In this document: positions 1-64,000 of the stretch, in pieces
How positions within the stretch are numbered: the stretch's first letter is position 1
Layout of the letters: every line of letters begins with the position of its first letter
Source: Xanthomonas nasturtii
GTDB taxonomy: Bacteria > Pseudomonadota > Gammaproteobacteria > Xanthomonadales > Xanthomonadaceae
Reading direction: 5' to 3'
DNA length: 64,000 nt
Assembly: GCF_001660815.1 (NCBI RefSeq)
Contig: NZ_LYMI01000003.1
Coordinates: forward strand, 62,001 to 126,000
Translations under genes and position numbers: made by a program
Notes under the pieces: generated by a model
The model's database searches: none
What the model saw: only the letters and a program-made list of their open reading frames with translations
Told to the model about the DNA's origin: nothing

Positions 1-722
1 ACGATCACATCGAACTGCTTGGGCGCACGCACCAACTGCATGGCCGCGTTGTCCACGTACATGTGCGACAGCACGATATCCGGGTAGTCCTTGGCGACTT
101 CTTCGACCACTGCACGCCAGAGCTGGCTGGATGCCAGCACGTTGGCCTTGTCGACCGAGCACAACTTTTTGCCACGCAAGCGCGCCATGTCGAAGCCGGC
201 CTTGGCGATGCGGCGGATCTCGCTTTCGCTGTACGGCAAGGTGTCGTAGGCCTGGCGTTCGCCGTTATCCAGCGTGCGCGTACCGCGCGGCTGACCGAAG
301 TAAATGCCGCCGGTGAGTTCGCGCAGGATCAGCAGATCCAGCCCGGACACCACCTCCGGCTTGAGCGTGGAGGCATCGGCCAATTGCGGATACAGCAACG
401 CCGGGCGCAGGTTGGCGAACAGGCCCAGCTGCGAGCGGATCTTGAGCAGGCCGCGTTCCGGGCGCAGCGACGGGTCGATGGTGTCCCACTGGGGGCCACC
501 GACTGCGCCCAGCAGCACTGCATCGGCAGCGCGTGCGCGCTCCAGTGTTTCATCGGCCAACGGGCTGCCGTACTTGTCGTAGGCCGCGCCACCCAGTTCG
601 TCGTACACCAGGCTATAGCCAAGACCGTGCTGCGCGTCGATGCGCGTCAGCACCTTGACCGCTTCGGCCATGATTTCCGGGCCGATGCCGTCGCCGGGAA
701 GAATCAGAATCTGCTTGCTCAT
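1..722 (-). CDS. leuB: 3-isopropylmalate dehydrogenase, partial (C-terminus outside window)
   Basis: NAD-dependent oxidative decarboxylation of 3-isopropylmalate, the third step of leucine synthesis, in the cytoplasm. The translation starts [17 protein letters not shown], the typical nucleotide-site entry of the isocitrate/isopropylmalate dehydrogenase family. It continues through the substrate-binding arginine segment ([12 protein letters not shown]), the YSESEI segment and the catalytic-lysine segment (SVDKANVL). About 240 codons are present, of a family length near 355, so the C-terminal third lies beyond the edge. The start ATG reads on the minus strand from 722. It is the third gene after leuC and leuD, separated from leuD by 80 bp, and is probably co-transcribed with them. 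Identity is firm; only the end is missing. Confidence 0.96.
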
Positions 723-802
723 GCAATCCTCGTGGAATGACGCAACGGCGCCGGTTATTTCAATGTGCTGCGGTGTTCACCGCGCAAACGTCACTGCACA
801 AC

Positions 803-1450
803 TTACTGCAACGCGCCAAACAACCACGGCTGATGCACGCGATGGCCCTGCTCGAAGCGGCCAATTGCATCGGCTTCCTGCAAGGTCAGGCCGATGTCGT
901 CCAACCCGTTGAGCAGGCAGTGCTTGCGGAAGGCGTCGAGTTCGAATGCGTACTCCACACCATCGGGGCGGCGCACGCGCTGTGCGGCCAGGTCCACGGT
1001 GAGTTGGTAGCCCTCGGTCGCCAGGCACTGCTCGAACAGCGCATCTACTTCCGCTTCGGCAAGCACGATCGGCAGCAGGCCGTTCTTGAAGCTGTTGTTG
1101 AAGAAAATGTCGGCAAAGCTGGGGGCAATCACTGCGCGGAAGCCATATTCGCCCAGCGCCCACGGCGCGTGCTCGCGCGAGGAGCCGCAGCCGAAGTTTT
1201 CGCGTGCCAGCAACACGCTGGCGCCCTGATAGCGCGGGAAATTGAGCACGAACTCTGGATTGAGCGGGCGCTTGCTGTTGTCGCGGCCAGGCTCGCCGAT
1301 GTCCAGATAGCGCCACTCGTCGAACAGGTTCGGCCCGAAGCCGGTGCGCTTGATCGATTTGAGGAATTGCTTGGGAATGATCTGGTCGGTATCGACATTG
1401 GCGCGATCCAGCGGGGCGACCAGGCCGGTGTGTTGGGTGAAAGGAGTCAT
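803..1450 (-). CDS. leuD: 3-isopropylmalate dehydratase small subunit
   Basis: Small (swivel) subunit of isopropylmalate isomerase, which pairs with LeuC to interconvert 2- and 3-isopropylmalate in leucine synthesis. The 215-residue protein has the family opening ([19 protein letters not shown]) and the substrate-contact loop [13 protein letters not shown] in its middle, and its length is standard for bacterial LeuD. It lies 68 bp downstream of leuC and 80 bp upstream of leuB on the same strand. An AGGAG-type ribosome site (AAAGGAGTCAT read on the opposite strand belongs to the repeat) is not obvious; the start is set by family alignment at MTPFTQHTG. The spacer towards leuC is filled by a heptamer-type inverted repeat. 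Confidence 0.97.
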
Positions 1451-1458
1451 TTGAGTGC

Positions 1459-1543
1459 CAGGAATGGGGAATGGGGAGTTGGGAATAGGCAGAGCAGGAA
1501 GCGGGCTTTGGCGATTCCCTATTCCCGATTCTCGATTCCCTGC
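1459..1543. repeat. Heptamer-type inverted repeat in the leuC-leuD spacer
   Basis: Two runs of degenerate seven-base units face each other. GGAATGGGGAATGGGG-like units lie at about 1460-1488, and the complementary ATTCCCTATTCCCGATTC-like units at about 1513-1540, with about 25 bases between them. GGGAATAGG in the left arm pairs with CCTATTCCC in the right arm. The right arm overlaps the 3' end of leuC. Related runs lie at 38829-38985, 41730-41845 and 44045-44128. Confidence 0.75.
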
Positions 1544-2958
1544 AAGTCACGCACATCGACAAAGTGGCCGCTCACCGCGGCCGCAGCCGCCATCGCCGGG
1601 CTCACCAGATGCGTGCGTCCGCCAGCGCCCTGGCGGCCTTCGAAGTTGCGGTTGGAGGTGGAGGCACAATGCTCGCCGCTGCCGAGCTTGTCCGGGTTCA
1701 TGGCCAGACACATCGAGCAACCCGGCTCGCGCCATTCGAAACCGGCCTCCAGAAACACCTTGTCCAGGCCCTCGGCTTCGGCCTGTGCCTTCACCAGGCC
1801 AGAGCCCGGCACCACCAGCGCTTGCTTGATCGTGGAAGCGACCTTGCGACCCTTGGCCACTGCGGCGGCGGCGCGCAGGTCTTCGATGCGCGAGTTCGTG
1901 CACGAGCCAATGAACACACGGTCCAGGCGGATATCGGTGATTGGCTGATTGGCCTTCAGGCCCATGTACTTCAGTGCGCGCTCGATCGAGTCGCGCTTGG
2001 TCGGGTCCTGCTCGGCCGCCGGGTCCGGCACGTGCTGATCCACCGCCAGCACCATCTCCGGCGAGGTCCCCCAGCTCACTTGTGGCTTGATGTCCTCGGC
2101 ACGCAGTTCCACCACGGTGTCGAAGTGCGCGCCCGGGTCGGAGACCAGCGTCTTCCACAGCGCCACGGCAGCGTCCCAGTCCGCGCCCTTGGGTGCGAAC
2201 GGGCGGCCTTCGACATAGGCGATGGTTTTTTCATCCACCGCCACCATGCCCACGCGCGCGCCGGCTTCGATGGACATATTGCAGATGGTCATGCGGCCTT
2301 CCATCGACAGCGCAGCAATCGCGCTGCCGGCAAATTCCAGCGCGTGGCCGTTGCCGCCGGCGGTGCCGATCTTGCCGATCACCGCCAGCACGATGTCTTT
2401 GGCAGTCACGCCGAACGGCAGCGTGCCTTCTACGCGCACCTGCATGTTCTTCATTTTCTTGGCGATCAGGCACTGCGTGGCCAGCACATGCTCGACCTCC
2501 GAGGTCCCGATGCCATGCGCCAGCGCACCGAACGCGCCATGCGTGGATGTGTGCGAATCGCCGCAAACAACGGTCATGCCCGGCAAGGTGGCGCCCTGCT
2601 CCGGGCCGACCACATGCACGATGCCCTGGCGCGCGTCGTTCATCTTGAACTCGAGGATGCCGAAGTCGTCGCAGTTCTCGTCCAGGGTCTGCACCTGCAG
2701 GCGCGAGACTTCGTCGGTGATCGATTCCAGCCCGCCCTGACGTTCGGCACGCGTGGTCGGCACGTTGTGGTCGGGCGTGGCGATGTTGGCATCGATGCGC
2801 CATGGCTTGCGTCCGGCCAGGCGCAGGCCTTCAAACGCCTGCGGCGAGGTCACTTCGTGCAGGATGTGGCGGTCGATGTAGATCAGCGACGAACCATCGT
2901 CGCGGCGGGTGACCTCGTGCAGGTCCCACAATTTGTCGTACAGCGTCTTGGCAGTCAT
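1519..2958 (-). CDS. leuC: 3-isopropylmalate dehydratase large subunit
   Basis: Large, [4Fe-4S]-carrying subunit of isopropylmalate isomerase (leucine pathway, with LeuD). The protein has 479 residues, normal for the family. Iron-sulfur ligands are visible as Cys353 ([12 protein letters not shown]), Cys414 and Cys417 ([10 protein letters not shown]), and the aconitase-family segments [13 protein letters not shown] and [12 protein letters not shown] are intact. It is the first gene of leuC-leuD-leuB and is transcribed away from the LysR gene at 3081. Oddity: the last residues (GIENRE) and the stop codon are encoded by the heptamer repeat that fills the leuC-leuD spacer, so the extreme C-terminus is probably strain-variable. 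Confidence 0.97.
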
Positions 2959-3039
2959 CGCGGCGATCCGATGGAGTGGCGGTTGGTGGGTGCATCACCT
3001 AGCTGGATTCGATGCTAGGAGCTTGAATCGGATAACGCA

Positions 3040-3069
3040 AATTCATATTGTTTATTCAACAAATGAATT
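3040..3069. promoter_or_regulatory. Near-perfect dyad, candidate LysR-type operator
   Basis: AATTCAT (3040-3046) and ATGAATT (3063-3069) are exact complements. Inside them TTGTT (3048-3052) pairs with AACAA (3058-3062), giving a 12-pair dyad with one unpaired base around a five-base centre. It sits 11 bases before the LysR start codon and in the leuC-LysR divergent spacer. That is where LysR-family proteins usually bind their own promoter and the neighbouring one. Binding by this LysR protein is inferred. Confidence 0.5.
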
Positions 3070-3080
3070 TCAGGAATGGC

Positions 3081-3965
3081 ATGGATCTGGCGAATCTCAG
3101 CGCCTTTGTGGCGATTGCCGACAGCGGCAGCTTCTCGGCGGCTGGCGAGGCGCTGCATCTCACCCAACCTGCGGTGAGCAAACGCATCGCCTTGCTGGAG
3201 GGGCAATTGTCCACACGGCTGTTCGATCGCCTGGGCCGCCAGGTGGTACTGACTGAGGCCGGCCACGCCTTGTTGCCACGTGCCCAACGCATCCTTGCCG
3301 AACTGGAAGACACCCGCCGCGTACTGGAACACCTTGGCGCTGCGGTCGGTGGGCGCCTGAGTCTAGCCACCAGCCACCACGTCGGCCTGCATCGGCTTCC
3401 TGCATTGCTACGCAACTTCGCCGCGCAACATCCGCAGGCCGCGCTGGACATCCAGTTTCTGGATTCGGAACTTGCGTACGCGGCGGTGCTACGTGGCGAG
3501 GTGGAACTGGCAGTGACCACATTGGCACCGGACACGCGCGCGCCGCTACGTGCGCAGCCGATCTGGCACGACCGCCTGCAATGCGTGGTGGCGCCCGACC
3601 ATCCGTTGGCCGCATTGCGCGAGGTGACGCTGGACGATGTGGTGGCGTATCCAGCGGTGTTGCCCGACCCCGGCACGTTTACCCATCGCATCGTCGCCGG
3701 CCTGTTTGCCGAGCGCGGCCTGGTGCCGCACCTGCGTATGACCACCAATTATCTGGAGACGATCAAGATGCTGGTGTCGGTGGGGCTGGCCTGGAGCGTC
3801 TTGCCCGAGCGCATGATCGATCATCAGATCGTGGCACTGCCGCTGGCCGATGTGGCGCTATCGCGCGAGCTGGGCTGCGTGACGCATGGCGGGCGCACCT
3901 TGTCGCGGGCCGCGCAGGCGTTTGTCGCGTTGCTGCATGCGCAGGCGGATCTGGCGCAGGTGTAG
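3081..3965 (+). CDS. LysR-family transcriptional regulator, divergent from leuCDB
   Basis: Cytoplasmic DNA-binding regulator of about 294 residues. The N-terminal winged HTH is canonical (NLSAFVAIADSGSFSAAGEALHLTQPAVSKRIALLE), and the rest is a periplasmic-binding-like effector domain. The ATG at 3081 (MDLANLSAF) is preferred over a TTG at 3048 or ATG at 3063, because AGGA at 3072-3075 lies six bases upstream and the HTH then starts at the usual distance. Its divergent position next to leuC, with a strong dyad in between, suggests it controls leuCDB, possibly in response to a leucine-pathway intermediate. The effector cannot be read from the sequence. Confidence 0.93.
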   Translation: MDLANLSAFVAIADSGSFSAAGEALHLTQPAVSKRIALLEGQLSTRLFDRLGRQVVLTEAGHALLPRAQRILAELEDTRRVLEHLGAAVGGRLSLATSHHVGLHRLPALLRNFAAQHPQAALDIQFLDSELAYAAVLRGEVELAVTTLAPDTRAPLRAQPIWHDRLQCVVAPDHPLAALREVTLDDVVAYPAVLPDPGTFTHRIVAGLFAERGLVPHLRMTTNYLETIKMLVSVGLAWSVLPERMIDHQIVALPLADVALSRELGCVTHGGRTLSRAAQAFVALLHAQADLAQV

Positions 3966-4148
3966 CGCGGGCGAACTGTACTGCGTGCTGCAGAGATTCG
4001 GGTCGCCGCACGTTCGTCAACGCCGGTTCGATCGACTAGATGTTTGATCCCAGTCTTTGTCTGCTGTCGCAGACGAAGTCACCTCAACAGCGTGCGCAGC
4101 ACGCCACCCACCGCCACGGCATTCGCGCCACCGCAGCAACGCGCCCCG

Positions 4149-5700
4149 TTACGGCCCCACCAACCGATCCCGCCCCTGCCGCTTGGCCTGATACAGGCGA
4201 CGATCCGCCAACGCCAGCAGTTCGCGTCGGCTTGGCGCTTCGTCGCTCATCGCCATGCCCATGCTGGCGGTGCACAGCACGTTGGCACCATGAGCATCGA
4301 TATCGATTGCGGCAGGCCGTTGCCGCATCCGCTCGCACAGTGCGCGTGCCTGTGCCGCATCCAGGCCGGTGACCGCCAGCAGGAATTCCTTGTCGCGCGG
4401 CAGCCCGACCCGGTGGTCGTAGACGCGGAAACTGTCGCCGCGCAAACGCAGCAGGCCGCGATCGCTGGCAATCCACACATCGCCGCTGGCATCGCGCAGG
4501 AAATCGAACGCGTTCTGCCCGGGGAAATCCGGCTGCCCCAGCCAGGCGCGCGTGCTACCGCCCGGCGGCAGCGCGGTCATGCCGCGATCGGTGCCGATCC
4601 ACACGATGCCCTGCGCATCGCGGTACAGCCCCTGCACCGAGCCGTCCGGTACACCGTCGGCAGCGGTGTAGCGGCGCGCCTTGCCGTTGCGCCAGGCACC
4701 AGCCCGGCAGTGGTGCCGATCCACGGATCGTCGCCATCCGGCAATACCGCGCGCACCGACATCGACGGCAGGCCATCGGCCGCACCGATGCGCACCAGCA
4801 CGCGGCCTTGCGCATCCAGACGCACCACGCCCTGGCTGTAGGTGCCGGCCCAGACACCGCCGTCGCCTGCATCGGCCAGCGCCAGCACCGATTGTTCGAC
4901 CACGCGGCTACCTTCGCTGGGCGACAGCGACACGCGGCTGATGGTGCTGTCGCGCCAGCGGTCCAGACCCACTGCGCTGCCCACCCACACGGTGCCGTCG
5001 CCGGCCTGCAGCACGCCGCACATGGTTCGAACTCAGACCGTCGTCGTGGGTCACGCCGTGCGCGGCGCCCTCGGCAACCCGCAACAGCCCGTGTGTGCTG
5101 CCGACCCAGATCAGGCCTTCGGCATCGTCCAGCAGCGCCGGGCTGGCGACCTCGGAAATGGCGATCTGCTCGTCCGGGTCGCGCGGGCCGCTGAGCATCA
5201 CCAACATTCCCGACGACAGGCTCGTCCACAGATGTCCGCGCCGGTCCAGCAACAGCGAATCCACGCGCCGGCCTGCCGGAAGCGCTGCAGGCCGCCGCCA
5301 CGGCTCCACCACCACACGCCGTCGTCGCGCGCGACCAGCAGCCCGCCCTGCCGGTCGCGGGCCAGCCGCCGCACCGACGCATCGCCCATCCCGTGGGCCC
5401 TGCCCAAGGCTACGCGCCATCGTGCGGCAGGCGGTACAGGCCGACTCCGGTGCCGACCCACAGATCGCCCCCGTCATCGGCCGACAATGCAGTGATGCGC
5501 GCACGCGGCACCGGCCTGGCGGCCGACGTCCACCAGCCGCCCGTCGGCCTCGATGCGGTACAGCCTCTGCGGCGTGCCTACCCAGAGCGCGCCATCGGCG
5601 CGCCGCAGCAAGGCGCTGACCGCCAGATGCCGCACGCACGTGCTGCGAACGCAGCCGTATGCGCATGCGTCCCGACCCTGTCCGCGCTCCCCGTCCCCTC
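4149..5700 (-). pseudogene. Decayed two-component-type propeller / GGDEF gene
   Basis: Recognisable beta-propeller repeats (motifs such as ALWVGTPQRLYRIEADG, GLIWVGSTHGLLRV, GTVWVGSAVGLDRW, IVWIGTDRGMTAL) occur in turn in different minus-strand frames. This implies frameshifts near 5460, 5270, 5022 and 4700, plus an in-frame stop after the second repeat. The last frame (4149-4724) runs from a propeller repeat straight into the second half of a diguanylate cyclase domain (EFLLAVTG ... LLALADRRLYQAKRQGRDR). The usual Y_Y_Y domain, membrane segment and first half of GGDEF are missing, and the signature reads RDKEF rather than GGDEF. The ancestor was probably a membrane sensor making cyclic di-GMP; this copy cannot make it. 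The upstream end is approximate. Confidence 0.88.
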
Positions 5701-5902
5701 GTCCATGTTCGCTGACAATACCTGCCGGTATGCACCGACAGGCCTGCGGCAAATCTATTACCGGGGTTTTTGCGCTGCCTTCGGTGGCTCCCTGACAGCT
5801 GCCGGGCGTGCCATGACACCGGGAGCCAACTAGACGGAATCGTTAACGCAACGGATGGACGCCGAGTATAAATATAGAACCCGATGGTCTAGTATTGGCG
5901 GC

Positions 5903-6556
5903 ATGTCCAGTTCGTCCCCCCTCAAGTCCAAGGCCAAGAGCAACGGCCCTGGGCGCCCCAAGGACCTTGGGAAACGCGCCGCCATCCTGGGCGCCGCCCG
6001 CACCATGTTCATGGAGCAGGGCTATGCCGGGGTCAGCATGGATGGGATCGCCGCGCAGGCCGGCGTCTCCAAACTGACCGTCTATAGCCATTTTGGCGAC
6101 AAAGAGAGCCTGTTTTCCGAGGCGATCCGTGCACAATGCCAGCAGATGATGCCGGACGACCTGTTCGATCACGCTCCCGAGGGTGCGCTGCGCGACCAGT
6201 TGGTCGAAATTGCCCATGCATTCTTTGCCATGGTCAGCACCGAGTCGGCCATTTCCACGCATCGCATGATGATGGCGCCAGGCACTGGCGACATGCATGT
6301 GCGCGAAATGTTTTGGGAAGCCGGCCCCAAGCGGACCCAACTGGCATTGGCGGATTTTCTGTCGGCGCGGGTCGCCGATGGACAGTTGGAGATCCCCGAG
6401 CTTCCGCGCGCTGCCTCGCAGTTTTTCTGCCTGCTCAAAGGCGAGCTGTATGCGCTGATGATGTGCGGCCTGCACGGCCAGCCCACCCGCGCGCAGGTGG
6501 ACGAGCACATTCAGGCCAGCGTGGATTTCTTTTTGAGAGCGTATGCGCCGCGCTGA
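5903..6556 (+). CDS. TetR/AcrR-family transcriptional regulator
   Basis: DNA-binding repressor of about 217 residues. The N-terminal TetR helix-turn-helix is clear (RAAILGAARTMFMEQGYAGVSMDGIAAQAGVSKLTVYSHFGDKESLF), and the C-terminal part matches the AcrR-type effector domain. The first in-frame ATG at 5855 would add a poorly conserved 16-residue tail. The ATG at 5903 (MSSSSPLKSK) fits the family better, although no clear ribosome site precedes either. It lies directly upstream of the PCMT-like gene and tolC on the same strand, so control of TolC-dependent efflux is a reasonable inference, not shown by the sequence. Confidence 0.9.
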   Translation: MSSSSPLKSKAKSNGPGRPKDLGKRAAILGAARTMFMEQGYAGVSMDGIAAQAGVSKLTVYSHFGDKESLFSEAIRAQCQQMMPDDLFDHAPEGALRDQLVEIAHAFFAMVSTESAISTHRMMMAPGTGDMHVREMFWEAGPKRTQLALADFLSARVADGQLEIPELPRAASQFFCLLKGELYALMMCGLHGQPTRAQVDEHIQASVDFFLRAYAPR

Positions 6557-6669
6557 TCGCACCGAGACGTTGGTGGCGATGACTTCCGGCACTGCGCCGG
6601 TTGGCCACGCGCGGCGATGCTAGATGCGCCAGGCGCCTCGCGCACCGGTAAAATGTTCGCCCCACCGCG

Positions 6670-7341
6670 ATGGATAACCGCACCATGACGATCGATTTCA
6701 CCCAGGCCCGCGAAAAGATGGTCGAGCAGCAGATCCGGCCGTGGGACGTGCTGGACCTGCGCGTGCTCGATGTGCTGGCGCGCATGCCGCGCGAAGCCTT
6801 CGTGCCGGAGGCTTACAAGACCCTGGCCTATGTGGATGTGGAAATTCCGCTGTCGGCCGGTCACAAGATGATGAAGCCGGTCATCGAAGGCCGCATGTTG
6901 CAGGCGCTGGATCTGCAGCCGGGCGAAGACGTGCTGGAAGTGGGCACCGGCAGCGGCTTTGCCACCGCCTGCCTGGCCGCGCTGGCGCGCGACGTCGTGA
7001 GCCTGGAGATCGACCCGGCGCTGGCGGCCGCCGCGCGCGCCAATCTGGACCGCACCGGCCTGGGCAGCAATGTCCGTATCGAAACCGCCGACGTGTTCGG
7101 CTGGCAGAGCGAGCGCCGTTTCGATGCCATCTGCGTGACCGGCGCGGTCGACACCCTCCCCGTCCAGTGGCTGCAGTGGTTGCGCCCGAACGGCCGGCTG
7201 TTTGTCGTGCGCGGTCACGAACCGGTGATGGAAGCGGTCTTGGTGGGTGGCGACGTCAACGCCCCGCGCATCGAATCGTTGTTCGAAACCGACCTCGCCT
7301 ATCTCCAGGGCGCCGCACCGACGCCCCGATTCCAATTTTGA
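6670..7341 (+). CDS. Protein-L-isoaspartate O-methyltransferase family protein
   Basis: SAM-dependent methyltransferase of the PCMT family, 223 residues. Motif I (VLEVGTGSGFATACLAAL) and the following acidic position (SLEIDPAL) form the SAM site, and the N-terminal part (MVEQQIRPWDVLD, AFVPEAY) is typical of the PCMT-like subgroup. A second start at 6685 (MTIDFTQ) is possible. It ends 20 bp before tolC and is probably co-transcribed with it. True PCMT enzymes repair isoaspartyl residues. This subgroup, found next to tolC, may have another substrate, so the exact reaction is uncertain. Confidence 0.88.
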   Translation: MDNRTMTIDFTQAREKMVEQQIRPWDVLDLRVLDVLARMPREAFVPEAYKTLAYVDVEIPLSAGHKMMKPVIEGRMLQALDLQPGEDVLEVGTGSGFATACLAALARDVVSLEIDPALAAAARANLDRTGLGSNVRIETADVFGWQSERRFDAICVTGAVDTLPVQWLQWLRPNGRLFVVRGHEPVMEAVLVGGDVNAPRIESLFETDLAYLQGAAPTPRFQF

Positions 7342-7361
7342 TTCCCAAGGAAGCTTCCCCG

Positions 7362-8735
7362 ATGATCCGCCGATCCCTCGTTCTGGCCCTGGCCGCCGCC
7401 CTGTCTCCGATGGCAGCAAATGCCACCGACCTGCTGCAGGTCTACGAAATGGCCCGCAACGGCGATCCGCAGCTGGCCGTGGCCGAGTCCACGCGGCTGG
7501 TCAATCGGGAAGGTCAGGTGCAGGCGCGTGCGGCGTTGTTGCCGCAGCTCAATGGACAGGCGGACTACAGCAAGGCGCATCGTGAGATCGAAGGGGTGCC
7601 TGGTCGCATCACCAACTCCTCGCGCTCCCAGCAGATCCAGGGCAGCCAGACCATTTTCAACTGGGCGCAGTTCTCCAACCTGCGCGCGCAGCGCGACGTC
7701 GCCAAGGCAGCGGATTTCACCCTGCAATCGGCCAACAACGACCTGATCACCCGCACCTCGGCGGCGTACTTCCAGGTGTTGGTCGGTATCGAATCGCTGG
7801 CGGCGGCGGAGACCAACGAAGCGGCGGCCAAGAAGCAGTTCGACTTCGCCGACAAGCGTCTGGAGGTCGGTCTGGCGCCGATCACCGACGTGCATGAAGC
7901 GCGTGCCCAGTACGATCAGGCACGCGCCGACACCATCAATGCGCGCAACCTGCTGAAGGATTACTATCAGGCGCTGACCGAACTCACCGGCCAGCCGGTA
8001 ACGGCCCTGCGCGCTTTGCCGGAGAGTTTCCGCCCCGAAGTGCCGGCCGCCTACAGCAATGTCGATCAATTGGTCGCCACCGCCATCGCCGACAACCCGG
8101 AACTCAAGGCCCAGCAACTGCAGGTGAGCGCTGCCGAGGCGCAGGTCAATGCCGCGCGCGCAGGCCACCTGCCCACGATAAATCTGAACGGGAGCATCGG
8201 GCGTAGCAATAGCTGGGGTACCTCGAACGCGGAAGCCGGCCTATTCACTACCCAGGGGCGCAACATCGACTCTGACTCGATCGGCTTCACGGTCTCGGTA
8301 CCAATCTTTGCCGGCGGTGCCACCCAATCTGCCGTGCGCCAGGCGTTGTCGCGTCGCGACATCCAGCAGGACACCTACGAGCAGCAGAAGCGCGCGCTGG
8401 ACCGCAACACGCGCAATGCCTATCAGACCGTGGTGGCCGGCATCAGTGAAGTGGAAGCGCGGCGCCTGGCCGTGGTGTCTGCTCAGGCCGCGTACGACGC
8501 CTCGCAGATCGGCCTGGAAGTGGGTACGCGGACGGTGTTGGACCTGGTGCAAAACCAGCGCACGCTGTTCCAGGCGCAACTGGATTACGCGCAATCGCGC
8601 TACACCTTCCTGCAGAACCGTCTGCTGCTGGGCCAGGCCATCGGCAAGCTCGACATCGCCGACCTGCAGGACGTCAATCGCCTGCTGTCGCAGGATGCCG
8701 AGTCCAAGCTTCAGCGCAGCGGCTCGCTGCAGTAA
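7362..8735 (+). CDS. tolC: TolC-family outer-membrane efflux protein
   Basis: Outer-membrane channel of tripartite efflux pumps and type I secretion systems. The 457-residue product has a signal peptide (MIRRSLVLALAAALSPMAANA) followed by two outer-membrane-efflux repeats rich in coiled-coil sequence (for example VNREGQVQARAALLPQLNG and EVGTRTVLDLVQNQRTLFQAQ). The AAGGAAG ribosome site lies 9 bases before the ATG at 7362. A strong terminator follows at 8760-8782. It is a plausible outer-membrane partner for the two HlyD-linked exporters elsewhere in this window, neither of which has its own TolC nearby; that partnership is inferred. Confidence 0.95.
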   Translation: MIRRSLVLALAAALSPMAANATDLLQVYEMARNGDPQLAVAESTRLVNREGQVQARAALLPQLNGQADYSKAHREIEGVPGRITNSSRSQQIQGSQTIFNWAQFSNLRAQRDVAKAADFTLQSANNDLITRTSAAYFQVLVGIESLAAAETNEAAAKKQFDFADKRLEVGLAPITDVHEARAQYDQARADTINARNLLKDYYQALTELTGQPVTALRALPESFRPEVPAAYSNVDQLVATAIADNPELKAQQLQVSAAEAQVNAARAGHLPTINLNGSIGRSNSWGTSNAEAGLFTTQGRNIDSDSIGFTVSVPIFAGGATQSAVRQALSRRDIQQDTYEQQKRALDRNTRNAYQTVVAGISEVEARRLAVVSAQAAYDASQIGLEVGTRTVLDLVQNQRTLFQAQLDYAQSRYTFLQNRLLLGQAIGKLDIADLQDVNRLLSQDAESKLQRSGSLQ

Positions 8736-8759
8736 GACGACCTGAGATGTAACGCACAA

Positions 8760-8782
8760 GGCGGGCTCAGGCCCGCCTTTTT
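8760..8782 (+). terminator. Rho-independent terminator of tolC
   Basis: GGCGGGC (8760-8766), loop TCAG, GCCCGCC (8771-8777), then TTTTT (8778-8782). It is a perfect 7-bp GC stem with a T tract, 24 bases after the tolC stop. Confidence 0.95.
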
Positions 8783-8880
8783 GCATGCGATTCGTCAGGC
8801 AGTGAGTTTCGACTGGCTTGCGAGGGGCTTGGACGCTATGAGCGCGTCGGTTGCAGAGCGAGTGATCTGTGGCTTCGCTG

Positions 8881-9145
8881 CAAGTACGTCCTTGTAGCTC
8901 TGGCGCGGCATCCATGCCGCTCAAGGTCCCGCAATGGTGAGCGGGCAAGGACCGGTCAAGTTGGTCGGTGCGCAGAGCTTTCAATCAAATAGCCTGCAAG
9001 CTGCCTGGTGCACCGATTCCGTTCTTCAATGGAGGCACCAGTAAAGTGCCTGGTGCGGTGTCCTCACCGATTGCGGGACCGTTGGCGGCATGGATGCCGC
9101 CAACGGTCCCCATGGACGGGTTAACGGCGTGTCCCGCGGGCGGTG
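8881..9145. repeat. Head-to-head pair of a dispersed repeat in the tolC-waaA spacer
   Basis: 8881-8975 matches 50359-50455 closely along its length (shared CAAGTACGTCC, CGCGGCATCCATGCCGC, AAGGTCCCGC, TGGTCGGTGCGC). A third, shorter copy lies in reverse orientation at about 9068-9145 (GCGGGACC ... GCGGCATGGATGCCGCC ... CATGGACG). Each has a central GGCATNNATGCC palindrome. The rest of the 8783-9322 spacer shows no credible gene. Confidence 0.75.
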
Positions 9146-9322
9146 AGGGCAGCGCGCACGCGACTAACGCGGCTTGGAACTCATCAGCTGACGTGAAAAG
9201 CGGCCACCACCACCACGCGATCGTCAGGTTTTTTCAGTCGCTCCAAGCCCGCTTGATGATCTAACCTGGCAGGCCTGCAACGGGTGCTCTGCAACGACGC
9301 CGCGCGCACGCGAAGACATCTT

Positions 9323-10639
9323 TCAAGACGGCACAGTCTCAGTCACCACCGGCGGCAGATCCGCTGCGATCTGCACCAGCGTGCGGGCCACTGCGCCCTT
9401 GCCGTTGGCGACCAGTGCCAGGCCTGCGGCGGCCATCGCCTCGCGTTGTGCGGGGTCGCCGAGCAGGCGCGCCAGATCCTGGTACACGCCATCGGCGTCC
9501 TCGCAGATGGCGACCGCATCGGCTTCGCGCATGCGCCGCGAAATTTCCGAGAAATTATGCAGATGCGGGCCAGTGATCGCCGGTGTCCCGACAGCGGCTG
9601 GCTCGAGCAGATTGTGGCCGCCGATCGGTTGCAGGCTGCCGCCAACGAAGGCCACCTGCGCGCATGCATAGAAGCTCATCAGCTCGCCCAGGGTGTCGAT
9701 GACGAACACCTTGTCGTGTGCCTGCGGCCATTGTTGCGCCTTGCGGGTGGCAACCCGCCAGCTGCGCTCGCGCGACAAGGCCTCCACCTTTGGAAAGCGC
9801 TCGGGATGGCGCGGCGCCCACAGCAACAACACATCAGGAAACTGCATCAACAAGCGCGCGTGGATATCGGCAACTGCGGCCTCTTCGCCTTCGTGCGTGC
9901 TGGCGGCAATCCACACCGGGCGTGTGGCCGGCACGTGGGTGCGAAATTGCGCAACCAGCGCCTGCAATTGTGCCGGCGCGGCGATATCGAATTTGAGATT
10001 ACCCAATGCGATCACCTGATCCGGGCGCGCGCCCAAGGTGACGAATCGCTCGGCATCGTCCTGCGACTGCGCCGCCACGCAGGTCACCGTGCGCAGCGCG
10101 CGGCTGATCAAGGGCGCCAGCACGCGGTAGCCACGCAGCGAGCGCGCCGACAAGCGTGCGTTGAGGATGTACAGCGGAATCTGGCGATCACGACAACCGA
10201 ACAACATGTTCGGCCATAGCTCGGTTTCCAGAATCAGCGCCAACCGCGGCCGAAAATGTTCCAGGAACCGACCGACGCTGCCAGGCACGTCGTACGGCAG
10301 GTACACATGGTCCACCGCATCTCCCCACACCGCGCGCACGCGCTCCGATCCGGTGGGCGTGATGGTGGTGATGACCCAGCGGATATCCGGGCGCTGCGCA
10401 CGCAAGGCATTGACCAGCGGCGCAGCCGCATTGACCTCGCCCACCGACACCGCGTGCACCCACACCCGCGGACGCCCGCAGGCATGCGTGTAGGAGGCAT
10501 AGCGCTCGTTCCAGCGATTGAAGTATTCGCGCACACGAAAGCCGCGCCACACCAGGTGATACACCGTGACCGGCAACAACAGGTAGAGCAGCGCCGAGTA
10601 CAGCCCGCGCAACAGCCATTCGATCGGGTCTTTCCGCAT
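9323..10639 (-). CDS. waaA: 3-deoxy-D-manno-octulosonic-acid (Kdo) transferase
   Basis: GT30 enzyme that adds Kdo from CMP-Kdo to the lipid A precursor on the inner face of the inner membrane, an essential step of LPS inner-core synthesis. The 438-residue protein starts with a membrane anchor (LLRGLYSALLYLLLPVTVYH) and then has the WVHAVSVGEVNAA segment holding the catalytic glutamate. Further family motifs are LETELWPNMLF, LNARLSARS and GGHNLLEPAA. It is divergently transcribed from the LpxL-type gene at 10716 with a 76-bp shared spacer. Length and motifs match the family closely. Confidence 0.96.
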   Translation of the reverse strand: MRKDPIEWLLRGLYSALLYLLLPVTVYHLVWRGFRVREYFNRWNERYASYTHACGRPRVWVHAVSVGEVNAAAPLVNALRAQRPDIRWVITTITPTGSERVRAVWGDAVDHVYLPYDVPGSVGRFLEHFRPRLALILETELWPNMLFGCRDRQIPLYILNARLSARSLRGYRVLAPLISRALRTVTCVAAQSQDDAERFVTLGARPDQVIALGNLKFDIAAPAQLQALVAQFRTHVPATRPVWIAASTHEGEEAAVADIHARLLMQFPDVLLLWAPRHPERFPKVEALSRERSWRVATRKAQQWPQAHDKVFVIDTLGELMSFYACAQVAFVGGSLQPIGGHNLLEPAAVGTPAITGPHLHNFSEISRRMREADAVAICEDADGVYQDLARLLGDPAQREAMAAAGLALVANGKGAVARTLVQIAADLPPVVTETVPS

Positions 10640-10715
10640 CCGTGCAGGATACGGGAGCGTTCGTGCGTGCGCATGTGCACGCTGCCCACTGGGCGCAATC
10701 CCTTAGAATTGGCGC

Positions 10716-11636
10716 ATGTCCGAGTCCGCCAACGTCGCCATCCGCCCTTCCCTGCGCAACCCCAAGCATTGGCCGATGTATCTGGGCCTTGCGGTGATGG
10801 TGCTGGCCGGGCGCCTGCCCTGGACGCTGCAACGCGCAATCGGCCGTGGCGTTGGCTGGACCGCGATGCGCGTGGCAGGCACGCGTCGGCGCGCGGCCGA
10901 GGTCAACCTCAAGCTGTGCTTCCCCGAGCAGGACGATGCCTGGCGAGCGCGGCTGTTGCGCGACAGTTTCGACGCGCTGGGCGTGGGCTTGTTCGAATTC
11001 GCACGTGCCTGGTGGGGCAGTATCGAGGCCATTCGCCCGGGCGTGCAGATCGAAGGCCTGGAACAGCTGCAGCAGCTGCAGGAACAAAAGCGCGGCGTGC
11101 TGCTGGTGTCCGGCCACTTCATGACGCTGGAAATGTGCGGTCGGCTGCTGTGCGACCACGTGCCGCTGGCAGGCATGTACCGCAAGCACCGCAACCCGGT
11201 GTTCGAGTGGGCGGTCAAGCGTGGACGCTTGCGCTATGCCACGCACATGTTCGCCAACGAAGACCTGCGCGCCACCATCAAGCACCTCAAGCGCGGGGGG
11301 TTCCTGTGGTACGCGCCGGATCAGGACATGCGCGGCAAGGACACCGTGTTCGTGCCATTTTTCGGGCACCCGGCCTCCACCATCACGGCCACGCACCAGC
11401 TGGCGCGGCTGACCGGCTGCGCGGTGGTGCCGTACTTCCATCGCCGCGAAGGCGGCCGTTACATCCTCAAGATCGCACCGCCGCTGGCAGGCATTCCATC
11501 AGACGATGTGATCGCCGATACCACCCAGGTCAATGCGGCGATCGAGGACATGGTGCGCGAAGCGCCGGACCAGTACCTGTGGATCCATCGGCGCTTCAAG
11601 CGCCAGCCGGGCGGGCGCAGCGCGTTCTATCGCTGA
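10716..11636 (+). CDS. Lipid A lauroyl/myristoyl acyltransferase (LpxL/LpxM family)
   Basis: Inner-membrane acyltransferase that adds a secondary acyl chain to Kdo-lipid A. The 306-residue protein has an N-terminal hydrophobic anchor (YLGLAVMVLAGRLPW), the catalytic HX4E motif as His134 and Glu139 (SGHFMTLEM), and the later block DQDMRGKDTVFVPFFGHPA. The C-terminal YLWIHRRFK is typical of the family. It is divergent from waaA, consistent with a shared role in Kdo-lipid A assembly. Which of LpxL or LpxM activity it has cannot be decided here. Confidence 0.94.
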   Translation: MSESANVAIRPSLRNPKHWPMYLGLAVMVLAGRLPWTLQRAIGRGVGWTAMRVAGTRRRAAEVNLKLCFPEQDDAWRARLLRDSFDALGVGLFEFARAWWGSIEAIRPGVQIEGLEQLQQLQEQKRGVLLVSGHFMTLEMCGRLLCDHVPLAGMYRKHRNPVFEWAVKRGRLRYATHMFANEDLRATIKHLKRGGFLWYAPDQDMRGKDTVFVPFFGHPASTITATHQLARLTGCAVVPYFHRREGGRYILKIAPPLAGIPSDDVIADTTQVNAAIEDMVREAPDQYLWIHRRFKRQPGGRSAFYR

Positions 11637-11728
11637 TCTCGGTTGGGCGAATGCGTGCCGCAGGCATCGGGGCATCGCGGTTCAGCACGCGAAGACTTAC
11701 GACATGCCGACTGACAGCACGCGGCGCA

Positions 11729-13063
11729 TTACGGCGGCGCTGACCGATCCGCATCGTCGTTGAGCAAGGCGCCGGCATATAGCCCGGCCAGCATCAGACT
11801 CAGCCCGCCCCAGAAACTGGAATAGAACGCCAGATGCGTGTTGAGCGGGAACACCGTCGCCACCAGCGCAATCATTGCCGGACGCGCCTGCTCACGCGCC
11901 ACCACGCTTGAATAGCGCCAGGCGCGCCACGCCTGCGCCGCGCCGGCCAGCCACAACAGCAAACCGATCACGCCGGTTTCGGCCAGGATTTCCAGCACGA
12001 TCTGGTGCGCATGAAAGGCCGGCCCGTCGCCCCACGCCGGCGCCTGATCGGGCGCCGGGTTGCAGGCCGGGTAGGCCTGCCGGAACCCGCGCGCGCCGAC
12101 GCCGTTGAGCGGATGCGCGCGGATCATGCACAGCGCCGCGCCCCAGATCTGGGCACGCCCGGACAAGGCCTGGTCGACACCTTGCTGGCCATTGCCGAAC
12201 GCCAGCGTGGTGCGCTGGATGCGCTCGCGCGCCTGTGGCGCCGCCGCCGCCACCGCAACGGCCAGCAGCGCACCGATCAGCGCAACCCCCAGCAGACGGC
12301 GCCCACCCAATAACTGCCAGCCCGACAGCAGCACGATCACCGCGTAGGTGATCCACGATGCGCGCGAGCCCGCCAACACCAGCACGATACCGACCGCCGC
12401 CGCCGCACCAGCCCAGGCCCAGGCGTTACGCCGCCCCAGCGCCAGCAACAGGAACGGCGACAGGCTGGCCAGGGTCTGCCCGAACTTGAGGTTGCACGGC
12501 CCCAACACGCCGCTCAGCCGGTCCACCAGCGCCAGCTCCTGGGCCGTGCACAGGCCGTGGCCGCTGATCAGCTGCTTGATCTGATCCATACCGAAGAACA
12601 ATGGGCTGGTACCGAAGACGGCCTGCAGCAGCGCATCCAGCGTCCACACCCCGCCGATCACCGCCAGCCCGGTAAAGGTGCGGCGCCGGCGCTGCGCATT
12701 GGCCACGGCGATGGCGCATAACCACATGAAAGGCAGATAGCGCAGATCGCTGGCCGACTTGCGCAACGCGCGCGCCACGTCCACCGCATCGAACGCCGAC
12801 AGCATCTGCGGCAGCCAATACGCGAAGAACAGCACGCTGGTCAGCGCCCATGCCGCTCCGCTGAGCAGGCGCGTGCCGCCGCGAAAGCGCGCGTGCAACA
12901 AGCGATATGTCGCAAATAGCGCGCCCAGGGACAGCACCGTTTCTGCCAGGCCGGGCGTGGGCCAAAGCGCCACGAACAGAATCACCCACAGCGGTGCCCA
13001 GCGGCCGGCATCGGGCGTCAACACGGGCGCCTGCGCAAGGGCCTCAGTGGCGGAGTTCGTCAT
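11729..13063 (-). CDS. O-antigen ligase / polymerase-like membrane protein
   Basis: Polytopic inner-membrane protein of 444 residues with about ten to twelve hydrophobic segments. It carries a Wzy_C-type region, including the GSRASW loop and the periplasmic stretch RAHPLNGVGARGF followed by HAHQIVLEILAETGVIGLL, where WaaL and Wzy enzymes keep a key histidine. WaaL joins O-antigen to lipid A-core; related proteins polymerise other glycans. Its start overlaps the end of the GT4 gene by 20 bp, indicating an operon with it. Ligase versus polymerase cannot be separated from sequence. Confidence 0.88.
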   Translation of the reverse strand: MTNSATEALAQAPVLTPDAGRWAPLWVILFVALWPTPGLAETVLSLGALFATYRLLHARFRGGTRLLSGAAWALTSVLFFAYWLPQMLSAFDAVDVARALRKSASDLRYLPFMWLCAIAVANAQRRRRTFTGLAVIGGVWTLDALLQAVFGTSPLFFGMDQIKQLISGHGLCTAQELALVDRLSGVLGPCNLKFGQTLASLSPFLLLALGRRNAWAWAGAAAAVGIVLVLAGSRASWITYAVIVLLSGWQLLGGRRLLGVALIGALLAVAVAAAAPQARERIQRTTLAFGNGQQGVDQALSGRAQIWGAALCMIRAHPLNGVGARGFRQAYPACNPAPDQAPAWGDGPAFHAHQIVLEILAETGVIGLLLWLAGAAQAWRAWRYSSVVAREQARPAMIALVATVFPLNTHLAFYSSFWGGLSLMLAGLYAGALLNDDADRSAPP

Positions 13064-14156
13064 AGACCTTCAAGGTGGCCGTTTGCATGGCCTGCAACGT
13101 GTAGGGGAGCACGGCCGGCGCTGCCGGCGCCTGCTGCAGCAACTGCAGCGCCTGCGTGCGCAAGGCCTGGGTATCGAAGGCGGCAACCGCACCACTGGGC
13201 TGCAACTCGGCCAGCAATTCGCCGACGCCGCCATGCGCCCAGCCCAGCACCGGGCGACCGACCGAAAGCGCCTCCACCACGGTGCGGCCGAAGGCTTCCG
13301 GCTTGCGCGAGAGCTGCAGCACCAGGTTGCTGGCGGCATAGGCCTCGGCAATGCGCGCGGTGGGCTCGGTAAAGGCGACTGCGTCGGCAACGCCCAAGCG
13401 GGCCGCCTGCGCTTCCAGTTCGCGCACGTAGGCTTCGCGCCCCGGCTCGCGCGCGCCCGGCAACCAAAGGAAGGCCGGGGTACCCGCCGCACGCACGTCG
13501 GCGAGCAGCTGCAGGCCGTCGGCGTGCCCCTTCAGGCGCGTGCCGCGGCCCGGCAGCAGCAACAACGGTGCATCGGCAGGCAGCCCTGGCAGCAGGGTCT
13601 GTGCCCACGCGCGGGCGCGGCGGTCGGGCTGCAGCCGGCGCGGAAACTGGGCGATATCGACCCCGCGCGCAATGGTGCGCAAGCGTGCGGGATCGGTTTG
13701 CGGATAGTGCGTGCAGACGTAATCGCGCACCGTCTGCGAGACGCAAATCACCCGCTCGCCGTAGGTCATCACCGCGCTGTAGCGGCTGGGCGAATTGAGC
13801 CCGTGCACGGTGGTGACCAAGCGCGGCCGCGTGGCAGCGGGCTTGCCGCGCAATGCGTACCACCCCAGCCAGGCCGGCAGCCGCGAACGTGCATGCACGA
13901 TGTCGGCTCCGAGTTCGGCGAACAAGCGGCGCAAACCGACTACATGGCGCAGCGTCAGCAGCGACTTGCGGCCGATATCCAGGGTGAGGTGTTCGCCGCC
14001 GGCATCCAGCAACGGTTGCACCAAGCGCCCACCGGCCGAAACGACCACCGCGCGATGGCCGGCCCGCACCAGCGCGGCGGCGATTTCCAGGGTGGAGCGC
14101 TCGACGCCGCCGGACTGCAGCGCCGGCAGCAGTTGCACCACGGTCAGGCGGTGCAT
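13044..14156 (-). CDS. GT4-type glycosyltransferase
   Basis: Cytoplasmic GT-B fold glycosyltransferase of 370 residues. The N-terminal domain starts VVQLLPALQSGGVERSTLEIAAALV, the usual GT4 opening with a glycine-rich acceptor loop. The C-terminal nucleotide-sugar domain has the RKPEAFGRTVVEALSVGRPVLGW motif with its E-x7-E pair. It overlaps the O-antigen-ligase-like gene by 20 bp, starts 10 bp after the small zinc-finger gene, and lies near waaA and an acyltransferase. A role in LPS core or surface glycan is therefore likely. Donor and acceptor sugars are unknown. Confidence 0.92.
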   Translation of the reverse strand: MHRLTVVQLLPALQSGGVERSTLEIAAALVRAGHRAVVVSAGGRLVQPLLDAGGEHLTLDIGRKSLLTLRHVVGLRRLFAELGADIVHARSRLPAWLGWYALRGKPAATRPRLVTTVHGLNSPSRYSAVMTYGERVICVSQTVRDYVCTHYPQTDPARLRTIARGVDIAQFPRRLQPDRRARAWAQTLLPGLPADAPLLLLPGRGTRLKGHADGLQLLADVRAAGTPAFLWLPGAREPGREAYVRELEAQAARLGVADAVAFTEPTARIAEAYAASNLVLQLSRKPEAFGRTVVEALSVGRPVLGWAHGGVGELLAELQPSGAVAAFDTQALRTQALQLLQQAPAAPAVLPYTLQAMQTATLKVYDELRH

Positions 14157-14166
14157 CCGGCCAGGA

Positions 14167-14364
14167 TCAGTCAGCGAGAACGAAGAGCGCGCCGCAATAC
14201 GGGCACTTGGCTTCGCAGTTGGGTTCGTCTTCGATCGGCAGGTACACGCGCGGATGCGAGTTCCACAACGCCATCTGCGGGGTCGGGCAGCTCAGCGGCA
14301 GGTCGCCGCGGTGCACGGTGTAACGCGTTTGCGCATTGGCGGGCGCGGTGGCGGTCTGGCTCAT
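14167..14364 (-). CDS. Small zinc-finger domain protein
   Basis: 65-residue cytoplasmic protein with conserved cysteines (LSCPTP ... PNCEAKCPYCGALFVLAD), a CHCC-type zinc-finger arrangement common in proteobacterial genes next to LPS glycosyltransferases. The ATG at 14364 (MSQTATAP) is chosen; an ATG three codons upstream (14373) is also possible. It ends 10 bp before the GT4 gene and is probably the first gene of that operon. The fold relates it to mitochondrial complex I assembly zinc fingers, but its bacterial role is unknown. Confidence 0.88.
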   Translation of the reverse strand: MSQTATAPANAQTRYTVHRGDLPLSCPTPQMALWNSHPRVYLPIEDEPNCEAKCPYCGALFVLAD

Positions 14365-14467
14365 GGCGTACATCGCAGGCGGGGGGAACGGCCGGTATTC
14401 TAGCAGCGCTAGCCGTTTCGAGAGCGGCTGCGGCACCGATCGATGTCGAAGCACGCCGCTTGGCGCT

Positions 14468-14734
14468 TCACTCGTTCCGCTTGCCAAAGTTCGGCTTGAT
14501 CGGATCGGCACGCATGCCGGTGGACTCCGCTTGCTTGGAGGGATCGCAGCGTGAGTCGCGCAGGCTGCGCGCACCCGTTGCACCGGCCGGCGCCACCGGG
14601 CCATCGTCATTGCCCACCAGGCAATCGGCAGGCGCGGACGAGGCGCCTGCCGTCCCCCAATCGTCACTCGCGCAGCCCGCCAGCAGCATGCTGGCCGCTA
14701 CCACGGCGCTCCTGAAACACATCGCCCTCCTCAT
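14468..14734 (-). CDS. Small putative lipoprotein
   Basis: 88-residue protein with a lipoprotein signal: MRRAMCFRSAVVAASMLLAG followed by the lipidation cysteine (lipobox LLAGC). The mature part is short, low-complexity and charged at its end (PIKPNFGKRNE), with no recognised domain. A second start at Met5 is possible. Residue usage and codon bias fit a real gene. Its position upstream of the zinc-finger gene does not give a function. Confidence 0.7.
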   Translation of the reverse strand: MRRAMCFRSAVVAASMLLAGCASDDWGTAGASSAPADCLVGNDDGPVAPAGATGARSLRDSRCDPSKQAESTGMRADPIKPNFGKRNE

Positions 14735-14780
14735 TGTGCCTGCTCCACGTCAACCTCCCCGACCAGCGAGTTCTGGAGGG

Positions 14781-16916
14781 TTATATAACAGCATGACCAT
14801 ATGCGTGTTCGATATCTCGAGCGGGAAGCACGTCCGACAGCGCCGCGTGGGGACGGAACTCCTGTACCACGCGCCCTTGCTCAAGCACGATCACCCGATC
14901 TGCGCTGGCAATGGTCTCCGGTCGATGCGCCACGATCACCTTGGTTACCTTCAGCCGCTTGACCGCCTCATTGACCAGTCGCTCACGCATCACGTCGAGG
15001 TGACTGGTGGCTTCATCCAGAAACAGCAACTTCGGCTGACGGTATAGCGCACGTGCCAGGATGATCCGCTGTTTCTGGCCGCCAGACAGCGAGCTGCCCA
15101 TGTCGCCAATCAATCCGTGATAACCCATCGGCATTGCAGCGATATCCTCATTGACCGCTGCCAGCCGCGCTGCCGACTCGATACGCTCAAGATCGAAATC
15201 CTGGTCGAAGAAACTGATGTTGTCGGCAATGCTCCCGGCGAGCAACTGGTCGTCCTGCATCACCGCACCCACGATCGCGCGCACATTCCGCGGGCCGATC
15301 TTATGCAGGTCATGACCGCCGATGCGGATGACGCCTTCGGTCGGCTGCAGTAGACCAAGCAACAGCTTCAACAACGTGGTCTTGCCACAACCGGACGGGC
15401 CGACGATCGCTACCGATTCACCGGCCTGAATGCTGAAACTGCACTCCTTGAGTATCCAGGGCTCACCTTCTGCGTACCGAAACGACAGCCCTTGCAACTC
15501 GATCCGCAGCTCCGCCGGTGGCAGCGTCTCCGGCAGCGCGTGATCGTTTTCAGGCTGCGTCAGCACGATATCGGCCAGCCGTTCACCATGCAGGCGCAGC
15601 ATTCGGAATTCTATCCACTTGTCGATCAGCCCGCTCACCCGCATGGCAAACTGATCCTTGTAGGCCAAGTAGGCAACCAACATGCCTACCGAGAACACGT
15701 TATCCAGCGCCAGGGTGGCCCCGATCCAGATCACTGCGATACGTTCGAGGCCAAAAACCACTTGACTGGCCGTGCTGAACCCCAGCCCCATCCGGGCCAA
15801 CCTCACGTCCTGATTGACGGTGTCGTTGAGCAGATTCTCATAGGCAGAGCGACGCTGCGATTCTTCGCCGGCTATTTTCAAACTCTGCATTCCGCGTAAC
15901 GATTCCAGCAGATGCGTCTGCTGCTTGGCGGCAGCGACTAGTTGCTGCTCGGTGCGGTCACGCACCGGACGATATGCAACCGCTCGAATGGTCAGATACA
16001 GCGTGACCACCACTAATGTTACCAAGGCCAGCTTCCAGCTGTAGATCAGCATGAATCCCAGCGTGACTACTGCCATTAGTCCATCGATGATGGACTCGAC
16101 GAAACTGGTCGTCAGCGTGCGCTGAATCGTCTGTACCGACGACATCCGCGAGGTGATATCGCCCAGATGGCGTTTTTCAAAGAAATCCAGCGGCAGCTTA
16201 ATCAGATGGGCAAACACGTTTCCCATCCACTGTAGCCCCAGCCTGGAAGACAAATACACCACTGCCCATCCACGGAGTAGACCAATGCCGATCTGCAACA
16301 ACAACGCCAGACCAAAGCCGAAACCAACCACTACCAAAAGATCGCGGTCGGCCGACACCAATACCTGATCCACCACCCACTGCATGTAGAACGGCGCCAA
16401 AATCACAAAGATCTGCAGCGCGGCAGACAACAGCAGTATCTGTGAGAGCGCGCCCCACAGCCCGCGGATCTGGCCAGTGAGCTGGCGCACAGAGAAGGGA
16501 GGCGCAGTCTTTTGTGGTTTGAACTCCGCAGTTGGCGTGAGCTCCAACGCAACGCCGGTAAAGGATCTTGATACTTCATCAAGCGACAAGATCCGCTCAC
16601 CGATAGCGGGGTCAAGAATCGTCACCTTGGCCTTGCCGACCTTTGCCAGGACGACGAAGTGATTGAGATCCCAATGCAGGATGCACGGTAGCTGGAGCTG
16701 GCTCAGGTTCTCCATACCCAACCGCAGTGGGCGGGTCGCAAAGCCGAGTTGCTGGGCCATAGCGATCAGGTGATTGAGTCTGGCGCCCTTAAGCGATAAT
16801 GGAAACCGGCGACGCAACTCTGATAGCTGAGTCCGCCCGCCATGTATAGATATAATAATCGCCAATGAAGCCAGCGCACATTCAGCAGCCTCAACCTGGC
16901 GGATAATTGACTTCAT
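14781..16916 (-). CDS. Bacteriocin-processing ABC exporter with C39 peptidase domain
   Basis: Inner-membrane exporter of 711 residues that would cleave double-glycine leaders and export the peptide. Domain order: C39 cysteine peptidase (1-130) with Gln7, Cys13, His86 (LNHFVVL) and Asp102 (ILDPAIG); ABC membrane domain (about 150-430); ATPase with Walker A GPSGCGKTT, signature LSGGQKQR, Walker B LLFLDEATS and the VAHR switch. The catalytic cysteine is followed by Ala rather than the usual Gly. The start ATG overlaps the stop of the CPBP-like gene (ATGA, 16913-16916), so translation is coupled. With the HlyD protein at 17970 and two leader peptides nearby, it forms a colicin-V-type export locus. 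Confidence 0.95.
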   Translation of the reverse strand: MKSIIRQVEAAECALASLAIIISIHGGRTQLSELRRRFPLSLKGARLNHLIAMAQQLGFATRPLRLGMENLSQLQLPCILHWDLNHFVVLAKVGKAKVTILDPAIGERILSLDEVSRSFTGVALELTPTAEFKPQKTAPPFSVRQLTGQIRGLWGALSQILLLSAALQIFVILAPFYMQWVVDQVLVSADRDLLVVVGFGFGLALLLQIGIGLLRGWAVVYLSSRLGLQWMGNVFAHLIKLPLDFFEKRHLGDITSRMSSVQTIQRTLTTSFVESIIDGLMAVVTLGFMLIYSWKLALVTLVVVTLYLTIRAVAYRPVRDRTEQQLVAAAKQQTHLLESLRGMQSLKIAGEESQRRSAYENLLNDTVNQDVRLARMGLGFSTASQVVFGLERIAVIWIGATLALDNVFSVGMLVAYLAYKDQFAMRVSGLIDKWIEFRMLRLHGERLADIVLTQPENDHALPETLPPAELRIELQGLSFRYAEGEPWILKECSFSIQAGESVAIVGPSGCGKTTLLKLLLGLLQPTEGVIRIGGHDLHKIGPRNVRAIVGAVMQDDQLLAGSIADNISFFDQDFDLERIESAARLAAVNEDIAAMPMGYHGLIGDMGSSLSGGQKQRIILARALYRQPKLLFLDEATSHLDVMRERLVNEAVKRLKVTKVIVAHRPETIASADRVIVLEQGRVVQEFRPHAALSDVLPARDIEHAYGHAVI

Positions 16917-17356
16917 TTAATTCCGCTAGAAAAATTAATAAAAATAATAGCGCAACAATTCCAGGTGGCGTGCAACAGAAGAGTTGAAATGAACGCATTC
17001 CCACGCCCCCAACGCCTGGTCAGCCCATACGTGAAAGCGAGAATTCCGCCCCCAATCAATCCAGGAACCACCACTCTGACCCCCCCCCCAGTATGCGCCA
17101 GTAGGAAGACAACCCACGAAACTGCAATAGAAATTTTCGCACCCCATCCAAATCGCAACACTAGCTCTTGGGTGATAAATTGGTACATAACTGTCTCAAG
17201 AAAAGGGTAGACGACCACATATAATAAAAATAATCCAAACTTATATTTACCAGAATCAACCGAGCCGAAGAAGAAATAAGTAACAGGGGCACTTAATATA
17301 AAAATTAAAGGTAGCAATTTTCTAAAAAAAAACATTTGCATGCTCGCATCTAACAC
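16913..17356 (-). CDS. CPBP-like intramembrane protein, candidate bacteriocin immunity
   Basis: 147-residue polytopic membrane protein. Motif 1 of the CPBP (Abi) family is present only partly (PFLETVMYQF in place of EExxxR). Motifs 2 and 3 are seen as FLLAHTGGG and HATWNCC. CPBP proteins are intramembrane proteases, and several in bacteriocin clusters act as self-immunity. Here the gene lies between the peptide precursors and the exporter and overlaps the exporter by 4 bp, fitting immunity. The missing second Glu and Arg may mean it is not a protease. Starts at 17356, 17341 and 17335 are all possible. The region is clearly lower in GC than its surroundings. Confidence 0.8.
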   Translation of the reverse strand: MLDASMQMFFFRKLLPLIFILSAPVTYFFFGSVDSGKYKFGLFLLYVVVYPFLETVMYQFITQELVLRFGWGAKISIAVSWVVFLLAHTGGGVRVVVPGLIGGGILAFTYGLTRRWGRGNAFISTLLLHATWNCCAIIFINFSSGIK

Positions 17357-17357
17357 T

Positions 17358-17389
17358 GATATCGCCGGACGTTATAGCCCGGCGATATC
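17358..17389. promoter_or_regulatory. 11-bp inverted repeat between peptide and immunity genes
   Basis: GATATCGCCGG (17358-17368) and CCGGCGATATC (17379-17389) are exact complements around a ten-base loop. On the minus-strand transcript this hairpin follows the 54-residue precursor gene by about 10 bases and precedes the CPBP-like start. It could stabilise or partly terminate the transcript so that precursor exceeds immunity and exporter. There is no long T tract after it. Confidence 0.6.
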
Positions 17390-17399
17390 GCGTTAAAAA

Positions 17400-17564
17400 T
17401 TAAAATCGCTCGCCACGAACATAACCATCATTGATGGCCGCACCGTTTTCCCAGGCCCAGTGTGCTGCGTTACCGGCAAATTCTCCAATCGCACTAAAGA
17501 CACCACACCCGCTTACCATAGCAGTTTCTTCTTCGGATATTTCCACTAGTGCAAATTCACTCAT
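17400..17564 (-). CDS. Double-glycine-type bacteriocin precursor, peptide 1
   Basis: 54-residue peptide. It starts MSEFALVEISEEETAMVSGC, an acidic, amphipathic leader of the double-glycine class with the cleavage position reading SG-C-G rather than GG. The core is small and aromatic/glycine-rich (GVFSAIGEFAGNAAHWAWEN and a charged tail ending GERF). A GGGAG ribosome site precedes the ATG at 17564 by about eight bases. It lies between the second precursor and the CPBP-like gene, in the same strand and order as the C39 exporter that would process it. Antibacterial activity is inferred from architecture, not shown. It is not listed among the longer open frames because of its size. Confidence 0.78.
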   Translation of the reverse strand: MSEFALVEISEEETAMVSGCGVFSAIGEFAGNAAHWAWENGAAINDGYVRGERF

Positions 17565-17599
17565 GACTACATCTCCCTATTAGAAATCTTGCAGTAAAG

Positions 17600-17818
17600 T
17601 TAAGTGAGTGGATGTGCTTTAGATTCGTTCCAGCCTTTAGCAAAAACTTGGCCAAAATCGATGACTGCATCACCAATCGCTAAAACGTCCTTCCAACCGA
17701 CACCTGCAGAAATCAGCTCGATATCATTATCTGTCAGATCCAACAGAGTATTAGCACCTTGGTTATTGCACATTAGCCATGTGCCAGCTATCGGGGCAAC
17801 CCCCCCAAAACTATTCAT
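17600..17818 (-). CDS. Double-glycine-type bacteriocin precursor, peptide 2
   Basis: Up to 72 residues. The leader-like segment LLDLTDNDIELISAG fits the double-glycine class with an AG cleavage site. The core begins VGWKDVLAIGDAVIDFGQVF and ends NESKAHPLT. Both precursor cores share an AIG(E/D) stretch followed by small, hydrophobic residues and an aromatic/charged tail, as in two-peptide bacteriocins. The start at 17818 has AGG eight bases upstream; the start at 17773 (MCNNQGAN) would give a more usual 24-residue leader but lacks a ribosome site. A 22-codon frame (17811-17879, with GGAG upstream) ends across this start and may be translated ahead of it. Unknown whether it acts alone or with peptide 1. 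Confidence 0.66.
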   Translation of the reverse strand: MNSFGGVAPIAGTWLMCNNQGANTLLDLTDNDIELISAGVGWKDVLAIGDAVIDFGQVFAKGWNESKAHPLT

Positions 17819-17969
17819 CCCTGCCTACAATGCTATTAATCAACACAGCGACTCCCAAGTCCATTCCACCAATCCTCATTGATCTCCAGGGATTTCAGAA
17901 TTTGTCAAAATTACTAGAGCAGCTCTGAAAGATTTATCATGCCTAATGCTCATCCATCACTGGGATAGA

Positions 17970-19235
17970 TCACTTGCCGAGTGTCAACAATGGCTCAAAA
18001 ACCCACTCGATTAGCCTTCTCCGTTCTCCAATGATGTCGGCTTGCAACAGCATTCCTGGCTTGAGCATCTGGGGCTTGCCGTAGGCCATGACGCTTTGCC
18101 GCCCCAGGGCAACAGTGACGCGGTAACACGGTTCCCCCTGCCCGGCATTCCCGATCAACGGACCCGATGCACTCCCAACGAGCACGCCGCGGCTAACCTG
18201 GCTCAGGCGACCTTGCTGGTGACCAAACTTCTGATACGGGAATGCCTGATAGCGCAGCAATACCGTGTCCCCTGGAGCGACAAAGCCAACGGCACGGCTG
18301 GGCACAAGCAATTCGGCTTCCAGGCGCCCATCCCCCGGCACCACGCTCAGCAGTGGTTGCCCGCCTTGGATCGCTTGCCCCGGTTTTGCCATCTGCGTCG
18401 CCACCACCCCTGCCACAGGTGCCGTCAGCACCAACGCGCCATTGGCCTGGGTTTGCACCTGCTCCTGTTCCACCGTCGCCGCATCACGGCGATAGTCGGC
18501 CTGCACCCCCCCGCGCTGCCCCGGCAATACACGCAATTGTTGTTCGATCTGCGCGGCGTTGCGTCGCATTTCGGTGGCTTGCCGCTGCAACGCCTGCAGC
18601 TGGCTGGTGTATTCCAGCGCGCTGGATTCCTGCTGCCTGATCTGCAACACGCTGACGTACTTGTCATCCTGCAACTGGCGCCAACGTTGCAGCACTTCAT
18701 TGGCGAGGGCGATCTGGCTGCGACGTGTAGCGACTTTCCCGTTCACCTGCACCAATTCCTGCTGGATATTGGACAACTGCGCGCGCAAGCCCTGCTCCTG
18801 CGCATCCAACTGCTGCAGCTGTGCCTGTTCAGATGCCTTCAAGCCATCCCCGCGCTGATGCAGATGGCGCTGCAAGGCAAGCTCGGTATCGCCACTGGCC
18901 AGCGTCGCGCGCGGAACCGTCACGACACCCAGGATCTGTCCGGCCTCGACTCGTTGGCCTTCGCTAACGTCTAGCCTGGTGACAACCCCGGTGGCGGGCG
19001 CAATCACCGTAGCCAGGCCTTTAGTTGGTACCAGTTGGCCGGTCACCGTGGACCGGTGCGTGTAGGTGCCAATGCACAGGTATGCAACCACCGCTGTCGC
19101 CACAATCGCAGCCACGCTTGCAACCACCCATGACTGCAACGGTTGCACCAATGATATGCCGCCCAGCCAACTGGTACGGCGAGCCTGCAACACCTCCTCG
19201 CGGAACAGGCCCTGGCTCATTCCGCATTGCCGCAC
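17970..19235 (-). CDS. HlyD-family adaptor of the bacteriocin exporter
   Basis: Periplasmic adaptor (membrane fusion protein) of about 416-421 residues. It has a short cytoplasmic tail and one membrane segment (VVASVAAIVATAVVAYLCIG, about residues 37-56). A lipoyl half follows (VIAPATGVVTRLDVSEGQRVEAGQ), then a long coiled coil (about 120-265), the second lipoyl half (LTAPVAGVVATQMAKPGQAI) and a beta-barrel end. This layout matches CvaA-type adaptors that pair with C39-ABC exporters. The start at 19220 (MSQGLF) is as likely as 19235. It is the first gene of the locus and probably works with the exporter at 14781 and TolC. Confidence 0.92.
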   Translation of the reverse strand: MRQCGMSQGLFREEVLQARRTSWLGGISLVQPLQSWVVASVAAIVATAVVAYLCIGTYTHRSTVTGQLVPTKGLATVIAPATGVVTRLDVSEGQRVEAGQILGVVTVPRATLASGDTELALQRHLHQRGDGLKASEQAQLQQLDAQEQGLRAQLSNIQQELVQVNGKVATRRSQIALANEVLQRWRQLQDDKYVSVLQIRQQESSALEYTSQLQALQRQATEMRRNAAQIEQQLRVLPGQRGGVQADYRRDAATVEQEQVQTQANGALVLTAPVAGVVATQMAKPGQAIQGGQPLLSVVPGDGRLEAELLVPSRAVGFVAPGDTVLLRYQAFPYQKFGHQQGRLSQVSRGVLVGSASGPLIGNAGQGEPCYRVTVALGRQSVMAYGKPQMLKPGMLLQADIIGERRRLIEWVFEPLLTLGK

Positions 19236-19457
19236 ATTGTGCCGCGCGCGGCATGGCGATTGAAAAGCGCAATCGCCAGCACGGAGGACGGCAGGATCAG
19301 TGCTACGACCCGGTGGAACGCGATGGAGATGGATTCGAGCACGCTACGATCCTTGGCAACGAGCAACGGGCGATGGCAACGGGGCCTGGGTCTCCGGCGG
19401 ACCGAGCTTCCCTGACTCGGCCTTTATTAGGCTCGCCACCTGAAGGCGATACAAGCG

Positions 19458-19548
19458 CTTGGGTGTGGCAAACCTGGCATGGTTTGCCACCCATGTCGCC
19501 TCAATGCGACACGGGTGCCGGCTTACTGCCAGCACCTCCATACCCAAG
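19458..19548. other. Cloverleaf-like structured intergenic element
   Basis: CTTGGGT (19458-19464) pairs with ACCCAAG (19542-19548) and encloses three hairpins. They are GTGGCAAACC/GGTTTGCCAC (19465-19490), TGTCGC/GCGACA (19494-19511), and GGTGC-GGC/GCC-GCACC (19514-19536, with one mismatch pair). No anticodon arm or CCA-adjacent tRNA pattern is present. It fills much of the gene-free 19236-19612 spacer between the HlyD-type gene and the XRE gene. The function is not known: it could be an RNA, a mobile-element end or a recombination site. Confidence 0.6.
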
Positions 19549-19612
19549 CCAGTCTGGTGCCACATCGCTTCCAAGACACATGGTTGCCGCGCCACCGCCG
19601 AGCAGGCGGGGA

Positions 19613-20014
19613 TCACTCCATGAAAATGCTGGCACTCTCCAGTAGCGCAATGACCGTCGAGAGAAAGGACACCGGGGCATGGCGTGAGAGCTCAAGCAGG
19701 CGCGCCTCAAGATCGCGGCGTGAACTCGGTAAGGTACTGGACGGCTTCGGTTTGGCCTCATCAGCAATGCCACCAACCGCCAGCCACTCGAAGCCCACCT
19801 GGAGCTCACGGCTTAGCGAGCGCAGATGCTCGACACTCGGAACAAAGCCACTCTCACGTTCCCAATGCGCAATCGTGGCGCGATGCACACCAAGGCGGGC
19901 GGCCAGGCTACCCTGCGACAGACCAAGTGCCGCACGCGCAGATTTGATGCGGCCGGATACCGCGACAAGATCCATCTGATCGTTGTTAATCGTGCTCTCC
20001 ATGCGCATTACCAT
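19613..20014 (-). CDS. XRE-family helix-turn-helix regulator
   Basis: Cytoplasmic regulator of 129-133 residues. The N-terminal Cro/CI-type HTH is clear (IKSARAALGLSQGSLAARLGVHRATIAHWERESGFVPSVEHL). The C-terminal part is an uncharacterised helical tail. Starts at 20014, 20008 and 20002 are in frame; 20002 (MESTINN) is favoured by family length. It lies upstream of the bacteriocin genes on the same strand and has a TTACCA/TGGTAA dyad over its own start region, which suggests autoregulation. Control of the bacteriocin locus is inferred from position only. Confidence 0.85.
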   Translation of the reverse strand: MVMRMESTINNDQMDLVAVSGRIKSARAALGLSQGSLAARLGVHRATIAHWERESGFVPSVEHLRSLSRELQVGFEWLAVGGIADEAKPKPSSTLPSSRRDLEARLLELSRHAPVSFLSTVIALLESASIFME

Positions 20015-20027
20015 TTAAATGTGGTAA
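20008..20027. promoter_or_regulatory. Candidate operator at the XRE gene start
   Basis: TTACCA (20008-20013) and TGGTAA (20022-20027) are complementary and surround an AT-rich centre containing ATTTAAAT. The dyad covers the possible start codons of the XRE gene, so binding would block its transcription or translation. The protein that binds is inferred. Confidence 0.4.
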
Positions 20028-20393
20028 CTGGATTTTGGCGTAAAGGTCGAGCTTGTCAATCGAGTTTCCGCGATTCGGCGAAAGCTTTAAACGGCAGGTC
20101 GGCAGGGGATTGCCGTGTGATCGTTTACCGAGGCGCTTTGTCTGGCAAATACCTTCTTCGGCCTATCAAAAAGCGAAATGAAGTCCCCGATTGCGAAGGT
20201 ACCGGTAAATCCACAGCGATGACGACGCTGCATATCAGCAACAGGCCCAGCTCGCTTGTCTGTTTGAACGTCTTTGGCCAGCATCGAATTCCTCGACTTC
20301 GGCAACGGCGGGAACACGCTGCTGTCTAGTCCGCATTTCATCCCCCGCTGTCACCCATCCGCCGCTACTCCATCGCTCAGGAATCTGCACAAC
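20028..20393. other. Gene-free spacer upstream of the GH92 gene
   Basis: No frame here has family features, and codon use is not gene-like. The spacer separates the XRE gene and the mannosidase gene, which point away from each other, so it should hold both promoters. I could not recognise a specific binding site beyond the dyad at 20008-20027. Confidence 0.6.
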
Positions 20394-23300
20394 GTGATCC
20401 GATTGACCATCGCACAAGCAAGCCTGCTCGCTTCAATGCTTGCCTTGCAGCCTCTCACGACCAAGGCGAGCACAGAATCCGGGTTCGCTACGTCGTTCGA
20501 GCCAGAAGAGCCCAGTCCGGCGATGGACGCTGCGCAGCGCCTCAAGGTCAATGTCGGCGCCGGACCAGCGGCGCCCTACGCAGCCAGGCCCAATGCCGGC
20601 TACAGCGGCGTGCATGCGTTGCGCTATCACGGCGGCGATGCAGACGGCCGACGCACGCTGTTCAGCGTTGACCTCCTGATCGGTGCGGACACCACGCTGT
20701 CGTGGATGGTGCTTCCGGAAAGCATCGGCGCCGATCATGTTGCTTCGACCTATGTGTCGCTGGATCTGGTCTTCGACAATGGCACGCGATTGTCCGCTAC
20801 CTCTGCGCGGGACCAGCAAGGCGTGGCGATGGGCGCGCTTGCGCAAGGTCAGTCGAAGACGTTGTATCCGCAACAGTGGGCGCGCAAGCAGGTGCGATTG
20901 GGGGACGTGGCCGGGTTGCGCGGGCGGCGCGTCGTGGCGATCGAACTGGATGTGGCGCCGCCTGCGGGCGCGAGCGCAGCCGGCTGGGTCGACGATATCT
21001 CCATTGCCGAGGTACCGCTGACTCCGCCGGCGCGGCCATCGGATTGGGTGCTGACCACGCGCGGCACGCAGTCCAATGGTACGTTTTCGCGTGGCAACAA
21101 TTTCCCGGCAACGGCTCTGCCGCATGGGTTCAACTTCTGGACGCCGGTGACCGATGCGGGAACGCTGACCTGGCTGTATCGCTGGAACGAACGCAACGGC
21201 ACCGATAACCGGCCGCGTCTGCAGGCGCTGTCGCTCAGCCATCAGCCCAGCCCGTGGATGGGCGACCGGCAGACCTTTCAGGTGATGCCTTCGCTCACTG
21301 CCGGGGTGCCGGAAGCCGATCGCAGCAAACGCGCGCTGGGGTTTTCGCATGACGCCGAAAGTGCCCGCCCCTATCGCTACGCCGTGAAGCTGGATAACGG
21401 CATCCATGCGGAGATCGCGCCGACCGATCATGCGGCGCTGTTCCGCTTTCGCTTCCCGGCGCGGGGCGATGCCAATCTACTGTTCGACAACGTGGATGCG
21501 CGCGGCGGGCTACGCCTGGATGCGGCAACGCAGACCCTCTCCGGTTACACCGATGTGCGTAGCGGGCTATCGACGGGTGCCACGCGCATGTACATCTACG
21601 CCAGCTTCGATACGCCCTGGCACAGCAGCGGTGCGATCGACACCGGGCGCCCGACCGGCTGGATCAAGTTCGACGCCGGCAGCGCACGACAGGTGCAGAT
21701 GCGCATCGCCACCTCGCTGATTTCGCTGGATCAGGCCAGGCACAACCTGGCGCTGGAAATCGCACCGCACGCGAGCGTCGAGCAGGTTGCCATGCGCGCG
21801 CAGGACGCCTGGGACACGTTACTGGGTCGCTTCGACGTGCCCGATGCCACTGCCGACCAGAAGACCACGCTGTATTCCAATCTGTACCGGCTATACCTGT
21901 ACCCGAACTCGGCGCATGAAAACGTGGGCACTGCGACTGCGCCGGATTGGCGCTACGCCAGCCAGAACAGTTGGTCGGACAACAACATCGACGGCAGCGC
22001 GGTGCGCAGCTTCGCACCGATCCGCGATGGCCGGGTATACGTCAACAACGGGCTGTGGGATACGTTTCGTACGGCCTGGCCGGCGTATGCGTTGTTTGCA
22101 TCCGATGACGCCGGTGCCTTGGTGCAGGGGTTTGTGGAGCAGTCGCGCGCGGGCGGATGGATCGCGCGGTGGTCATCGCCGGGGTATGCAGACCTGATGG
22201 TGGGCACCAGCTCCGACGTGGCGTTTGCCGATGCGTGGCGAAAGGGAGTGACCGGCTTCGACCCGGCCGAGGCGTATGCCGCCGCGCTGAAGAATGCCAC
22301 GGTGGTCGCGCCGGACCGGCATGTCGGGCGCAAGGGCATGGCGCGTTCGACCTTCCGCGGCTACACCGATACCGACACGCACGAAGGCATGTCGTGGTCG
22401 ATGGAAGGTGCGCTCAACGACTTCGGCATCGCCGCCATGGCCGATGGGTTGTCCAACCAGGCCACGACGGCGGCAGCGCGCGAGCGTTATGCGACCGAGG
22501 CGTTGTATTTCCGTCACCGCGCGGCCGGGTATGCGGCGTTGTTCGATCCGGCAGTCGGCTTTTTCCAGGGCCGCACACCCGATGGTGCGTGGCGCGTGGC
22601 TGCGGCACAGTACGACCCGCGCGTATGGGGCAACGATTACACCGAATCCAGCGGCTGGACGTTTGCGTTCACCGCGCCGCACGATGGCGAAGGCCTGGCT
22701 GCGCTGTACGGTGGACGCGCGGCATTGGCCGCGAAGCTGGATACGTTTTTTGCCACGCCGGAAACCGCAGAAGCCCGCTTTGCAGGCTCCTATGGCGACA
22801 CCATTCACGAGATGACCGAGGCGCGCGATGTGCGCATGGGCATGTACGCGCACAGCAATCAGACCGCGCACCACATTCCGTGGATGTATCTGTATGCCGG
22901 GCAGCCGTGGAAAACGCAGCGGCTCACCCGCGAGATCCTGGCGCGCCTGTATCTGGGCAGCGAGATCGGCCAGGGCTACGCCGGCGACGAAGACAATGGC
23001 GAAATGTCGGCGTGGTATCTGTTCGCCGCGCTGGGGCTGTATCCGTTGCGCATGGGCGCGCCGGAGTACGTGATCGGCTCGCCGTTGTTCAAGCATGCCA
23101 GCGTGCGGTTGCCCAATGGCGGGACGCTGGTAGTCGATGCGCCGCAGAATTCGCCGCAGAACGTCTATGTGCAATCGCTGAAGGTCAACGGCACACCCTG
23201 GCGCAAGAGCTGGCTGCCGCATGCGGCCATTGCCGACGGTGCCAGGCTGGACTTCGAGATGGGGCCGGCGCCTTCGCGCTGGGGCAGCGGCCCGGATGAA

Positions 23301-23744
23301 ATGCCGCCGTCGTTGACCCCTGCGGGGGAGCGCCCTGCCCCGTTGCGGGATTTGCTTGGAAACACGGCGCGCATCACGCTGGCCGATGGTGGCGATGTGG
23401 TTGCGTTGCATGACGACGATGCGGGGACGGTCGCTGCAATTGCAGCGACATCGACACTGACGCTTAGCGGCATTGCGCGCGGCACGCCAACGCTCTACAC
23501 GCTGACCAATGGCAATGCGGCACTTGCGGCAAGTGGATGGACCTTGCAAGCACGTACGGCTGATGGCGCGTGGAAGGTCATCGACCAGCGCGGTGAGGAG
23601 ACGTTCGAATGGCCGTTGCAGACGCGGCCGTTTCGTATTGCCACGCCTGGTGCGTATGCCGAATATCGGCTGCGCTTCAGTGCGCCGGCGAAGGTGCAGC
23701 TGGCGGAGATCGAACTGCTGGGGGTGGAGCCTGCGCTGCGTTGA
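20394..23744 (+). CDS. GH92 alpha-mannosidase, secreted
   Basis: Calcium-dependent exo-alpha-mannosidase of family GH92, probably periplasmic. The GTG at 20394 is chosen because AGGA lies 11 bases upstream and gives a signal peptide (IRLTIAQASLLASMLALQP); the ATG-free extension to 20274 is unlikely. The mature protein (about 1090 residues) has an N-terminal beta-sandwich and an (alpha/alpha)6 catalytic domain with YVNNGLWDTFRTAWPAYAL, SNQTAHHIPWMYLYAG and GDEDNGEMSAWY, the last holding the acidic residues used for catalysis. It ends with a beta-sandwich of discoidin-like type. Such enzymes in Xanthomonas cut plant N-glycan mannose. It stands alone here, without other N-glycan genes. Confidence 0.92.
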   Translation: MIRLTIAQASLLASMLALQPLTTKASTESGFATSFEPEEPSPAMDAAQRLKVNVGAGPAAPYAARPNAGYSGVHALRYHGGDADGRRTLFSVDLLIGADTTLSWMVLPESIGADHVASTYVSLDLVFDNGTRLSATSARDQQGVAMGALAQGQSKTLYPQQWARKQVRLGDVAGLRGRRVVAIELDVAPPAGASAAGWVDDISIAEVPLTPPARPSDWVLTTRGTQSNGTFSRGNNFPATALPHGFNFWTPVTDAGTLTWLYRWNERNGTDNRPRLQALSLSHQPSPWMGDRQTFQVMPSLTAGVPEADRSKRALGFSHDAESARPYRYAVKLDNGIHAEIAPTDHAALFRFRFPARGDANLLFDNVDARGGLRLDAATQTLSGYTDVRSGLSTGATRMYIYASFDTPWHSSGAIDTGRPTGWIKFDAGSARQVQMRIATSLISLDQARHNLALEIAPHASVEQVAMRAQDAWDTLLGRFDVPDATADQKTTLYSNLYRLYLYPNSAHENVGTATAPDWRYASQNSWSDNNIDGSAVRSFAPIRDGRVYVNNGLWDTFRTAWPAYALFASDDAGALVQGFVEQSRAGGWIARWSSPGYADLMVGTSSDVAFADAWRKGVTGFDPAEAYAAALKNATVVAPDRHVGRKGMARSTFRGYTDTDTHEGMSWSMEGALNDFGIAAMADGLSNQATTAAARERYATEALYFRHRAAGYAALFDPAVGFFQGRTPDGAWRVAAAQYDPRVWGNDYTESSGWTFAFTAPHDGEGLAALYGGRAALAAKLDTFFATPETAEARFAGSYGDTIHEMTEARDVRMGMYAHSNQTAHHIPWMYLYAGQPWKTQRLTREILARLYLGSEIGQGYAGDEDNGEMSAWYLFAALGLYPLRMGAPEYVIGSPLFKHASVRLPNGGTLVVDAPQNSPQNVYVQSLKVNGTPWRKSWLPHAAIADGARLDFEMGPAPSRWGSGPDEMPPSLTPAGERPAPLRDLLGNTARITLADGGDVVALHDDDAGTVAAIAATSTLTLSGIARGTPTLYTLTNGNAALAASGWTLQARTADGAWKVIDQRGEETFEWPLQTRPFRIATPGAYAEYRLRFSAPAKVQLAEIELLGVEPALR

Positions 23745-23891
23745 AGAGGGCTTTTATCGAAATCTGCGGTCGCACTGCTGTTGATGGGCAGGTGGACTGA
23801 TGCGGACGCACACAGCGGATGTGCACGACTGCTGCGGGGCTAGGCCCCACTGCAAGGTCGGCAGGTCTGGTGAACCGTACCCTCTCCCCAA

Positions 23892-23920
23892 CCCCTCTCC
23901 CGGGGGGAGAGGGGCTTTAA
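23892..23920 (+). terminator. Hairpin downstream of the GH92 gene
   Basis: CCCCTCTCC (23892-23900), loop CGGGG, GGAGAGGGG (23906-23914), then CTTTAA. It also looks like a dispersed CCTCTCCC-type repeat and could act on both strands between two convergent genes. Lacks a long T tract. Confidence 0.55.
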
Positions 23921-24015
23921 GCAGCGCAGCAACTCTTAGCCGTTATGCTTTTCGACTACCGCGGTTTTTCGGTTACTGCGCTTTTCGGCTAGTGCGCTTC
24001 TTAGCTTTTCGCTTC

Positions 24016-26325
24016 TTAGCTACCGCTCTTTTCGGCAGCGTTCTTCTCGGCATCGCGCTGCCGGCGGATCTGTGCGTCCACCGCCGCGATGGCGGTCATG
24101 TTCATCACGCGGCGCGAGGTGGCGCTGGTGGTGAGGATGTGCACGGGCTTGGAGATACCCATCAGGATCGGGCCGATTGCCACGCCGTCGGTGAACACGC
24201 GCACCAGGTTGTAGGCGATGTTGGCCGCTTCCAAGTTCGGCAGCACGAACAGGTTGGCACGGCCCTTGAGCGTGCTGTTGGGCATGATCTGCTTGCGCAG
24301 CGCTTCGTCCCAGGCGGTGTCGCCCTGCATTTCGCCGTCGATGTTGAGCTCGGGCTTGCGCTTGAGCAGGGCTTCGCGCACCTGGCGCATCTTCAGTGCG
24401 TCGCGCGAGTCGTGGCTACCGAAGTTGGAATGGGACAGCAGCGCGATGTTGGGTTCGATGCCGAACAATTTGAGGCGATATGCCGCCTGCAGCGTGGCTT
24501 CCACCACTTGCTCGACGGTGGGGTCTTCCTGCACATGCGTGTCCAGGAAGAAGAACACACCCAGCTGGTTGATCACACCGGTCATCGCCGAGGTGGAGCT
24601 CACCCGCGGTTCCAGCGGGATCACGCTGCGCGCGTAGCCCAGCTTCTTGTGGAAGCGGCCAACCACGCCGGACAGCATCGCATCGGCCTCGCCACGCGCC
24701 ACCATCACCGCGGCGATCAGGGTCGGACGCGAGCGCATCAACTCCTTGGCGGCAGTGACGGTCACGCCGCGACGCTCGGTGAGCGCGTGGTAGTACTGCC
24801 AGTATTCGTTGAAGCGGGGGTCGTCGAGGATGTTGGTGATCTCGAAGTCCACGCCCGCGGTCAGGCGCAGGCCCATGCGTTCGATGCGCGCTTCGATCAC
24901 GTCCGGGCGGCCGATCAGGATCGGGAAGGCCAGGCCTTCGTCGACCACGTTCTGCACCGCGCGCAGCACCACTTCTTCTTCGCCTTCGGCATACACCACG
25001 CGCTGCTTGTCGGCGCGGGCGCGGTCGTAGACCGGCTTCATCATCAGGCTGGTGCGGTAGACGAACTGGCTGAGCCTGTCGCGGTAGGCTTCCATGTCGG
25101 TGATCGGGCGCGTGGCCACGCCCGAATCCATCGCCGCCTGCGCAACGGCAGACGACAACTCCACCAGCAGGCGCGGGTCCAGCGGACGCGGAATCAGGTA
25201 TTCCGGGCCGAAGCTCGGGGTCTCGCCGCCGTAGGCTGCGCCCAGGTCGGAGGCCTCGCGCCGCGCCATCGCCGCAATCGCCTTGACGCAGGCGATCTTC
25301 ATTTCCTCGTTGATGCCGGTGGCGCCCACGTCCAGCGCGCCGCGGAACAGGTACGGGAAGCACAGCACGTTGTTGATCTGGTTCGGATAGTCCGACCGGC
25401 CGGTGCCGATGATGCAATCCGGGCGCACCGCCTTGGCCGCTTCCGGGGTGATCTCCGGGTTGGGGTTGGCCAGTGCGAAGATCACCGGCTGGCGCGCCAT
25501 GCTGGCGACCATCTCCGGCTTGAGGATGCCGGCAGCCGACAGGCCCAGGAAAATGTCCGCGCCTTCGACGATCTCGGCCAGGGTGCGCTTGTCGGTGTCG
25601 CGCGCGTAACGCTGCTTGTCCGGGTCCAGGTCGGTGCGGCCGGTATGGATCACCCCGTCGCGGTCCAGCGCCAGGATGTTCTCCGGCTTCAAGCCCAGCG
25701 AGACCAGCATGTTGACGCAGGAAATACCGGCCGCGCCCATGCCGGTGGTGGCCAGCTTGACCTCTTCGATCTTCTTGCCGGTGACCACCAGCGCATTGAG
25801 CACGGCGGCGCCGACGATGATCGCGGTGCCGTGCTGGTCGTCATGGAACACCGGGATGTTCATGCGTTCGCGCAGCTTGCGCTCGACGATGAAGCATTCC
25901 GGCGCCTTGATGTCTTCCAGGTTGATGCCGCCGAAGGTCGGCTCCAGGCTGGCGATGATGTCCACCAGCTTGTCCGGGTCGTTCTCGTTGATTTCGATAT
26001 CGAACACGTCGATGCCGGCGAACTTCTGGAACAGCACGCCCTTGCCTTCCATCACCGGCTTGGAGGCCAGCGGGCCGATGTTGCCCAGGCCCAGCACGGC
26101 GGTGCCGTTGGTGATGACCGCCACCAGATTGCCGCGCGCGGTGAGCTCGCTGGCCTGGGCGGGTTCTTCGACGATCGCCTCGCAGGCGAAGGCCACGCCC
26201 GGCGAATACGCCAGCGACAGATCGCGCTGGGTCAGCATCGGCTTGGTCGCGGTGACCTTGATCTTGCCGGCCGGCTGCTGGCGGTGATAGTCGAGGGCGG
26301 CCTGTTTGAAGTCGTCGGTGGACAT
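24016..26325 (-). CDS. maeB: NADP-dependent malic enzyme, multidomain (MaeB type)
   Basis: Converts malate to pyruvate and CO2 with NADP. The 769-residue protein has the malic enzyme N-terminal domain ([15 protein letters not shown], Lys segment [20 protein letters not shown]), an NAD(P)-binding domain ([13 protein letters not shown]), and a C-terminal phosphotransacetylase-like domain (about 440-769), the MaeB arrangement. The start at 26325 ([15 protein letters not shown]) is chosen by family alignment; longer frames upstream lack conserved sequence. The dicarboxylate carrier gene dctA lies upstream, so import and use of malate are neighbours. After the stop another frame would add a Lys/Arg-rich tail. 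Confidence 0.96.
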
Positions 26326-26482
26326 CGGCTGTGTGGGTCTCGAAGGCGCAGGAGAGCTGAATTCTACCCTCCTGCCTGAACAAGGGCCTGTCGCGCAGCT
26401 GTCAGCGCGGCAGGGAAGTTGCATGCTGCAGCGCGGCGCGGTGCAGCCGGGGTGCAGCACAAGGCGGCTAATAAAACGTAGA

Positions 26483-26527
26483 ACGGCCCTGCATCCCGCC
26501 GGCAAGGCCGACGGAAGACAGGGCCGT
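26483..26527 (-). terminator. Terminator-like hairpin after dctA
   Basis: On the minus-strand transcript ACGGCCCTG (26527 to 26519) pairs with CAGGGCCGT (26491 to 26483), with an inner GC hairpin between them, followed by TTCTACGTTTTATT. It separates dctA from maeB. Confidence 0.65.
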
Positions 26528-26535
26528 AGGAAGCG

Positions 26536-27882
26536 TCAGCGTGCGCTGATCGGGGCAACCACGTCGGTCGAGGCCACCGGGGCCTGCAGCGGCGGCGAGC
26601 CGCCATCCAGCACCAGCTTGAGCTGGTCGCGGTCCAGCGCATTTTCCCAGCGCGACACCACCACCGTGGCCACCGCATTGCCGATGAAGTTGGTCAGAGA
26701 GCGGCACTCGCTCATGAAGCGGTCCACGCCCAGGATCAATGCCATGCCGGCTACCGGCACATCCGGCACCACCGACAAGGTCGCCGCCAGGGTGATGAAG
26801 CCGGCGCCGGTCACGCCGGCCGCGCCCTTGGAGCTGAGCATCGCCACTGCCAGCAAGGTGATCTGCTGCCCCAGGGTCAGGTCCACGTTGGTGGCCTGGG
26901 CGATGAACAGCGCCGCCAGGGTCATGTAGATGTTGGTGCCATCCAGATTGAACGAGTAGCCGGTCGGCACCACCAGGCCCACCACCGACTTCTCGCAGCC
27001 GGCCTTTTCCATCTTTTCCATCAGCGACGGCAGCGCCGACTCCGAGGACGAGGTGCCCAGCACCAGCAGCAGCTCGGCCTTGAGGTAGCGGATCAGCTTG
27101 AGCACCGAAAAGCCGCACAACCGGCACACCAGGCCCAGGATCACCAGCACGAAGAACAGCGAGGTGATGTAAAACGAACCGACCAGCCAGGCCAGATTGA
27201 CCAGCGATTCCACCCCGTATTTGCCGATGGTGAAGGCGATCGCCCCGAACGCACCGATGGGGGCGGCCTTCATCAGAATGTGCACCAGGCGGAACACCGG
27301 GGCGGTCAGCGCTTCCAGGAAGCTCAGCACCGGGCGGCCGCGCTCGCCCGCCAGGGCCAGCGCGATACCGAACAACACCGCTACGAACAGCACCTGAAGG
27401 ATGTTGCCATCGACGAAAGCGCTGATCAGCGTGGCCGGGATGATGTCCATCAAAAAGCCGACCAGGCTCAGCTCGTGCGACTTCTGCACGTAGGTGTTGA
27501 CCGCGCTCTGATCCAACTCGGCCGGGTTGATGTTCATGCCGGCGCCGGGCTGCACCACGTGCGCCACGACCATGCCCACGACCAATGCCAGCGTGGAGAA
27601 AAACAGGAAGTAGGTCATCGCCTTGGCGAACACCCGGCCCACCGTCTTGAGGTGGGTCATGCCGGCGATGCCGGTGACGATGGTCAGGAAGATCACCGGG
27701 GCGATGATCATCTTCACCAGCTTGATGAAGGCGTCGCCCAGCGGCTTGAGGCTTTCGGCGAAGGCCGGCTCGAAGTGGCCCAGCAGGGCACCCAGGACGA
27801 TCGCCACCACCACCTGGAAATACAGCTGGCGGTAGAAGGGGACGGACGCCGGCAGGGGGCCGGCAGGCTTGCTGATGTGCAT
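26536..27882 (-). CDS. dctA: C4-dicarboxylate:cation symporter DctA
   Basis: Inner-membrane carrier of 448 residues that takes up succinate, fumarate and malate with protons or sodium (DAACS family). Seen: about eight membrane segments plus re-entrant loops, the serine-rich hairpin [20 protein letters not shown], the conserved [17 protein letters not shown], and the [16 protein letters not shown] segment. The start at 27882 (MHISKPAG) fits DctA length; a longer frame to 27948 is not conserved. It is divergent from the porin gene at 28166 across a 283-bp spacer. The hybrid kinase and LuxR regulator further on may respond to the same substrates. Confidence 0.96.
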
Positions 27883-28165
27883 GACACCACTCCGAGGGGC
27901 GAGAGAGGGTGCCTGAGCAGGTACCCGATGCACGCATTCTGGCCGCACGTCACAGCCGTGGCCGATAGCCCATTGGTACTACCCGATGTGCACCGGCTGA
28001 ACGTCGGCTTACACTTCAGCCGCGCCACCGCCGGCCGTTAATTCCGTTTAACCCGGACACCGATCCGGTGCTGTCGTCGTCCGGACCCTGCGCGCTTGCT
28101 GAAGACAGTCATTGCGACCGCCATGGCAGGACGCCCGGCCCCTTTCCTTGCCGAAGACCATTCCT
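27883..28165. other. Divergent promoter region dctA / porin
   Basis: Gene-free stretch holding the promoters of both dctA (minus) and the OprO/P-type porin (plus). I see no convincing frame, operator or terminator; promoter boxes cannot be placed confidently in this GC-rich sequence. Confidence 0.5.
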
Positions 28166-29338
28166 ATGCGCCTCAATCTGCTTGTCCTGGCGTTGGCCAT
28201 TGCCATCGTCCCCGCCGCTGCCACTGCAGCCACCTCGATCGAAAACTGGCCGACCAAGGTCACCTTCGGTGACGGCACCGAGCTGGGCGTGACCGGCAAC
28301 TACGCCTACGACGACAACAACTTCTCCGGCGACGACCGCCTGGAAGACCGCACCGACTTCCGCCGCAAGGAATTCGGCGCCACCATCAAGAAGAAGGGCG
28401 TCTACGATGCCATGGTGTACTTCGACTTCGAAGCCAAGCTGTGGCTGGACGTGTTCTACCGCTTCGAGACCAAGGCGCTGCTGGGCCAGGACTACGGCCG
28501 CGTGCGCCTGGGCTACATGAAGGTGCCGGTGGGTCTGGAAGCGGTGCAGAGCTCGCGCGCGGGCAGCTTCATGGAACTGGGCCTGCCGGTGCAGGCGGTG
28601 TTCCAGGGCCGCCGCACCGGCGTGGAGTGGACGCTGGAGCGCCAGCAGTACCTGCTGCAGGCCGGCGCTTACGGCGGCAAGGATCTGCAGGGCGACAATC
28701 CGGGCACCACCCAGGCCGTGCATGCCGCCTGGACCCCGTTCAAGGCCGAAGGCGACGTGCTGCACCTGGGTATCGCCGGCTCGGTGGAAAACCCGCGCGG
28801 TTTCAGCGACGGCCGCGGCGTGTCGTTCAGCCCGCGCGTGCGTCTGCGTGCCCGCCCGGAAGCCGGCCTGACCGACGTGCGTCTGATCGACACCGGCACC
28901 ATCCTCGATGTGGATCACGTGATCCGTACCGGCGTGGAAGCGGTGTGGATCCATGGCCCGTTCTCGCTGCAGAGCGAAGCGCTGCGTGCCGAAGTGGCGC
29001 GTAATGCCGGCCAGCCGCACTTCATCGCCCAGGGCCAGTACGTGTACGGCACCTGGTCGCTGACCGGCGAGTCGCGCAGCTATGCCGGCGGCGTGCCGGG
29101 CAACATCAAGCCGGCGCACGACTACGGCGCAGTCGAGCTGACCGCCCGCTACAGCCGCCTGAACCTGGAAGACAACAACGTGCACGGCGGCCGCCAGCAC
29201 GACACCACCATCGGCGCCAACTGGTATCTCACCAGCCACTTCAAGTTCCAGGCCAACTACAGCTGGGTGGATTCCTCGCGCAACGGCGTACATGAAACCC
29301 CGCACGTGATGGAACTGCGTGCGCAGGTGCAGTTCTAA
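28166..29338 (+). CDS. OprO/OprP-family outer-membrane porin
   Basis: Outer-membrane beta-barrel of 390 residues with a signal peptide (MRLNLLVLALAIAIVPAAATAA). The family pattern follows: VTFGDGTELGVTGNYAYDDN, RRKEFGATIKKKGVYDAMVYFDFEAK, RVRLGYMKVPVGLEAVQSS, and the C-terminal strand ending in Phe (LRAQVQF) for barrel insertion. OprO/P proteins pass phosphate or other anions. Because the gene is divergent from dctA, entry of organic acids is a reasonable alternative substrate. The ATG at 28166 is favoured over the upstream frame because it starts the signal peptide. Confidence 0.92.
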   Translation: MRLNLLVLALAIAIVPAAATAATSIENWPTKVTFGDGTELGVTGNYAYDDNNFSGDDRLEDRTDFRRKEFGATIKKKGVYDAMVYFDFEAKLWLDVFYRFETKALLGQDYGRVRLGYMKVPVGLEAVQSSRAGSFMELGLPVQAVFQGRRTGVEWTLERQQYLLQAGAYGGKDLQGDNPGTTQAVHAAWTPFKAEGDVLHLGIAGSVENPRGFSDGRGVSFSPRVRLRARPEAGLTDVRLIDTGTILDVDHVIRTGVEAVWIHGPFSLQSEALRAEVARNAGQPHFIAQGQYVYGTWSLTGESRSYAGGVPGNIKPAHDYGAVELTARYSRLNLEDNNVHGGRQHDTTIGANWYLTSHFKFQANYSWVDSSRNGVHETPHVMELRAQVQF

Positions 29339-29452
29339 GCAGCGCTGAGGCGCTGCAGCACGCCGGCGATTCGGTCCGGCGTGCGCTGCGGTACCTGCTT
29401 GCCTTGCGCTCGGCGCGCTGCTGCCATCGCTGAGGGCAACAGATGTTCGACA

Positions 29453-29491
29453 CGGCCGCATTCCTGCACGGGTGCGGCCGTTGTCGTTTTT
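29453..29491 (+). terminator. Terminator downstream of the porin gene
   Basis: CGGCCGCA (29453-29460) pairs with TGCGGCCG (29473-29480), extended by GAC/GTC pairs, then TTGTCGTTTTT. Two further GC hairpins without T tracts lie just after the porin stop (29339-29356 and 29358-29384). Confidence 0.75.
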
Positions 29492-29560
29492 GGGCGTCTG
29501 CGCAGCGCACGGTGAGGCGATGGCTGCGCGATCCAGCGGCAGACCGCCATACTTGCAGCC

Positions 29561-32206
29561 ATGTATGCCTCGCAACGCCGCCGCCTGCTGCTCACCCTGT
29601 CCATCGTGCTGGGCGGCATGGTCGTGGCCATGTTCGCGGCCGGGCACTTCGTCGAACAAAATGCACTGCACGACGAAAGCGCCACCGTGCGCCGGCAGCT
29701 GCGCCTCTACGCGCAGGCGCTGCAGCAGCGTATCGACCGCTATCGCACGCTGCCGCAGATTCTGGCGCTGGACCCGGAGCTGCGTGCGGCCGTATCCGGC
29801 CCGCTGTCGCCAGAGCAGGTGCAGCGGCTCAATCGCAAACTCGAACGCGCCAATAACGTCACCCAGTCGTCCACGCTGACCTTGATCAACCAAGACGGCG
29901 TGGCGCTGGCGGCCAGCAACTGGCAGGCGCCGCGCAGCAACGTCGGCGTGGATTACGCCTTCCGCCCGTATTACCAGCAGGCGCTGGCCACCGGCAGCGG
30001 CAGCTTCTACGGCATCGGCATGACCACCAGCGAGCCGGGTTATTTCCTGTCGCAGGCCATCGTCGATGCTGCCGGCCAGGTGCAGGGCGTGGTGGTGATC
30101 AAGATCGCGCTGGCCGCACTGGAACGCGAATGGCTGCAGACCCCGGACATCGTGCTGGCCTCGGACGCGCACGATGTGGTGTTTCTGGCCAGCCGGCCGG
30201 AATGGCGCTACCGCATACTGGCCCCGCTCAGCCAGCGCGATCGCCGCGAGTTGCAGAGTACGCGGCAGTACGCCGACCAGGATCTGCTGCCGCTGCGGCG
30301 CCGGCTGATCGAACGGACCGGGTATGGCGGTGTCCTGGCCGACATCCACGACCCGCCGCTCGGCGCGCAGGTGCTGTGGCAGACCCTGGAAGTACCCGAA
30401 AGCGGCTGGCGCCTGCATCTGCTGCACGACACCCGCGCCAGTGCCGCCGCCGGGCGCGCAGCGGCAATTGCCGCCGCCGGTGCATGGCTGGCGCTGGCGT
30501 TGTTGTGGTTGTTCGTGCAGCAACGGCGGCGGCTGTCGGCACTGCGCCAGCGCAGCCGGCATGAGCTGGAAACGCTGCTGCAACAACATGCCGAAGAACT
30601 GCGCACCGCGCAGGACGGCGTGGTCACCGCCGCGCAGCAGGCCAATGCCGGCCTGAGCCGCAGCCTGGAACATTTGCCGCAGGGCGTGGTGGTGATCGAC
30701 GAGGCGCTCAATCTGGTGGCGTGGAATTCGCGCTATGTGGAGCTGTTCCGCTTCCCGCCGGAACTGCTCAAGATCGGCCGCCCGATCGAAGACCTGTTCC
30801 GCTTCAACGCACGCCGCGGCCTGCTCGGGCCGGGGCCGATCGAAGCGGCGATCGAACGCCGCTTGAACCATTTGCGCAGCGGCAAACCGCATATGCGCGA
30901 GAGCGAAAAAGAAGACGGCACCGTGCTGGAGATCCGCGGCAACCCGCTGCCCGATGGCGGCTTTGTCACCAGCTATGCCGACATCACCAGCTACAAGAAT
31001 GCCGCACGCGAATTGCGTTCGCTGGCCGATGCACTGGAACACCGCGTAGCCGAGCGCACCCGCGACCTGGCGGCAGCCAAACGCGAGGCCGAAAGCGCCA
31101 ACCGCTACAAGACCCGCTTCGTCGCCTCGGCAGTGCACGACCTGCTGCAGCCGCTCAACGCCGCGCGCATGTTCGTCTCGGTGTTGCGCGGGCAAGTGCA
31201 CGAGGCTGGCAGCGCGCGCGTGGTCGACAACATCGACGGTGCGCTGGCTGCACAGGACGCCATCCTCAACAGCTTGCTCGACATCTCGCGGCTGGAAGCC
31301 GGCAGCCTGAAGACCCAGGTACGCGACTTTGCGCTGGCGCCCTTGCTGGAAACCCTGGCGCGCGAATTCGGCATCCTGGCCGAAGACCGTGGCCTGACGC
31401 TGGAATGGGTACCCACCTCGGCGGTGGTGTTGAGCGATGAAAACCTGCTGCGCCGCATCCTGCAGAACTTTCTTTCCAACGCAATCCGTTACACCCCGCG
31501 CGGACGCGTGCTGATCGGCTGCCGTCGTCGCGGCGGCTGGCTACGTATTGAAGTGCACGACCAGGGGCCCGGCATTCCCGACGCCTTGCAGCACGAAATC
31601 TTCGAAGAATTCCGCCGCCTGGACGACGGCGTGGCCAACGACCGCGGCGCGGGCCTGGGCCTGGCCATCGTCGAACGTATCGGCCGCCTGCTCGGCCACC
31701 GCATCGGGCTACGCTCCACGCTGGGGCGTGGCAGCGTATTTTCGGTGACCGTGCCGCTGGGCGAACGCGCCGCCATCGCACGGCAATTGCCAGCGCCTGC
31801 CAGCACCGCCGAACACGGCAACGACCCCATCCTGCACGGCTGCCGCGTGTGGTGCGTGGACGACGAGCCGCTGGTTTGCGAGGCCACCCGCACGCTGCTG
31901 GAGCGCTGGGAATGCCGCGTGGATTTTGCCGGCGGCCCCGACGAGGCATTGAGCGCTGCCAATGCCGACGAGGTGCCGGAATTGCTGTTGCTGGATGTAC
32001 GCATGGGCGCGCATTACGGCCCCATGCTGCTGCCCCAGCTGGTGGAACGCTGGCAACGCGAACCGCGCGTGATTTTGGTCACCGCAGAGCCCGACCCTGC
32101 ATTGCGCGAACATGCGCTGGATCTGGGTTGGGGATTCCTGTCCAAACCGGTGCGCCCACCTGCCCTGCGTGCCCTGGTGACGCAGATGCTGATGCGGCGC
32201 GGGTGA
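29561..32206 (+). CDS. Hybrid sensor histidine kinase with DctB-like periplasmic domain
   Basis: Inner-membrane sensor of 881 residues. It has a first membrane segment (about 9-27), a periplasmic PDC/Cache-type domain (NNVTQSSTLTLINQDG, VDYAFRPYYQQAL, GYFLSQAIVD) as in DctB, and a second membrane segment (about 305-325). Then come a PAS domain, a coiled coil, an H-box with His526 (SAVHDLLQPLNAAR), an ATPase domain (DENLLRRILQNFLSNAIRY, GPGIP, RGAGLGLAI) and a C-terminal receiver with Asp812 (LLLDVRMG). The PDC fold and the nearby dctA and porin suggest sensing of C4-dicarboxylates. The LuxR-type regulator at 34791 is a likely partner, now separated by a decayed patch. Confidence 0.93.
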   Translation: MYASQRRRLLLTLSIVLGGMVVAMFAAGHFVEQNALHDESATVRRQLRLYAQALQQRIDRYRTLPQILALDPELRAAVSGPLSPEQVQRLNRKLERANNVTQSSTLTLINQDGVALAASNWQAPRSNVGVDYAFRPYYQQALATGSGSFYGIGMTTSEPGYFLSQAIVDAAGQVQGVVVIKIALAALEREWLQTPDIVLASDAHDVVFLASRPEWRYRILAPLSQRDRRELQSTRQYADQDLLPLRRRLIERTGYGGVLADIHDPPLGAQVLWQTLEVPESGWRLHLLHDTRASAAAGRAAAIAAAGAWLALALLWLFVQQRRRLSALRQRSRHELETLLQQHAEELRTAQDGVVTAAQQANAGLSRSLEHLPQGVVVIDEALNLVAWNSRYVELFRFPPELLKIGRPIEDLFRFNARRGLLGPGPIEAAIERRLNHLRSGKPHMRESEKEDGTVLEIRGNPLPDGGFVTSYADITSYKNAARELRSLADALEHRVAERTRDLAAAKREAESANRYKTRFVASAVHDLLQPLNAARMFVSVLRGQVHEAGSARVVDNIDGALAAQDAILNSLLDISRLEAGSLKTQVRDFALAPLLETLAREFGILAEDRGLTLEWVPTSAVVLSDENLLRRILQNFLSNAIRYTPRGRVLIGCRRRGGWLRIEVHDQGPGIPDALQHEIFEEFRRLDDGVANDRGAGLGLAIVERIGRLLGHRIGLRSTLGRGSVFSVTVPLGERAAIARQLPAPASTAEHGNDPILHGCRVWCVDDEPLVCEATRTLLERWECRVDFAGGPDEALSAANADEVPELLLLDVRMGAHYGPMLLPQLVERWQREPRVILVTAEPDPALREHALDLGWGFLSKPVRPPALRALVTQMLMRRG

Positions 32207-32334
32207 TGCCGCGTGCCATGTGCCGAAGCACGTGGCGTCAAAGCACATGGCGTCGAAATGCTGCATTGCCTGGGTTTCAAAATTTTGGCTTTTTCACTGT
32301 GGAAATAGCGAAATAACCGTGGTTTTTCTGATGG

Positions 32335-33183
32335 TTGCTATGCCGGCATTTGCTGTTACCCGTTGCGATACAGATGGCCGCGCTGTTGTCTGCAGGCTGC
32401 GCGGCAAGCCTGCCCGCGCAGGCGACAACGCCTGCGGCTGGCGTGCAGCCCTCCGGGCCGATCCGTGCGGACATGAACCCCTACACCGTGCAACGCTTGG
32501 ACACGGTGCTGGGCCAGGTCTCCCGGCATCGCGGCCTGAGCCCGGGACATCTGATCAAGCGCATCTCTGCACTGTTTCTCGACACGCCGTACCAGGCCAA
32601 CATGCTGCAAGGCTCTGCGACCACACCGGAAAAACTGATCATCGACTTCACCGGCCTGGATTGCTTCACCTATCTGGGCTACGTCGAAGCGGCCCGCAGG
32701 GCGTCTTCGCAGCAGGATTTCGTCGATCGGCTGGTGCTGACCCGCTACGTCGATGGCATCGTCGGCTTTCCCTATCGCAAGCATTTCTTTTCGGATTGGG
32801 TGGCCCGCCCCTATGAGCTGGCCGACGACATCACCGCCTCAATCAGCCCCAACGCGGTCAGCGTGGACAAGGCGCTGAATCTGAAAGCCGATGGCAGCAA
32901 CCTGCCCGGGTTGCCGGTGGTGCAGCGGACCATCACCTATATCCCGGTGGCTGCGGTGGACAGCAATGTCGTGGGTCAGCTGCGCACCGGCGACTATGTC
33001 GGCAGGTACTCGCCTGCGGACGGGCTGGATGTCAGCCATGTCGGCATCTTCAGCATGACCGACGCCGGCCCGGTGCTGCGCAACGCCTCCTCACGACCGG
33101 AAAACAACAAGGTCGTCGACTCGCCGTTCATGGAGTACGTCGCCAGAACAGCCGGCATCGTGGTCTATCGGCCCAAGCCCTGA
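32335..33183 (+). CDS. DUF1460 lipoprotein, NlpC/P60-like amidase
   Basis: About 282 residues, exported and lipidated (LLSAGC lipobox). DUF1460 proteins have the papain-like NlpC/P60 fold and resemble N-acetylmuramoyl-L-alanine amidases. The likely catalytic cysteine is Cys110 (DFTGLDCFTYLGYVEA) and the histidine His235 (LDVSHVGIFSM). The start is uncertain. The TTG at 32335 gives a full signal peptide, while the ATG at 32374 leaves only eight residues before the cysteine. No ribosome site is clear. It probably trims cell-wall peptides. Its neighbours give no further clue. Confidence 0.86.
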   Translation: MLCRHLLLPVAIQMAALLSAGCAASLPAQATTPAAGVQPSGPIRADMNPYTVQRLDTVLGQVSRHRGLSPGHLIKRISALFLDTPYQANMLQGSATTPEKLIIDFTGLDCFTYLGYVEAARRASSQQDFVDRLVLTRYVDGIVGFPYRKHFFSDWVARPYELADDITASISPNAVSVDKALNLKADGSNLPGLPVVQRTITYIPVAAVDSNVVGQLRTGDYVGRYSPADGLDVSHVGIFSMTDAGPVLRNASSRPENNKVVDSPFMEYVARTAGIVVYRPKP

Positions 33184-33224
33184 CCTCGACACGCGCGCAG
33201 AGCGCAGGCATACCTGTTGGCTTG

Positions 33225-34295
<1,071 letters not shown>

Positions 34296-34311
34296 TCACC
34301 ACGGCGCAACC

Positions 34312-34790
34312 ATGACCAGACCCACAGCCATCGCGGCGGCAGCGCTGCTGGTCGCCGCAGCGTTCGCAGGCAACGCCGTTGCCATGTCGAAGGACGCTGC
34401 ATCCGCACAGGCCTGTGCGGAGCAGCCGGTACACGTGTGCAACCAGCGCATTGTCGAAGCGAAGTTTGCGCAGTGGCAGGCCGGCGGCAGCGACTTCTTT
34501 CAGACGCTGCTGTCGCCCGAGGTGGTGTGGACCATCGAAGGCTCCGGCCCAAGCGCAGGCAGCTTGCGCGGCCGCGCTGCATTGATCGCCACTGCAGTCC
34601 GCCCGCTCGCTGGCCGAGCGCCTGGCCCCGCCACTGCGCCCGGTGCAACAACGCATCTGGGCCGATGGCGAGCATGTCATCGTGCAGTGGGAGGGCGTGG
34701 CCACGCTGCGCGACGGCAGGTGCACTAGCTGCGTGCGCTGTGGACCATGTGTGGTGCGGCTGCAGGCCGCAACCCGCAGCGCACGTGCAA
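34312..34790 (+). pseudogene. Exported NTF2/SnoaL-like gene, frameshifted
   Basis: It starts with a signal peptide (TRPTAIAAAALLVAAAFAGNAVA) and then shows an NTF2-like fold start (IVEAKFAQWQAGGSDFFQTLLSPEVVWTIEGSGP). At about 34595 the frame breaks. The family continuation (SLAERLAPPLRPVQQRIWADG, HVIVQWEGVATLRDGR) reads in the next frame, and the expected last strand is missing after DGRCTS. The gene lies just behind the aldo/keto reductase fragment. The product is unlikely to be functional. Confidence 0.75.
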
Positions 34791-35429
34791 TCAACCCTCG
34801 CCTTCCGGCTCCAGCGCCTTGACCAGCACTGCCGCCTGCGTGCGGCTGTAGCAGTCGAGCTTTTTCAGGATCGCGGTGACGTGCACCTTGACGGTGTTTT
34901 CGGCCAGGCCCAGTTCGTGCGCAATCTGCTTGTTGAGTAGCCCATCGGCCAGGCTCAGCAGCACGCGGAACTGTTGCGGGGTGAGCTGGGCGAGCTTGGA
35001 GGCCAGTTGCGCGTCGGCCTCCGAGCGTTCGGCGGTCATCGGCGGGAACCAGGTGCCGCCTTCCAGCACGCTGGCCACCGCGGTGCCGATCGATTCGGCC
35101 GGGGTGGATTTGGGAATGAAACCGGCCGCGCCGAACTGCTGCGCACGCCGGATCACACGCGGATGATCGTTGGACGAGATCACCACCACCGGGATGTCCG
35201 GGTGCTCGCCACGCACATGCAGCAGCGCCGAAAAACCGCGTGCGCCCGGCATCGCCAGATCCAGCAGCACCAGTTCGGCCTGCGGGTGCGAACGCAGCAT
35301 CGCGCTCAAGGTAGCGGCGCTGGAAGCTTCCACCACATTGGCCTGCGGCAGGGTCTGCTGCAGCACGTGGATCACGGCGGCGCGGAACAGCGGGTGGTCG
35401 TCGGCGACGAGAATGGTGAGATCGGCCAT
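34791..35429 (-). CDS. NarL/FixJ-type response regulator
   Basis: Cytoplasmic DNA-binding regulator of 212 residues. The receiver domain has the acidic pair (VADDHPLFRAA), the phospho-Asp in LVLLDLAMPGARG, and the Lys in GFIPKSTPAESI. The C-terminal LuxR-type HTH reads LTPQQFRVLLSLADGLLNKQIAHELGLAENTVKVHVTAILKKL. The start at 35429 (MADLTIL) is chosen; a longer frame to 35447 is not conserved. No kinase gene is adjacent. The hybrid kinase at 29561 has a receiver typical of kinases that pair with such regulators and is the best partner candidate. Confidence 0.94.
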   Translation of the reverse strand: MADLTILVADDHPLFRAAVIHVLQQTLPQANVVEASSAATLSAMLRSHPQAELVLLDLAMPGARGFSALLHVRGEHPDIPVVVISSNDHPRVIRRAQQFGAAGFIPKSTPAESIGTAVASVLEGGTWFPPMTAERSEADAQLASKLAQLTPQQFRVLLSLADGLLNKQIAHELGLAENTVKVHVTAILKKLDCYSRTQAAVLVKALEPEGEG

Positions 35430-35466
35430 ACACCAAGTCTGGCACATGGCCGCCGCCGCTGCCTTG

Positions 35467-35707
35467 CCCTAGCGCGTGCGATGTACCTTGAGGTGAGTGC
35501 GAAGCGTCCTGTGGCGCGTCGAGGCAAGGCGCGCAACGCGGTATCGGCGCGCCACAGGGCGCTTCCCGGAGGGTTGGCCGTCAGCGGCACGGAGCGCGCG
35601 CCGCGCGGCTTGCCTTGGCACAAGACAAGCCGCGCCACACAGCACCCGCTGCGCACCGCTGACGGCCAACGCACCTCATCTCAACGTGCACCACACGCCC
35701 TAGCGCG
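35467..35707. mobile_element. MITE-like element with imperfect terminal inverted repeats
   Basis: The ends (about 35469-35500 and 35671-35703) are imperfect complements about 32 bp long, and both are bordered by CCCTAGCGCG in direct orientation. Inside are further dyads: GAAGCGTCCTGTGGCGCG with CGCGCCACAGGGCGCTTC, the exact 15-mer GTTGGCCGTCAGCGG with CCGCTGACGGCCAAC, and GCGCGGCTTG with CAAGCCGCGC. No protein is encoded. The right end overlaps the stop codon of the solute-binding protein gene. I interpret it as a non-autonomous element. Confidence 0.6.
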
Positions 35708-36752
35708 GCGGCTGCGTGCTCGCGCGCCAGGCATCCAGAAACTGACGGCGTTTGAGCTTGTCCAGGTACACCAACAGGCCGGGGCCGAGCGGGATCGGGC
35801 GGAACGGCGGCTGCGCGGAGCCGCCGCGGCCGCCGGCCGCCGGCAGGATCGGCATCAGCCGGGCCTCGCGCGAGAGCACCTGCTGGCCGCGCGGCGAGAG
35901 CAGATAGTCGAGGAACCTGCGTGCTTCCGGTGCATGCGGCGCCGTCTTGGGGATCACTGCGGTGCGCAATGCCACCAGCGTGTAGTCCTGCGGCTGCACG
36001 ATGCCCAGCGGCGCGCCGGCATCGATGCGGGTCTGCGCATAGGAGCCGAGCACGTTATAGGCCAGCAGCAACTCGCCACGGCTGACGCGGTCGAGCAAGG
36101 TGCCGGTGCGCTCTTCCAGCGCCACCCGGTTGGCCCCCAGCGCTGCCAGCAGCGCACCGGCAATGCTGCCCACCTGCCCGTCCTGGGTGGCGAACAGGTA
36201 GCCCACGCCGCTGCGTTCCACATCGTAAGTGCCCACCTTGCCGCGCAGCGGTGCATCGGGCGCGCGCAACAGGGCCAGCAATTGCCGGCGGGTGCGCGGC
36301 ACGCGGGCGGCATCCAGCTTGCGCGTGTTGTAGACGATGGCCACCGGCTCGTAGCTGATGCCGAACACTTCGTGCCGCCACTGCGCCCACGCCGGCAGCG
36401 CTTCGGTCTGCGCGGAACGATGCGCCAGCGCATGGCCATCGTTCACCAGCTTGGTCTGCAGATCCATGCTGGCGCTGATCAGCATGTCGGCAACCGGTGC
36501 GCCCTTGCCCGGATGCAGATAGCGCGCGTAGATGTCCCAGGCAATCACGTCTTCGTAGATCACCTCGGTGCCTGGATGCAGGCGTTGATAATCCTGGATG
36601 ACTGCGCCGAACACTTCCAGATCGGTGGAGCCCTGCACGCGCAATTGCGCATGCACCGGGCCCTGCGCAGGGAAGCGCCGCACGTCGCCGGGCGCCGCAC
36701 AGGCGATTCCGTGGATCAGCAGCAACACCAGCACCCACATCAGCCGCATCAC
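35700..36752 (-). CDS. Periplasmic solute-binding protein of the citrate locus
   Basis: Exported binding protein of 350 residues with a signal peptide (MMRLMWVLVLLLIHGIACAA). It is a family 1-type solute-binding fold of the iron/anion subgroup (VQGSTDLEVFGAVIQDYQRLHPGTEVIYED, ISYEPVAIVYNTRKL, LVALRTAVIPKTAPHAPEARRFLDYLLSPRGQ). It overlaps tctE by 4 bp (ATGA, 36749-36752), so the two are translationally coupled. No permease or ATPase gene is near. It may therefore present ligand to TctE rather than serve a transporter; this is inference. Its stop codon lies within the end of the MITE-like element. Confidence 0.9.
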   Translation of the reverse strand: MMRLMWVLVLLLIHGIACAAPGDVRRFPAQGPVHAQLRVQGSTDLEVFGAVIQDYQRLHPGTEVIYEDVIAWDIYARYLHPGKGAPVADMLISASMDLQTKLVNDGHALAHRSAQTEALPAWAQWRHEVFGISYEPVAIVYNTRKLDAARVPRTRRQLLALLRAPDAPLRGKVGTYDVERSGVGYLFATQDGQVGSIAGALLAALGANRVALEERTGTLLDRVSRGELLLAYNVLGSYAQTRIDAGAPLGIVQPQDYTLVALRTAVIPKTAPHAPEARRFLDYLLSPRGQQVLSREARLMPILPAAGGRGGSAQPPFRPIPLGPGLLVYLDKLKRRQFLDAWRASTQPPR

Positions 36753-38134
36753 GCGCTTCCTCCAGGAAAATGCAACGAAGCGATCAGCCCGCCGCCGATG
36801 CGGTTGGCCAGATCGATACGCCCGCCATGCGCTTCCACCACGCGCTTGACGATGGCCAACCCCAGCCCGGCGCCGCCGGCCGGCGCGTCGGGCCCACGCA
36901 CGAACCGTTCGAACACACGTTCGGCCTCGGCGGCCGGAATGCCGGGGCCGTGATCGGCAATGGTGAGTACGTGCTGGTTGCCGTCGCTGGTGAGCGCCAC
37001 CTGCAGCGGTGCACCGGCAGCGTACTTGCAGGCGTTATCGATCAGGTTTTTCAGCGCTTCGCGCAGCAGCAAGGCATCGCCACGCAGCAACGCCGGTTGC
37101 GGGTCGATGGCCAGTTGCACGCGCGGTGCGCCTTCGCTGCGCGGCAACGCTTCGTGCAAGGCCTGGTGCAACACCTCGGCCAGATCCACGGTGGCAAAGC
37201 GCTGCAGATTGGCGCGATGGATCACACTGGCATCGCTGAGCAACTGGTTGAGCAGCCGGCTCATATGGCTGGCATTGCGTTCGATCGCCACCAGGCTGCG
37301 TTGCATCTCGCGCGGGTCGTCGTCGTCCATCGCCAGCTGCGCCTGCGCGCGCAAGGCTGCCAGCGGTGTGCGCATCTGGTGCGCGGCTTCGGCCATGAAT
37401 GCGCGCAAGGTTTCGTTGCTGGACGACAGCCGCGCCATGAAGCGATTGAGCGCGGTCACCATCAACTGCATTTCCTGCGGCGCCGGTACGCTGAGCGGTT
37501 TCAGCTCGGACGGTTCGCGCCGCGACAGATCACGCTCGATGCGCTGCAACGGCCGCAACGCGCGGTACACCCCCAGCCATACCAGGCCCAGCGCCAGCAG
37601 CGACAGCACGCCGATCGCCACCAGGGCGTTGAGCACCACATCGCGCGCCACCGCATCGCGCGCACGCCGGGTCTGGCCTACCTGCACGCGCACCTCGCCC
37701 TGCCCGGATGCCGATGCCACCCGGTGCATCACCACCGCAAAGCGCACCGGCTCGCCGCTGTACTGCGCATCGAACAACAACGGCCGCTCGTCGCGCGGCG
37801 AGCGCGGCGGCAGCGGCAGCGTCTCTTCGCCGGTGATCGTACGGCCCTGCGCATCGAACACGCGATAGAACACGCGGTCTTCCGGCGCCATGCCGAGCAG
37901 ATCCAGCGAGGCGTAGGGCAGATCCACCTGCCAGTCGCCACCGACCAGGGCCACGCTATCGATGATCGACAAGGCCGAGGAGACCAGCAGATGATCGTAA
38001 GAGCGATTGGCCGCGCGTTCGCCGTAATCGCGTGCGGCAAAGAACAGCACCACCGCACCCAGCAGCGACAGGCTGCCCAGATACAGCAGCAAGGTGCGCC
38101 GGATCGACGGCGCCACCGTCAGCGGCTCAGCCAT
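36749..38134 (-). CDS. tctE: Sensor histidine kinase TctE-like
   Basis: Inner-membrane sensor of 461 residues: first membrane segment (TLLLYLGSLSLLGAVVLFFAA), a periplasmic domain of about 140 residues, a second membrane segment (VLNALVAIGVLSLLALGLVWL), a HAMP-like linker, an H-box (FMAEAAHQMRTPLAALRAQ) and an ATPase domain (LREALKNLIDNACKYA, GPGIP, GAGLGLAIVKRV). The periplasmic and TM-H-box arrangement matches TctE, the citrate/tricarboxylate kinase. It overlaps the regulator gene by 8 bp and the binding protein gene by 4 bp. The adjoining porin and CitMHS carrier support citrate as signal. Confidence 0.92.
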   Translation of the reverse strand: MAEPLTVAPSIRRTLLLYLGSLSLLGAVVLFFAARDYGERAANRSYDHLLVSSALSIIDSVALVGGDWQVDLPYASLDLLGMAPEDRVFYRVFDAQGRTITGEETLPLPPRSPRDERPLLFDAQYSGEPVRFAVVMHRVASASGQGEVRVQVGQTRRARDAVARDVVLNALVAIGVLSLLALGLVWLGVYRALRPLQRIERDLSRREPSELKPLSVPAPQEMQLMVTALNRFMARLSSSNETLRAFMAEAAHQMRTPLAALRAQAQLAMDDDDPREMQRSLVAIERNASHMSRLLNQLLSDASVIHRANLQRFATVDLAEVLHQALHEALPRSEGAPRVQLAIDPQPALLRGDALLLREALKNLIDNACKYAAGAPLQVALTSDGNQHVLTIADHGPGIPAAEAERVFERFVRGPDAPAGGAGLGLAIVKRVVEAHGGRIDLANRIGGGLIASLHFPGGSA

Positions 38135-38828
38135 CGACGCCCGGCTCCACCGGCGCGTGCGGGTCGGCCTCTTCGAGCTTGTAGCCGGCGCCGCGCACGG
38201 TGACGATGCGCAATGGCGCGCTCGCCAGCTTGCGCCGCAGCCGCCCGACATATAGCTCGATCGCATTGGGCCCGGCATCGTCGTCGAAGCCAAACAGGCC
38301 GTTGCCGATCTCGTCCTTGCCGACCACATGGCCCAGCCGCCCGATCAGGATTTCCAGCAGGCGGTATTCGCGGTTGGGCAATTCGATCGGCGCGCCATCG
38401 AGCATCACCGTGTGCGCAGCGTTGTCGAACACAAATCCGCCGATCTGCACCACCTCGCTGGCCTGGCCCCGGTTGCGTCGCAGCAACACGCGGCAACGCG
38501 CCTCGAACTCACGAAAATCGAACGGCTTGCCCAGGTAATCGTCCGCGCCCACGTCCAGCGCCTGCACGCGGTCTTCGATGCCATCGCGCGCGGTGAGCAT
38601 CAACACCGGCGTGGTATCGCCACGCTCGCGCATCCCCGAAAGCACGCGCAATCCATCCAGCTTGGGCAGGCCGATATCCAGCACCACCAGATCGAAACTC
38701 TGATACCGCAACACACTCGCCGCCGCCAACCCATCAGCCTGCCAATCCACCGCATGCCCGCTACGGCGCATGCGCCGCACGATGGCATCGGCGAGGTCGG
38801 CATTGTCTTCGACTAGCAGCAGGCGCAT
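38127..38828 (-). CDS. tctD: OmpR-type response regulator TctD-like
   Basis: Cytoplasmic regulator of 233 residues. The receiver domain (LLVEDNADLADAIVRRMRRSG, phospho-Asp in LVVLDIGLPKLDG, Lys in DYLGKPFDFREF) is followed by a winged helix DNA-binding domain (LPNREYRLLEILIGRLGHVVGKDEI, NAIELYVGRLRRKL, IVTVRGAGYKL). The start at 38828 (MRLLLVED) is clear; the frame further upstream is a heptamer repeat. First gene of tctD-tctE-binding protein, divergent from the porin and CitMHS genes, which it probably activates. Confidence 0.94.
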   Translation of the reverse strand: MRLLLVEDNADLADAIVRRMRRSGHAVDWQADGLAAASVLRYQSFDLVVLDIGLPKLDGLRVLSGMRERGDTTPVLMLTARDGIEDRVQALDVGADDYLGKPFDFREFEARCRVLLRRNRGQASEVVQIGGFVFDNAAHTVMLDGAPIELPNREYRLLEILIGRLGHVVGKDEIGNGLFGFDDDAGPNAIELYVGRLRRKLASAPLRIVTVRGAGYKLEEADPHAPVEPGVDG

Positions 38829-38985
38829 GAATGGGGAATCGGGAATCGGGAATCGGAACGGCGATAGGTCGCGGCCGGAAGGTAACAGGCCAGGCGAACA
38901 AAAGCTTCTACGCCCCAAAAATTCAGCTGCCCCAATCCCGCTCTTGCGATTCCCGATTCCCCACTCCCCCATTCCCCCCCCCCAA
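38829..38985. repeat. Heptamer-type inverted repeat upstream of tctD
   Basis: GGGGAATCGGGAATCGGGAATC units (38834-38857) face GATTCCCGATTCCCC-like units (about 38949-38985), with about 90 bases of unrelated sequence between. The left arm begins six bases from the tctD start codon, so it must be transcribed in the tctD leader. Same family as 1459-1543. Confidence 0.75.
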
Positions 38986-39092
38986 CGACAGGTCCATGAC
39001 AGCTTCGCCGGACTAGGCTTCCGCCAACGCGCCGCAGTGTGGTTGTGCGGTGCATCGCTGAACGTGATTTACACATGTACCTGGGAGGGTCT

Positions 39093-40286
39093 GTGAGCAA
39101 CGACACTTTACGTCTGCGCGCCTTCACCGCCTGCGCTGCGCTCTGCCTGGCATCGGCTGCGCGCGCGGCCGATGAGGCAGGCCCGGTCACTGCCGAGGTA
39201 GGCGGGCGTGTGCACTGGGACTTCACCATGTTCGACAACGACGAACGCGGCACGCCCGAGCGTAACGACACCCAGTTCCGCCGCCTGTGGTTGGATGTGG
39301 CGGGCAAGTTCTACGGCTTCAACTACAAGGCCGAAGCGGAATTTGCCGGCCTGCAATACGAGTCCGGCGGCCGCGGCATCCTGGCGCGCGATGTATACAT
39401 CGCCAAGAAGTTTTCTGCCGGCACGCTGACGGTGGGCCAGTTCAAGCAATATTTTGCGCTGGACGATCGCACCGGTTCCAACTATGGCCCGTTCCTGGAA
39501 CGCGGCTATGCCGCCACCACGCTGGCGCCGATCTATCGCAAGGCGATTTCATGGCAGACCAATCGCCCGGATGCGACCTGGTCCACGGCCGCCTACAGCC
39601 TGGAAAGTATCGACAATTCGTCGACCAAGGGCGGTGCGCTGGGCACGCGCCTGACCTACGCCCCGGAAATGGGCCAGGCACGCTTGCGTCACCTGGGCGT
39701 CTCGCTGGCGCACGAGCGCTATTCGCATCCGGGCAGTAGCGGAGCGCCGCCGCTGCTGATCCGCCCGCGCGCCGAGAACGATCTGGCCAACAACAGCCGC
39801 ATCACGCTGGCGCGCTTTGCCGATGGCCGCGATACCGACTTCGACAAATGGTCGCTGGAATATGCCGAAGTGCTCGGCTCGTGGTCGTGGCAGACCGAAT
39901 TCAGCGGCGGCCTGCTCGACGATGGCGCGCAGCGCGCCAAGCTGCTGGCCAGCTACGGGTTGGTGAGTTGGTTCGTCACCGGCGAGTCGCGCGGTTACGA
40001 CCGCAAGACCGGGCGTTTCAGCCGCATCGCCACGCCCAATCGCCCGTCCGGTGCATTCGAGCTGGCGCTGCGCTACGACTACATGCGCGGCGACCAGCAT
40101 TTGGATGGGCAACCGGACTTCCTCAATGCCAGCACGCAGTCGTGGACGCTGGGCGGCAACTGGTATTTCAAGCCGAATTTGCGCGTGATGCTCAATGTGA
40201 TCGACAGCCGCAACCGCGATCGCATGTTCAATGCGGTGGTCGACCACACGCTGGCGGTGACCGGCCGTTTTCAATATGACTTCTGA
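39093..40286 (+). CDS. OprO/OprP-family outer-membrane porin of the citrate locus
   Basis: Outer-membrane barrel of 397 residues. The GTG at 39093 is preferred to the ATG at 39075 because GGGAGG (39083-39088) lies just upstream and it starts the signal peptide directly (SNDTLRLRAFTACAALCLASAARAA). The family pattern is clear: VGGRVHWDFTMFDND, NDTQFRRLWLDVAGKFYGFNYKAEAEF, LTVGQFKQYFALDD, and a C-terminal strand ending VTGRFQYDF. It lies before the CitMHS gene and divergent from tctDE, so passage of citrate across the outer membrane is likely. Confidence 0.92.
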   Translation: MSNDTLRLRAFTACAALCLASAARAADEAGPVTAEVGGRVHWDFTMFDNDERGTPERNDTQFRRLWLDVAGKFYGFNYKAEAEFAGLQYESGGRGILARDVYIAKKFSAGTLTVGQFKQYFALDDRTGSNYGPFLERGYAATTLAPIYRKAISWQTNRPDATWSTAAYSLESIDNSSTKGGALGTRLTYAPEMGQARLRHLGVSLAHERYSHPGSSGAPPLLIRPRAENDLANNSRITLARFADGRDTDFDKWSLEYAEVLGSWSWQTEFSGGLLDDGAQRAKLLASYGLVSWFVTGESRGYDRKTGRFSRIATPNRPSGAFELALRYDYMRGDQHLDGQPDFLNASTQSWTLGGNWYFKPNLRVMLNVIDSRNRDRMFNAVVDHTLAVTGRFQYDF

Positions 40287-40400
40287 TGTGTCGTTCATGA
40301 CCACATCCGTTTCAAGGCAACTGCAAACGCGTCATCGTTCCTGCGCTGCATGCGCACGCTCCACCCTCCCCCTGTTGCACGCCTCAAAGGATTTTCCCGC

Positions 40401-41729
40401 ATGCTGACCGCGCTCGGTTTCGGAATGGTGATCACCTTCATGTACCTGATCATGAGCAAGCGGCTGTCGCCGCTGGTGGCTCTGATCACGGTGCCGATCG
40501 TGTTCGCGTTGCTGGGCGGCTTCGGCACCGGCATCAACGAGATGATGCTGGAAGGCATCAAGAAGATCGCGCCCACCGGCGTGATGCTGATGTTCGCCAT
40601 CCTCTACTTCGGGGTGATGATCGATGCCGGGCTGTTCGATCCACTGGTCGGGCGCATTCTGCGGCTGGTCAAGGGCGACCCGCTGAAGATCGTGATGGGC
40701 ACGGCGATCCTGGCGATGCTGATCTCGCTCGATGGCGATGGCTCCACCACCTACATGATCACCGTCTCGGCGATGCTGCCGCTGTACCAGCGGCTGGGCA
40801 TGAACGCGCTCAACCTGACCTGCGTCACCATCCTGGCCAGCGGCGTGATGAACCTGACCCCGTGGGGCGGCCCCACTGCACGTGCGGCGACGGCGTTGCA
40901 TGTGGACCCGGCCGATGTGTTCGTGCCGCTGGTGCCGGCGATGCTGCTGGCGATCGCCGGCATCCTGGCGCTGGCGTGGTACCTGGGCATGCGCGAACGT
41001 CGCCGCCTGGGCGTGGTGCGCTTGCCCGCCGATGGCAACTGGCTGGAGACCAGCATCCCCGAAGACAATGACGCCCTGCCGCGCGTGGAAGACACCGAGG
41101 ACATGAAGCGGCCCAAGCTGCTGTGGGTGAACCTGATCCTGACCCTGGCGCTGATGGCCGCGCTGGTGGTGGGCATCCTGCCGATGCCGGTGCTGTTCAT
41201 GATCGGGTTCGCGCTGGCACTGATGATCAACTACCCCAACCTGGCCGAGCAACGCCGCCGGCTGGTCAATCACGCCGGCAACGTGCTGTCGGTGGTGTCG
41301 CTGATCTTTGCCGCCGGTATCTTCACCGGCATCCTGTCCAACACCGGGATGGTGGAAGCGATGTCGCGCAGCTTCCTGGCGGTGATCCCGGACAGCTGGG
41401 GCCCGTATCTGGCGGTGATCACGGCGATCGTCAGCATGCCGTTTACGTTCTTCATGTCCAACGACGCGTTCTACTTCGGCGTGCTGCCGATCCTGTCCGA
41501 AGCCGCCGGCCACTACGGCATCACCCCGGTGGAAATGGCCCGCGCCTCGCTCGCCGGCCAGCCGGTGCATCTGCTCAGCCCCCTGGTGCCCTCGACCTAT
41601 CTGCTGGTGGGCCTGGCCAAGGTCGACTTTGCCGACCATCAACGCTTCACCCTGAAGTGGGCGGTGTTGATCTCGCTGTTGATGCTTGGCGGCGGGTTGT
41701 TGTTTGGCCTGTTTCCGTTGGCGCGTTAG
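40401..41729 (+). CDS. citH: CitMHS-family citrate-metal:H+ symporter
   Basis: Inner-membrane carrier of 442 residues with about eleven to twelve membrane segments, taking up citrate as a divalent-metal complex. Family segments seen: FGVMIDAGLFDPLVGRILR, AMLISLDGDGSTTYMITVSAMLPLYQRLGM, SGVMNLTPWGGPTARAATAL, and MPFTFFMSNDAFYFGVLPIL. The ATG at 40401 has AAAGG 11 bases upstream; an ATG at 40350 is less likely. With the porin, TctDE and binding protein it forms the citrate uptake locus. Related genes in plant-pathogenic Xanthomonas are known to be induced in the host. Confidence 0.93.
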   Translation: MLTALGFGMVITFMYLIMSKRLSPLVALITVPIVFALLGGFGTGINEMMLEGIKKIAPTGVMLMFAILYFGVMIDAGLFDPLVGRILRLVKGDPLKIVMGTAILAMLISLDGDGSTTYMITVSAMLPLYQRLGMNALNLTCVTILASGVMNLTPWGGPTARAATALHVDPADVFVPLVPAMLLAIAGILALAWYLGMRERRRLGVVRLPADGNWLETSIPEDNDALPRVEDTEDMKRPKLLWVNLILTLALMAALVVGILPMPVLFMIGFALALMINYPNLAEQRRRLVNHAGNVLSVVSLIFAAGIFTGILSNTGMVEAMSRSFLAVIPDSWGPYLAVITAIVSMPFTFFMSNDAFYFGVLPILSEAAGHYGITPVEMARASLAGQPVHLLSPLVPSTYLLVGLAKVDFADHQRFTLKWAVLISLLMLGGGLLFGLFPLAR

Positions 41730-41845
41730 GACACGGGACCCGGGACCCGGAAGCGGGGACCCGAAGAACGTCGCTCGCCAAAAACCCCGCCATCTACGCT
41801 TGATTTTGCGGGTCCCGGGTCCCGGGTCCCGAATCCCGATCCACC
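41730..41845. repeat. Heptamer-type inverted repeat between citH and the SDR gene
   Basis: GGGACCCGGGACCCGG-like units (41735-41762) face CGGGTCCCGGGTCCCGGGTCCC units (41810-41836), with a core of about 45 bases. The units are seven bases long. The same layout occurs in the leuC-leuD spacer and upstream of tctD, with different unit sequence. Confidence 0.78.
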
Positions 41846-41864
41846 TCTAAAGGAATCCCAACCA

Positions 41865-42605
41865 ATGACTCTCCGCATCGCATACGTCACCAGCGGCATG
41901 GGCAGTGTGGGCACCGCGATTTGCCAGAAGCTGGCGCGCAGCGGGCATACCGTGGTTGCCGGTTGCGGGCCCAATTCGCCACGCAAGGCGTCGTGGTTGC
42001 GCGAGCAGCGCGAACAGGGCTTCGACTTCGTGGCCTCCGAAGGCAATGCCGCCGATTGGGATTCCACTGTGGCTGCCTTCGCCAAGGTCAAGGCCGAAGT
42101 CGGCGAGATCGATGTGCTGGTCAACAACGCCGGCGGCAGCCGCGACACCTTGTTCCGGCAGATGACGCGCGACGACTGGAATGCGGTGATCGCCAGCAAC
42201 CTGCATTCGCTGTTCAACATCACCAAGCAGGTGGTCGATGGCATGACCGCACGTGGCTGGGGGCGCATCGTCAACATCGGTTCGGTCAGCGCGCACAAGG
42301 GCCAGATCGGGCAGATCAACTTCGCCACCGCCAAGGCGGCGATGCACGGCTTCAGTCGCGCGTTGGCGCAGGAAGTCGCCTCGCGCGGTGTCACCGTCAA
42401 CACCATTTCGCCCGGCTATATCGCCAGCGCCTCGATCAGCAGTTTTCCGCCCGACGTGCTCGACCGCCTCGCCACCTCGGTGCCCGTACGCCGGTTGGGC
42501 AAGCCGGTCGAAGTCGCCGGCCTGTGCGCGTGGCTGGCCTCCGACGAGGCCGCCTATGTGACCGGTGCCGATTACGCGGTCAATGGCGGGCTCTACATGG
42601 GCTGA
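41865..42605 (+). CDS. PhbB-like short-chain dehydrogenase, catalytic Tyr replaced by Phe
   Basis: SDR of 246 residues closest in pattern to acetoacetyl-CoA reductase (PhbB): LVNNAGGSRDTLFRQMTRDDW, GRIVNIGSVSAHKGQIGQINF, ATAKAAMHGFSRALAQEVASRGVTVNTISPGYI, GLCAWLASDEAAYVTGADYAVNGG. The glycine motif is TSGMGSVG. The catalytic serine is Ser140 and the lysine Lys157, but the catalytic tyrosine position is Phe153 (NFATAK instead of NYxxAK). A normal reductase would be badly impaired, so it may be inactive, have a different chemistry, or use binding only. It is a single gene between the citrate and sux loci. Confidence 0.88.
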   Translation: MTLRIAYVTSGMGSVGTAICQKLARSGHTVVAGCGPNSPRKASWLREQREQGFDFVASEGNAADWDSTVAAFAKVKAEVGEIDVLVNNAGGSRDTLFRQMTRDDWNAVIASNLHSLFNITKQVVDGMTARGWGRIVNIGSVSAHKGQIGQINFATAKAAMHGFSRALAQEVASRGVTVNTISPGYIASASISSFPPDVLDRLATSVPVRRLGKPVEVAGLCAWLASDEAAYVTGADYAVNGGLYMG

Positions 42606-43008
42606 CACGGACAGTGGGCCGCAAGCGGTTGTCGGAGTGCACCCCGGCACGCCAGCCGCGATCACCCAATGCGACCAACAAAACGACGCCGCGGCCGGCA
42701 GACAGGAGCGGCCGGTGCTCGGCATCGGCAGGTACGACGCATCGCACTCCAGTTCCTGTACGCCGCCCACACCCGCCTGGCAGCCGCCCGCTTCTTTTGA
42801 CGGTTCTAAGCCCCGCATGTCCGGATGCACAATGACGCGCTGTCCAGCCGCGACACTCTCCCGGCACTCGATCCGCAACCGCGATCGCAAGGCTGGGACG
42901 CGTGTGCGCGATGGCGCGGCACCTTGGCGCACAAGCAGCCGCCACTGCGCGAACAACCCGCCTCTAGTGCGAACTGATTACACTCTGGCTTTTCCGCACT
43001 ACGCTGCC
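42606..43008. other. Gene-free spacer with dispersed-repeat sequence
   Basis: It contains GGTGCTCGGCATCGGCAGGTAC (42713 onwards), close to 50567-50586 and, inverted, to about 51645-51668. It also contains CAACAAAACG (42676-42685), similar to the end of the repeats at 33326 and 51571. No gene recognised. The suxR promoter must lie near its right end. Confidence 0.5.
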
Positions 43009-44040
43009 ATGGCCAAACCTTCAGAACGCACCACGCTCACTGCCCGCCCGCAGATGGCCGATATCGCGCGCATGGCCGGCGTGTCCGAGTCCACCGTGTC
43101 GCGTGCACTGGCCGGCAGCCCGGTCGTGGCCGAACGCACCCGCGCCTACATCAAGCAGATTGCCGCCGATGCCGGCTACCAGGTCGACCCGGTCGCGCGC
43201 AGCCTGCGCGCCAAACGCTCCAATACGGTGAGCGTGGCGGTGCCGATGATGCACGCGCTGGATCAGCCGCTCTCTGATCCGTTCCTGATGACCATGCTGG
43301 CATTGCTGGCCGAAGAACTCACCGGCCGCGGCTACAGCATGCTGCTGTCCAAACTGGACCGGCATCAGGACGGCTGGGTGGAACAGCTTGCGCGCGGCAG
43401 CCGCTCCGACGGCGTGATCGTGCTGGGCCAGAGTTCCGAGCACGCCGCGCTGGATGCGGCCGCACGCGACGGCCTGCCGATGGCGGTGTGGGGTAGCAAG
43501 ATCGACGGGCAGTCGTACATCAGCGTGGGCAGCGACAACTTCCAGGGCGGCGCGCTTGCCACCGAACACCTCATCGCCAGCGGCCGCCAGCGCATCGCCT
43601 TCCTGGGCGACGACCAGTTGCCGGAAGTGGCGCCGCGGTTTGCCGGCTACCGCGATGCGTTGTCGCGCCAAGGGCTGGAATTCGACACGCGGCTGCATGC
43701 GCGCAGCCATTTCGTCAGCGAAGATGCCTACCGCCTCACCCGCGCGATGCTCAAGAAGGCCGACCCGCCGGACGGCTTGTTCGCCGCCTCCGACGTGATC
43801 GCCGTGGGCGCGATCCGGGCATTGGTCGAGGCCGGCCACCGCGTGCCGCAGGACATCTCGCTGGTGGGCTTCGACGATATTCCGCTGGCCGCCTACAGCC
43901 AGCCACCGTTGACCACGGTGCGTCAGGATCTGGGCCTGGCTGCGCGGCTCCTGGTGGACCGCCTGCTTGCCTTGATCTCAGGCGAAACCGTGCAATCGGT
44001 TGAAATGCCGGTGAAGCTGGTGGTGCGCGAGTCGGCGTGA
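43009..44040 (+). CDS. suxR: LacI-family regulator of the sucrose locus
   Basis: Repressor of 343 residues. The N-terminal LacI HTH reads PQMADIARMAGVSESTVSRALAGSPVVAERTRAYI with the hinge sequence RSLRAKRSNTV, followed by a periplasmic-binding-like sugar domain (FLGDDQLPEVAPRFAGYRDAL, GLFAASDVIAVGAIRAL, VPQDISLVGFDDIPLAAYSQPPLTTV). It lies next to suxC, suxB and suxA. Two identical LacI-style palindromes in the suxC-suxB spacer are its probable sites, with release by sucrose or a derivative. Start ATG at 43009 (MAKPSERT). Confidence 0.95.
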   Translation: MAKPSERTTLTARPQMADIARMAGVSESTVSRALAGSPVVAERTRAYIKQIAADAGYQVDPVARSLRAKRSNTVSVAVPMMHALDQPLSDPFLMTMLALLAEELTGRGYSMLLSKLDRHQDGWVEQLARGSRSDGVIVLGQSSEHAALDAAARDGLPMAVWGSKIDGQSYISVGSDNFQGGALATEHLIASGRQRIAFLGDDQLPEVAPRFAGYRDALSRQGLEFDTRLHARSHFVSEDAYRLTRAMLKKADPPDGLFAASDVIAVGAIRALVEAGHRVPQDISLVGFDDIPLAAYSQPPLTTVRQDLGLAARLLVDRLLALISGETVQSVEMPVKLVVRESA

Positions 44041-44044
44041 AGCG

Positions 44045-44128
44045 GGGATTTGGGATTTGGGATTTGGGATTTGGGATTGGGGATTCGGGATTCGGGATTC
44101 GGGATTCGGGATTCGGGATTCGGGATTG
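44045..44128. repeat. Twelve-copy heptamer array after suxR
   Basis: Twelve tandem units: four GGGATTT, one GGGATTG, six GGGATTC, one GGGATTG. It begins 5 bases after the suxR stop. Tandem identity within each block suggests recent slippage and strain variation. It is a single arm here, not a facing pair. Confidence 0.9.
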
Positions 44129-44166
44129 GGATTGCCGATTCGGAGATACCAGCCGGCAGCCCGCTT

Positions 44167-44190
44167 CCTTCTCCCGCAGGCGGGAGAAGG
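44167..44190. terminator. Hairpin between convergent suxR and suxC
   Basis: CCTTCTCCCGC (44167-44177), two-base loop, GCGGGAGAAGG (44180-44190): a perfect 11-bp stem. It could end transcripts from both sides, although T tracts are lacking. It resembles the hairpin at 23892. Confidence 0.5.
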
Positions 44191-44244
44191 TGCCCGAAGG
44201 GCGGATGAGGGGGGCAGGCAGCCGGCGACGTCAGCTAGGTAGTC

Positions 44245-45570
44245 CTAAGAATCTGTCAGGATCACTTTCGGCTTACGCAAGCGCACGCACAGCATCGCCA
44301 CGGCCGCGGCCAGCATCAGCGCACCGGCCAGTTTGATCACGTTGCGCGGGTCGCCGTGCAGCAGGCGCTCGTAATACAGCGGCAAGGTGACGATCTGGAT
44401 CAGCATCGGCAGCACGATGAACAGGTTGAACAAGCCCATGTACACGCCGGTGCGTTCGGGCGGGATGCTGTCGGCCAGCATCAGGTACGGGTTGCCCATC
44501 ATGCTGGCCCAGGCCAGGCCAATGCCGATCATCGGCAGCAGCATCAGCCAGCGGTTCTCGATGCCCGGCAGCAGCCACATGCCGATGCCGGCGGCGACCA
44601 GACAGGCCGCATGCGTATATTTGGGGCCGAAGCGACGCACCACCGGCACCATCGCAAAGGCCGCCGCAAACGCGACGAAATTGTAGAAACCGCCGATCTG
44701 CCCGTTGACCAGGCTGGCCTCGCGGAAGCCGTGCGAGGTGGCATCGGTGGTGCCGAACAAGGTGGTCGACAACGACAGCACGATGTACTGCCAGTAGCAG
44801 AAGATCCCGTACCACTGGAACAGCATCACCGGCGCCAGCTGGCGCATGGTGGGCGGCATCGCGCGCAAGGCGCTGCCGATTTCGCGCACGGTCGCGCCCA
44901 GCCCGGCGCCGGTCTGGCGCATGCGTGCGATCTCCGCCGGCGCGATCGCAGGCTCGCGCACACTGCGCGCGGTGAGCAGGATCGAGGCCGCAGAAAAGCC
45001 CGCGCCGATCACGAACGCGGCGATGGTGACGTATGGAATATGGTGCGCGTTGGCCGCATCCTGGTTCATGCCCAGCCACACCAGCAGCGGCGGCGTGAGG
45101 TAGGCCAGCGTCTGCGCCAGACCGGTGAAGGCGCTTTGGGTGAGATAGCCCAGCGGCCGCTGCGGCGGCGCCAGCACATCGCTGACCAAGGCGCGGTATG
45201 GCTCCATCGCCACGTTGTTGGCCGCATCCAGCATCCACAGCAGGCACACCGCCATCCACAGCGCGGTACTGAACGGCATCGCCAGCAGGCATAGGCTGCA
45301 CACCAGCGCGCCCAGCACCATGTACGGCATGCGCCGGCCCCAGCGGGTCACCGAGCGATCGCTCCACGCGCCCACCAACGGCTGCAGCACCAGGCCGGTG
45401 ATCGGCCCGGCCAGCCACAGGTACGGCAGGCTGGCATGGTCGGCGCCCAGGTAGTTGTAGATCGGGCTCATGTTGCTCTGCTGCAGCCCGAAGCTGTACT
45501 GCACGCCGAAAAAGCCGGCATTGAGCGCCAGGATGCGCGCGAAAGAGAGCGGAGGAACGGTCGACGACAT
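44245..45570 (-). CDS. suxC: MFS sucrose transporter
   Basis: Inner-membrane proton symporter of 441 residues with twelve membrane segments, of the glycoside/sucrose MFS type: NAGFFGVQYSFGLQQSNMSPIYNYLGAD, GPITGLVLQPLVGAWSDRSVTRWGRRMPYMVLG, MEPYRALVSDVLAPPQR. The RWGRR loop between segments 2 and 3 and the paired conserved acids are seen. The start ATG at 45570 (MSSTVPPLSFAR) is followed directly by the first segment; the longer frame to 45672 is not conserved. Its promoter region holds one of the two operators. It takes sucrose from the periplasm to the SuxA hydrolase. Confidence 0.94.
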   Translation of the reverse strand: MSSTVPPLSFARILALNAGFFGVQYSFGLQQSNMSPIYNYLGADHASLPYLWLAGPITGLVLQPLVGAWSDRSVTRWGRRMPYMVLGALVCSLCLLAMPFSTALWMAVCLLWMLDAANNVAMEPYRALVSDVLAPPQRPLGYLTQSAFTGLAQTLAYLTPPLLVWLGMNQDAANAHHIPYVTIAAFVIGAGFSAASILLTARSVREPAIAPAEIARMRQTGAGLGATVREIGSALRAMPPTMRQLAPVMLFQWYGIFCYWQYIVLSLSTTLFGTTDATSHGFREASLVNGQIGGFYNFVAFAAAFAMVPVVRRFGPKYTHAACLVAAGIGMWLLPGIENRWLMLLPMIGIGLAWASMMGNPYLMLADSIPPERTGVYMGLFNLFIVLPMLIQIVTLPLYYERLLHGDPRNVIKLAGALMLAAAVAMLCVRLRKPKVILTDS

Positions 45571-45631
45571 GCAGAGCCCTGGGCATCGGTGCGGCTCCCA
45601 GTGGCCGCAGCGCACTGTACCCTGCCCTCTC

Positions 45632-45645
45632 TGCAATCGATTGTA
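45632..45645. promoter_or_regulatory. LacI-type operator 1 (suxC side)
   Basis: TGCAATCGATTGTA, with a perfect CAATCGATTG core around a central CG as in LacI/PurR-family sites. It lies about 60 bases before the suxC start and repeats exactly at 45721. SuxR binding is inferred. Confidence 0.75.
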
Positions 45646-45720
45646 ACGCTGCGCCGCAGCACGCTTTAGCATTTCGGTGTAGCTAGCTTAGAAAACGATC
45701 TCCATGCTGCAACGCAAGAT

Positions 45721-45734
45721 TGCAATCGATTGTA
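45721..45734. promoter_or_regulatory. LacI-type operator 2 (suxB side)
   Basis: The same 14 bases, TGCAATCGATTGTA, in the same orientation 89 bases from operator 1. It lies 104 bases before the suxB start codon. Two sites at this spacing could allow a repression loop. Confidence 0.75.
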
Positions 45735-45837
45735 TTCGGGCGTATTACTGCGCTCGCACTGCAGGCCACACGGCCACTCCCTGGGAGGGGACGATGCAGG
45801 CGTCGGCACACCACCATCCGTGAGAGAGAGAATCGCA

Positions 45838-48294
45838 ATGTCCACCTTGCACACCCTGCGCCTGCACGCCCTGGCCTGCGCGGTCGTTTCCTGCCTGTGC
45901 GCGCCTGCCGCGCTGGCCCAGGACACCGCCGCCGCTGCGCCGGCCACGCCGCCGGCTGCCGACAGCGCCGCGGTCAATCTGGATTCGGTGTTCGTCACCG
46001 GCACCTCCACCGCCACCACCAAGCTGAAATCCAGCGTCTCGGTCAGCACCGTCGGTGCCGAGGCCATCGAACAATCGGCGCCACGCAGCACTGCGGAAAT
46101 CTTCCGCAACATCCCCGGCATCCGCTCCGAATCCAGCGGTGGCGAAGGCAATGCCAACATCGCCGTGCGTGGCCTGCCGGTGGCCTCTGGCGGCGCCAAG
46201 TTCCTGCAGTTGCAGGAAGACGGCCTGCCGGTGATGGAGTTCGGCGATATCGCCTTCGGCAACGCCGACATCTTCCTGCGTTCGGATTTCACCCTGGACC
46301 GTATCGAGGCCATCCGCGGCGGCTCGGCGTCCACGTTCACCAGTAACGCGCCCGGCGGCATCATCAACTTCATCAGCAAGACCGGTGATACCGAAGGCGG
46401 CAGTGTCGGCGTCAGCCGCGGCCTGGACTACGACAACACCCGCATCGACTTCAATTACGGCGCGCCGTTCGCCGAGCAGTGGCAGTTCAACATCGGCGGC
46501 TTCTTCCGCCAGGGCGATGGCGTGCGCGATGCCGGCTACACCACCGACAAGGGCGGCCAGATCAAGGCCAACCTCACCCGTTTGTTCGACAACGGCTACG
46601 TGCGCCTGTACGGCAAATACCTCAACGACCGCGCCGCCGGCTACCTGCCGGTGCCCACCTCCGTGCGTGGCCGCGACGGCTCGCCGGACCTGGGCGGTTT
46701 CCCCGGCTTCGACCCCGGCAACGACACCTTGTACAGCCGCAATTTCCGCAGCGATGTCGGCCTGGATGGCAACAACCAGCCGCGCCGCACCGACCTGGGC
46801 GACGGCATGCATCCGATCTCGCGCACCATCGGCGCCGAGGCCTGGTTCGACCTGGGCAACGGCTGGAACCTGAGCGAAAAATTCCGTATTGCCGACAACA
46901 GCGGCCGCTTCGTCAGCCCGTTCCCGGCCGAAGTCACCGACGCGGCCACGCTGGCAGCGTCCATTGGTGGTGCCGGTGCGCAGTTGGTACAAGCCAGCGG
47001 CGCCGACGCCGGCCAGGCCTATACCGGCAACGCCATCCGCACGCATCTGTTCAACGTGGCCATCAACGACCTGGGCAACGTCACCAACGACCTCAGCGTC
47101 TCGCGCGAGTTCGGCGGCGACGGCCGCACGCTCAACCTGCGCATGGGCTATTACAGCTCGCGCCAGACCATCGACATGGACTGGACCTGGAACTCCTACG
47201 TGCAGAGCCTGGGCCGCGATTCGCGCCTGCTCAACGTGGTCGACGCTGCCGGCGTGTCGCGCTCGCAGAACGGCCTGTACGCCTACGGCACCCCGTTCTG
47301 GGGCGACTGCTGCATCACCCGCAGTTACGACGTGCGTTACGACGTCAATGCACCGTACGTGGCGCTTACCTTCGACAGCGGCAAGTTCAGCGTCGACGGC
47401 AGCCTGCGTTACGACATGGGCGACGCGCGCGGCACCTACAACGGCACCGCCATCGCGCAGAACCTGGACGTCAACGGCGACGGCGTGATCCAGCCGGTGG
47501 AGCAACGCGTGGCCACGGTCGACACCGCCAACTCCCGCCCGGTGGACTACGACTGGAACTACCTGTCGTACTCGCTGGGCGGCAATTACCTGATCACCGA
47601 CGACCTGGGCGCCTTCGCGCGCATCAGCCGCGGCGCACGCGCCAATGCAGACCGGTTGTTGTTCGGGGTGGTGCGCGACGACGGCTCGGTGTCGTCCGAC
47701 GAAGGCGTCAACGTGGTGCGCCAGGCCGAAGCCGGCCTGAAGTGGCGCCGCGATGGATTGAGCCTGTTCGCCACCGCATTCTCCGCGCGCACCCAGGAGC
47801 AGAACTTCGAAGTCACCAGCCAACGCTTCTTCAACCGCAGCTACGAAGCGCACGGCGTGGAGCTGGAAGCCAGCTACCGCTACGAGGGTTTCACCGTCAA
47901 CGGCGGCCTGACCTGGACCGATGCAGAAATCTCCCGCGACCAGATCACCCCGGAAAACACCGGCAATGTGCCGCGCCGGCAGGCCGATGTGGTGTGGCAG
48001 TTGACGCCCAGCTATCGCGGCGACGGCTACCAGTTCGGCGTGAACCTGATCGGCACCACCGATGCCTATACGCAGGATTCCAATCAGCTGAAGATGCCCG
48101 GCTATACGCAGGTGAATCTGTTCGGCGACTACCGCGTGACCGATGCGCTCACCGTCGCACTCAACGTCAACAACCTGTTCAACACCTTCGGCCTGACCGA
48201 AGCCGAAGAGGCCACCATTCCGGCCAACGGCATCATTCGCGCGCGCTCGATTGCCGGCCGCACCACCAGCATCAGCCTGCGTTACGACTTCTAA
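45838..48294 (+). CDS. suxB: TonB-dependent receptor for sucrose
   Basis: Outer-membrane receptor of 818 residues with a signal peptide (about 1-28, ending PAALAQ). A TonB box-like stretch follows (LDSVFVTG), then the plug domain (VSTVGAEAIEQSAPRSTAEIFRNIPGIR, ANIAVRGLPVASGG, DRIEAIRGGSAS), then a 22-strand barrel ending with SISLRYDF. Energised by TonB, it brings sucrose across the outer membrane. It is followed by suxA after 35 bp and is preceded by a LacI-type operator. Gene order and family make the sucrose role likely. Confidence 0.94.
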   Translation: MSTLHTLRLHALACAVVSCLCAPAALAQDTAAAAPATPPAADSAAVNLDSVFVTGTSTATTKLKSSVSVSTVGAEAIEQSAPRSTAEIFRNIPGIRSESSGGEGNANIAVRGLPVASGGAKFLQLQEDGLPVMEFGDIAFGNADIFLRSDFTLDRIEAIRGGSASTFTSNAPGGIINFISKTGDTEGGSVGVSRGLDYDNTRIDFNYGAPFAEQWQFNIGGFFRQGDGVRDAGYTTDKGGQIKANLTRLFDNGYVRLYGKYLNDRAAGYLPVPTSVRGRDGSPDLGGFPGFDPGNDTLYSRNFRSDVGLDGNNQPRRTDLGDGMHPISRTIGAEAWFDLGNGWNLSEKFRIADNSGRFVSPFPAEVTDAATLAASIGGAGAQLVQASGADAGQAYTGNAIRTHLFNVAINDLGNVTNDLSVSREFGGDGRTLNLRMGYYSSRQTIDMDWTWNSYVQSLGRDSRLLNVVDAAGVSRSQNGLYAYGTPFWGDCCITRSYDVRYDVNAPYVALTFDSGKFSVDGSLRYDMGDARGTYNGTAIAQNLDVNGDGVIQPVEQRVATVDTANSRPVDYDWNYLSYSLGGNYLITDDLGAFARISRGARANADRLLFGVVRDDGSVSSDEGVNVVRQAEAGLKWRRDGLSLFATAFSARTQEQNFEVTSQRFFNRSYEAHGVELEASYRYEGFTVNGGLTWTDAEISRDQITPENTGNVPRRQADVVWQLTPSYRGDGYQFGVNLIGTTDAYTQDSNQLKMPGYTQVNLFGDYRVTDALTVALNVNNLFNTFGLTEAEEATIPANGIIRARSIAGRTTSISLRYDF

Positions 48295-48312
48295 GGACCC
48301 CGCGCCGGGTCC
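48295..48312 (+). other. Hairpin in the suxB-suxA junction
   Basis: GGACCC (48295-48300), loop CGCGCC, GGGTCC (48307-48312), starting on the base after the suxB stop. It is short and without T tract, so read-through to suxA is expected; it may shape relative expression or message stability. Confidence 0.5.
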
Positions 48313-48329
48313 AGGCTCGGCGGCTTCCA

Positions 48330-50249
48330 ATGAGCACCTCCCCCATCGATTCCACCGCTCTGCGCGCGGCCTTCGCCGCGCCGCTGGATGCACAGCGCGC
48401 CGACCCGTTGCTGGCACGTTTTGACGAACACGCACCGCGCCTGCTGCATGCGCTGCAGTCGCTGTATGGGCAACGCCCCGATTACGCAGCGTGGTTGACG
48501 CAGTGGCTGGCCGCGCTCGGCAGCAACGCGCAACAACGTCCGCACGCATTGCAACAGCTCGATGCCACCCGCAAGCCCGGCTGGTTCGGCGCACAGCACA
48601 TGCTGGGCTACAGCGCCTACGTGGACCGCTTTTCCGGCACTTTGCAGGGCGTGGCCGAGCGCGTGCCTTATCTGCAGGAGCTAGGCGTGCGCTACCTGCA
48701 TCTGCTGCCGTTTCTGCGCGCACGCGCCGGCGACAACGACGGCGGCTTTGCGGTCAGCGATTACGGCCAGGTAGAACCCAGCCTGGGCAACAACGACGAT
48801 CTGGTCGCACTCACCACCCGCTTGCGCGAAGCCGATATCAGCCTGTGCGCGGACTTCGTGCTCAACCACACTGCCGACGATCACGCCTGGGCACAGGCGG
48901 CACGCGCCGGCGATGCACGCTATCTCGACTACTACCATCACTTTGCCGACCGCACCCTGCCCGATCAGTACGAAAGCACGTTAGGACAGGTGTTTCCGCA
49001 CACCGCGCCCGGCAACTTCACTTGGGTGGACGACACCGCGCAGTGGATGTGGACCACGTTCTACCCCTATCAATGGGATTTGAACTGGAGCAACCCGGCC
49101 GTGTTCGGCGACATGGCGCTGGCCATGTTGCGGCTGGCCAACCTGGGCGTTGAGGCGTTTCGCCTGGATTCCACCGCCTACCTGTGGAAGCGCACCGGCA
49201 CCGATTGCATGAACCAGCCTGAGGCGCACACCTTGCTGGTGGCGTTGCGCGCGGTCACCGACATCGTTGCGCCGGCGGTGGTGATGAAGGCCGAAGCCAT
49301 CGTGCCGATGACGCAGCTGCCGCCCTACTTCGGCACAGGTGCGGACCAGGGACACGAGTGCCATCTCGCGTATCACAGCACGCTGATGGCAGCCGGCTGG
49401 TCGGCACTGGCGTTGCAACGCGGCGACATCCTGCACGACGTCATCGCGCATAGCCCGCCATTGCCGCGCAATTGCGCATGGCTAAGCTATGTGCGTTGCC
49501 ACGACGATATCGGCTGGAACGTGCTGCAGCACGAAGCGGCCGGCAATGCCGAGCAGCCACCGTTTGCGTTACGCGATGTCGCGCGTTTCTATGCCAACGA
49601 TGTGCCAGGCAGCTACGCGCGCGGCGAGAGCTTCCAGAGCAGTGGCGACGGCGTGCATGGCACCAATGGCATGGCCGCTGCGCTTGCGGGCATTCAGGCG
49701 GCACAGGAGGCAGGCAATGCGGTGGCATTGGACACTGCGGTGGATCGGTTGGTACTGCTCTATGCGATCGTGCTTGCAATGCCGGGCGTGCCGTTGATCT
49801 ATATGGGCGACGAACTCGCCTTGCCCAACGACATCAGTTATCGAGGCGACCCGCTTCGTCAGCACGAAGGCCGCTGGTTGCATCGTCCGGCGATGGATTG
49901 GCAGGTTGCTGCTCAACGTGAGGCTGCGGATAGTTTGAGCGGCAAGGTGTATCGCCGATTGCGTGCATTGATCCAGCAACGTGCTGCGCTTTCTGCACTC
50001 GCTGCCGATCAGGCGTTGGGCAGCGTTCCGCTGGGCGATCCGCGACTGTTTGCGTTGACGCGTGGCGATGGTTTCTTGGCCGTCCACAACTTCGGCGATC
50101 AGCCCCTGACGGTGGAGCTTGCTGCGATCGGGCATGGCCGATGGACGTTACTGGCTGATGACAGCGACGCAGCGGTCGAATCGCTGAGCGATGACATGCG
50201 GCTGGTGCTGCCGGCTTATGCGGTGCGCTGGTTGGAGCATAGTGCCTAA
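48330..50249 (+). CDS. suxA: GH13 sucrose hydrolase / amylosucrase
   Basis: Cytoplasmic GH13 subfamily 4 enzyme of 639 residues that splits imported sucrose. Catalytic groups: Asp280 (EAFRLDSTAYLW), Glu322 (VVMKAEAIVP), and the Asp after His in VRCHDDIGW. Other blocks include QHMLGYSAYVDRFSGTLQGV, VRYLHLLPFLRARAGDNDGGFAVSDYGQV, LCADFVLNHTADDHAWA and PLIYMGDELALPND. Amylosucrases also transfer glucose to glucans, while Xanthomonas homologues mainly hydrolyse; the sequence alone does not decide. Last gene of suxB-suxA. Confidence 0.95.
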   Translation: MSTSPIDSTALRAAFAAPLDAQRADPLLARFDEHAPRLLHALQSLYGQRPDYAAWLTQWLAALGSNAQQRPHALQQLDATRKPGWFGAQHMLGYSAYVDRFSGTLQGVAERVPYLQELGVRYLHLLPFLRARAGDNDGGFAVSDYGQVEPSLGNNDDLVALTTRLREADISLCADFVLNHTADDHAWAQAARAGDARYLDYYHHFADRTLPDQYESTLGQVFPHTAPGNFTWVDDTAQWMWTTFYPYQWDLNWSNPAVFGDMALAMLRLANLGVEAFRLDSTAYLWKRTGTDCMNQPEAHTLLVALRAVTDIVAPAVVMKAEAIVPMTQLPPYFGTGADQGHECHLAYHSTLMAAGWSALALQRGDILHDVIAHSPPLPRNCAWLSYVRCHDDIGWNVLQHEAAGNAEQPPFALRDVARFYANDVPGSYARGESFQSSGDGVHGTNGMAAALAGIQAAQEAGNAVALDTAVDRLVLLYAIVLAMPGVPLIYMGDELALPNDISYRGDPLRQHEGRWLHRPAMDWQVAAQREAADSLSGKVYRRLRALIQQRAALSALAADQALGSVPLGDPRLFALTRGDGFLAVHNFGDQPLTVELAAIGHGRWTLLADDSDAAVESLSDDMRLVLPAYAVRWLEHSA

Positions 50250-50358
50250 GCGGTTTTGGGCAGTAGTGAACGCACTTCAAAGCGGATGATCTGCCAGAGC
50301 GGGCGATCTGCGGCCTGGCTGCAGGGCCCTTGCCCGCCCACCATCGCAGGACACGCCG

Positions 50359-50455
50359 CAAGTACGTCCATGTAGGCTCTTACGCGGCATCCATGCCGCG
50401 TAAGGTCCCGCGACGGTGGACGGGCAAGGGCCAGTCGAGATGGTCGGTGCGCTTG
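50359..50455. repeat. Dispersed repeat copy, partner of 8881-8975
   Basis: It shares CAAGTACGTCC, the GCGGCATCCATGCCGC palindrome, AAGGTCCCGC and TGGTCGGTGCGC with 8881-8975 in the same order over about 95 bases. The rest of the 50250-50719 spacer contains another repeat-like stretch (50567-50630) and no gene I can support. Confidence 0.8.
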
Positions 50456-50719
50456 GTTGCGAGCACTGGATTGCGTTGAGCTATCGGACGTTGCGGCATT
50501 CTGAAAACGCAAGACCAAGAGTAGCTAAAAAACTACTGCTCTCACCGTCAGTCGGGTGCAGCTGGTGCTCGGCATCGGCATGTACAACTCGTACATGCCA
50601 GCTCCTTCGCCCCGTCCGCACCCACCTGACGACTAATCGCTACGTTGTGTCAGCCGCTCCAAGTCGAAAGGCGCGGCTTCCTCCGGCGGTCGATGCACGA
50701 CCACACGACAACCGCAAAA

Positions 50720-51400
50720 TCAGCGCTTCAACAGCTCGAGCAAGGTCTCGGCGGCTTTTTCGGACGAGGCCGGATTCTGCCCGGTCACCAGCGTGCCATC
50801 GGCCACCACATGCACGCCCCAGTCGGCGCCCTTCTCGTAACGTCCACCGAGTTCGGTCAGCATGTCTTCGACCAGGAACGGCACGATCTTGGTCAGGCCA
50901 ACGCCCTCCTCCTCGCCATTGGTAAAGCCGGTGACGCGGCGGCCGTTGACCAGCGGCTTGCCATCGCTGCCCTTGACCCGACGCAGTACGCCCGGCGCGT
51001 GGCAGACCAGAGCATGCGGTTTGTCGGCAACGGCGAAGGCTTCGATCAAGGCGATCGACTGCGCGTCTTCGGCCAGATCCCACAACGGTCCGTGGCCACC
51101 TGGATAGAACACGGCATCGAAGTCCTCGGCTTTGACGTCCGCCAGACGATGCGTGCTGGCCAGTGCCTGCTGCGCGTCGGCGTCCTGCTTGAAGCGCTTG
51201 GTGGCATCGGTCTGTGCGTCAGGCTCGTCGCTCTTGGGATCCAGCGGCGGCTGGCCGCCCTTGGGCGAGACCAGGGTGATGTCTGCGCCGGCGTCCTTGA
51301 ACACGTAGTACGGCGCGGCGAATTCTTCAAGCCAGAAGCCGGTTTTCTTGCCGGTATCGCCGAGTTGGTCGTGGGAGGTGAGCACCATCAGGATGTTCAT
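50720..51400 (-). CDS. DJ-1/PfpI-family protein, Hsp31/glyoxalase III-like
   Basis: Cytoplasmic protein of 226 residues with the type 1 glutamine amidotransferase-like fold. Seen: the nucleophile elbow ALVCHAPG with Cys133 followed by His134, the conserved acid near TGFWLEEFAAPYYVF (Glu25/26), and FYPGGHGPLWDL. The SHDQLGDTGKKTGFW opening is typical of the Hsp31-like subgroup that removes methylglyoxal without glutathione or acts as a chaperone. It stands alone, with repeats on both sides. The precise activity is not decided. Confidence 0.92.
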   Translation of the reverse strand: MNILMVLTSHDQLGDTGKKTGFWLEEFAAPYYVFKDAGADITLVSPKGGQPPLDPKSDEPDAQTDATKRFKQDADAQQALASTHRLADVKAEDFDAVFYPGGHGPLWDLAEDAQSIALIEAFAVADKPHALVCHAPGVLRRVKGSDGKPLVNGRRVTGFTNGEEEGVGLTKIVPFLVEDMLTELGGRYEKGADWGVHVVADGTLVTGQNPASSEKAAETLLELLKR

Positions 51401-51771
51401 CGCATTTCCTCGTGTCGTTGCCCATCTCGGGCGAGGTGACCAGTGTGTGGATCAGCCCGTTGCAACATCGTGTAGAACGTGTCGCCGCGATGCATACGGT
51501 TCAGCGCCACTTGCAGAAGGCCACGCAATCGCGAGGCCCGCTACATCCGCACGGGACGCGCGACTACCAAGAGCGGCTAACAAAACGTAGCGAGCAGTCC
51601 ACAGGTGGTGCAGACGGCACGGAGGAACCAGGGTGTACGAGTGGCTATGCCGATTCCGAGCATCGGCCGCGACCGCCTGACGGTGAACGCAGTCGTTGTT
51701 TCAGCTGCTCTAAAATCGCGGTGCGTGTTCGCAGCTACCCGGCAAGTGGTCGCACCCTGTCGTAACGATTC
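51401..51771. repeat. Gene-free spacer with dispersed-repeat ends
   Basis: AAGAGCGGCTAACAAAACG (about 51570-51588) repeats the end of the element at 33225-33356. An inverted version of the GGTGCTCGGCATCGGCA repeat lies near 51645-51668. No gene with family features is present. Confidence 0.6.
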
Positions 51772-53034
51772 TCAGACATTCATCGCCGGCGGCTGCAGCT
51801 GATCCATGCGGATGCGATTGGCGAACAACGAGAAGGCCAGCATGCCGGCCAGCCCGCTGACCCGGCTCACCCACGGCGGCAGCCAGCGCGGTGCAACCAG
51901 CACGCCGCTATCGAACAAGGGCGCAAAGCGCGCCACATCGCCCAGCGCCATCTTGCCGGCAAACAGGTACCGGCACAGCTGCAGCTGATCGCGCTGCAGG
52001 GAATGCCGGAAAAACGTGTGCACCGCCACCAGCCCGCGCAGGTAAACGGTGTCCTTGGTGAAGGCACCGCCGCCGCTGGTGGGCACCCCGCGGAACACGC
52101 GCTGCGCGGACGAGAAACTTTCTGCAGCGCTCTGCCCGCCGTCGGTGAAATAGCGGAACACCTCGATGAAATCCGCACCCGAGCGCGCCATCGCAATCGC
52201 CTCGATGCGCAGGCTGATGCGCTTCATGCGTTCGATATCAATGCTGCCGGTGATCTGCTCGGCGAAGGTGGCCAGACCTTCCTGCGTAGCCGTGGTGCGC
52301 GGCGAGGAAATGCCCAGGCTGGGCAGATGCACCTGCGCGCGCCCATTGAGCGCGGTGAGCGAATGCACCAGCGCTTCGTGATGGAACAGCTGCGCGCGGT
52401 CGTAATCGCTGAAGGTGGCACCGGTGCGTAAACGAATCCGGTGCGCGCCGGCCGCCGCCTTGGCGAGCAGATCCGGGTCCAGCGTGACGGTGATGACGCG
52501 CCCTTCGAAGAATGCGTCCAGATCGTTCTGCAACTGCATGCGCAACGCGGTGGCCGAGACCGGCACCTGCTCTTCCGGCGCCAGCAGTTCGCGGTCCAGT
52601 TCGTGCGCGATCTGGATGAAGTGCCGGGCCGCTTCGCGCGTGGTCGGGCCGTTACCCGGCATCGGGTCGTCGGGCACACCGAACAGCTGCGCCGAATAAT
52701 CACTGACCGCGCTGGTGCCCAGCGATTCCAGCAGGCCGGCGGCCAGGCTCCAGCTATGCGCCGAATCGATCAGGTACGCGCCCAGCGGGTGATGCGGATC
52801 GGCGGCTTTGGCGATGGCGGCCAGTTCGCGCCGGGTGTCGCTGAAATCGAGCGCGGGGTACTCCACCTGCGGCAATTCCGGCTGCCCGCGCGCCACGCTG
52901 TGCAGAAACGGCTCCTGCAGCGAGCGCGGCCAGCTGGCCAACGCCAGCAGGCGCACGCCGCGCACCGCCTTGACCAAACGCGCATCCAGCGCCGCGTGAT
53001 GGACGATGTCCGGCGGGCCTTTGCGCGATGGCAT
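51772..53034 (-). CDS. DUF1704 QEGLA-motif protein, putative metallopeptidase
   Basis: Soluble protein of 420 residues from the DUF1704 family, often named flavohemoglobin expression-modulating QEGLA protein. The HExxxH motif is His219-Glu220-...-His224 (FHHEALVHSL), followed by TTATQEGLATF with Glu252, which would complete a zinc site as in the related eukaryotic tubulin carboxypeptidases. A hydrophobic stretch near the C-terminus (VSGLAGMLAFSLFA) may anchor it. The start at 53034 lies 2 bp after rsgA, so they are co-transcribed. The substrate is unknown. Confidence 0.9.
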   Translation of the reverse strand: MPSRKGPPDIVHHAALDARLVKAVRGVRLLALASWPRSLQEPFLHSVARGQPELPQVEYPALDFSDTRRELAAIAKAADPHHPLGAYLIDSAHSWSLAAGLLESLGTSAVSDYSAQLFGVPDDPMPGNGPTTREAARHFIQIAHELDRELLAPEEQVPVSATALRMQLQNDLDAFFEGRVITVTLDPDLLAKAAAGAHRIRLRTGATFSDYDRAQLFHHEALVHSLTALNGRAQVHLPSLGISSPRTTATQEGLATFAEQITGSIDIERMKRISLRIEAIAMARSGADFIEVFRYFTDGGQSAAESFSSAQRVFRGVPTSGGGAFTKDTVYLRGLVAVHTFFRHSLQRDQLQLCRYLFAGKMALGDVARFAPLFDSGVLVAPRWLPPWVSRVSGLAGMLAFSLFANRIRMDQLQPPAMNV

Positions 53035-53036
53035 GG

Positions 53037-54128
53037 TTAGCGCCGCCCGGGGCGATCGACGCTGGCCGGCCGCTTGCCCGATCCCTTGCCACGGTTGTTC
53101 TGCGCAACGCGGGTGGCGAGCTTTTCGGCGGCACTGGCCACTTCCACCCGCAGCTTCATGTAGTTGGCCACCCGCTCCGGATCCAGCGTATCGGCTTCGA
53201 TCGCCGCACGCACCGCGCAACCGGGTTCGGCGATATGCGCGCAATCGTTGAAGCGGCACTGCGCCGCCAAGGCTTCCACATCGGAAAAGCCGCCTTCGGC
53301 CAGATCTTCTTCACCGGTGGGCTTGAGCTCGCGCATGCCGGGCGTGTCGATCAGGCACGCACCGGACGGCAGCGGGATCAGCGCACGATGCGTGGTGGTA
53401 TGCCGGCCGCGCGAATCATTTTCGCGCACCGCATTGGTCTTCATCTTCTGCGTGCCAAGCAGCGTATTGGTCAGCGTCGACTTGCCCGCACCGGACGAGC
53501 CCACCAGCACCGCCGTACGCCCATCGCCCAGCCATGGCCGCAACGCGGCCACACTCTCCGGGTCCTTGGCATTGACCGCAAGCAGCGGGATGTTCTGCGC
53601 CTCCAGCTCCTCCAGCACCGCCAACGCATCCTCGGCGTATTCGGTCTGGTCGGCCTTGGTCAGCACCACCACCGGTTGCGCCCCGCCACCGCCCACCAGC
53701 AACAGATAGCGCTCGATACGGCGCGGATTGAAGTCCGCATCCAGCCCGCACACGATGAACACCGTATCGATATTGGCCGCGATCACCTGCTGGTGATAAT
53801 GCTCACCGGCCGCACCGCGCTTGATCGAGGTGCGCCGCGGCAGCAGCGCCACGATGCGCTTGCCCTCCAACAGCACCCAATCGCCCACCGCCGCCCGCTC
53901 ATGGCTCGGGAAGCGCGGCCGCTGCCACTCCGGCAACGACTCCGCCTTCAGGCTAGCCTCCGGCGTATCGGCCACCACGTAACCGGTGCGGTGCTGCTCC
54001 ACCACCCGCGCCGGCAACGCCTGCGGATGCGCGGCGAAGACCGCCCGCCAGGCGGGGTCTTCCGGGGGACCAGGCCAGGGCCAGCCAATGGATTGGAGGG
54101 TGGGGTAATCGGGGGATGTGTCGCTCAT
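53037..54128 (-). CDS. rsgA: Ribosome small-subunit maturation GTPase RsgA
   Basis: Circularly permuted GTPase of 363 residues that acts in late 30S assembly. Domain order: OB fold (about 35-105), GTPase with G4 VLTKADQ, G1 VGSSGAGKST and G3 IDTPGMRE in permuted order, then a zinc domain with CRFNDCAHIAEPGC (Cys-His-Cys). The Arg/Lys-rich end (NRGKGSGKRPASVDRPGRR) suits RNA contact. It is upstream of the DUF1704 gene by 2 bp. Start at 54128 (MSDTSPDYP). Confidence 0.96.
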   Translation of the reverse strand: MSDTSPDYPTLQSIGWPWPGPPEDPAWRAVFAAHPQALPARVVEQHRTGYVVADTPEASLKAESLPEWQRPRFPSHERAAVGDWVLLEGKRIVALLPRRTSIKRGAAGEHYHQQVIAANIDTVFIVCGLDADFNPRRIERYLLLVGGGGAQPVVVLTKADQTEYAEDALAVLEELEAQNIPLLAVNAKDPESVAALRPWLGDGRTAVLVGSSGAGKSTLTNTLLGTQKMKTNAVRENDSRGRHTTTHRALIPLPSGACLIDTPGMRELKPTGEEDLAEGGFSDVEALAAQCRFNDCAHIAEPGCAVRAAIEADTLDPERVANYMKLRVEVASAAEKLATRVAQNNRGKGSGKRPASVDRPGRR

Positions 54129-54253
54129 GGGGCGATTCTACGCCCACTGCTATTTGCGGCATCCACCAGCGGGCAACGCCACGTAGTTTGCAGCCCAAAC
54201 CCCACAAAACCGATGACGGCCTTTGCGGGGAAAGGATTCAGCAATAAAGACCG

Positions 54254-57200
54254 TCAGACCGCAGCGATCATGAGATGTGGCTGATTGCCGCGTTCGCTCC
54301 AGGACTGCGCATAGACCTCCTGTCCCGCTTCGCCCTGTGCCATCGCACCAATCAGTTGACTCAACTCCGCCCCACCGACCAAGTTGTCTACTTGATCGGA
54401 GGTGAGTTCCATCCAATTCTGGTCGTACAGCCGGTCGACACGGTTGGCACTCTCCGTGTACCAATCCTTGAACGTCAAACTACCGGATTGATCACTCAAC
54501 GTTGCGACCATGTCATCGCCAACACGATCGAACCTGAATTGATCGAATGCGGCTCCGCTCACACGCAACATATCTTCGCCATAGACATCGACATTCACGA
54601 TGGTGTCGTGACCTTGCCCAGCGGTATAGATGTAGAAGTCATCGCCATCGCCACCAACCAACGTGTCGTTGCCATCTTCGCCATCCAGCTCATCCCCACT
54701 ATCTCCACCGTACAAGACATCGCGCCCGGCACCGCCATAGATGGTGTCATACTCACCTAGGCCGCTCAGCACGTTGTCTTGCGCGTTCCCGCTTAGCCAA
54801 TTGCTGAACTCATTCCCGGTACCGTTTACGGCTGTACCGACCAGAATCAGCGACTCCAGCTCCTCAGTCAAAGTGAAGTCGATGCTGGTGGCCACCGTGT
54901 CACCATTGCGATAAGGATGTTCGCCCATTGCGGGAATGCCAGGGGCTCCTGACTCCCCGACAGATGAATTCGTCGCGTCGCTCGACAACTGCATCGCCAT
55001 TGCCATGGGGAATGAAGGAGCCTCGTCCTCGGCTTCGACGATGACATCACCAAGACTGTCGACATAGTAGAGATCATCGCCACCACCGCCTTCCATGCGG
55101 TCGTTACCGGCCCCACCAATAAGGGTGTCGTTACCCCAGGCACCGATCAGAATGTCATTTCCCGCACCGCCATCGATCCAATCGGCCAAGGAGGAGTAAT
55201 CATCCACAGCCGCGGCGGTCAGAACATTGGCGCCGGCATTGCCCTGCAGGGTGTTGGATTCTCCGTTGCCAGTCCCGTTGAGATCGGCAGTTCCATCAAG
55301 GATCAACCGCTGCAAGTTTACGCCCAGCGTGTAATCGATACTGCTACGTACCGTATTGATTTCTCTCGTCCAGGAATCACTGGCATACCCATTATCGAAA
55401 ATCGAATCGCTCGCATCATCCACCACGTAGGTGTCGCTACCCTTGCCGCCACGCATCACATCCGCACCGGTGCCGCCGTCGAGCAGGTCGTCACCGCTGT
55501 CGCCTTCTAATTGATCATTACCCTCCAGCCCAAATAGCTGATCATTGCCGACGCTTCCACGCAGGATGTCGCTGCCCGCAGTTCCGTTCAAGGTTACGTC
55601 CGGGTTCACGGCATTGGTATGCAGCCATGCGGAATCCCAGACAGTTCCGTTGGCGAAGACCATCGATTCGATCGCCGCCATGCCGCCTTCGCTAAAGAAT
55701 CCAACAATGGTGAGCGGCGACTGACCCTCCACATGCACTTCCATGTCGTTGCCGAGCTTGTAAAGGGTCACGTCGCTTGGTGACAAGTCAGCATTGAACA
55801 GGACCCGGTCCGTTCCACCGGCATCGTGTATCGCCTGGCTCCCATAGCCCTTGCCGAACACGTAGGTATCCCCGGAAGCACCGCCAAACAGTCCCGCCTC
55901 CCCTGGCCCGATATCGAACCAAGTGGCTCCCGCCGTTTCACGGTGGACCTCGCCCAACGTCTGCTGGATGCCGATGACGTAGCCGCCAGCATCCTGAAGA
56001 TCGGCATAGGACATACCATTGATGTTGACCGCGATAGCTTCGAGAGGTGCAACAAGCTTTGCCAGGATGTCCTCTTGAACCCAAGTGGTGCCATCGGCGA
56101 AATGTAAAGCATCAATAGGGCCACCACGGCTCCAGTGTTCGTCGGTGATGAAGTGCCCCAGGACGATCAGCCGGTCGGCATGGCCGTCGATGTCAATCAC
56201 CAATGCATCGCCGGAGCGTGCGAGGCGGATGTTCTCGGTAGTAATGCCTTCACCAAGCTCAATCACATCATGATCGGTGAGTACGGTTGAGCCATTGGTG
56301 ATGACATCCAAGTCAGAGTCCAGGCCGAAACGGTAAATGTCGTTGCCAGCATCGCCAGAGAGAATGTCTGAACCACTGCCACCTGCCAGGACATCGTCAC
56401 CCTCACCCGCTTCTATGCTGTCGTTGCCTGTCCCACCCTGGATAGTGTCGTCATGCTCGAGCGCCATCACCCGGTCATTGCCTGCGCCGGCATTGATGAA
56501 ATCATCCTTGGCGTACAAACCCATCAGGTTGTCGTTGCGATGAGAGCCGCGCATGGCCTGGTATAAAATCTCCTCCAGATCCCAGGTGGTGCCGTCGGTG
56601 AACACGACCTGCTCGATCGAATCGCGCGTGTTGTAAGGCAAGTAATCAAAGAAATCCAGCACGGCGATCGAATCGTCGGTGCCTTCGATCACAAACTGCA
56701 ACGTGCTGCTGAAGCGATCGTCTCGATACACAACGATTTCTTCCTTCAGCACACTGGCATCGAACCTAAGCGTGTCGATATCGCCAAACTGCGGCCCACT
56801 CTCTCTCATCCAACCGAACTCCCAGATGATGTCACGACCGCCACCGCGGCCAAACTCATAGAGATCTGAACCCGCGTTTCCGTAAAGCGCATCGTTACCG
56901 GCGCCACCATTCAAGAAATCAGCACCATCTTGTCCGCTAATGGAGTCATTGCCTGCACCACCCAGCAGAGTGTCATTCCCGTCATTACCGTAGATGTTGT
57001 CGTCACCCTCACCACCATCCAGATAATCGTCTTCCCCACCATTCATCCACCAATAGGGGTAGTAGGAATCTCCCTGCAACGTATCGTTACCGCTGCCACC
57101 GTAGATTGTGTCCTTACCCCAGCCACCGACCAGATAATCTTTGTCATTTCCACCCCAGATACGGTCGTCGCCGCCGAAGCCATAGATATAGTCCTCGCCG

Positions 57201-60200
57201 TCGTAGCCGTAAAGCTGATCGTCTCCCGAACTCCCTTCGATTTCGTTAGCACCGCTCCACAACAGCTCAGGCAAAAGCTCAGCACCATCGGCTAGGACGA
57301 TTCGCGCGGTTGGTCCATTGACACCGGCATAACCCTCAATGGTGATGCTCTGACCAGTCTCGATAATAGTCATTACCAGCGCGCCATTTTTGAGCGCGTA
57401 GTACATATCGGCTGGATTTACGATATCGAGAAGCTGTACTTGTCGAATATCAGCAGCAGGATCAAAGGCTATGCTGTCGTTCCCGTAGCCGATGCCGTAG
57501 CGAAAAACATCGGAGCCTGCCCCGCCGTACAGGCGGTCGTCGCCGGTTCCGCCGTCGAGAAGATCGTCGCCGTCGCCGCCTTCGAGCAGATCGTTTCCGC
57601 CCCCACCGAATACAAGATCGTTGCCGATTCCGCCATTGAGCGAATCATTACCTTCTTGGCCGTACAACTTGTCGTTACCACCCTGGCCGTAAAGTTCATC
57701 GTCCTGATCGCTACCTTGCAGATCATCATCGCCCGCAGTACCGCCACCAAGTAGGCTCAAAGCCTCAGCCCGATCCATCGCGGAGCCGTCACCAAAGACA
57801 ATCCGATGCCCGCCACTGTCGCGCGCAAGAAAACCGTCCAGGCGAACCGATTGGTCTGTGCCGAATGTCATCACCAGCGCACTCCCGCTGCGTCGGAACG
57901 TCGCCTGATTTCTCGACAAGCCGCTTAGCACGATGGTGTCCCTTCCGGCCGATTGGCTTCCCAAACCAAGCACCTCATCATGACCATCACCGGCCTTGAT
58001 AAGATAAGTATCGTTTCCTTCTGCACCCATAAGGGTGTCGTTGCCGGTACCACCATCGAGTTGATCGTCACCCCTGCCGCCGTCGAGGTAGTCATCACCC
58101 GAATCGCCGTCGATCTTGTCATTGCCAGAGTAAACGCCGAACTGATCGTCACCGTACAAAATGTCGCTACCTTCGCCGCCGACGGCCTGGTCATTGCCGG
58201 TACCGCCTATGACAATGTCATCGCCCTTATCGCCAGATAACGTGTCATCTCCATCGCTGCCTTCAAGATAGTCGTTACCGTCTCCTCCATTGACCTGATC
58301 ATTTCCCTCCGCAGCGGTCACGGTGTCGTTGCCAAGCCCCCCATTTATTAAATCGTTGCCGCCACCACCATAAACGCTATCGTTGCCATCACCTGCATCT
58401 ACATCATCGTCGCCTTCGTCTCCATCAATAAAGTCGTTTCCAAGCCCGCCTCTGATTGAATCGTTTCCGAGCTCGCCATCGATAACATCATCACCCTGAT
58501 TTCCATCAATATTGTCACCACCATCTCCTCCAACCAAAGTATCGGCCCCGCCGCCTCCGCTTAAACGATCATTACCAGTCCCGCCGTAAATGAAATCCTG
58601 GCCTTCGTCGCCAATCAAGTTATCGTCGCCATCCTCTCCAAATAAGCTATCGTTGCCTGCGCCTCCTATCAACGTGTCGTTTCCCATCCCCCCTTGCAGT
58701 TCGTCATCGTCAGCGTCTCCCGAGAGAGTGTCGTTTCCCGATTGACCTTGCAGAAGATCTTTTCCCGATCCTCCGCTGAGATAGTCGTCGCCAGCGTTAC
58801 CTTGAATTTCGTCGTTGCCTCCCTCGCCATATATCCGGTCATTCCCATGAAATTGAAGGGCCAAGTCGCTAGCGGACGCGTCTCCCAGCAATAGATCATT
58901 CCCCTCGCCGCCACGTATGACATCATCGCCGCCGAGACCGATAATGGTGTCAACGCCTGACCCACCATCGATGACGTCATTACCATGCCGGGATTCATCA
59001 ATTCCTACCGCATCACCCAAGATGTAGTCTGCACCGTCTCCTCCTAAAAGAGTGTCGTTACCGCCATCGCCATAGATTCGGTCGTTGCCTGCACCTCCAT
59101 CAATGTAGTCGTTCCCTGGCAATCCCGCAGACACATAGGAGTATGTCAGGCCGTAGTCGACACGGTCTCCTTGAAGGATATCGTCGCCTTCTCCTCCGCT
59201 AATGACATCATTACCTCCCTGGCCAAAGATTCGATCCTCACCATTACCGCCTAAAATAATATCATTCCCTGAAGTATTGGCCCTGTCTGAAATTTGAGTG
59301 GCCATGAAGCTCCAGATACCATTAGCGGCGGAAAAATCGTCTCCGAAGATAAGATCATCGCCCTCTTCCCCTTCAATATAGTCATGATCGCTTCCGCCGA
59401 GAAGCAGGTCGTTTTGCGCCCCTCCCAGCAGGGTATCGTTACCTTCACCGCCGTAAGCAATGTCGGAACCATCGCCACCGTCAATATCATCATTCCCGCT
59501 CGGCAGAACATTTGGATTTGTTTCAACCCAAGGATCATGGCCATTTGTATAATGCGCTCTTACGGAAAAATTAAAGAGATTCCGTGTTGCATCCGAACCC
59601 GCGGGAGTATTTCCTGAGACCTCGCTTAACCATCCATTTCCTACCGAAATAATCCCTGGTCGAGATGCAGATTCGCTATACCATGCGTTACGATCGCCAG
59701 AGCCAAGCTCATCTTCTGGTTTGCGCCATGCCAACAGCATTGACGATCCAATTAATATATCGTCACCCAAGCCGCCAAAAAGCCGATTGACTCCTGGCCC
59801 CCCAAGGATTAGATCATTCCCGTGGCCGCCGTCTATCCAATCATCACCATATCCACCGGCAATTCCGTCATTTCCGCCTAAACCAGAAATAATGTCATTT
59901 CCGCTTCTGACTTCGTCTGGATCTCCATCTCGGCCGACCAAGTCGTCATCGTTCGTCTGGGACACCGGATTCTCCGGACTCCCGGGCTGGCCCAGCCCCG
60001 GCAGAGTAATATTTAGACCGCCATTCGACCAATTCTTGACGACGATGCGACCGCCGCTTTCACGATGCGTGATGATTAGGGTCGATTTATCACCACTCGG
60101 AACGGATTGCAGACGAAAGACGCGATCATGGGTCTCCCACCCAAAACCGTCGCGCGAGACAGTGTTTACCGAAAGGTCTCCGATAGCAGCGCCTTCAAAC

Positions 60201-61276
60201 GTAATTTTCCCTATGCCATCAGTATCAATGATCGTATCTTCAGTGATTTCATCTAGATCACCGACTCTGAATTCATAGGTATCAAATCCCTTGCCACCCT
60301 GTAATAAGTCCGATCCGCGGCCGCCGTGCAGATGATCATCGCCCATGCCTCCATTAAGGGTATCTGGCCCGGCATATCCAACCAAAAAGTCGTCCCCATG
60401 ACCCCCACTTAACTTATCGATGAGATTACCACCGTATAAGGTATCGTTTCCCGATCCGCCTATGAGTGTACTTGAATAACTTTTATCATACTGCGCGCTC
60501 AGCTGATCATCCTGCTGAGTTCCAAAAGCGAGATAGTCTTTCAGTCCAGGTAGGTAGGAGCCACCTCCATTCTTGATCTGAAAGACTATCGCTTGATACG
60601 CATCCTCTCGCCTATCTTCAGGTTCTTTCGCGAAATCAAAGAAGTCTTCCGCAATATCGTCGGCGGCACTCCCACCTAACACCCCTGCAACTGCACCGAT
60701 AACAGCGATCCCAGCAAGTACGGGCCAGGAAGCGGCGCCTGCGGCAACAGCCACGCCGGTAAGCACCCCTGTAACGACCGCATTAACCCAAGAACCAGCG
60801 TAAACAGCCATTGCTGCTGTTAAATCACCTTTCAACACATTTTCTGAAAAATCCTTTCTATCAAGCCATTTAGAGGCAAGGTTGAAAAACTTCTCAGAAC
60901 CACCACCAAGCACTACGCGTTTACCCTCCTCATCTAACGCACTTATAACGCCTGACACAAAATCATCTAACGCTATAGCAGGATCTTTTTCTTTATCTAA
61001 AAGATCTAGCTGACGGCTTGCGTCAGCTATCATTCCCTCGCACCATGCCTGTAAAACTGCGTTACCGTCTGCGACAAATCTATCAGCGTAGGATTTCAAC
61101 AGCTCTATATTCTGTTCAAGTGTTTCAGAGTAGAGCTTAAAGAGCGTAGTAGGCTCTACATTAAAATCGCCGTGTAATGCCTTTGTATCTGCAAATGCTG
61201 ACTCGATGTTGCCTGCGAGCGCTGCAGATATTTCAGTGAGGAACATCGCATATATGTCATTTACATCTTGATTCAT
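54254..61276 (-). CDS. Giant RTX calcium-binding protein secreted by type I system
   Basis: 2340-residue acidic secreted protein. Residues 1-270 are non-repetitive and include a 50-residue Ala/Gly/Val-rich hydrophobic stretch (about 153-206, VVTGVLTGVAVAAGAASWPV and on). From about 272 to near the end are dozens of GGxGxDxxx calcium-binding nonapeptides, broken by several calcium-binding-related domains (for example LTIVGFFSEGGMAAIESMVF, SIAVLDFFDYLP, LTFKDWYTESANRVDRLYDQ). The C-terminus is the likely uncleaved secretion signal. The AAGGA ribosome site lies seven bases before the ATG at 61276. The exporter and adaptor lie directly upstream. Toxin, adhesin or bacteriocin roles are all open. 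Confidence 0.93.
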   Translation of the reverse strand: MNQDVNDIYAMFLTEISAALAGNIESAFADTKALHGDFNVEPTTLFKLYSETLEQNIELLKSYADRFVADGNAVLQAWCEGMIADASRQLDLLDKEKDPAIALDDFVSGVISALDEEGKRVVLGGGSEKFFNLASKWLDRKDFSENVLKGDLTAAMAVYAGSWVNAVVTGVLTGVAVAAGAASWPVLAGIAVIGAVAGVLGGSAADDIAEDFFDFAKEPEDRREDAYQAIVFQIKNGGGSYLPGLKDYLAFGTQQDDQLSAQYDKSYSSTLIGGSGNDTLYGGNLIDKLSGGHGDDFLVGYAGPDTLNGGMGDDHLHGGRGSDLLQGGKGFDTYEFRVGDLDEITEDTIIDTDGIGKITFEGAAIGDLSVNTVSRDGFGWETHDRVFRLQSVPSGDKSTLIITHRESGGRIVVKNWSNGGLNITLPGLGQPGSPENPVSQTNDDDLVGRDGDPDEVRSGNDIISGLGGNDGIAGGYGDDWIDGGHGNDLILGGPGVNRLFGGLGDDILIGSSMLLAWRKPEDELGSGDRNAWYSESASRPGIISVGNGWLSEVSGNTPAGSDATRNLFNFSVRAHYTNGHDPWVETNPNVLPSGNDDIDGGDGSDIAYGGEGNDTLLGGAQNDLLLGGSDHDYIEGEEGDDLIFGDDFSAANGIWSFMATQISDRANTSGNDIILGGNGEDRIFGQGGNDVISGGEGDDILQGDRVDYGLTYSYVSAGLPGNDYIDGGAGNDRIYGDGGNDTLLGGDGADYILGDAVGIDESRHGNDVIDGGSGVDTIIGLGGDDVIRGGEGNDLLLGDASASDLALQFHGNDRIYGEGGNDEIQGNAGDDYLSGGSGKDLLQGQSGNDTLSGDADDDELQGGMGNDTLIGGAGNDSLFGEDGDDNLIGDEGQDFIYGGTGNDRLSGGGGADTLVGGDGGDNIDGNQGDDVIDGELGNDSIRGGLGNDFIDGDEGDDDVDAGDGNDSVYGGGGNDLINGGLGNDTVTAAEGNDQVNGGDGNDYLEGSDGDDTLSGDKGDDIVIGGTGNDQAVGGEGSDILYGDDQFGVYSGNDKIDGDSGDDYLDGGRGDDQLDGGTGNDTLMGAEGNDTYLIKAGDGHDEVLGLGSQSAGRDTIVLSGLSRNQATFRRSGSALVMTFGTDQSVRLDGFLARDSGGHRIVFGDGSAMDRAEALSLLGGGTAGDDDLQGSDQDDELYGQGGNDKLYGQEGNDSLNGGIGNDLVFGGGGNDLLEGGDGDDLLDGGTGDDRLYGGAGSDVFRYGIGYGNDSIAFDPAADIRQVQLLDIVNPADMYYALKNGALVMTIIETGQSITIEGYAGVNGPTARIVLADGAELLPELLWSGANEIEGSSGDDQLYGYDGEDYIYGFGGDDRIWGGNDKDYLVGGWGKDTIYGGSGNDTLQGDSYYPYWWMNGGEDDYLDGGEGDDNIYGNDGNDTLLGGAGNDSISGQDGADFLNGGAGNDALYGNAGSDLYEFGRGGGRDIIWEFGWMRESGPQFGDIDTLRFDASVLKEEIVVYRDDRFSSTLQFVIEGTDDSIAVLDFFDYLPYNTRDSIEQVVFTDGTTWDLEEILYQAMRGSHRNDNLMGLYAKDDFINAGAGNDRVMALEHDDTIQGGTGNDSIEAGEGDDVLAGGSGSDILSGDAGNDIYRFGLDSDLDVITNGSTVLTDHDVIELGEGITTENIRLARSGDALVIDIDGHADRLIVLGHFITDEHWSRGGPIDALHFADGTTWVQEDILAKLVAPLEAIAVNINGMSYADLQDAGGYVIGIQQTLGEVHRETAGATWFDIGPGEAGLFGGASGDTYVFGKGYGSQAIHDAGGTDRVLFNADLSPSDVTLYKLGNDMEVHVEGQSPLTIVGFFSEGGMAAIESMVFANGTVWDSAWLHTNAVNPDVTLNGTAGSDILRGSVGNDQLFGLEGNDQLEGDSGDDLLDGGTGADVMRGGKGSDTYVVDDASDSIFDNGYASDSWTREINTVRSSIDYTLGVNLQRLILDGTADLNGTGNGESNTLQGNAGANVLTAAAVDDYSSLADWIDGGAGNDILIGAWGNDTLIGGAGNDRMEGGGGDDLYYVDSLGDVIVEAEDEAPSFPMAMAMQLSSDATNSSVGESGAPGIPAMGEHPYRNGDTVATSIDFTLTEELESLILVGTAVNGTGNEFSNWLSGNAQDNVLSGLGEYDTIYGGAGRDVLYGGDSGDELDGEDGNDTLVGGDGDDFYIYTAGQGHDTIVNVDVYGEDMLRVSGAAFDQFRFDRVGDDMVATLSDQSGSLTFKDWYTESANRVDRLYDQNWMELTSDQVDNLVGGAELSQLIGAMAQGEAGQEVYAQSWSERGNQPHLMIAAV

Positions 61277-61331
61277 AATAAATTCCTTTTTAGTTGACTA
61301 TCGATGATTATTTCGTAAATTCACTTGATGA

Positions 61332-61418
61332 CTATAATAATTCGTATTGAGACGTTAACGTCATGACCAGAGCCAAACCAACAGGCATCAATAGCTTCAT
61401 AAGTTTCATAAGTTTCAT
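61332..61418 (-). CDS. Candidate 28-residue hydrophobic peptide coupled to hlyD
   Basis: The ATG at 61418 overlaps the hlyD stop as ATGA (61415-61418), with GGGAGAG just upstream. The product is 28 residues, starting [19 protein letters not shown] and ending SQYELL; its first nine codons come from a tandem repeat of ATGAAACTT. It could be a single-span membrane peptide or a stand-alone signal-like sequence. It lies in the exporter-adaptor-RTX transcript, 55 bp before the RTX start. It is too short for family assignment, and translation is unproven. Confidence 0.4.
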   Translation of the reverse strand: MKLMKLMKLLMPVGLALVMTLTSQYELL

Positions 61419-62836
61419 CTCTCCCTCAAGGATTCGGAGCCGTGCACCCGCAAAGGACTCAACAAATAATCAATCACCCGCCGCTTACCCGTCTTCACTT
61501 CCGCACTCAAACTCATACCCGCGCTCATCCGCACTCTAACTCCGTCAATCACCAACGTGCTGCCGTTCAATTTGATGCGCGCGGGGAATACCAAACCGAG
61601 TTTTTCGTCCTGCGCGGCATCGTGGGAGACGCTGGCGACTGTCCCGGTCAGATAGCCGTAGCGGGTGTAAGGGAAGCTGTCGACCTTGACGGTGACCGGT
61701 TGGCCCGGGCGCATGAAGCCGATGTCCTTGTTCAAGACGGTAACTTCGACCTCCAGTGCTTCTTCGGCTGGCACCACGACGAGTAACGGCTGTGCGGGCG
61801 TGACTACACCGCCCACGGTGTGGACGGCCAGTTGCTGGATCGTGCCGTCGACGGGCGCGTGTAGGGCCATCAACTTGTCTCGCTGCCCGGTCTTGGCGAC
61901 GTCCTGGGTCAGTTGGCCAGCTTGCTCACTTGCCTGGCGCAAGGCATCCAGTGCTTGCTGGCGTGTGTCGGTCACAAGCACGCGCAACTCTTCCTGTGCC
62001 GCGCTGATCGCCGAGCGGATTTCCTGCAGGCGATTGCGCTGGGTGGCGAGCTGGCTTTCTGCGGCAATGCGTTCCTGCTCGCGTAACAAATAGTCGTGAC
62101 GGCCGACGTACTTGCCCTCGACAAGACGGCCGTAGTCTTCTGCACGCACTTTCGAGATGCGCGCCGACTCGGCGAGCGGTTCGATCGCATCCTGCGTGGT
62201 CTGCAGCTCAGCCTGCCGTTGGGCGATGCTGGCTTGCAGGTTATGCCGGCGCGCCTGGAATGCGTCGAATTGGCTGCTGACCAATTGCTGCTCATTGGCC
62301 ACGCGCTCGGCTGGTAGATCCGGAGCCGGATCCAGCCGCGGCGGCGGCCCGGTCGCAATGGCGGTCGCCAGCGCTGCCTGGCGAAGCGCAGCGAGACGTG
62401 CGTTGACCAATGCGTCGCCGGCCTGGGCGAACTCAGCCCCGGTGGCGGTGGCATCGAGTTCGACCAGCAGTTGGCCTTTCTTCACCGCCTGCCCGTCGCG
62501 CACCAGAATCCTGCGTACCACCGCGGTTTCTGCGGTCTGCACCACCTTGGTCCGCGAGTCGACCACGGTTTTGCCTGGTGCCACGGCGACGATATCGAGC
62601 TTACCCAGGCACGCCCACAGCAGCGCGACGCAGAAGAAGCCGATGATGATGCGCATCGTCCAGCGCGCGGTGGGCGACACAGGCGTTTCGGTCAGTTCGA
62701 GATGCGCGGGCAGGAACGCGCGCTCGTCGGCGCTGCGCGCGGGCGGGTCGAGCTGGCGGCGCACCGCCCAGGCCGATTTGAAGATCTTGAAATAGCGGAG
62801 AAAGAAATCGCGCCATCCCTGGAGCACGTGCTTCAT
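61415..62836 (-). CDS. HlyD-family adaptor of the RTX type I secretion system
   Basis: Periplasmic adaptor of 473 residues. It has a cytoplasmic N-terminus (about 60 residues, able to recruit substrate), one membrane segment ([18 protein letters not shown], 61-78), and a lipoyl half ([23 protein letters not shown]). A long coiled coil (about 150-320), the second lipoyl half ([19 protein letters not shown]) and a C-terminal beta domain ([25 protein letters not shown]) follow, the classic HlyD end. It overlaps the ABC gene by 4 bp (62833-62836). It bridges the exporter to TolC. Confidence 0.95.
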
Positions 62837-64000
62837 GGTGTCCCCTGTTGCAATTTGTATAGATGCGCGTATTGGCCTTCCGGCCGGTCGACCAACTCGG
62901 CGTGCGAGCCGCTTTCGATGATGCGTCCCTTCTCCACTACGACGATGCGATTGGCGTGCCGCACGGTGGACAGGCGATGGGCAATGATCAGTACGGTGCG
63001 GCCCTTGCAGATGGCGCGCATATTGCTCATCACCGCGTGTTCCGATTCGTAGTCCAGTGCGCTGGTCGCCTCGTCGAGAATCAAAATGCGCGGATCGCCG
63101 ATCAACGCGCGCGCGATTGCAATGCGCTGGCGCTGCCCGCCAGACAAACCGGTGCCGTGCTCGCCAACCTTGGTGTCGTAGCCTTCAGGCAGTTCCAAAA
63201 TGAATTCGTGGGCGCCTGCCAGCTTGGCGGCATGGATCACCCGCTCCAGCGGCATGCCGGGATCGGACAGGGCAATGTTCTCGCGCACGCTGCGGTTGAA
63301 CAGGAAGTTCTCCTGCAGCACCACGCCCAGCTGACGCCGCAGCCAGGCAGGATCGGCCAGTGCCAGATCCTGGCCATCGATCAGCACCCGCCCACGCTCG
63401 GGCGTGTAGAGCCGCTGCACCAGCTTGGTCAGCGTGCTCTTGCCGGAGCCGGAACGGCCGACGATTCCGATGATTTCGCCCGGGCGAATGTCCAGCTCGA
63501 TCCCGTTGAGCACTTCTGGTGCATCCGGCCGATAGCGGAAGGTCACTCGTTCGAACGTCACCTGCCCACGGATCGGCGGCAGTGCCAGGCGGCTGCCCGG
63601 CACCTCAGTGCGGGTATTGAGAATGTCGCCCAGCCGCTCGACCGAGATACCGACCTGCTGGAAGTCCTGCCACAACTGAGCCAGCCGGATGATCGGCGCG
63701 GTAACCTGGCCGGACAGCATGTTGAAGGCGATCAACTGGCCGATCGACAGCTTGCCTTCCATCACCAGTTTGGCGCCCCAGAACAGCACTGCCACAGCGG
63801 TGAGCTTCTGCACCAGTTGCACACCTTGCTGTCCCAGCGTCGCGATGCGGGTGACGTTGAAACCTGCGCTGACATAGCCGGCCAGCTGGTTGTCCCAGGT
63901 GCGCGTCACACGTGGATCGACCGCCATTGCCTTGACCGTGCCGATACCGCTGACGGTTTCCACAAGAAACGACTGATTGTCCGCACCGCGGGCAAACTTG
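62833..64000 (-). CDS. HlyB-type ABC exporter, partial (N-terminus outside window)
   Basis: Type I secretion ATPase, 389 codons present and open to the right edge. The visible part has the second half of the membrane domain ([44 protein letters not shown]) and the full ATPase: Walker [11 protein letters not shown], signature [15 protein letters not shown], Walker [13 protein letters not shown], switch IAHRLST. The start and any N-terminal C39-like domain are not seen. It exports the RTX protein with the adaptor at 61415. Confidence 0.95.

What the first reader, a model, noticed from the sequence alone, without database searches (positions are those of the whole stretch)
14781..20027. Self-contained two-peptide bacteriocin locus with unannotated precursors
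Seen: a C39 peptidase-ABC exporter, a HlyD-type adaptor, a CPBP-like membrane protein and an XRE regulator on one strand, and between them two small frames with double-glycine-type leaders (…ETAMVSGC and …DIELISAG) and small, Gly/aromatic cores that share an AIG(E/D) stretch. The precursors are 54 and up to 72 residues long. The middle of the locus is markedly AT-richer than its flanks, as expected of acquired DNA. Family knowledge: C39 exporters mature double-glycine peptides. Inference: the two cores act together as a two-peptide bacteriocin with the CPBP-like protein as immunity.
Basis: partly seen in the sequence, partly recalled or inferred. Interest (0 to 1): 0.78.

Follow-up and report, generated by a model that had tools for sequence, protein, structure and literature searches.

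The report
Gram-negative lactococcin-G-like bacteriocin pair
A Gram-negative bacterium carries a small gene set for exporting two peptides that look like the two halves of lactococcin G, a bacteria-killing pair known from Gram-positive lactic acid bacteria, which suggests that this kind of weapon may also exist in Gram-negative bacteria.

Summary
In detail: XRE regulator, HlyD-type adaptor, two short double-glycine-type precursors, CPBP protein and C39 exporter lie on one strand. The two-peptide reading gains support. Precursor A's only NCBIfam hit is lactococcin G-alpha/enterocin 1071A (1.6e-5), B's only hit lactococcin G-beta/enterocin 1071B (3.1e-6). Among 398 genomes of the phylum the alpha model rings in this genome alone, the beta model in two. 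Without leaders, core A matches the enterocin 1071A core (VFSxIGxxxGxAAxW; 0 of 5000 shuffles reach it). Stenotrophomonas pavanii has a related pair beside a related exporter. The second beta-ringing genome led to a genus where 14 of 25 matching places carry beta, alpha and a small membrane protein together. Against lactococcin G membership: scores below NCBI's cut-off, different receptor-binding halves, acidic cores, no strict GxxxG in B, and B against enterocin 1071B not significant pairwise. The locus is absent from 27 of 27 testable congeners; DNA homology runs into the exporter gene in two of six fetched, and four relatives hold the exporter at the same site, so the AT-rich cargo looks exchanged. 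Gram-negative two-peptide bacteriocins are known (Cdz). I call it a new variant. Activity, immunity and target are untested.

The parts
19613..20014 (-). XRE-type regulator, probable controller of the locus
   Evidence: HTH_3 7e-13; relatives in 14 of 80 other exporter loci, there on the strand opposite HlyD
17970..19235 (-). HlyD-type periplasmic adaptor (GTG start; an in-frame ATG at 19220 is possible)
   Evidence: HlyD_3 2.3e-20; homologues in 75 of 81 loci, window included
17600..17743 (-). precursor B, beta-like: leader ...DLTDNDIELISAG, core VGWKDVLAIGDAVIDFGQVFAKGWNESKAHPLT; further in-frame starts at 17773 and 17818
   Evidence: NF038034 3.1e-6, core alone 0.0013; above 119 of 119 control cores with a leader-free beta profile
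17400..17564 (-). precursor A, alpha-like: leader MSEFALVEISEEETAMVSGC, core GVFSAIGEFAGNAAHWAWENGAAINDGYVRGERF
   Evidence: NF038035 1.6e-5, core alone 0.013; core against enterocin 1071A core p = 0.0002, rank 1 of 127 candidate cores
17349..17397 (-). strong RNA hairpin 2 nt after the stop of precursor A, covering the GTG start of the CPBP frame
   Evidence: stretch 17320-17410: -35.9 kcal/mol, z -5.7, 0 of 200 shuffles as stable
16913..17356 (-). CPBP/Rce1-like membrane protein, candidate immunity protein (in-frame ATG at 17341 possible); carries a run of ten G on its strand (17080-17089)
   Evidence: PF02517 1.9e-7 over cut-off; motif 1 degenerate (LETVMYQ), FLLAH and HATWN kept (read, motifs recalled)
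14781..16916 (-). C39-peptidase/ABC exporter that should cut the leaders and export both cores
   Evidence: PF03412 2.3e-32 plus ABC domains; Gln7, Cys13, His86, Asp102 shared with the S. pavanii exporter (that these are the catalytic residues is recalled)

Best explanation
The locus makes and exports an unmodified two-peptide bacteriocin that resembles the lactococcin G/enterocin 1071 type. Shown by sequence: two co-oriented precursors with C39-type leaders, a C39 exporter and adaptor, and alpha-like and beta-like similarity of the two precursors. Inferred: the C39 domain cuts after Gly-Cys and Ala-Gly; exporter, adaptor and a TolC-type channel release both cores; the cores pair through the alpha GxxxG helix and the amphipathic beta helix and together permeabilise the inner membrane of sensitive, probably related, cells; the CPBP protein protects the producer. 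The N-terminal, membrane-inserting half is what is shared with lactococcin G; the receptor-binding C-terminal half is not, so the receptor or the way into the target may differ.
For: Each precursor's only NCBIfam hit (E up to 1) is one half of the same family. Cores alone still hit the same models (0.013, 0.0013). At E 0.01 NF038035 rings in 1 of 398 genomes of the phylum (this one); NF038034 in 2 of 398, this one best, and the second has an alpha-like neighbour. Profile-profile, leaders included: alpha with alpha 2e-4, beta with beta 5.9e-5, crosses 0.085 and 0.61. Leader-free: core A with enterocin 1071A, 0 of 5000 shuffles (p 0.0002), rank 1 of 127 candidate cores; winA-SpavA p 0.0006, winB-SpavB p 0.0004, crosses 0.61 and 0.42. 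A leader-free profile of ten beta cores of another genus scores S. pavanii B 27.3, winB 6.6 and Ent1071B 4.0 bits, each above 119 of 119 controls and all 200 own shuffles. winB and Ent1071B have the same hydrophobic moment (0.53; p 0.006 and 0.008). Linked pair by a 64%-identical exporter in S. pavanii, with the layout of an enterocin 1071 plasmid: pair divergent from exporter and accessory gene. Beta-alpha-membrane protein cassettes at 14 of 25 places in a further genus.
Against: Scores lie below NCBI's cut-off (24.9 and 27.3 against 37 bits). Part of the signal is leader: 41 other double-glycine precursors give NF038034 4 hits and NF038035 1 at E up to 1 (best 0.0014 each), TIGR03949 11 (best 1e-6). 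winB against Ent1071B pairwise is not significant (p 0.37), and its score of 21 lies below the top six (24 or more) of 127 other cores. In the beta profile the margin of winB is small (its best shuffle 6.3 against 6.6 bits), and the second E. faecalis beta is passed by 1 of 119 controls. S. pavanii A and B against enterocin 1071 are weak (p 0.06, 0.02) and its cores alone hit nothing in NCBIfam. A profile of the other genus's alpha cores does not recover winA (60 of 200 shuffles reach it). Core B has no strict GxxxG; both cores are acidic (-2, -1) where enterocin 1071 is basic (+3, +4); winA's hydrophobic moment is ordinary (p 0.28). tblastn of A and B against plasmids found only matches taken as chance. 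No expression or activity data.
Confidence: 0.72

Rival explanations
1. A generic class II microcin locus: two independent small bacteriocins share one exporter, and the likeness to lactococcin G is convergence of short amphipathic GxxxG helices plus the common leader.
For: The exporter clade carries many different cargos; 15 of 45 loci with a strict precursor on the exporter strand have an adjacent pair, several unlike lactococcin G by eye. The leader adds to model scores. winB-Ent1071B pairwise is not significant.
Against: Alpha matches alpha and beta matches beta and not across, and both halves stay linked in S. pavanii and in a further genus.
Confidence: 0.17
2. The pair is cell-bound and contact-dependent like Cdz of Caulobacter, and not freely diffusible.
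For: Cdz is a Gram-negative two-peptide system with type I secretion (PMC5380434, passages); sister loci carry glycine-rich, zipper-like cargos.
Against: Neither core has GxxxGxxxG; Gly+Ala+Val+Ile is 50% and 42% against the 75% reported for the Cdz proteins; cores are 33-34 residues.
Confidence: 0.07
3. The peptides serve the producer: self-lysis or signalling, as with the Neisseria Nap peptides, or a plant-sensed peptide such as RaxX.
For: [quoted passage not shown] Xanthomonas RaxX is linked to a putative type I secretion system (listing).
Against: No sulfotransferase among the nine frames scanned; both precursors resemble known antibacterial peptides.
Confidence: 0.07

Closest known systems
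Lactococcin G / enterocin 1071 / enterocin C (class IIb two-peptide bacteriocins)
   Same: Adjacent alpha and beta precursors with double-glycine-type leaders, C39 exporter and accessory protein; alpha N-terminal helix with 9 of 15 residues identical to enterocin 1071A and GxxxG in the same register; Asp-Phe in the five betas aligned.
   Different: HlyD adaptor of a Gram-negative exporter; below NCBI cut-off; the C-terminal halves that dock into BacA in enterocin C (PMC12765074) are not conserved, except an Asp of core A at the position of EntC1 Asp27; acidic cores; in beta a Val where enterocin 1071B has the first Gly of GxxxG; CPBP in the immunity slot, where the enterocin 1071 record has a 125-aa membrane-like frame (that it is EntI is recalled) without significant likeness.
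Cdz (CdzC/CdzD) of Caulobacter crescentus
   Same: Gram-negative two-peptide system, type I secretion, small membrane immunity protein.
   Different: Cdz precursors are 84-86 aa glycine-zipper proteins, cell-bound and contact-dependent; the cores here are 33-34 residues without zippers.
Class II microcins (MccV and relatives)
   Same: Double-glycine leader, C39 exporter, HlyD-type adaptor.
   Different: Known ones act as single peptides (recalled); here two precursors match two halves of one bacteriocin.
Plantaricin EF / JK with Abi-type immunity proteins PlnI and PlnL (Abi taken as CPBP, recalled)
   Same: Two-peptide bacteriocin with a CPBP-family membrane protein.
   Different: No hit of the precursors to a plantaricin EF or JK model in NCBIfam; the window's CPBP has a degenerate first motif.

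Membership tests
Class IIb two-peptide bacteriocin | Two adjacent co-oriented precursors with double-glycine-type leaders | tested here: met
   17400-17564 and 17600-17743, 35 nt between; Gly-Cys and Ala-Gly in place of Gly-Gly
Class IIb two-peptide bacteriocin | Dedicated C39 exporter with accessory protein | tested here: met
Class IIb two-peptide bacteriocin | GxxxG or GxxxG-like motif in both peptides | tested here: inconclusive
   A: GEFAG in register with enterocin 1071A. B: only small-xxx-small (AIGDA, GQVFA), common by chance; S. pavanii B has GFKEG
Class IIb two-peptide bacteriocin | Cognate membrane immunity protein | tested here: inconclusive
   CPBP in the slot 3' of alpha; function untested
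Class IIb two-peptide bacteriocin | Activity needs both peptides | not testable with these tools
   bench only
Lactococcin G / enterocin 1071 family | NCBIfam NF038035 and NF038034 curated cut-offs (37 bits) | tested here: not met
   24.9 and 27.3 bits
Lactococcin G / enterocin 1071 family | Conserved C-terminal receptor-binding halves | tested here: not met
   alignments A8 and A9, against the role given in PMC12765074
Lactococcin G / enterocin 1071 family | N-terminal alpha helix with GxxxG | tested here: met
   9 of 15 identical without gap, p 0.0002; both Gly invariant in the five alphas aligned
Cdz | Glycine-zipper GxxxGxxxG repeats in both proteins | tested here: not met
   none in either core
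RaxX-RaxST | Sulfotransferase gene in the locus | tested here: not met
   none among the nine frames scanned against Pfam, which cover the co-oriented genes of 14.1-20.0 kb; overlapping shadow frames were not scanned
CPBP/Rce1-like (PF02517) | Pfam gathering score | tested here: met
   31.7 against 22.4 bits
CPBP/Rce1-like (PF02517) | EExxxR motif | tested here: not met
   reads ETVMYQ (motif recalled)

The most novel reading that the evidence does not exclude
Lactococcin-G-type two-peptide bacteriocins are a family that crosses phyla. A Gram-negative branch keeps the paired membrane-inserting helices, has changed the receptor-binding tails, is exported by type I secretion, and attacks BacA/UppP or another inner-membrane target of neighbours after crossing their outer membrane. 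In one further genus of the same class the branch is frequent as a patchily distributed beta-alpha-immunity cassette that uses an exporter encoded elsewhere.
Probability: 0.3. Interest if true: 0.8.

Novelty: new variant of a known kind. Interest (0 to 1): 0.62.

Why it matters
Enterocin C, of the lactococcin G group, is presented as the first two-peptide bacteriocin with a described binding mode, to BacA (PMC12765074). BacA is present in this genome and in 10 of 14 control genomes. If Gram-negative relatives exist, it becomes testable whether the paired helices or the BacA docking is the conserved principle, and how such a pair passes an outer membrane. Candidates are given in three genera, one with 14 cassettes to compare.

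Tried and rejected
tblastn of both precursors against 72,556 plasmids: one Paraburkholderia and one Burkholderia match lie over unrelated larger frames without a double-glycine leader, and two Pseudomonas matches lie in virB9; taken as chance. The enterocin 1071A query also touched Sinorhizobium plasmid pMl2 near a C39 gene (E 2), but no double-glycine leader precedes the match and a stop falls inside it; rejected. A Rhizobium match (E 10) was looked at only in the gene table. Search of 297 family genomes with A: 14 genomes at E 0.01, namely this genome, G267 (a real precursor) and 12 in open frames of 131-770 aa, one with a stop, that I did not inspect. With B: 3 genomes at 0.05, two of them weak and in frames of 642 and 293 aa; this search missed the S. 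pavanii beta. The two-row alpha alignment in 397 order genomes hit this genome, G267 and one place inside a 1165-aa frame taken as chance. The S. pavanii 74-aa membrane protein is not demonstrably related to the small membrane proteins of the other genus (p 0.02 to 0.80), so I do not call it immunity. Promoter and terminator scans were at chance level; no tRNA was found in the window. The second, weak match of A in the own genome (E 0.6) lies beside frames that look like parA/parB; chance. Tools not used: structure prediction (single chains only), viral contigs, Rfam.

Literature, full-text searches of the held library: ('two-peptide microcin': 0 papers). In their listings, and in the passages I opened, I saw no lactococcin-G-like pair in Gram-negatives; only the top of each longer list was shown, and most subscription papers and preprints are not held. 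Seen: PMC12765074 abstract/introduction, sections 11 and 12, and the first of two parts of section 15; PMC13174018 abstract and section 16; passages only of PMC5380434, PMC11798529, PMC8538875, PMC7616364, PMC11494933; all others as listings.
Full report
What is there. On the - strand between 14781 and 20014 lie, in order of transcription, an XRE regulator, an HlyD-type adaptor, precursor B, precursor A, a CPBP membrane protein and a C39-peptidase/ABC exporter. 35 nt lie between B and A. B has three possible starts (72, 57 or 47 aa). The leaders end in Ala-Gly (B) and Gly-Cys (A). A strong hairpin (-35.9 kcal/mol, z -5.7) follows A by 2 nt and covers the first possible start of the CPBP frame. 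The stretch 16913-17970 is 43.6% GC; none of 1261 overlapping 1-kb windows of this 63.2% GC sequence is as low.

What the precursors resemble. In NCBIfam at E up to 1, A has one hit, lactococcin G-alpha/enterocin 1071A (NF038035, 1.6e-5, 24.9 bits), and B has one, lactococcin G-beta/enterocin 1071B (NF038034, 3.1e-6, 27.3 bits); both curated cut-offs are 37 bits. In Pfam A has one weak hit, the alpha/beta enterocin family (PF08129, 0.022, below its cut-off), and B none. Cut to the cores, the same NCBIfam models remain at 0.013 and 0.0013. Six-frame scans of 398 genomes of the phylum, this one included, at E 0.01 found NF038035 in this genome alone and NF038034 in two, this one best.

Controls. 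Because leaders are shared widely, I scanned 41 other double-glycine precursors from sister exporter loci, picked by hand from those printed, some given only from the leader motif on: NF038034 matched 4, NF038035 1, the class IIb model TIGR03949 11, at E up to 1; best 0.0014, 0.0014 and 1e-6. The window's hits are roughly 90 and 450 times better than the best control for the two lactococcin G models, but the background is not empty. Without leaders, core A against the enterocin 1071A core scores 46, reached by 0 of 5000 shuffles (p 0.0002), rank 1 of 127 candidate cores (loose pattern, spurious frames among them); the ungapped match is VFS.IG...G.AA.W, 9 of 15 identical. Core B against enterocin 1071B is not significant pairwise (p 0.37; score 21, below the top six of the 127), S. 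pavanii B is weakly so (p 0.02), S. pavanii A p 0.06. Two-sequence profiles of the Gram-negative and the E. faecalis peptides, leaders included, align alpha with alpha (2e-4) and beta with beta (5.9e-5) but not across (0.085, 0.61).

Relatives. It has alpha and beta adjacent, divergent from a C39 exporter (64% identical to the window's) and an HlyD (47%). Its alpha hits NF038035 (2.9e-4); its beta hits TIGR03949 (2e-4, just under the cut-off) and NF038034 (0.0029); its cores alone hit nothing. On E. faecalis plasmid NZ_CP092575 alpha and beta also lie divergent from exporter and accessory gene. The second genome rung by NF038034, G869 of an unnamed genus in the same class, has an alpha-like frame next to the beta, though that alpha does not hit NF038035. 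With a five-row beta alignment, 23 of 59 genomes of that genus match at 0.01, against 1 of 66 genomes of S. pavanii's genus. I inspected all 25 matching places: 14, in 14 genomes, carry beta, alpha and a small membrane protein, the three always together; 11 carry none of the three by my profiles, which were built from members of the same set. Of these peptides I scanned four betas and four alphas: four of four betas hit NF038034 (4.1e-5 to 5.2e-4), one beta also exceeds the TIGR03949 cut-off (25.2 against 21.5 bits), and one of four alphas hits NF038035 weakly (0.091). The 14 genomes each have at least one C39 match over the Pfam cut-off, on another contig or, in the one single-contig genome, at least 11 kb from the cassette. 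A leader-free profile of ten of these betas scores S. pavanii B 27.3, window B 6.6 and enterocin 1071B 4.0 bits, each above 119 of 119 control cores and all 200 of its own shuffles, though window B's best shuffle comes to 6.3 and the second E. faecalis beta is passed by 1 control. The matching alpha profile does not recover window A (60 of 200 shuffles reach it). The chain is thus: window alpha to S. pavanii alpha and to enterocin 1071A; window beta to S. pavanii beta, to the other genus and weakly to enterocin 1071B.

Site and history. Of 34 other genomes of the genus, 27 have both flanks on one contig (one with a weak right flank). The interval there is 617-1130 bp, to a common end point, against 6349 in the window. 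Six were fetched. In two, homology runs to 14886, that is about 105 bases into the exporter gene, and resumes at 20244; in one of them I read the frame, which keeps the exporter's last codons as a relic. Four end at 14368 and resume near 20554. Four relatives (L030, L047, L048, L050) have the exporter next to the same zinc-finger and glycosyltransferase genes. The simplest reading is an old exporter site, lost in most congeners, whose AT-rich centre is exchanged. Across 80 exporter loci, 45 have a strict precursor on the exporter strand and 15 of these have an adjacent pair. Counting the window, HlyD relatives are in 75 of 81 loci, XRE in 15, the CPBP in the window only.

How it may work. In enterocin C, peptide 1 docks its C-terminal half in the outward pocket of BacA and its N-terminal GxxxG helix pairs with peptide 2 in the membrane, partly from models (PMC12765074, sections read). 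The window keeps the N-terminal helix and not the tails, except that Asp26 of core A falls at the position of EntC1 Asp27; S. pavanii has Ala there, so I put little weight on it. BacA is present in this genome. I rate BacA as target at about 0.2. How the peptides would cross an outer membrane is unknown. Abi-type (CPBP) proteins are immunity proteins for some two-peptide bacteriocins (PMC8538875, passages). Here the CPBP lies in the slot 3' of alpha, but EExxxR reads ETVMYQ, so protection by proteolysis is uncertain.

What is known. Cdz of Caulobacter is an established Gram-negative two-peptide system (PMC5380434, passages); the Neisseria Nap island has a protein with 30% identity to a domain of LagC, the lactococcin G immunity protein (PMC11798529, passages). 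So neither Gram-negative two-peptide bacteriocins nor hints of lactococcin G relatives in Gram-negatives are new. A linked alpha-beta pair of this type was not seen in the searches named above. On re-checking, one count changed (9 of 15 identical, not 10); the odds did not.

Noticed in passing
window 17080-17089, 17800-17806, 18506-18512: Three of the four C/G runs of 7 or more in the 64-kb window lie in this locus; a run of ten sits inside the CPBP frame, where slippage would shift the frame.
   Followed up: partly
L071 3231-3242 and 4701-4711; L041 5434-5443: Runs of 10-12 G lie just upstream of or near the start of double-glycine precursor genes in Silanimonas exporter loci; in the 43 loci examined 3 of 4 runs of 9 or more fall in the cargo region (37 kb). 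Possible phase-variable expression.
   Followed up: partly
L052 5427-5742, L067 5428-5753, L027 4212-4631: A second kind of precursor pair is co-conserved in Lysobacter dokdonensis, S. maltophilia and Lysobacter maris (like members p at most 0.0015 across species; the two members also show some likeness to each other). Not compared with the window's pair.
   Followed up: partly
L026 5210-5534, L023 5137-5449, L094 8172-8489: Further adjacent precursor pairs, one member of each with DFxxGxxxG, in Pseudoxanthomonas and Dyella.
   Followed up: no
L181-L190, L194, L196, L197, L199: Beta-alpha-small membrane protein cassettes in an unnamed genus of the same class, without a C39 exporter beside them.
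   Followed up: yes
G000:C3:126576-126947, just beyond the window's end: A second, weaker C39 match in a 740-aa frame of the same genome.
   Followed up: no
L171, L175: Homology to the exporter's 3' end at the otherwise empty site in two congeners; frame read in L171.
   Followed up: yes
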